A DNA stretch of 20,383 bases from a virus, in the IMG/VR virus record IMGVR_UViG_3300030943_000199, positions 1 to 20,383 of that record; one strand, written 5' to 3'. This document shows positions 1 through 20,383 of this stretch, piece after piece. Both the position numbers and the translations under genes were made by a program. Within the stretch, counting starts at the first letter, position 1. Every line of letters begins with the position of its first letter. Under the pieces are notes generated by a model. The model ran no database searches. It saw nothing but the letters and a program-made list of their open reading frames with translations, and had not been told where the DNA came from.

Positions 1-370
1 AGATATCAAGCAACAGACCTTTATTCAACTTCGAAAATAACCACCGGCTCAGTGGCCTTGAAAATAACCGGATCAGCCATTTATCGTTCAACAAGTGAAC
101 GGCTACGATCTGACAAACCGTCTGACTGTGATTTACGATCAGCTTCAGCGCTGCATCAGTTTTACCCTCTGCCAGTCCGTCGATCGAAAAACCCTCTTTT
201 AATGCAAACGACAGGGCTGTGAACATCGTCCGGAGCGTTGGCCGGTGAATGGTAACGCTGATTGTTTTTTTACCCAGGAGACGCAAAAAACGCGGAGCGG
301 GTAGTTTGACCCTTACCCCGCGTTCGATGATCGTTTCGGCTGCTTTCCGTTGTATCTCGGTAGCATCCAT
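1..370 (-). CDS. Phage tail-region protein, 3' end cut (possible tail assembly chaperone)
   Basis: The frame is open from the ATG at 368-370 to base 1, giving 123 residues without a stop, so the C-terminus lies outside the window. The protein starts MDATEIQRKAAETIIERGV and is mostly basic and helical. It has no signal peptide or clear motif. It starts one base after the stop of the probable tail tube gene, so the two are tightly coupled. In many phages the gene after the tube encodes a tail assembly chaperone and the next the tape measure. That role is inferred from position only; I do not recognise the sequence. Confidence 0.7.
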   Translation of the reverse strand, partial: MDATEIQRKAAETIIERGVRVKLPAPRFLRLLGKKTISVTIHRPTLRTMFTALSFALKEGFSIDGLAEGKTDAALKLIVNHSQTVCQIVAVHLLNDKWLIRLFSRPLSRWLFSKLNKGLLLDI

Positions 371-371
371 T

Positions 372-881
372 TTAAACAGTTTTGTACTTCGAGATTGGAG
401 CTAATCCGGCTTTTAAAGGAGTTAAAATAACACCTTTCAGCTTGATTTTATTGACGTCCTTCTTTGAGAATTTCCAGTTGATGGTATTTACAAAGCGCAA
501 GCGGGGTATGTCGATTGTTTCACCCGATTTGGTTTTAATCCTTACCGAGCGTTCAATAATTCCTACGGTACGAGGTCCACTCCAAACAGCGGCATCGCCG
601 ACCCCGGTAATATCTCCGCCTAGTGCCTCCTTACAGACATCTGCTGACGTATTGATGATTTCCCAGGTTAACGTTTTGGTCGCTTTACCAACGATCAACT
701 CTTCCGGATCGTCGTTTTCTTCCGAAGGAATTTCAATTAACTCAGGTTCGCCCTGTGCCAGTTCGCACGAGTCTTGAAAAGTTACTCCAAGCGCGGCCAG
801 AGTAGTACTCATTGATCCATCTTCCTCCGGTATTCCGATTTCGATAGACAAAAGTCCAATTGATCTTTTTTCTACTGCCAT
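372..881 (-). CDS. Probable phage tail tube protein
   Basis: A 169-aa soluble, acidic protein with alternating beta-rich stretches. The region around residues 65-90 (GKATKTLTWEI, then a Leu/Gly segment) and the later RSVRIKTKSGETIDIPRLRF and INWKFSKKD stretches resemble the beta-sandwich layout of tail tube subunits, which form the DNA channel of the tail by stacking hexameric rings. No signal peptide or membrane segment is seen. It follows the lysis genes and sits one base before a likely chaperone gene, an order that suits a tail tube. The start at 881 is the only good ATG. The family call comes from general pattern and context, so an unrelated minor virion protein remains possible. Confidence 0.5.
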   Translation of the reverse strand: MAVEKRSIGLLSIEIGIPEEDGSMSTTLAALGVTFQDSCELAQGEPELIEIPSEENDDPEELIVGKATKTLTWEIINTSADVCKEALGGDITGVGDAAVWSGPRTVGIIERSVRIKTKSGETIDIPRLRFVNTINWKFSKKDVNKIKLKGVILTPLKAGLAPISKYKTV

Positions 882-885
882 TTTT

Positions 886-1455
886 TTATGATTTAGTAAA
901 TAATTTTTTCAAAAATGAAAAGGGATTGAAACCCAATTTAAAAGCCACTGCAATAGCGGCAATAAGTAGAAGCGAAAACAGAATACCCTTAATCCAACGC
1001 CACACCGCTGCCTTAGCTTTAGTAAACCAGCTTTCTTTTTGTTGGTATTCTGTTACTTCGCTTTTATAGTTCGATATCGTTTTTTCCTGAACGGTAACTT
1101 TTTCTTCAATATCCTTGCTTACAGCAGTAGCCTTGATTTCACCTGTTTTAGTGAGCTCAATTGTAACTTTTGTGCGTTTTGTCTCCAAAATTTGAACCTG
1201 GGGAATAAAAGTCTGTTGACTAATCCCTTCGACCGCTTCGCGCTCAGGGAGCGATCCGATGGCTGAGCTTGTCGAAGCCTGCATTGAAACTGAAAGCGTA
1301 TCACCATCGATATGAACTATTTTTTCAACGTCGCGGAACGAGACCGATGTGCTATCGGTCGTGATTTGCTTTACCAGTTGCCGGTTATTCCGGCAACTGG
1401 ACAACATCACCACAAACAAACCTAACCCTATGAAAAAAATATTATTCCTCTGCAT
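886..1455 (-). CDS. Probable unimolecular spanin: lipoprotein N-terminus plus C-terminal membrane anchor
   Basis: A 189-aa protein with an N-terminal lipoprotein signal (hydrophobic stretch at residues 6-19, lipobox LSSC with Cys21). A long polar middle follows, and a second hydrophobic helix lies near residues 155-173, closed by a basic tail ending in KKLFTKS. A lipid anchor for the outer membrane at one end and an inner-membrane helix at the other is the layout of a u-spanin such as phage T1 gp11, which fuses the two membranes in the last step of lysis. Residues around 95-145 look coil- and strand-forming, as expected for a periplasmic rod. The gene overlaps the holin-like gene by 14 bases and follows the endolysin, which supports a lysis role. 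Residues 60-77 are encoded by a palindromic repeat (1227-1277). The family was not matched by sequence, only by topology and context. Confidence 0.6.
   Translation of the reverse strand: MQRNNIFFIGLGLFVVMLSSCRNNRQLVKQITTDSTSVSFRDVEKIVHIDGDTLSVSMQASTSSAIGSLPEREAVEGISQQTFIPQVQILETKRTKVTIELTKTGEIKATAVSKDIEEKVTVQEKTISNYKSEVTEYQQKESWFTKAKAAVWRWIKGILFSLLLIAAIAVAFKLGFNPFSFLKKLFTKS
1227..1277. repeat. REP-like palindrome inside the spanin gene
   Basis: The arms CTTCGAC (1227-1233) and GTCGAAG (1271-1277) are inverted, as are GCTCAG (1242-1247) and CTGAGC (1263-1268), forming an imperfect 51-bp palindrome. Its CTTCGACAAGCTCAG core resembles dispersed chromosomal palindromes that I know from many bacterial genomes, including Bacteroidota. 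It is read through in-frame by the spanin gene (residues 60-77, STSSAIGSLPEREAVEG). Confidence 0.65.
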
Positions 1456-1834
1456 GATTAATTTCTAGTTTAATTTCTTCGACTGTTCGTTCCAGATTCT
1501 CGTGAGAAATTTTATCCAGGAGACGCAATATTTTACCATTTGTACAATTCAACCGGTCAACCGATTTTTGCAACTTTAAAACTGAACCTAAAACAACATC
1601 GTATTTTAACCTGGATACTTCGAGCTCTGCTTTCAGGCTTTCGGCCATTTCACGCCAGATTTTAATCGCTTGCGATACATTGCTCAGTTCGGTACTTTCG
1701 GCAGTTGCTTCAGCTCCTTTGGCCTCCGCTCCGGCTTTCTTTTTTTGCGCCTTTAATGTTAAAAACGTGATCAAAAAACCACCACCAAAAATCAGATTAA
1801 GGACCAGACTTATTAGCTGAATGAATTCGGTCAT
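1442..1834 (-). CDS. Holin-like membrane protein with coiled coil
   Basis: A 130-aa protein with one N-terminal membrane helix (about residues 4-26, rich in Leu, Ile, Phe and Gly) followed at once by KAQKKK and a long charged helix with coiled-coil character (about residues 45-125). The positive cluster right after the helix suggests the long part stays in the cytoplasm. That argues against an Rz-type inner-membrane spanin and is compatible with a one-helix holin or a lysis regulator. It overlaps the endolysin gene by four bases (ATGA) and the spanin gene by 14 bases, so the three form one translational unit. Holins cannot be assigned by sequence alone. An i-spanin with inverted topology is the main alternative. 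Confidence 0.55.
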   Translation of the reverse strand: MTEFIQLISLVLNLIFGGGFLITFLTLKAQKKKAGAEAKGAEATAESTELSNVSQAIKIWREMAESLKAELEVSRLKYDVVLGSVLKLQKSVDRLNCTNGKILRLLDKISHENLERTVEEIKLEINHAEE

Positions 1835-2250
1835 AGCTTTGTGTATTGGCCTGATTTCATTTTTAATACCTGGTTACGGTTGCCCGAAACCTTATAACTT
1901 ACATGAATCCAATCTGGACAACTATCGTTTCCACCTTCCCAAATCAATTGATCAAAATCAAGGTTTTCACGTACAATCTGAAATAACCTGGCATTATCGT
2001 TGCAACTTAAATCGGCAGCCTCGCCTTTTAGATGTTGGCTGGTTTTAACACCACCAACCGAAATATTTACAGAAACCGACCTAAACCCTGAATTTACCGT
2101 TATTGAATCGCCAAATAAATTCCGAAGTGGCTGAAGGACATTAATCGTTAATTGTTTTAAAGATTCAAGCTGATCAGCGTTTGGTTGATTTGGCAATCTT
2201 GTTGATGTTAATGTCAACTCTTCAAGTAGAAAATTTTCAGATAGTTTCAT
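1831..2250 (-). CDS. Peptidase M15 family endolysin (zinc L,D/D,D-peptidase)
   Basis: A 139-aa protein covering a complete small M15 domain (Peptidase_M15_3 type). The metal-binding set is visible: SQHLKGEAADL gives His73 and Asp80, and DWIHVS gives His116 with Asp113 as the likely catalytic acid. SGFRS (residues 54-58) is the usual preceding element. Such enzymes cut the peptide stems of peptidoglycan. There is no signal peptide, so release through a holin would be needed, and the next gene encodes a one-helix membrane protein. The start at 2250 gives the normal family N-terminus (KLSENFLLEELT). It lies downstream of the capsid gene, separated from it by a strong hairpin. Confidence 0.88.
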   Translation of the reverse strand: MKLSENFLLEELTLTSTRLPNQPNADQLESLKQLTINVLQPLRNLFGDSITVNSGFRSVSVNISVGGVKTSQHLKGEAADLSCNDNARLFQIVRENLDFDQLIWEGGNDSCPDWIHVSYKVSGNRNQVLKMKSGQYTKL

Positions 2251-2275
2251 GATCAGGTGGTTTCAGAGATAATGT

Positions 2276-2305
2276 TGTAGAGACGCGACGCATCGCGTCT
2301 CTACA
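2276..2305. repeat. Perfect 13-bp hairpin between capsid and endolysin genes
   Basis: TGTAGAGACGCGA (2276-2288) and its exact reverse complement TCGCGTCTCTACA (2293-2305) flank a four-base CGCA loop. There is no T-run on either side, so it is not a standard intrinsic terminator. Its GTAGAGACGCGA core resembles dispersed palindromes known from Bacteroidota and cyanobacteria. Lying just after the capsid gene, it could protect the 3' end of capsid mRNA or reduce read-through into the lysis genes. Confidence 0.85.
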
Positions 2306-2326
2306 TTACATCACCAATATTTTTAA

Positions 2327-3382
2327 CTATGCAGCAGTATCCTGAACGATGGCAGTTAAGCCTTCAACGCCTGAGCGCATTGGCCGGCCACCGGCACGTA
2401 CTAAGAAGTCGTAAATATCACCGTAATACAGAGGGCTATTTAATTCTTCGAATACGTCGGTTTGACCAAGGGCGCGGCATACGCTGTTTTCGTGCCATGC
2501 AAGTGCAGCGGCAAGATCACCGGCAGCTCCGGCAGTAGTCCATGCTTTTGCAGCAACAGCCGATGTATAGATGGTTGCTTTTGAACGCATCATGATGTTG
2601 AAGGTGTACAGTTTACCTAAAACACCGTTAGGGATATCAACTAAACTGTGGAATGCCATTGCTTCCTGAGTAGTTAAGCTTTCCAATAATTGTCCGTACA
2701 TCACGGCATCAATCAACATATAACGGCCTTCCTGTGGAATATCCTGACCATTGAATTTATTCATACAAGCCAGCACGTCGGTTTTAGTTAAAGCCTTACG
2801 GTTACCGGTAGCACTTGCAGTATGTGCAACAACAGCCGATCCGGTAGTACGAACCACATAACCAGATGCAGGAGTCCATTTGAATAAGAAATCGTTCGAT
2901 ACGGTTTCAATCAATTTAGCCTTATCCTGTTTCAAAACAGATTCGCGTTTACTATAACTCAATTCAACAGTTTCGGCATTGCTTATTTTAATCGGATCGG
3001 TAGTATATTCATCCAAATCAAAAGTTAAGTCAGTATCGGTTCGACTGGTAACAGTAGCCGGAAATGAACTCCTGTTTTTAGTCACGCTCGATGCCACTCC
3101 CGCATTGGGAATGTGAACCGTTTTACCTGCATTGACAAACTCATCAGCATTAAATGCTTTGGATAAAAAACTGTTATTGGCAAACAGGCCTTCAACAATG
3201 CTATTCATCCAGATTTCTTTCTGGATAGCCATGTTAACACCACCGCCCTGCATCAGCATACTGCCGACAAAGCCCACACCTGCAACAGCAGGCAAACTAA
3301 AACCGGAAGCCAGTGCGATGAAAGCACAAACAACCAGGTTATAAAGCATAGAGGTTAAACCTCTTGAAAATGATTTTTTCAT
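2327..3382 (-). CDS. Phage major capsid protein with hydrophobic N-terminal extension
   Basis: A 351-aa protein. From residue 51 (MAIQKEIWMNSIVEGLF) it reads like the major capsid proteins of Bacteroidota Mu-like phages: an N-terminal arm, a KTVHIPNAG segment (near residue 87), a central domain with NRKALTKTDVLACMNKF, and a C-terminal LYYGDIYDFLVRAGGRPMR segment. It lies directly after the protease/scaffold gene, the classical protease-capsid order. The first 50 residues are unusual: a basic start followed by a hydrophobic segment (about residues 14-40) like a signal or membrane helix. These may be removed by the prohead protease, or translation may begin at Met51 (ATG at 3230-3232), giving 301 residues. 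The annotated start keeps the longer frame because no stop or frameshift breaks it. Confidence 0.85.
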   Translation of the reverse strand: MKKSFSRGLTSMLYNLVVCAFIALASGFSLPAVAGVGFVGSMLMQGGGVNMAIQKEIWMNSIVEGLFANNSFLSKAFNADEFVNAGKTVHIPNAGVASSVTKNRSSFPATVTSRTDTDLTFDLDEYTTDPIKISNAETVELSYSKRESVLKQDKAKLIETVSNDFLFKWTPASGYVVRTTGSAVVAHTASATGNRKALTKTDVLACMNKFNGQDIPQEGRYMLIDAVMYGQLLESLTTQEAMAFHSLVDIPNGVLGKLYTFNIMMRSKATIYTSAVAAKAWTTAGAAGDLAAALAWHENSVCRALGQTDVFEELNSPLYYGDIYDFLVRAGGRPMRSGVEGLTAIVQDTAA

Positions 3383-3413
3383 CTTTTATAAATTGATTAA
3401 ATGTTAATTACAA

Positions 3414-3899
3414 TTACAGTTTAGGCTCAACACCAAATTTGGTTTTGTACTTCTCTACGTACAGGTCAGGGAACTTGTCTTTCAACTGAATCAACTTACC
3501 TGCTTTGTCCAATTCGTCCCATGTCTTTTTCTGGAAATCGGCCAATTCAACCGCAGGTATTTCTTTTGCTAATTCAATCTGCTTGGTAACCGACAACCGT
3601 GCAGGAATAGCTTCGAGAGTAGCTTTTGCACTATCGAAATCCTGATCGAACAGTTTTACAAAGGCTTCTTTGCCTTTAGCATCCAGACGGCCTTCTTTTA
3701 CTGCACCGTCAATCAGCGTAATAGCGTCAGCCGAACGTTGAGTTTTTTCGGCAACATTAATTTCCTCAATTCGATCTTGCAGCGTAACGTTTTCACCCTG
3801 AAGGCGATCACGGTCGGCAATAATCAAACCGATGGCGGCTTCACGATCGGCATCAGTTGCCGTATCAGCCAGATTCAGAATCTTATTCAATCCATCCAT
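3414..3899 (-). CDS. Possible nested scaffold protein from internal start (Mu gpZ-like)
   Basis: Within the protease/scaffold gene, Met170 (ATG at 3897-3899) is preceded by an A-rich run, AAAATAAAAAAA, the kind of upstream sequence favoured for initiation in Bacteroidota. Initiation there would give a 161-aa protein starting MDGLNKILNL and comprising only the helical scaffold part. Phage Mu makes its scaffold Z from inside gene I in the same way. The internal start is seen directly; its use is inference. Met157 (MDIKTE) is another candidate. Confidence 0.4.
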   Translation of the reverse strand: MDGLNKILNLADTATDADREAAIGLIIADRDRLQGENVTLQDRIEEINVAEKTQRSADAITLIDGAVKEGRLDAKGKEAFVKLFDQDFDSAKATLEAIPARLSVTKQIELAKEIPAVELADFQKKTWDELDKAGKLIQLKDKFPDLYVEKYKTKFGVEPKL

Positions 3900-4406
3900 T
3901 TTTTTTATTTTTGGTTTAACTTCTGTTTTTATGTCCATTAATTTTATCAATTCAGAAACATCTTTCACGTCAATCGGTTTGCCTGATTCACGATCGTAAA
4001 AACACATCGCATTGTGGTTCGATCCAATTGTTACAATTGAAGCTTCTCTAACCGTCCACTTGGTAACAACCGCAATATTTTCTCCAGGATGTTCCGGATC
4101 AGGTTCATATTCGATAGCTTCAGGAGGCCAGGAGCCTATTGATGCCATTCGAACGAAATTTCGATCGACCTTTCCTTGAACTTCAATGCCTTTTTTATCC
4201 TGATCATCGAAAACCGGATCACCAAGTATTTGAGTTCCTTCCTTTCTAATATTTTCCCACCGACCAATTGGCATGTCCCAGTCGTTGTGCATAAGTAACA
4301 TGACCGGATTCTTTGTGAACTCGTCAAGATTTGCTCCTGACGTGAGCATTTTAAAACCTTTGGTGTTTTTCGAATCGTCGTGTAGTACAAATGATTTTTT
4401 AGACAT
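3414..4406 (-). CDS. Prohead protease fused to scaffold-like domain (Mu gpI-like role)
   Basis: A 330-aa protein. Residues 1-140 look like a phage prohead serine protease: LLMHNDWDMPIGRW carries the likely catalytic His40, and REASIVTIGSN carries the likely Ser123, matching the His and E-x-S patterns of HK97-type proteases. Residues about 145-330 are helical, charged and rich in coiled coil (DRDRLQGENVTLQDRIEEI), as expected for an internal scaffold. The enzyme would cleave scaffold and capsid termini during head maturation. It is the first gene of the leftward late block, 31 bases before the capsid gene. In Mu the same protease-plus-scaffold fusion has an internal start that makes scaffold alone. 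A similar A-rich internal start is present here at Met170. Confidence 0.8.
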   Translation of the reverse strand: MSKKSFVLHDDSKNTKGFKMLTSGANLDEFTKNPVMLLMHNDWDMPIGRWENIRKEGTQILGDPVFDDQDKKGIEVQGKVDRNFVRMASIGSWPPEAIEYEPDPEHPGENIAVVTKWTVREASIVTIGSNHNAMCFYDRESGKPIDVKDVSELIKLMDIKTEVKPKIKKMDGLNKILNLADTATDADREAAIGLIIADRDRLQGENVTLQDRIEEINVAEKTQRSADAITLIDGAVKEGRLDAKGKEAFVKLFDQDFDSAKATLEAIPARLSVTKQIELAKEIPAVELADFQKKTWDELDKAGKLIQLKDKFPDLYVEKYKTKFGVEPKL

Positions 4407-4577
4407 CGCTTACATTTGATTTATTTTAATTGTTCGCTGCTGATTTTGAATCGAAATAACATTAAACTTTTACTTTAACCAAACAATGTGTTAAGCCTTA
4501 TAATTAATACTTTAACAGTTAATATGCTTTAGATTTTTCGCGCGGTTTAATTGTACATTTCGGGCAAACTTTTAATC
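4407..4577. promoter_or_regulatory. Divergent late promoter region
   Basis: This AT-rich stretch without a gene separates the leftward (protease, capsid, lysis, tail) and rightward (terminase, portal) late blocks, so it must hold promoters for both. No perfect TAnnTTTG box is visible. The nearest matches on the plus strand are TAGATTTT at 4530-4537 and TACATTTC at 4553-4560. ACTTTAAC occurs twice, near 4471 and 4509. Weak core promoters would fit activator-dependent late expression as in Mu. Confidence 0.4.
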
Positions 4578-5027
4578 ATGGCACGTACAAAAAAGGAAAT
4601 GCAGCAGCTTCGCGAGTTGGCTAAGATGCTTTTCATTCACGAAAGCTTAACCCAAAAAGAAATTGCGGGCCGTATTGGTGTATCCGAGGTAACGATCAGT
4701 AAATGGGCGAATGCCGATAATTGGGATAGCTTGAAAGTGTCGATTACCATTACCAAGGAAGAGCAATTAAAAAACCTTTACCGGCAACTATCTGCCATTA
4801 ATGAGGTAATTGCCGATAGACCCGACCGCCGCTATGCAACAACTACCGAAGCCGATCTGATTTGTAAATTGGCCAATGCCATTGACAAGATGGAAACAGA
4901 TATCGGTGTGAGCGACATTGTCTCGGTAGGTAAAAAGTTCATTGACTGGATGCGGCGCTTCGACCTGAAAAAAGCCCAGGAGTTTACTTTATTGTACGAT
5001 GCTTTTATTAAAGACAACCTGAGATAA
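4578..5027 (+). CDS. Terminase small subunit-like protein with N-terminal HTH
   Basis: A 149-aa protein starting MARTKKEMQQLRELAKMLF. Residues about 22-45 (LTQKEIAGRIGVSEVTISKWAN) form a clear helix-turn-helix of the kind used by terminase small subunits to bind phage DNA. The rest is helical and may drive oligomerisation. The open frame extends 27 bases further up to another ATG, but the start at 4578 fits the conserved MARTKxE beginning better. The stop and the ATG of the large terminase overlap (TAATG), so the two are co-translated, which supports the role of packaging partner. The DNA site it recognises is unknown. Confidence 0.75.
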   Translation: MARTKKEMQQLRELAKMLFIHESLTQKEIAGRIGVSEVTISKWANADNWDSLKVSITITKEEQLKNLYRQLSAINEVIADRPDRRYATTTEADLICKLANAIDKMETDIGVSDIVSVGKKFIDWMRRFDLKKAQEFTLLYDAFIKDNLR

Positions 5028-6562
5028 TGGCAAAACGACTTAAACCTGACGAACGTTATGCCCTGATCGATTGGGAAGCGACCAAAAAGAGTATACTTGA
5101 AGCGACAATTGTTGATGATAACGAGACTCATGCTGAAAAGCTTTTACGAATTGCACGACTCGAAGACGATGACGAAGCGTGGTTTGCATATTATTTTCCT
5201 ACCTATTATAAAAGTAATCCGGCACCCTTCCATAAAAAGGCAACCAAACGATTGTTTAAAAATAGGCGTTGGTACGAAGTAAGAGCGTGGAGTCGCGAGC
5301 TGGCTAAGTCGGCACGGGCAATGATGGAGGTTACCAAGTTGGCTTTAACCGGCCAAATCAAAAATGTACTTCTAATATCGAATAGCCAGGATAACGCCGA
5401 ACGGTTATTGATGCCATTTATGGTGAACTTCGAAAACAATCGGCGCATTGTTAACGACTACGGAGCCCAGGATAAACCGGGAAGTTGGGAAGCCGGTGAG
5501 TTTACTTTAATGATAGGTTGTGCTTTCCGTGCTTTGGGAGCCGGGCAGAGTCCGCGTGGAACGCGTAACGAATCGTTTCGGCCTGACTTTATCCTGGTTG
5601 ATGATATCGATACGGATGAAGAAACCCGTAATCCGGAGCGAATTGAAAAAAAGTGGAACTGGATTGAACAGGCATTGATTCCAACCGTTTCAGTTTCCGG
5701 AAACTACCGGATACTTTTCAATGGAAATATTATTGCACGTGATTGCTGCATCACCAGGGCAATTGAAAAGGCTGATCATGTTGATGTGATTAACATCCGT
5801 GATAAAAACGGCAAATCAACATGGCCCGATAAAAACACGGAGGCCGATATTGATAAGATTCTTTCGATGATCAGCACGGCCAGTGCCGAAAAGGAATATT
5901 TCAACAATCCGATCTCGAACGGCGATATTTTTAAGGAAATGCGCTGGGGAAAAGTTCCGCCAATAGCAAAATTTAAGTTTCTGGTTGCCTACGGCGATCC
6001 GGCACCATCGAATTCAACCAACGGAAAAGGATCGTATAAGTCAATTTTCCTGCTCGGATTCTGCGAAGGTTCGTTTTATGTACTTACCGGATTCCTTGAC
6101 CATGTTGTGAACTCCATATTCGTCGACTGGTATTATAACCTGAAAGAATATGCCGGAGAAAAAACACAGGTCTATAATTTCATCGAGAACAATAAGCTTC
6201 AGGACCCATTCTTTGAACAGGTATTTATTCCGCTGTTTACCGAAAAGGCGAAAGAAAAAGGAGTGATTGGTATTGTTCCTGATACCCGGCCAAAGCCTGA
6301 CAAGTTCAGCCGTATTGAAGGTAATCTCGAACCATTGAACCGACTGGGTAAACTGATCCTGAACGAAGCCGAACGAAGTAACCCTCACATGAAGCGACTG
6401 GAAGAGCAATTTTTGTTGATTAATCCAAGGCTTTCGGCTCCTGCCGATGGACCCGACGGCATCGAGGGAGGCGTGTGGATTATTAATCAGAAGATAGCAG
6501 CATTACAACCTGACTCTTTTAAAATTGGACAAGCAAACCACAATCATAAAAAACGATTTTAG
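5027..6562 (+). CDS. Terminase large subunit (packaging ATPase and nuclease)
   Basis: A 511-aa motor protein. The N-terminal ATPase half has a variant Walker A, AWSRELAKSARAM (about residues 87-99, Lys94 and Ser95), an LLISNSQDNAERL segment, GAGQSPRG (171-178) and Walker B FILVDDID with Asp192/Asp193. The C-terminal RNase H-like nuclease begins near LVAYGDPAP (Asp324) and ends with the family-typical DGPDGIEGGV motif near residue 480. It forms the ATP-driven packaging motor on the portal and cuts the DNA. Length is normal for Mu-like and related families. It is translationally coupled to the small subunit by a one-base overlap. Confidence 0.93.
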   Translation: MAKRLKPDERYALIDWEATKKSILEATIVDDNETHAEKLLRIARLEDDDEAWFAYYFPTYYKSNPAPFHKKATKRLFKNRRWYEVRAWSRELAKSARAMMEVTKLALTGQIKNVLLISNSQDNAERLLMPFMVNFENNRRIVNDYGAQDKPGSWEAGEFTLMIGCAFRALGAGQSPRGTRNESFRPDFILVDDIDTDEETRNPERIEKKWNWIEQALIPTVSVSGNYRILFNGNIIARDCCITRAIEKADHVDVINIRDKNGKSTWPDKNTEADIDKILSMISTASAEKEYFNNPISNGDIFKEMRWGKVPPIAKFKFLVAYGDPAPSNSTNGKGSYKSIFLLGFCEGSFYVLTGFLDHVVNSIFVDWYYNLKEYAGEKTQVYNFIENNKLQDPFFEQVFIPLFTEKAKEKGVIGIVPDTRPKPDKFSRIEGNLEPLNRLGKLILNEAERSNPHMKRLEEQFLLINPRLSAPADGPDGIEGGVWIINQKIAALQPDSFKIGQANHNHKKRF

Positions 6563-6563
6563 T

Positions 6564-6833
6564 ATGAAAATTAAACAACTTTTAATTGGTCTTTATATTC
6601 GCTTTAAAGGCCGTGATGCAGCAAAGAACCGGGCAATCAAAAAGGCAAAAGCAATGAACCTTAAAACTGGCAAACGCTACCGGGTGTTTTTTCTGAAAAA
6701 TCGTTACCAGGTGATTACCCGTGACGATATCCAGATGCGCAAACATGCCAAAGAATATGGATGGCATGTTAATAGTACCAATATGCAGCCAATGTGCTTT
6801 TTCGATACCCGACCTGTAACTCCTAAAATGTAA
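6564..6833 (+). CDS. Small basic protein of unknown function in packaging operon
   Basis: An 89-aa protein, strongly basic in its first half (FKGRDAAKNRAIKKAKAMN) and with a beta-like segment KRYRVFFLKNRYQVITRDDI. The chosen start at 6564 lies one base after the terminase stop. An in-frame ATG at 6525 inside the terminase gene would add 13 residues (MDKQTTIIKNDFS) and is less likely. It has no signal peptide, membrane helix or known catalytic motif. It lies between the terminase and the gp36-like gene, so a small virion or DNA-binding role during packaging is possible, but I do not recognise the family. Confidence 0.7.
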   Translation: MKIKQLLIGLYIRFKGRDAAKNRAIKKAKAMNLKTGKRYRVFFLKNRYQVITRDDIQMRKHAKEYGWHVNSTNMQPMCFFDTRPVTPKM

Positions 6834-6838
6834 ATATC

Positions 6839-7252
6839 ATGAGCTTTTTAACGCAAGAGGAATTATCAACGCATCTGTATGCTGAAAATATTGATGCCAT
6901 TACCCGTGAAGACGATACACTGGTTGTCGCTTCGATTGATACTGCCATTCAGGAAGCAAAGGGTTATCTAGGCGCTTTTGATAAAGATGCCATTTTTGCA
7001 GCAACCGCAGGAAGCCGAAATGCTTTACTGCTGACATTCGTGAAAGATATTGCAGCCTGGCATCTGATTAATTTGTGTAATGCAGGATCAGACCTGAAGC
7101 TGAGACAAGACCGATACGAACGCGCTATCGCATGGCTTAAAGGAGTTCAGAAAGGCGATATCACACCCGATCTTCCGGTTATCACTACCGAAGGCGAAAC
7201 ATCGGCAGTGATTCAGTTTGGCAGTAATGAAAAACGCAACCAACATTTTTAA
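6839..7252 (+). CDS. Mu gp36-like protein (DUF1320 family)
   Basis: A 137-aa protein. The opening SFLTQEELSTHLYAENIDAI, the middle IDTAIQEAKGYLG and the helical LLTFVKDIAAWHLINLC followed by RYERAIAWLKGVQKGDI match the layout of the DUF1320/gp36 family found in Mu-like head regions. It is mostly helical and probably belongs to the head-to-tail connector, like other small head-completion proteins. The C-terminal part after residue 115 is polar and likely flexible. The gene starts five bases after the preceding stop and is followed three bases later by the portal gene, the usual neighbourhood for this family. Confidence 0.72.
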   Translation: MSFLTQEELSTHLYAENIDAITREDDTLVVASIDTAIQEAKGYLGAFDKDAIFAATAGSRNALLLTFVKDIAAWHLINLCNAGSDLKLRQDRYERAIAWLKGVQKGDITPDLPVITTEGETSAVIQFGSNEKRNQHF

Positions 7253-7255
7253 GAT

Positions 7256-9409
7256 ATGGTAACTATAAAACAAGAAACTAAAAAAGGGTCCAAGCAGCCA
7301 ATCATCACACAGATTGTTTTAAGGCCACCGTTGCGGAAAACATCAGATGTTGGTCAGTGGCGTACTGCGATGCAAAGTGCCGATATGGGTCGAATGAAAT
7401 TATTGTTCGATCTGTACGAAGACTTATTGATTGACGGCGTACTGGCTGATGCTGTCGATAAACGGATTAGTGCTGTTACTAACTCGCCATTAACTTTTCA
7501 GGATGAAAAAGGTTTAGATGTTCCTGAATTAACTGATTTGATTGATTCGCCAGCAATGGAAGAATTATTGACAACTATTATGATGGCTCGTTTTTGGGGA
7601 CGCGCTGCCGGTGAATTTGATTTCAGTGATGGCTTTTGTTTTAGTCAGATTCCATTCAAGCATATTAACCTGAAAAATAAAAACATTGTATTTAATGAAT
7701 ACGATGAAACCGGAGTTGATTACACCTCCGACGAACAACTTTTAGTAATCGGAAAAACCACTGATTTTGGTTTATTTCTGAAAACTGCACCGTTTGCAAT
7801 ATGGAAACGTGGAGGTTTTGGCGACTATGCTCAGTGGCTTGAACTATTCGGTATGCCGCAGCGCGTTGGTAAGTATTCGAGTTACGATCCGGAAAGCAGA
7901 AATACGCTGGTTCAAGCGATGGAACAAGCTGGATCAGCGCCTTGGATTGTTATACCGAAAGAGACCGATGTAGAGACCGTCAACAATACCGGTACTGCCG
8001 GATCAAGTTCTGCACACGACGAATTCAGAAAGGCATGTAACGAAGAGCTTCTGATTACTATTTTAGGCCAAACGATGACCACGCTTAACGGATCGAGTAA
8101 AGCACAGTCGTACACGCATAAAAAGGTTGAAGAGGGCAAAAACAGGTCAGACATGCGCTATGTTCGCCGCGTACTGAATAAGATGGTTTTGCCGTTACTC
8201 GAAAAACGGGGCTATCCTGTAACCGGTGGTAAGTTTGTGTTTCCTGAAGATGCTGAACCATTGGCGGTGGCTGATATGGCAACCCTTTGCGGATTGATTG
8301 ATATACCTGATAGTTATCTGCGTAATAAGTATTCGATACCAGTACCCAAAGATGGTGAAACGATTGCACGAGCTTCGACTTCAACAAGCTCAACTAACGG
8401 AACTCCGAAAGATGTACCGTTACCAACTCCTATTAAAGATAAAATAGCAGTTCCAGCCGATCCGGCCAAAGAGAAACCGGTTAAACTGATCGATGAAGAT
8501 CCAGAACGTGGTATAACGATTACCAAGAAAAGTGGTTTTGTTGAAAAGCTGAAAGGATTAGCTGATTTTTTCGTAGCAGCCCCAGGGAGAGGGGCAACAG
8601 TTATTTTGAGTGACGAGAAAAAAGTAAAACGCATCATTAATGTTGATAAGCTTTTTAACCAGGCTATCAAAAATATTTATGCGGCTGAAGGGATTATTGA
8701 CAATGCAGCATTAATTGATGAAAAGATTTTTGAATTGACTAATGCCGTTATGCAACATGCGTCGGAATCAACCTTTCTGAAAGCTGGTGTTGATTGGGGT
8801 AAGACAAACAAAGTATTTACGCAACAGTTCAGCGAAAATAGCGCCGTTTTTTCAGCATTTAAAAGCCATGATCAAACCGGAAAGATTGTTGGTTTGCTGA
8901 CCAACGAAGACGGTAGATTGAAAAGCTTTTCGGCTTTCAAAAAGGAAGCGCTGAAGATTTCGGAAGAGTATAACAAGTTGCATCTTCAAACCGAATACAA
9001 TACCGCAGTAAGGTCAGCACGCATGGCCGTAAACTGGAAAAAGTTTCAGGAGACTAAAAACCTTTATCCAAATCTGGAATACATGCCGAGTCGTGCAGCA
9101 AATCCACGCGAATCGCATACCGAACTATATCATCTAATCTTTCCGATGGATGATCCGTTCTGGGATACCAATCTGCCACCAAGCGACTGGAATTGTTTAT
9201 GTGGAGTACGACAGACCGACGAACCTCCAACTGTTCAACCCAATAACTGGCAGGAGCCTGAGGTTGATCCGGTGTTTGATAATAATCCGGGCGAAACAGG
9301 GCAATTCATCAACATTGAAGCTACGAACTATTATCAGGATGCAGCCGATGCTAAACGAGCCGATATCGAAGCTTTTGCCCGCGAAATGCTAAAGCAGTAC
9401 GAATCATGA
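7256..9409 (+). CDS. Fused portal (Mu gp29-like, DUF935) and head morphogenesis protein (Mu F-like)
   Basis: A 717-aa protein with two phage head modules. Residues 1 to about 365 are portal-like: LFDLYEDLLIDGVLADAVDK, RAAGEFDFSDGFCF, GGFGDYAQWLELFGMPQRVGKY and LLITILGQTMTTL are typical of the DUF935 gp29 family. Residues about 365-405 form a Ser/Thr/Pro linker. Residues about 445-717 are F-like (SPP1 gp7 type): YNTAVRSARMAVNWKKFQ near 580, and MDDPFWDTNLPPSDWNCLCG near 630-647 with the conserved Cys pair. In Mu the two are separate genes, gp29 and gp30 (F). The fusion ties one F-like copy to each of the portal subunits. The downstream G-like gene overlaps by four bases (ATGA). Confidence 0.9.
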   Translation: MVTIKQETKKGSKQPIITQIVLRPPLRKTSDVGQWRTAMQSADMGRMKLLFDLYEDLLIDGVLADAVDKRISAVTNSPLTFQDEKGLDVPELTDLIDSPAMEELLTTIMMARFWGRAAGEFDFSDGFCFSQIPFKHINLKNKNIVFNEYDETGVDYTSDEQLLVIGKTTDFGLFLKTAPFAIWKRGGFGDYAQWLELFGMPQRVGKYSSYDPESRNTLVQAMEQAGSAPWIVIPKETDVETVNNTGTAGSSSAHDEFRKACNEELLITILGQTMTTLNGSSKAQSYTHKKVEEGKNRSDMRYVRRVLNKMVLPLLEKRGYPVTGGKFVFPEDAEPLAVADMATLCGLIDIPDSYLRNKYSIPVPKDGETIARASTSTSSTNGTPKDVPLPTPIKDKIAVPADPAKEKPVKLIDEDPERGITITKKSGFVEKLKGLADFFVAAPGRGATVILSDEKKVKRIINVDKLFNQAIKNIYAAEGIIDNAALIDEKIFELTNAVMQHASESTFLKAGVDWGKTNKVFTQQFSENSAVFSAFKSHDQTGKIVGLLTNEDGRLKSFSAFKKEALKISEEYNKLHLQTEYNTAVRSARMAVNWKKFQETKNLYPNLEYMPSRAANPRESHTELYHLIFPMDDPFWDTNLPPSDWNCLCGVRQTDEPPTVQPNNWQEPEVDPVFDNNPGETGQFINIEATNYYQDAADAKRADIEAFAREMLKQYES

Positions 9410-9882
9410 CCGTTGACGAATTTTACAGGTATTTAGACCGGATGCAAGATGATATCAAGAAAGGTATCACCGAAGATTTACCTGATATAATTGGCGTGGA
9501 AGCCGTCAACCATTTTAAGTCAAGTTTCGACAACGAAGGCTTTACAGATGAAACACTGGAGAAGTGGCCCGAAGTGGAACGGCGAAAAGGAAAGACGAAA
9601 GGAGCTGATGCTTTACGGAAAATACTGACGGGTAAAACCGGAAATCTGCACGATAGCATTACCTACGATAAAGAACCTGGCAAAGTGGTTGTTTCGGCTA
9701 ATCCGATGAATACAGGCGCGTCGCAAAACTATGCGGTTGCTCACAACTTCGGAACAAGTAACGCGGGCAGAGGTCGTAATACAGTAATTCCAAAGCGTAC
9801 GTTTCTGGCGCATAGTCAGGTTTTGAATCAAAAAATAGTTGATCGGATTGATCGGTATTTGAAAAACATGTTAAAACTATAA
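9406..9882 (+). CDS. Phage virion morphogenesis / tail completion protein (Mu G, P2 S-like)
   Basis: A 158-aa protein of the Phage_tail_S (virion morphogenesis) family. Typical signs are the N-terminal helical LDRMQDDIKKGIT, the central EKWPEVERRKGKTKGADALRKIL, then KTGNLHDSITYDKEPGKVVVSANP, YAVAHNFGT and the basic IPKRTFLAHS motif. Such proteins finish the head-proximal end of the tail or the head-tail joint. The four-base overlap with the portal/F gene and the order gp36, portal, F, G follow Mu-like phages. Length is normal and no key region seems lost. Confidence 0.82.
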   Translation: MTVDEFYRYLDRMQDDIKKGITEDLPDIIGVEAVNHFKSSFDNEGFTDETLEKWPEVERRKGKTKGADALRKILTGKTGNLHDSITYDKEPGKVVVSANPMNTGASQNYAVAHNFGTSNAGRGRNTVIPKRTFLAHSQVLNQKIVDRIDRYLKNMLKL

Positions 9883-9885
9883 ATC

Positions 9886-10335
9886 ATGGATAAAACCTTG
9901 TATTTAGCCATCGTGGCACAGTTAAAAAGTAAAGTTTCGGAGTTAAAGTGGATTGATGTGGATGAAGGTCAGTTGAGCGATGAAAACCCGCCGGTTTCCT
10001 ATCCGTGCGCGCTGATTGATATTGACTATCCAAACTGTACCGACGAAAGCGAATACATTCAGCTTTGTACTGCACGTGTTACAATTCGTTATGCCTTTAA
10101 ACCTACCGGACAGGCAAGCAGTGCATCACCAACTTTGATTCAACAAAAATCGCTTGAACGTTGGGATGTACTTACAAAAACATTTGCGGCACTTCAGGGT
10201 TGGGGAACCAACGAAGCCAGTTCGTTTAGTCGTAGAAGTCAAACCAACGAGCGGCGAAGAGATAAATTGAAAGTGGTTGTTCAGGTTTGGGAAACGAGTT
10301 TTGAGGAAGAGGTTGTTGACGATCCTGAAGTTTAG
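9886..10335 (+). CDS. Probable tail terminator / gp37-like virion protein
   Basis: A 149-aa protein, last gene of the rightward late block. It starts MDKTLYLAIVAQLKSKVSELKWIDVDEGQL, followed by PVSYPCALIDIDY and the strand pair IQLCTARVTIRYAF, then helical KSLERWDVLTKTFAALQGWG and a C-terminal strand LKVVVQVWETSF. This alternation resembles small tail terminator proteins, which cap the tail tube and join it to the head. Position right after the G-like gene supports that. Sequence similarity to a named family is not certain to me; gp37/DUF1834-like is an alternative. It is followed at once by a bidirectional terminator. Confidence 0.6.
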   Translation: MDKTLYLAIVAQLKSKVSELKWIDVDEGQLSDENPPVSYPCALIDIDYPNCTDESEYIQLCTARVTIRYAFKPTGQASSASPTLIQQKSLERWDVLTKTFAALQGWGTNEASSFSRRSQTNERRRDKLKVVVQVWETSFEEEVVDDPEV

Positions 10336-10342
10336 GACATAA

Positions 10343-10373
10343 AAAAAGGGCGATCGGTTAAGTCGCCCTTTTT
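10343..10373. terminator. Bidirectional intrinsic terminator between convergent operons
   Basis: An 11-bp perfect stem, AAAAAGGGCGA (10343-10353) with TCGCCCTTTTT (10363-10373), encloses a nine-base loop. It has T-runs on both strands, so it can stop the rightward late transcript after the gene ending at 10335 and the leftward transcript after the gene ending at 10376. Confidence 0.93.
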
Positions 10374-10375
10374 GC

Positions 10376-10630
10376 TTAATTGATCCATACTAGATTCTTT
10401 TTTTTTGCTTTTTTCTTAATTTTTTCCTGACGAATTTTATACAGGAATCTTCTGAGTGCCTTAAAGTGATTTAATACTGTTGACCGCTGGTCGGCTGATG
10501 TTCCGCTGATATGATCCGATCCGATCCACGCTTCATACATTGTACTTAGCGTTCTACAATAGCCTTCCGGTGAGTCCTCCGACAGAAGCTCTTCAATCGA
10601 AGTTTGTTTTTCAGTTGTTGTTGTTGTCAT
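10376..10630 (-). CDS. Small protein of unknown function at the end of the leftward region
   Basis: An 84-aa protein with a Thr-rich start (MTTTTTEKQTSIEELLSED), a central helical part (GYCRTLSTMYEAWIGS) and a very basic C-terminus (RQEKIKKKAKKKNLVWIN). It has no signal peptide or known motif. The basic tail could bind nucleic acid. The stop sits next to the shared terminator. The ATG overlaps the stop of a short upstream open frame ending MKKLND (TAATG), so translation may be coupled to a leader. It lies 47 bases downstream of the structured element at 10678-10795. Function unknown. Confidence 0.6.
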   Translation of the reverse strand: MTTTTTEKQTSIEELLSEDSPEGYCRTLSTMYEAWIGSDHISGTSADQRSTVLNHFKALRRFLYKIRQEKIKKKAKKKNLVWIN

Positions 10631-10677
10631 TAGTCGTTAAGTTTTTTCATTATATAGATAATAAAACCGATGGAGGT

Positions 10678-10795
10678 GCATGTCACTTCATAAGCAATAC
10701 CCACAAAGCCGTTAGCCCTTACGGTGCTAACCCTCCACCGGCCATATTGTATAGCCAGAAGTGGAGTGGGTATTGATTTTTATGTAGTGACATGC
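10678..10795. ncRNA. 118-bp structured element with long closing stem and two inner hairpins
   Basis: The ends GCATGTCAC (10678-10686) and GTGACATGC (10787-10795) pair, as do CAATACCCAC (10695-10704) and GTGGGTATTG (10766-10775). The segments between them also pair partly, giving a stem of about 25 bp. Inside are a hairpin GTTAGC (10711-10716) with GCTAAC (10726-10731), and a second stem CTCCAC (10733-10738) with GTGGAG (10761-10766, sharing base 10766 with the outer stem) that contains GGC/GCC. The result is a three-way junction. It may act as RNA on either strand (as a leader of the 84-aa gene on the minus strand) or as a DNA site. The rest of 10631-10966 holds no convincing gene, only a terminator at 10891-10927. 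Confidence 0.6.
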
Positions 10796-10890
10796 GATAC
10801 GAAATAACAGATTTATGCGTTGGATTCAAAACGAAACCGCATTTTTTGTTATCAACAGCGAGCACAGGAACCCTTTGTTGAATCGGTAAT

Positions 10891-10927
10891 AAAAAAAGGC
10901 GAATCCATTTGGTTGGAATCGCCTTTT
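10891..10927 (-). terminator. Intrinsic terminator of the SH3-protein gene
   Basis: Stem 10894-10906 pairs with 10915-10927 (AAAAGGCGA with TCGCCTTTT, then one mismatch and TCC with GGA) around an eight-base loop. On the minus strand the hairpin is followed by a run of seven T (10891-10897), placing it about 40 bases after the stop at 10967. This ends the SH3-protein transcript before the structured element. Confidence 0.88.
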
Positions 10928-10966
10928 AGCTTATCTTATAGAGTTCATTAACCGGTCAGAGCCGTT

Positions 10967-11527
10967 TTAGTTTTGTATAGTTTTTAATATGCCGTCCTCA
11001 AAATATAAATATCTGTTTTTATAATCCTTTCCTTCATATACCCATTGTTCGTGAACGCCAAATTCATAAGTTGTTACATTTTTATCATCTGGATATCCCC
11101 AACTTCTTTCAGCTTCATCGCTAGTAATACCAGGAAACAACTTTCCTTTTAATATATCATCAGCCTTATTCGTTCCATACTTTTCAACGAGGGTCTTTCT
11201 ATAAGTGTCACGAATCTCTTTTTCATGCTGCTTGATTTCAATACCCTCTTTATTCTTTCTTTCCTTAACAATGCTTATCAATTCGGGGTCATAAATGAAC
11301 AAATCAAGAACATATCCAATTTTGCCTTTATAATTAACCTTATAATAACCACCTTCTATATCAACAATATCAACCAAGTCCCCTTTTCTCATTTGTAGCA
11401 CTTCAGTACCAGGCATTGGCTTTTCGTTTAAGGAACACGACTTGGTAACCCTGCACGTTTTTATAATATCCTGACTAAACGTAAATATTGGAATAAAGAA
11501 TAAAAGAAAAATGAGTATTTTTTTCAT
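10967..11527 (-). CDS. Secreted SH3-domain protein with C-terminal SmpA/BamE-like segment (likely moron)
   Basis: A 186-aa protein from the ATG at 11525-11527. A signal peptide (MKKILIFLLFFIPIFTFSQ) suits type I cleavage just before the Gln, as is common in Bacteroidota. Residues about 22-75 look like a bacterial SH3 domain (GTEVLQMRKGDLVDIVDIEG, YYKVNYKGKIGYV). A charged helical linker follows, then about 60 residues (GITSDEAERSWGYPDD, EQWVYEG, RYLYFEDGILKTIQN) with the pattern of the SmpA/OmlA (BamE-like) fold. It probably works in the periplasm, perhaps on the cell wall or surface. An upstream start eight codons earlier lies over the promoter -7 box, so it is rejected. Own promoter and terminator suggest expression from the prophage independent of phage growth. 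Confidence 0.82.
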   Translation of the reverse strand: MKKILIFLLFFIPIFTFSQDIIKTCRVTKSCSLNEKPMPGTEVLQMRKGDLVDIVDIEGGYYKVNYKGKIGYVLDLFIYDPELISIVKERKNKEGIEIKQHEKEIRDTYRKTLVEKYGTNKADDILKGKLFPGITSDEAERSWGYPDDKNVTTYEFGVHEQWVYEGKDYKNRYLYFEDGILKTIQN

Positions 11528-11548
11528 AGCTATGGGTTTTGTTACTAT

Positions 11549-11580
11549 CAAATATACAACTAAACTCTGAATTTTTTAAA
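11549..11580 (-). promoter_or_regulatory. Bacteroidota-type promoter for the SH3-protein gene
   Basis: On the minus strand a perfect -7 box TATATTTG (11549-11556) is preceded by a 20-base spacer and TTTA (11577-11580), close to the -33 TTTG. Transcription would begin near 11541, giving a short leader before the ATG at 11527. The promoter overlaps the 3' end of the tandem-HTH gene. Confidence 0.7.
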
Positions 11581-11988
11581 CGAACTTAAAGATCGTTTAC
11601 CAAGTTCCATTGCTGCTGAATGTTCTGCTAATCGAATAATGTTAATTGCTAAATCATTGTTTTGATTTCGCTTTCCATTTAATACAGCAGAAACGTGGCC
11701 TCCCGAACATTTTAATATTCTTGAAATTCTGCGCTGCTCACCTGATGGCATTGAGTTAATAAGATCAAGTCGGCGATAACGTGGTTCTTCTATTTTTTTT
11801 ACCGTTAAAGATTTTTCAGACATAAGAATAATATTAATACCTAATTCAGTCGACTGGCTTCTCTTTCCATGTATCACACCTGAAACGTGTCCTTCAGAAC
11901 AGTTTAGTCTATTGGCAATTCTGCGTCGCTCACCGTCAGGCATCGAATTAATCAAATCAATTCTTCTAGTTTGTGCTTTATCATTCAT
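11560..11988 (-). CDS. DNA-binding regulator with two tandem HTH domains
   Basis: A 142-aa protein built from two copies of a helix-turn-helix unit: residues about 8-60 (RRIDLINSMPDGERRRIANR, then CSEGHVSGVIHGKR) and about 70-122 (RRLDLINSMPSGEQRRISRI, then CSGGHVSAVLNGKR). By eye about 33 of 53 aligned residues are identical, so the repeat arose by internal duplication. The start is the ATG at 11986-11988, which overlaps the TGA of the zinc-ribbon gene (ATGA); the longer frame would read into that gene. One chain with two HTHs could bind a direct or inverted double site as a covalent dimer. Candidate regulator of early or late phage genes; the target is unknown. Confidence 0.8.
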   Translation of the reverse strand: MNDKAQTRRIDLINSMPDGERRRIANRLNCSEGHVSGVIHGKRSQSTELGINIILMSEKSLTVKKIEEPRYRRLDLINSMPSGEQRRISRILKCSGGHVSAVLNGKRNQNNDLAINIIRLAEHSAAMELGKRSLSSFKKFRV

Positions 11989-12116
11989 GGCATTGCATTT
12001 ACGTTGGTTCCACAATCGGGGCAATCGTTGCCGCACATGCGACGGTCGAACCATCGGCCACATTTAATACACTGGTGCCATATTTCATGGTTTAAAAAAT
12101 GAATAATCTTTTTCAT
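11985..12116 (-). CDS. Small zinc-ribbon protein
   Basis: A 43-aa protein, MKKIIHFLNHEIWHQCIKCG followed by RWFDRRMCGNDCPDCGTNVNAMP. The pairs CIKC and CPDC, with an extra Cys between (MCGNDC), make a likely zinc ribbon. It starts six bases after the HAD gene stop, with an A-rich upstream context, and its TGA overlaps the ATG of the tandem-HTH gene, which supports both starts. Small zinc ribbons of this type may bind nucleic acids or proteins. The exact role is unknown. Confidence 0.7.
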   Translation of the reverse strand: MKKIIHFLNHEIWHQCIKCGRWFDRRMCGNDCPDCGTNVNAMP

Positions 12117-12122
12117 ATATGT

Positions 12123-12461
12123 TTATTTGTAATATGCTTCCCATGAGGGTTGCAACGATTTATCATCAATGTAAAAATCTGCGTATACCTTACGGCTTTT
12201 GCCTAACAGGTTAAAAGGGCTATCGGGTGTATTTTCGTTTACAGCGTCAAATTCAAGTCCGTGACTGCGACAAAACTCAATTGCTTCGGTTAGATACTTT
12301 CGCTCAGGCGAATCTTCGCGGCATGTCCATAAAATTAATTTGTACCCGTTTTCCTTAAACTTACGAACGGCTTCCATTGCAAAAAACAAGGGTTCGCCAA
12401 TTTCGGGAAAACGGTCGGAAACCAATGTGCCGTCAAAGTCTATTGCTAATATTTGTGACAT
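12123..12461 (-). CDS. Small HAD-family phosphatase
   Basis: A 112-aa HAD hydrolase without a cap domain. Motif I DFDGT gives the nucleophile Asp8 and acid/base Asp10, motif II is LILWTCRE with Thr46, and the C-terminal YADFYIDDKSL carries the metal-binding Asp99/Asp100, with Arg90/Lys91 as the likely basic motif III residue. Small HAD proteins of this form occur in Bacteroidota chromosomes and phages and probably act on small phosphorylated substrates such as nucleotides or sugars. The substrate is not predictable here. It lies in the row of small leftward genes and is read with the zinc-ribbon gene that follows it. Confidence 0.88.
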   Translation of the reverse strand: MSQILAIDFDGTLVSDRFPEIGEPLFFAMEAVRKFKENGYKLILWTCREDSPERKYLTEAIEFCRSHGLEFDAVNENTPDSPFNLLGKSRKVYADFYIDDKSLQPSWEAYYK

Positions 12462-12470
12462 AAATTATGA

Positions 12471-12545
12471 TTAAAAATTATTTTGTTTTAACTCAAAAAC
12501 TCTTTTTCCTGAAATATCTTTTACTAATCGTAAAGCTGCACTCAT
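12471..12545 (-). CDS. Possible 24-aa peptide
   Basis: A short open frame, MSAALRLVKDISGKRVFELK followed by QNNF and a stop, fills most of the gap between the HAD and Cys-rich genes. It is basic with alternating hydrophobic residues and no motif. The preceding stop is 20 bases upstream. It may be a real small gene, but its length gives little support. Confidence 0.3.
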   Translation of the reverse strand: MSAALRLVKDISGKRVFELKQNNF

Positions 12546-12565
12546 ATTGTTCGTTTTTTAAATTG

Positions 12566-12742
12566 TTAATTTTCAATAGTTATTTCTTCTGCAATTTTCC
12601 AAACCTGATCCAGGTTATCTAGGCACTCTGGAAACAGGCGACAAATGCCTTTATTATTCACGTCGCAACCATCGCAACACAAAGCAATTGTGTTATCCTG
12701 GTCAACAAGTTCATAGATTATGCCGTTGTGTGTCTTTTTCAT
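12566..12742 (-). CDS. Small cysteine-rich protein, likely metal-binding
   Basis: A 58-aa protein starting MKKTHNGIIYELVDQDNTIA, then LCCDGCDVNNKGICRLFPEC and an acidic helical C-terminus. Five Cys residues within about 20 positions (CC, C, C, C) suggest a zinc- or iron-binding knot. The ATG at 12740-12742 has the AT-rich upstream region usual for these genes and follows the DnaJ-like zinc gene by 22 bases. Together with neighbouring zinc proteins it forms a run of small Cys-rich genes. No family is recognised. Confidence 0.65.
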   Translation of the reverse strand: MKKTHNGIIYELVDQDNTIALCCDGCDVNNKGICRLFPECLDNLDQVWKIAEEITIEN

Positions 12743-12764
12743 TATTTTTTATATTTTAAGGAAG

Positions 12765-13037
12765 TTATTCAGGCTTCATCGAAGCCGGTAATATAAACCT
12801 GATGCCAAGTTCAGTAAGTGCGTCAATCAGGCTTATTTCGGTCATGTGTTCAATTATGGTGATGCCATTTTTGCAATGAATGCAAGAGCTTGATTTAAAA
12901 TCACCATTGGCAATCTTTTGTTCCCTCTTGCCGGTTCCACGGCATACCGGACACGTTTTATTGGTGATAGTGATCTTTCGAACCCGATAATCAACTTTGT
13001 TTTCTGCCGACATGTTGGCGTTTTGAATGAGCTCCAT
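12765..13037 (-). CDS. Zinc-finger protein with DnaJ-like CxxC pairs
   Basis: A 90-aa protein from the ATG at 13035-13037 (MELIQNANMSAENKVDYRVR). The pairs CPVCRGTGKRE and CIHCKNG are of the type seen in the DnaJ zinc-binding domain (CxxCxGxG), though only two CxxC pairs are present, giving one zinc site. The C-terminal part (EISLIDALTELGIRFILPAS) is helical. ATG codons at residue 1 and residue 9 are both possible; a still longer form would need a TTG start. It overlaps the small membrane-protein frame just upstream. Likely a small regulator or adaptor; no enzymatic motif is seen. Confidence 0.75.
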   Translation of the reverse strand: MELIQNANMSAENKVDYRVRKITITNKTCPVCRGTGKREQKIANGDFKSSSCIHCKNGITIIEHMTEISLIDALTELGIRFILPASMKPE

Positions 13038-13101
13038 AATTGAAAGCAAAAATCAAACACAACCACATAAGCCACACTACAAATACAATTAATGCTTTCA
13101 T
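12991..13101 (-). CDS. Possible small single-pass membrane protein
   Basis: A 36-aa frame: MKALIVFVVWLMWLCLIFAF followed by NYGAHSKRQHVGRKQS. It has one strong membrane helix and a basic tail. The ATG at 13099-13101 lies only four bases after the stop of the HTH gene, the spacing typical for genes in this operon, and no other gene begins in the space up to 13037. It overlaps the start of the zinc-finger gene in another frame. Many phage early operons carry such tiny membrane proteins. No function can be given. Confidence 0.5.
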   Translation of the reverse strand: MKALIVFVVWLMWLCLIFAFNYGAHSKRQHVGRKQS

Positions 13102-13105
13102 GGCT

Positions 13106-13306
13106 TTAGCTTAATGAGTATTGTGAATAATGTTTTCCGTTCTGTTCAATCATCCGGGAGTAAATGGCTAAGCCTTCTTTTTTGAGTTCTTTGATTCGGG
13201 CTGCAAGGCGAAAACATCCAAATTCGCTTAATGCTTCCAGTGCAGTGATCTTTTTACCATCTTCAAGATGTTTCCTGATCTGTTCGGTTTGTGATTTATT
13301 TGCCAT
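13106..13306 (-). CDS. Small helix-turn-helix protein
   Basis: A 66-aa protein. MANKSQTEQIRKHLEDGKKI is followed by TALEALSEFGCFRLAARIKE, then LKKEGLAIYSRMIEQNGKHY. This is the winged-helix layout (ITALEAL...FRLAARI, with a strand pair at the end) common in small phage HTH proteins of Bacteroidota and other phyla. It is probably a DNA-binding regulator of the lytic operon. The start at 13306 is the only suitable ATG. A 103-base gap with a hairpin lies between it and the DUF3164 gene, so it may have its own promoter there, although no clear -7 box is seen. Confidence 0.8.
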   Translation of the reverse strand: MANKSQTEQIRKHLEDGKKITALEALSEFGCFRLAARIKELKKEGLAIYSRMIEQNGKHYSQYSLS

Positions 13307-13348
13307 CTTTGTTTACTTTTTAATGAGATTTAAAAGGTGTTTAAAGAG

Positions 13349-13374
13349 CCTTGCAATCGTGCCTGATTGCAGGG
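13349..13374. other. 10-bp hairpin in the gap upstream of the HTH gene
   Basis: CCTTGCAATC (13349-13358) pairs with GATTGCAGGG (13365-13374), with one G-U pair and a six-base loop. It lies after the DUF3164 stop on the minus strand, but is followed only by CTCTTTAAA, so it would be a weak terminator or an attenuator within the operon. The remaining 13307-13409 shows no open frame with an ATG. Confidence 0.5.
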
Positions 13375-13409
13375 TTCGTTGATTTATTGAAATAAGCTGG
13401 GTTGTATCT

Positions 13410-14024
13410 TTAAATACTTGATAAATTCAAATCAATAGACTCGTATTTACCTTCAGTATCACGCCGCGAAATTCTGAAATAGCGTTTCGAACTTGGTCGG
13501 CGAATGCTCTTTTCAATCGCATCAAGCATTTTGTGGAACGATGGGTATTTTGTGATATCAATCCGTGAACGATACTTTGTTAAGGCAGTTACTTTTTTAG
13601 CGTCGAGCTTGCCGCGAGAAGTACTAAAAGCATCAAGAATCAAACCCCGTATCATTTCGTCAACTCCACCAGTGCCGTTAGTCAAAAAGTCGTCCATATG
13701 TGCTTTGGCAACCGTAATTAGTGCGTCGTCAAATTCAATTCTTTCACTAACATCAACCTCGGCCTTAATCGATCGATCGAAATTAGTAATCAGGAAGTTT
13801 CCTTTCGATGTTGTTTTTGCTATTCCGTTTTCTTCCATTACTGCCGCAAAAATCTCATCGGCATCAGCCGCAAATTCAGTTTTAAATTCAGTTAGCCTTT
13901 CGTTTAAAGCACAGGCCTTTTTAATCAGCTTTTCAAGTTTTGCCTCTTTTAACTTTTCAGATCGAGTTACACGTTTGGCCGGAATTTCAATTCCATTTTC
14001 ATCAATCCATTTTTTTGAAGTCAT
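13410..14024 (-). CDS. DUF3164 family protein of Mu-like phages
   Basis: A 204-aa protein. The opening KKWIDENGIEIPAKRVTRSE, helical EKLIKKACALNERLTEFKTE, then GNFLITNFDRSIKAEVDVSE and the C-terminal region with KYRSRIDITKYPSFHKMLDA are typical of the DUF3164 proteins encoded in the early region of Mu-like phages. The biochemical role is not established. It is mostly soluble and charged. It is 12 bases downstream of the 74-aa gene and belongs to the same leftward operon, after the GemA-like gene, the order seen in related phages. Confidence 0.82.
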   Translation of the reverse strand: MTSKKWIDENGIEIPAKRVTRSEKLKEAKLEKLIKKACALNERLTEFKTEFAADADEIFAAVMEENGIAKTTSKGNFLITNFDRSIKAEVDVSERIEFDDALITVAKAHMDDFLTNGTGGVDEMIRGLILDAFSTSRGKLDAKKVTALTKYRSRIDITKYPSFHKMLDAIEKSIRRPSSKRYFRISRRDTEGKYESIDLNLSSI

Positions 14025-14035
14025 TTTTTAATTTT

Positions 14036-14260
14036 TTATTGATTAATTACTAGTAATGATTCTTTTTCTTCGAGTTTGGCAAGTTCCCTTTTAGCGTTGA
14101 TGCACATGTAATTGTTGAAGGTTGACCCGCACATGTGATATTGTTTTTTGATCAGGTTTTCGAAAATCCACTTTTGTGTCTTACCTAGTTTTTTTTCGGC
14201 AATTACAATATCTTGTATTTCAATTACACCTTCCAGAAAATTGCGTCGGTTATATGCCAT
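14036..14260 (-). CDS. Conserved-looking small protein of unknown function
   Basis: A 74-aa protein, MAYNRRNFLEGVIEIQDIVI then AEKKLGKTQKWIFENLIKKQ and a C-terminal helix ending EEKESLLVINQ. It is helical and amphipathic with an HTH-like feel around QYHMCGSTFNNYMCINAKRE, but that is too weak to call. Its place between GemA-like and DUF3164 genes in the early operon suggests a part in transposition or early regulation. Start at 14260; no alternative ATG nearby. Confidence 0.65.
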   Translation of the reverse strand: MAYNRRNFLEGVIEIQDIVIAEKKLGKTQKWIFENLIKKQYHMCGSTFNNYMCINAKRELAKLEEKESLLVINQ

Positions 14261-14288
14261 AGGTTTGTAATTTGTTTGGTGCCTGAGG

Positions 14289-14735
14289 CTAGTTCATATA
14301 TGATAATATTTCCATTTCTTCAGCCGTGATCTGTTTCACCGCTTTAAAATCTTTCTGTTTATTCAGAAATGTGTGGTAGATATTCCGGAGGCGTTCGGCG
14401 GGGATATCGTTAAATCTTCGGTAACTGGTAGCCTTACAGGCAATCGCTTTTATTTTCGATGCATCACTATCCTGGCTAATCGTTTTTAACCAACCACCGA
14501 TGGAAGCCATCACCTGTTTGCGTAGTTTGTCTAAAACCGGAGCTTTCGGGTTATTGTCGCGTTCGAGCACGTTGCAAAGCTCAGTAAGTTCCTTAACCGA
14601 TAAATCGAGCGAACTTTCAACACCATAACTTTCCATGATGGCTGACTTGTCGCATTTATCGAGTCCAATTTTTGTTGCCAGCGTATGATATCTTTTTATC
14701 AGCCGGGCATGTTCGAGATCGATTATTGTTTTCAT
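14289..14735 (-). CDS. GemA-like protein (DUF1018, Mu gp16-like)
   Basis: A 148-aa protein. The N-terminal part (LEHARLIKRYHTLATKIGLD, then DKSAIMESYGVESSLDLSVK, ELTELCNVLE) follows the DUF1018/GemA pattern, in which a short helical domain ends with a Ser-x-x-Asp-Leu motif and an E-L-x-x-L helix. The middle LRKQVMASIGGWLKTI and a basic stretch CKATSYRRFNDIPAERLRNI follow. In Mu GemA affects host gene expression and DNA supercoiling. Here the same role is inferred from family and position. It lies 23 bases after the RecA-like ATPase gene. Confidence 0.65.
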   Translation of the reverse strand: MKTIIDLEHARLIKRYHTLATKIGLDKCDKSAIMESYGVESSLDLSVKELTELCNVLERDNNPKAPVLDKLRKQVMASIGGWLKTISQDSDASKIKAIACKATSYRRFNDIPAERLRNIYHTFLNKQKDFKAVKQITAEEMEILSYMN

Positions 14736-14758
14736 ATCAATTTGTTTTGATGTTTACT

Positions 14759-15379
14759 TTATTCTCCCCAATACATTTCACTCATTTCTTCGTTTATTTC
14801 AATAGATCCACCTTCAGAAAACCGACTAACTACAAAGGCCCTTAAACCTTTCACGTTTATGATTACCTTTGCCATCTTTGAAGCCATTTTAGCACATGCA
14901 GGATAAGGTTCGTTCCGGTCTTCGTGAGCAACGAAAATGATCAGCTTTGTAGGGAACGCGTTGATTAAATCGCGAATACCAACCGACTTGAATTCGTCGC
15001 GGTAAATCGTGAGATTATCGATTACCAGAACATTGGGCGTTTTAGGCTTCGAGAACTTTTCTTTAATTTCCTCGACCGACAAGTACTCGTCAAATAGTAT
15101 CCGGTCGGCTGCCGTTATTCCAGCCCTTTCGCAAGCTCTTCTAAAACTGAGGTCTGTGCCTTCCTCTGCGCTGATGTAGGCAACCTTTTCGAAGTATGCC
15201 ATTGCTTTTACCAGTTGCAGAGTAAACCACGTCTTTCCGTTTTTTTCAGGTCCGTATATCAGCCAGCATCCTTTCATTTCTGCCTCTCCAATCGCCTTGG
15301 TTAGTAGTTCGCTATCGAAGCTTACTGTTTTGCCAATGCGCTTTTCAAAAAGGTTGCGGGCGGTGAGAGATCGCGTCAT
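14759..15379 (-). CDS. RecA-like P-loop ATPase
   Basis: A 206-aa ATPase with Walker A GPEKNGKT (residues 43-50, Lys49) and Walker B NVLVID ending at Asp121. After Walker A, EKVAYISAEEGTD (about 64-76) carries an acidic pair typical of RecA/RadA/RepA-like folds, and IIFVAHEDRNEP (148-159) resembles the sensor strand with its polar end. Such proteins hydrolyse ATP while bound to DNA or protein. It is the second ATPase of this operon beside the MuB-like one and sits next to GemA-like and DUF3164 genes, so it probably helps replicative transposition or recombination. A replication-loader role is possible. No helicase or primase domain is attached. Confidence 0.8.
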   Translation of the reverse strand: MTRSLTARNLFEKRIGKTVSFDSELLTKAIGEAEMKGCWLIYGPEKNGKTWFTLQLVKAMAYFEKVAYISAEEGTDLSFRRACERAGITAADRILFDEYLSVEEIKEKFSKPKTPNVLVIDNLTIYRDEFKSVGIRDLINAFPTKLIIFVAHEDRNEPYPACAKMASKMAKVIINVKGLRAFVVSRFSEGGSIEINEEMSEMYWGE

Positions 15380-15382
15380 GCG

Positions 15383-15586
15383 CTAGTCGTTTTCAGTCAG
15401 TTCGCAAATTCCATCATTCAGTTGGTTGAGCATTTCGCTAAGCCTGTCTGTTTCTTCCAGATATTCGGCTCCTTTTTGCGAGTCCTGCCATCGTTCGCCG
15501 TGCGATTTGTAAAACTTTTTGCGGGTCTCAACTTCCTTTTCAATGTCTGCAATTAGTTCTTTGGTTTTTTGGATGATTCGTTTCAT
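15383..15586 (-). CDS. Small coiled-coil protein of unknown function
   Basis: A 67-aa protein from the ATG at 15584-15586: MKRIIQKTKELIADIEKEVE, then TRKKFYKSHGERWQDSQKGA and LEETDRLSEMLNQLNDGICE. It is highly charged with a heptad-like pattern at both ends. A longer frame exists, but the chosen ATG overlaps the stop of the preceding membrane-protein gene (TAATG), which strongly supports it. It lies three bases before the RecA-like ATPase gene, and may bind it or the membrane protein. No family recognised. Confidence 0.75.
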   Translation of the reverse strand: MKRIIQKTKELIADIEKEVETRKKFYKSHGERWQDSQKGAEYLEETDRLSEMLNQLNDGICELTEND

Positions 15587-15792
15587 TAGATTCTGTTTTG
15601 AATTTCGGTTAGTTTGTCGTACAGGTCTGCAATAGTTTTTTGCTGGTCTTTTTGGGTGTATTTGAACAGCTCTCCCCCGTAAAGAATATATCTCCAAACG
15701 TCTCTAAATAAAAATACCGACGCATAATAAATAGAGATGATTAAAAAGAAAGGAAATCCTATTATTCGAACAATAATTCTGTTTATAGTCAT
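15586..15792 (-). CDS. Small inner-membrane protein
   Basis: A 68-aa protein, MTINRIIVRIIGFPFFLIIS then IYYASVFLFRDVWRYILYGG and a soluble C-terminal helix (KDQQKTIADLYDKLTEIQNR). One long or two short membrane helices occupy residues 5-38. It overlaps the MuB-like gene by four bases (ATGA) and the next gene by one base, so it is clearly part of the transposition operon. Small membrane proteins in this position may modify the host envelope or exclude other phages, but no direct evidence exists. Confidence 0.72.
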   Translation of the reverse strand: MTINRIIVRIIGFPFFLIISIYYASVFLFRDVWRYILYGGELFKYTQKDQQKTIADLYDKLTEIQNRI

Positions 15793-16703
15793 GCTTCAGC
15801 CTCCTTACTTAAAATCAATAAACTTTCAGCGCGGCGAAGTCCACCTATGTGGCCGCCAGAGTCGTTTGCCAAACATCTTTTTGCAATAGTGTTAATCTGA
15901 TCAGGATTACAATTGTTAGCGCTCAAAACGTCCGAAATCAATTGTTTATACCAGACATTACGATCCTGACGTTCGCGGGGAACAACTGTTGAGAATTTTT
16001 CGGAGTAACGTGAGAAGATTTCAGCATATCCAACCTTCTTGTTGGCAATTCCGCGCTCAATTTTGGCGCGCAAACCGTCGGCACCCATCATATACCAGCC
16101 ACAATAGTTTTCGGTAGCGTTCCAAAGTTCTTTAAGTTCCAAAAAAGCTTCATATTCCAGGTCACCAGCTTCGTCAATAATTACAACAGGCTGATTAATG
16201 CTCTTTAGGTAAAATTTAAGGGTTTCCTTTACTGAAAAGTATTGTCCTTTGCTTTCGCCACCAACGGTTTTTGCAAGTAATCTGATAAATGCCTGGCGTG
16301 TTTTGGCCTGAGAAGCATCCACGTAAAACGTGTTTTTTATGGTTCTGCTTAAGTATTTAGCCGTGAAAGTTTTACCAATTCCGCAATCATCAACAAAAAT
16401 CATGGCTTTGGCGTGGTCCTTACAAAATTGGACACCTTTTTCAATAGTCACAAATACATCAGTGCGGGCAACATTCCATTTTCGGTCTTCAATGGTGATT
16501 CCCAAAAGTTGAGCCATCATAATCCATTGCGTAGTTCTCAGCAAACCCATATGTTCGCCTTTTTGCATACGCGACCAAATAGAAGCCGAAATGCCCAATG
16601 ATTTGGAAAACGATCCATCAGTACCATCGTAAAGTTTACGGCGTTCAATGGCTTCGTTAATGATCTTGATTTTAAATTCTGTGGTAAGTGTAATGGCACT
16701 CAT
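15789..16703 (-). CDS. MuB-like AAA ATPase, transposition target protein
   Basis: A 304-aa protein. The N-terminal 75 residues hold an HTH-like region (DGSFSKSLGISASIWSRMQK). The ATPase follows: Walker A DDCGIGKT (residues 105-112, Lys111), a substrate-strand FYVDASQAKTRQAFIRLLAK, Walker B VVIIDEAGDL with Asp177/Glu178, and sensor region MMGADGLRAKIERG. In Mu, B coats target DNA in an ATP-dependent way and brings transposase to new sites, while protecting the phage's own DNA from self-insertion. The first Gly of the usual GxxxxGKT is Asp here, which I also recall from relatives. It follows the transposase gene by 18 bases. Confidence 0.92.
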   Translation of the reverse strand: MSAITLTTEFKIKIINEAIERRKLYDGTDGSFSKSLGISASIWSRMQKGEHMGLLRTTQWIMMAQLLGITIEDRKWNVARTDVFVTIEKGVQFCKDHAKAMIFVDDCGIGKTFTAKYLSRTIKNTFYVDASQAKTRQAFIRLLAKTVGGESKGQYFSVKETLKFYLKSINQPVVIIDEAGDLEYEAFLELKELWNATENYCGWYMMGADGLRAKIERGIANKKVGYAEIFSRYSEKFSTVVPRERQDRNVWYKQLISDVLSANNCNPDQINTIAKRCLANDSGGHIGGLRRAESLLILSKEAEA

Positions 16704-16721
16704 AGTTTGTTTGTTATTTGT

Positions 16722-18770
16722 TTAAAATGTGTCGTATAAACCTTTATTAAATGGCTTTGAAATGCTTTTGAAAAAGTCGTCTTCGTCTTCTGGCTCTTCC
16801 ATGATCTCAACCGGATCAATGCGTTCAGTAATTGGCTTGCGCATTCCTGAAATCTGGAATTTGTTGTTTAATGTCTTCGGAGTATTGTCGATCACGGTCA
16901 CGCGATCAACTTTATTCTTTTGGCTCCTGATGTATCCATCAACAGATGATACATATTTTGCCATTGCCGTGTAGTTGTCAATGTCTTCCGGAGTACGTTC
17001 GATCTGAGCCTTGTTATGCGAAGGTTTAAGAACAGCCTCACAAACACATCGATCAGTTCCGCGCAAATAGACCAGGGCTTTCATTATTTCACCATCGTTA
17101 CTATCTAACCAGTACACATCAAGCTCTTTTCCTTCAATTTGCGACATTAATCCAATCAGTTTTTCGCTATAAACGATCTTTCCATTTTCACCGATCAGGT
17201 ATTTTTTATTGTTTAAACTGATTTGTCCTACATTGCACGATGTTTCTGTTTTGTAACCCAAGTAAGGAAGGAAGGCGCGCCAGTTAGTCGGCATAATTTT
17301 TGGATTCTGTTTTTCGGTAAATACTTCCCAACGGGTTTTGCCTTTTATTTTCGAATGCTCCATATTATTCCAGGTCTCGATATCTTTTAGACAACCTTCA
17401 GCAAGTTGGTCGTATGGAACGTATGGTTGTGCTTTTGCTCCGGCCTGATTTGATTCTGAAAGTGCAAACGGACGAGCTAACCAGCCTTCTCTTTCTTTTT
17501 CAATGTCGTAACGAAGGTTTCCGTAATAGCGTTCGATGCGTTTTCCCCTGGCATTGTTGGCTTCGATGTGGGTAAACTGGAACATAGTGCCTTCCTGAAG
17601 AAAAGTGTTCAAAAACGAACTATTTAAACTCATTTCACCTTCTAATTCAGCTGGAAGATTAAAGCCCCATCCGGTATAATTACGAACCATCTGACGATAG
17701 AATTCAATGATAATTCCCTCTTTCGTTTGTCCATAAACCCATGCTGTAAATGCTTCAGAGCCTAAATCGATCCCATTATAGAACCACATACGCTTGCCTT
17801 TGGCATATTCAAACGGAGGTTGACGGTCATCAATCGATATAATTGATCCTGACATTTCAGGTTGTTTCATATCATGGAATGATCTGAACTTTGACATCCA
17901 AATTTGTCGGTTTCCGGAGCGTATGGTATGGGTTCCCACTTTGCTTGTCCATTTAGCTAGGTAATTTGTAATAGTGGCAGGAGAAAGTTTTGGAAATTCC
18001 TTCGGATCGTACATTTCTCCGGTAGTATTATTGATTACTTCAACATATCCGGCCAAAAATCCTTCGTATTGTCTTGAAATTCGGGTTGCAGTTGGTTTAT
18101 CTGTTTGGTAGGCAAACATCGAGTTCAGAAGATCAATCAGGCGATCATCAACTTTTAAAGCCGATTTATTACAGAAATTGCCGTGAATCAATGTTTCGTA
18201 ACCTTCTTTTTTGTAGTCTTTCAACTTACGGCGAAGACTTGCAGCGTTAGCCGGTAAGGTATGTTCCTGTATATCTCTGAAACGGTTACACTCGTTGGTA
18301 ACTGTAGTCCAAACATCGGCCACTCCACCGCGTAAACTTTTGCGAAGCTCGTAACGTTTTTTATAAAGCAGTTCAACGGTATTTAAAACCGAAGCATTCA
18401 TGGTATATTCATCAATCACATCATCCGGCAGTAATTTACCATCAGTCAATTGATAATTCGTGTAAAATTCAATAGCAACAGAGTCACGTGTGTAATATTT
18501 TTCGAAAAGCGACTGTTTAATCTGGCGTTGTGGCTCTCCAAATGTTTCAACCAATAGTTTCTGCCATTCGCGTGGAACAGTATCCCATTTAATTAATGAA
18601 GGTTGGTTTGGAGCCTGGGCCCTGAGCCTGATTGTTTTTCCAGATTCAATGCGGTTGCGTAAAGCCCTATCACTTATAAGACAAAGGCTTTCGTCAGCAG
18701 CATTGCGCCCTTCAAAAAGAACGCGAGCCTGTACACCTAGTTGATTATTGTGATATTCGTATGGAATCAT
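16722..18770 (-). CDS. MuA-type DDE transposase
   Basis: A 682-aa transposase; Mu A itself has 663 residues. Residues 1-300 hold DNA-binding and connector regions (RALRNRIESGKTIRLR, SLRRKLKDYKKEGYETLIHG). The RNase H-like catalytic core begins with GSIISIDDRQPPFE (Asp314/Asp315) and MWFYNGIDLGSEAFTAWVYG; the third acid is Glu413 in NNARGKRIERYYGNLR. The second acid of the triad is not an obvious Asp: LPAELEGE (Glu376/Glu378) occupies the place. The C-terminal domain (about 490-680) is beta-rich, then acidic and proline-containing, and probably contacts the MuB-like ATPase. It catalyses strand transfer of the phage ends. The ATG at 18768-18770 lies 16 bases after a hairpin. Confidence 0.94.
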   Translation of the reverse strand: MIPYEYHNNQLGVQARVLFEGRNAADESLCLISDRALRNRIESGKTIRLRAQAPNQPSLIKWDTVPREWQKLLVETFGEPQRQIKQSLFEKYYTRDSVAIEFYTNYQLTDGKLLPDDVIDEYTMNASVLNTVELLYKKRYELRKSLRGGVADVWTTVTNECNRFRDIQEHTLPANAASLRRKLKDYKKEGYETLIHGNFCNKSALKVDDRLIDLLNSMFAYQTDKPTATRISRQYEGFLAGYVEVINNTTGEMYDPKEFPKLSPATITNYLAKWTSKVGTHTIRSGNRQIWMSKFRSFHDMKQPEMSGSIISIDDRQPPFEYAKGKRMWFYNGIDLGSEAFTAWVYGQTKEGIIIEFYRQMVRNYTGWGFNLPAELEGEMSLNSSFLNTFLQEGTMFQFTHIEANNARGKRIERYYGNLRYDIEKEREGWLARPFALSESNQAGAKAQPYVPYDQLAEGCLKDIETWNNMEHSKIKGKTRWEVFTEKQNPKIMPTNWRAFLPYLGYKTETSCNVGQISLNNKKYLIGENGKIVYSEKLIGLMSQIEGKELDVYWLDSNDGEIMKALVYLRGTDRCVCEAVLKPSHNKAQIERTPEDIDNYTAMAKYVSSVDGYIRSQKNKVDRVTVIDNTPKTLNNKFQISGMRKPITERIDPVEIMEEPEDEDDFFKSISKPFNKGLYDTF

Positions 18771-18786
18771 GATGTTTTGTTTTGAA

Positions 18787-18823
18787 ATCCCGGAGCCAGT
18801 GTTACTCTGGCATTATCCGGGAT
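18787..18823. promoter_or_regulatory. Leader hairpin just upstream of the transposase start
   Basis: ATCCCGGA (18787-18794) pairs with TCCGGGAT (18816-18823), and GCCAG (18795-18799) with CTGGC (18807-18811), leaving a small bulge on one side and a seven-base loop. On the minus strand it lies between the small membrane gene and the transposase ATG and is followed by TTTCAAAAC, with no real T-run. It may tune the amount of transposase mRNA translated or protect its 5' end. Confidence 0.7.
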
Positions 18824-18841
18824 CATTTACACGACTTATAT

Positions 18842-19024
18842 TTAATTTCCTGAAAGACCAGGCTTCTGAGGTTCGCCCGAATCTGATAAAAACAGAAGGC
18901 TCAGGAATAAACAGGCAAAACAAGTGGCAAAGTGCCAGTGAGCACCTTGAAAATATGCGCCATAAAATGCCAATACGCCAAGAACGGCAAAAACAAATGC
19001 GAAAAATTTACTCATTGCTTTCAT
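18842..19024 (-). CDS. Small two-helix membrane protein
   Basis: A 60-aa protein: MKAMSKFFAFVFAVLGVLAF, then YGAYFQGAHWHFATCFACLF and LSLLFLSDSGEPQKPGLSGN. Two hydrophobic helices (about 5-22 and 31-47) are split by a short polar turn with His residues. The ATG at 19022-19024 overlaps the end of the Ner-like gene by 17 bases; a second ATG at 19015 would shorten this to eight. It is the second gene of the lytic operon, before the transposase. Function unknown. Confidence 0.65.
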   Translation of the reverse strand: MKAMSKFFAFVFAVLGVLAFYGAYFQGAHWHFATCFACLFLSLLFLSDSGEPQKPGLSGN

Positions 19025-19238
19025 TTTGATCGGTGTTTGTTGGGTTTATAATTTCAATCAGTCTTTTTGCTTCAAGTAAAACTGCGGGGCTCATGGTACG
19101 CTCTTGGTTGATCATTGCCTTTACTGTATTGGGTTTGTATGCCCCGTTTAACATGCCTGAAATGATCTTATAAGCACCTGCGCTTGGCAGTTGTTTTTTT
19201 ATTTTTTCAATCTCTTCGTCTTTTATTTGCTTTTTCAT
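19008..19238 (-). CDS. Ner/Cro-like DNA-binding protein
   Basis: A 76-aa protein, first gene of the leftward lytic operon and divergent from the repressor gene, the place of ner in Mu. Residues about 16-55 (LPSAGAYKIISGMLNGAYKP followed by NTVKAMINQERTMSPAVLLE) fit a small helix-turn-helix. It would lower early transcription and block repressor synthesis when the phage enters the lytic path. Leader length from the likely transcript start is about 30 bases. The family assignment is from context and HTH pattern, not from clear Ner similarity. Confidence 0.72.
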   Translation of the reverse strand: MKKQIKDEEIEKIKKQLPSAGAYKIISGMLNGAYKPNTVKAMINQERTMSPAVLLEAKRLIEIINPTNTDQNESNE

Positions 19239-19274
19239 TTTCTTTTATTGTAATTTTGTGTTCAATAATGATTA

Positions 19275-19305
19275 CAAATATATTATCATTTGACAACTTC
19301 ACAAA
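19275..19305 (-). promoter_or_regulatory. Lytic (early) promoter, Bacteroidota type
   Basis: On the minus strand TTTG (19302-19305), a 19-base spacer, and TATATTTG (19275-19282) match the phylum's -33/-7 consensus exactly. Transcription would start near 19268 and run into the Ner-like gene. Operator copies 1 and 2 lie on the spacer and the -33 box, so bound repressor would block it. Confidence 0.82.
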
Positions 19306-19358
19306 ACAAATGACAATTTATTTTCATCAATTGACAATCTTTTTTATCAAATGACAAT
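19285..19358 (+). promoter_or_regulatory. Four phased operator-like repeats
   Basis: The 13-bp units ATCATTTGACAAC (19285), AACAAATGACAAT (19305), ATCAATTGACAAT (19326) and ATCAAATGACAAT (19346) start 20, 21 and 20 bases apart, about two helix turns, so all face the same side of the DNA. Three have the palindromic core TCAwwTGA; the second varies at one base. The fourth overlaps the repressor ATG, so binding there would also limit repressor expression. These are likely repressor and/or Ner-like binding sites. Confidence 0.85.
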
Positions 19359-19746
19359 AAACGAACGACTAGAGCTATTAATCAGTACTTTAAAACAGAA
19401 CAATAATTCGTTCTCGCATAGTATTGGTGTAAACTCAACCATAATTCACAACATAGTGAAAGGTCGTAATGCTCCCAGCTACGATATTTTGAATAAAATA
19501 GCATTGTCATATGATAATATCAATATGAATTGGTTAATTTCCGAGAGAGGGGAAATCTTAATAAATTCCGACAGTAATAATGTTGATACTGTAAAGGATT
19601 TCATTTCTATGCATCGACATAAACCGGCATCGTGCGAAAAATGCAAAGCAAAAGACCTGTTAATAGAAAGCCTAACCAGGGAAATTGAAACACAGAGCCA
19701 ATATTTATCACTACTTAAGCAAATAACCCCTCAAACTCAGAGGTAA
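19351..19746 (+). CDS. XRE-family phage repressor
   Basis: A 131-aa protein. Residues 1-65 form an XRE-type HTH (ERLELLISTLKQNNNSFSHS, then IGVNSTIIHNIVKGRNAPSY), followed by the SYDNINMNWLISERGEILI segment common in Bacteroidota repressors. The rest is polar with a CEKCKAKDLLIES piece and a C-terminal coiled coil (ESLTREIETQSQYLSLLKQI) that probably drives dimer or tetramer formation. There is no S24 peptidase domain, so RecA-triggered self-cleavage is not expected; Mu c also lacks it. It is divergent from the Ner-like gene and likely keeps the lytic promoter shut by binding the four phased repeats. Confidence 0.85.
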   Translation: MTINERLELLISTLKQNNNSFSHSIGVNSTIIHNIVKGRNAPSYDILNKIALSYDNINMNWLISERGEILINSDSNNVDTVKDFISMHRHKPASCEKCKAKDLLIESLTREIETQSQYLSLLKQITPQTQR

Positions 19747-20093
19747 ATACATCAAGTTTAGGCCGATCCTGGTCAAACGATCAACCCTATTAAATACTAT
19801 TAAATGCGCGCACACACGTTTTTAAATTCAAAAAACGTTCAAAACACCATGTAATTAACTGATATTCAGCGTATATAGTGATAATTATATGTATTATGTT
19901 GTAGTATTATCGGGGGGGGGTATCCGTATTTTTTGTGTAGTTCGTGCTTAATTTATGGTATCAATGGTATATGTATAGGCGTGTTTTTATATGCTTTTTT
20001 CGCCCCTGTTTCGCCCCTGTTTATTCCCTTGTTACTTTTTTAGGTATTTTTAAGGCGTTTAAGTCACATTTAAATATCGTTTCAAAAAGGCAT
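19747..20093. other. AT-rich gene-free stretch with a nine-G tract and a tandem repeat
   Basis: No convincing gene is seen between the repressor and the terminator. Visible features are a run of nine G at 19912-19920 in otherwise AT-rich DNA and an 11-bp tandem repeat TTTCGCCCCTG (19998-20008 and 20009-20019). A 67-codon open frame on the plus strand here is compositionally unlike a gene. Confidence 0.7.
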
Positions 20094-20119
20094 AAAAAAA
20101 AGCCCCTTTTTAAGGAGCT
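20094..20119 (-). terminator. Minus-strand intrinsic terminator near the phage end
   Basis: AGCCCCTT (20101-20108) pairs with AAGGAGCT (20112-20119) with one mismatch and a TTT loop. On the minus strand it is followed by eight T. It would stop transcription coming from the right, that is from outside the phage end, before it reaches the lytic operon. On the plus strand it could weakly end the repressor transcript. Confidence 0.75.
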
Positions 20120-20280
20120 GTGCGTTTGTTTTTGTATTTATAAATAGTGGCTTAAATGCCATATTTTAAAGGCTTTTTAGTCTATTTTAACGTCGGTTTG
20201 TACCTCAATTAAAGTGTTGCAAATTTTTTGCCCGTTTTTTCTCTCCGAGATTAAAGCAATATTCAATGTTTCCTAAACTC

Positions 20281-20383
20281 TTTACACAATTCGTTTTACT
20301 CTTCGTTTTGCTATCTTATTGATTCTCATTGTTTTTGTGTTATCTTCTTTTACACTGTTCGTTTTATCCCCCTTATAAACGAC
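20281..20383. repeat. Repeated TTCGTTTT motifs, candidate transposase sites of the phage left end
   Basis: TTTACACAATTCGTTTTA (20281-20298) and TTTACACTGTTCGTTTTA (20349-20366) share 16 of 18 bases. A third TTCGTTTT lies at 20302, and an inverted copy, ATAAACGAC, at 20375-20383. Multiple direct and inverted sites at the repressor-side end are what MuA-type transposases bind in attL. The exact end base is not visible. Bases 20120-20280 hold no gene. Confidence 0.5.

Follow-up and report, generated by a model that had tools for sequence, protein, structure and literature searches.

Background

What is an extensively base-paired 118-bp element, at positions 10678-10795 between a putative 'moron' gene and a gene of 84 amino acids (aa), doing in the genome of a Mu-like phage? 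The window, meaning the whole stretch of 20,383 bases analyzed here, is one IMG/VR virus record with a Mu-like gene set that includes a Mu portal gene (7256-9409; PF06074), a transposase (16722-18770; phrog_310) and its AAA partner (15789-16703); a putative repressor gene lies at 19351-19746. The phage host is probably a Bacteroidales bacterium, because relatives of a neighboring 149-aa gene sit in Prolixibacteraceae, Phocaeicola, Bacteroides and Alistipes genomes. The 'moron' (10967-11551, minus strand) encodes a signal-like N-terminus, a weak match to SH3_3 that is below the cut-off, and a C-terminus that matches phrog_11546, a family of unknown function. An initial annotation of the element described a closing stem of about 25 bp with two inner hairpins, judged them too extensive for chance and not a terminator, and proposed a structured RNA (leader or small RNA), a DNA site for replication or packaging, or a small mobile palindromic element.

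C4, an antisense RNA of phages P1 and P7, silences an antirepressor and accounts for heteroimmunity (PMC12197685, PMC8546580). RNase P processes C4 (PMC5320573), the active form being about 77 nt long, and two of its segments, a' and b', bind the mRNA close to the ribosome-binding site (PMC5320573).

Results

A minus-strand RNA unit of about 140 nt

Folding of positions 10678-10795 gave energies of -52.5 kcal/mol on the plus strand and -58.7 kcal/mol on the minus strand. The means for 200 dinucleotide shuffles were -26 to -29 kcal/mol (z scores of -9.3 and -9.0) and no shuffle folded as well, which confirms that the closing stem and its inner hairpins are beyond chance. In a plus-strand scan, the sole other 118-nt stretch as strongly folded (-47 kcal/mol) lies in coding sequence at about 1291-1440.

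Four pairs of the outer closing stem are G.U on the minus strand where the plus strand has A.C, versus none in the opposite sense, and a plus-strand RNA is disfavored by this asymmetry. Because of these pairs, a GNRA loop, a promoter-like motif and the codirectional 84-aa gene, the RNA strand is, as judged from sequence features, the minus strand. This reading explains the G.U pairs and the GNRA loop, as well as a U-run described below.

The conserved unit measures about 140 nt on the minus strand, to which all of its parts belong. It opens with a promoter-like motif (10800-10830), consisting of TTTG at -33 (10827-10830), a 20-nt spacer and TATTTCG at -7 (10800-10806), 4 nt before the closing stem. 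By eye, TTTG-N20-TAWTTCG/TATTTAG is common to the window and three homologues, L005, L010 and L017, and the -7 box is degenerate in the window and the RNAs of the 84-aa type. The 5' arm of the closing stem, called P1 here as distinct from phage P1, follows (10766-10795; GCATGTCACTACATAA...CAATACCCAC). Next come hairpin A (10738-10758; CTGGCTATA...TATGGCCGG), for which C-G and U-A alternatives are seen in L010 and L017; segment x (10732-10743; GGCCGGTGGAGG), overlapped by the 3' strand of hairpin A; and hairpin B (10711-10731; GTTAGCACC-GTAA-GG-GCTAAC), in which four outer base pairs are followed by CC-GNRA-GG. Beyond the 3' arm of P1 (10678-10704) lie x' (10665-10676; CCTCCATCGGTT), which is the complement of x and pairs with it, and, directly after x', a U-run (10658-10666; TTTTATTAT) that is present in 5/5 homologues. 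Some 30-40 nt then separate the RNA from the start codon of the 84-aa gene (10376-10630, minus strand) directly downstream. The 118-bp structure is real but is only part of the unit, with x' and the U-run outside it on one side and the promoter-like motif on the other. The closing stem is no terminator, as was annotated, but x:x' and the U-run just outside it have the anatomy of an intrinsic one.

Homologues and compensatory changes

The region occurs identically in two other contigs. Diverged homologues in L005, L010 and L017 are placed likewise, each upstream of a homologue of the 84-aa gene and in the same orientation as it, and the 84-aa proteins of the phages that bear them are 44-82% identical. 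The L017 locus is also found in a Prolixibacteraceae genome contig (L018). A nucleotide profile of the window, L005, L010 and L017 recovered a fifth copy, L048 (E 1e-10), directly 5' of a 238-aa antirepressor-like gene. Pattern matches in L006, L007 and L013 were coincidences without such a structure.

Although the sequences differ, each copy retains 10-12 bp of complementarity between x and x'. When x:x' and hairpin B were considered together in the alignment of five sequences, 100% of cells were paired and 8 of 17 pairs had changed on both sides; shuffles averaged 2.5 such pairs, with none reaching 8, and pairing fell to 29-57% when the partner was slid by 1-3 columns. An alignment of eight sequences gave 100% pairing and 12/17 both-side changes (shuffled mean 4.5), counts that lean towards the covariance model to which this alignment was fitted. 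For x:x' alone, doubly compensated pairs numbered 5/11 with five sequences and 8/11 with eight, and three of the four outer pairs of hairpin B were doubly compensated. With arms set by hand and one bulged G taken out in L017, the outer 16 pairs of P1 had 75 of 80 cells paired, against a mean of 59 when arms were exchanged between sequences, and 9 of the 16 had both-side changes. By these alignment counts, P1 and x:x' are both maintained by compensation. The initial annotation had made its claim depend on homologues with compensatory base changes, and these were found in abundance at the same place in related phages, in support of a structured RNA, whether leader or small RNA.

The geometry of the unit would make P1 and x:x' mutually exclusive. 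A pseudoknot, in which both would be formed together, was set aside by inference, given the P1 length of about 25 bp and the distance of 1-2 nt between its base and x'.

Relatives upstream of antirepressor genes

An RNA of the same plan stands directly 5' of an antirepressor gene in L005, L017, L034, L036, L037 and L048. These antirepressors include AntA (L005), KilA-N (L017) and Bro-N (L036) types; those of L034 and L048 are Bro-N/ORF6N-like, below the Pfam cut-off, and that of L037 was assigned by similarity to these. In these antirepressor-linked relatives, the start-codon region of the gene is duplicated upstream as the 5' arm of P1, and this makes the 3' arm antisense to that start codon. 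The antisense stretch is 7-13 nt long and is illustrated by the L005 antirepressor leader (ATTGTAAGTCA against TGACTTACAAT(GG)).

A scan for the series of 5' arm, x, 3' arm, x', U-run and start yielded 26 genes, with duplicates and matches before short frames left out; this number is not a frequency, the scanned loci having mostly been fetched via antirepressor genes. Most of the 26 count as antirepressors because of a motif or of the query used to retrieve them, and the 235-aa gene of L038 is unclassified. Dinucleotide-shuffled sequence, run twice as a control (3.8 Mb of strand), gave a single match. Of the 26, 23 have the Bacteroidota -7 box TAnnTTTG no more than 35 nt upstream of the stem, as compared with 2.6% of random positions, and because of this placement the transcript likely starts at the 5' arm of P1.

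Covariance models and the link to c4-2

Covariance model R1, built only from window-type RNAs with L048 included, independently found matches at the expected position immediately before antirepressor genes in L082 (E 7e-15), L114 (1.6e-8), L127 (4e-6) and L090 (0.0017), these E-values and those of the second model, R2, being based on a shortened calibration. Across 393 Bacteroidales genomes the one true case for R1 was the L018 genome, which was already known; two weak matches of 51-63 nt were not credited. R2 adds L096, L116, L106 and L163, the last of which is itself Rfam c4-2 (RF02944) above the cut-off. Within the same family as the L018 genome, R2 gave three further good matches, with L170 and L172 before antirepressors and L171 in the layout of the window. 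Applied to c4-2 members, it matched in the right place in L163 (E 8e-4), L158 (0.07) and L169 (0.16) and left the other 12 unmatched, with noise matches reaching E 0.01.

c4-2 is grouped with C4 in clan CL00128. The Rfam c4-2 model scored 41.2 bits in L038 (cut-off 41) and 26-36 bits in L083, L100, L103, L106 and L107, and it exceeded the cut-off in 13 of 384 Bacteroidales genomes. The window RNA does not reach its gathering score of 41 bits, and the L005, L010, L017 and L048 elements gave no match to it even at E 2. An Rfam scan of the window matched no model to the element, whether at the gathering threshold or at E 10, and the C4 clan, with C4 and c4-2, gave no match even at E 10 over 301 bases. 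The window RNA is not a member of RF01695 (C4) or RF02944 as these models stand.

The c4-2 consensus, as seen in one alignment with the L017 antirepressor leader, is an x:x' outer stem around a GNRA hairpin, with U's at the end. The window RNA follows this plan, its x:x' outer stem enclosing a GNRA hairpin and U's coming after it. The Rfam model (79 positions) omits the 5' arm and hence the closing stem. Among c4-2 loci that were collected irrespective of their genes, L155, L156, L157 and L166 clearly have both the upstream copy and the antisense to the start codon, often before genes of 74-91 aa; a script search of 15 c4-2 loci for the two features gave no convincing match in about half or more.

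The 84-aa gene and the solo RNAs

The 84-aa protein is basic with a lysine-rich tail, and searches of Pfam, PHROGs and NCBIfam assigned it to no family. Its homologues are also encoded by small genes that follow the antirepressors in the operons of L005, L017 and L034. Two 84-aa paralogues are present per phage in L005 (1968-2186 and 1433-1678, minus strand) and L017 (3560-3754 and 4010-4255, plus strand), one behind the antirepressor and one behind a solo RNA, which amounts to two tandem RNA-gene modules with different x sequences. A tiny frame ends on the start codon of the 84-aa gene in the window (10628-10652, minus strand; ATGAAAAAACTTAACGACTAATG) and in L010 (5977-6005, plus strand; ATGCAATCTAAACCTAATTACTTATGA), as if the two were translationally coupled; no such frame was seen in L005.

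The gene behind each of the five solo RNAs (window, L005, L010, L017 and L171) is a small one and not an antirepressor. In L171 (1501-1894), from the Prolixibacteraceae host family of the L018 genome, the solo RNA is followed by a different gene of 67 aa and then by a 149-aa homologue, in the same genomic place. Complementarity of the b' type to the RNA's own downstream start region is absent from the window, L005, L017 and L171 solo RNAs and reaches 6 nt in L010. For four of the five, the 8-mer complementary to the 3' arm of P1 is identical to the start of an antirepressor gene of a different phage, with the U of AUG in register (control 8-mers, 3.3%): L005 and L171 match L082, L010 matches L048 and L172, and L017 matches L114. 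The 3' arm of the window RNA (target TGCATGTCAC) has no 8-nt match to an antirepressor start in the set, its longest being 7 nt and at chance level, and the unregistered match lengths of the 3' arms are unremarkable (p 0.03-0.5). The matches to foreign antirepressor starts may reflect either descent or function in trans, for which the same sequences would be expected. A search for trans targets of the window RNA in its own genome returned about 20 matches of similar score, at chance level. One of these (4400-4414, minus strand) forms 15 contiguous pairs, including G.U, across the start codon of a 330-aa head-region gene (3414-4406).

Discussion

We consider it quite probable that the element is a minus-strand C4-like regulatory RNA and a diverged relative of the c4-2 and antirepressor-leader RNAs, with a predicted transcription start and two folds that would exclude each other. 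Our preferred reading of the window RNA is a diverged, C4-like antisense/attenuator RNA of the 'solo' kind. This reading builds on what the sequence comparisons demonstrate, namely the structure of P1 and hairpin B, the complementarity of x and x' with the adjoining U-run, homology to antirepressor leaders, and the start-codon antisense of the relatives.

Transcription would begin at the 5' arm of P1. In one fold, P1 and hairpin A would keep x from x' and transcription would read on into the 84-aa gene; in the other, the x:x' stem of 10-12 bp ending in the U-run would stop transcription and leave an RNA of about 140 nt. The predicted P1 fold is better than the x:x' fold by about 14-20 kcal/mol in RNAs of the 84-aa type and by about 2 kcal/mol in L048, and removal of the 5' arm makes the x:x' fold the predicted one. 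Since the P1 fold is favored energetically, termination in cis would need the 5' arm to be removed, processed or blocked. A processed or earlier-made copy of the RNA could also pair its x with the x' of new transcripts in trans, as for C4 of phage P1, and such pairing would keep the downstream gene off in the lysogen. Position and x:x' together suggest that the 84-aa gene is under control of the RNA.

In the phage P1 record the order is a1/b1, the 77-nt C4, a2 (4 nt after C4), b2, icd and ant, and we verified in the sequence that C4 contains complements of a1/a2 and b2. Like C4 (RF01695), the window RNA is a three-stem RNA with a long closing stem, a hairpin with a stable tetraloop and a second hairpin (PMC5320573, PMC12197685). 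Both have an internal antisense segment whose target is directly 3', a2 in phage P1 and x' after the closing stem here. By role, x corresponds to a' of phage P1 C4, x' to a2 and the start codon to b2. An upstream copy of the target region and a downstream antirepressor operon are likenesses of the antirepressor-linked relatives only; in gene order, the RNAs of L048, L082, L114, L127 and L090 do precede antirepressors, and in the window the 84-aa gene stands in that place. Unlike C4, these RNAs belong to Bacteroidota phages and are unmatched by the Rfam C4 model, the U-run after x' means that x:x' may double as a terminator, and the closing stem rather than a hairpin loop holds the start-codon antisense. 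The window RNA differs further in its downstream gene, the 84-aa gene, and in its missing start-codon antisense. Its anatomy nevertheless suggests that it may work like C4 RNA. The sar RNA of phage P22 and the micro-RNA-sized 24B_1 of phage Phi24B resemble it in role, a likeness drawn from the literature only, as small phage RNAs that lower antirepressor synthesis (PMC12197685), but they differ in structure and gene arrangement.

A rather unlikely alternative is that the RNA stands alone and acts in trans, with x:x' merely its terminator, the 84-aa gene a mere neighbor, and the 3' arm of P1 directed against the antirepressor starts of related, superinfecting phages. The in-register matches of four of the five solo RNAs, well above the 8-mer controls, fit this idea, as does the different 67-aa gene behind the L171 RNA. 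However, descent from an antirepressor-linked RNA yields the same pattern, the arm of the window RNA is without an 8-nt match, and the unregistered match lengths are unremarkable.

We give little credence to the RNA being a degenerate, non-functional relic of an antirepressor control module whose antirepressor was lost. Such a relic would account for the want of a recognizable antirepressor beside the element in the window and of complementarity to its own start codon, but diverged solo copies still preserve P1, x:x' and hairpin B through compensatory change, which would not be expected of one. It is similarly improbable that the element is a ligand-sensing riboswitch or a protein-bound leader of the 84-aa gene, for example one through which the basic 84-aa product regulates itself. 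The 5' leader position, two exclusive folds, terminator anatomy and lysine-rich tail of the protein would all suit such a leader, yet the sequences of x and x' differ freely across relatives provided that complementarity is kept, which does not fit a ligand pocket, and the relatives precede unrelated gene families (AntA, KilA-N and Bro-N). A palindrome acting as DNA, either a mobile MITE/REP-like element or a replication or packaging site, can practically be dismissed in spite of the long 118-bp inverted repeat, since it is a single copy in the contig without target duplication, blastn found no copies in 50,697 phage or 72,556 plasmid records, it keeps a fixed context beside homologues of the same gene in diverged phages, and the G.U pairs on one strand only, with the U-run and promoter-like context, point to RNA.

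Conclusions

With the C4-like reading, an unexplained palindrome becomes a candidate regulatory RNA that is open to testing. The relatives show that C4-like RNAs of differing specificity are present in considerable number in Bacteroidota phages and prophages, where they stand before several types of antirepressor. The c4-2 model does not include the copied start-codon region with which the RNA begins at its 5' end. More speculatively, and in our view doubtfully, solo C4-like RNAs may provide superinfection immunity in trans through variable arms antisense to the antirepressor start codons of competing Bacteroidota phages; if this is true, they would silence the escape of those phages from repression. 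A literature search on lysis-lysogeny or superinfection control in Bacteroidota phages found nothing. The RNAs described here may offer an entry point to both in these phages.
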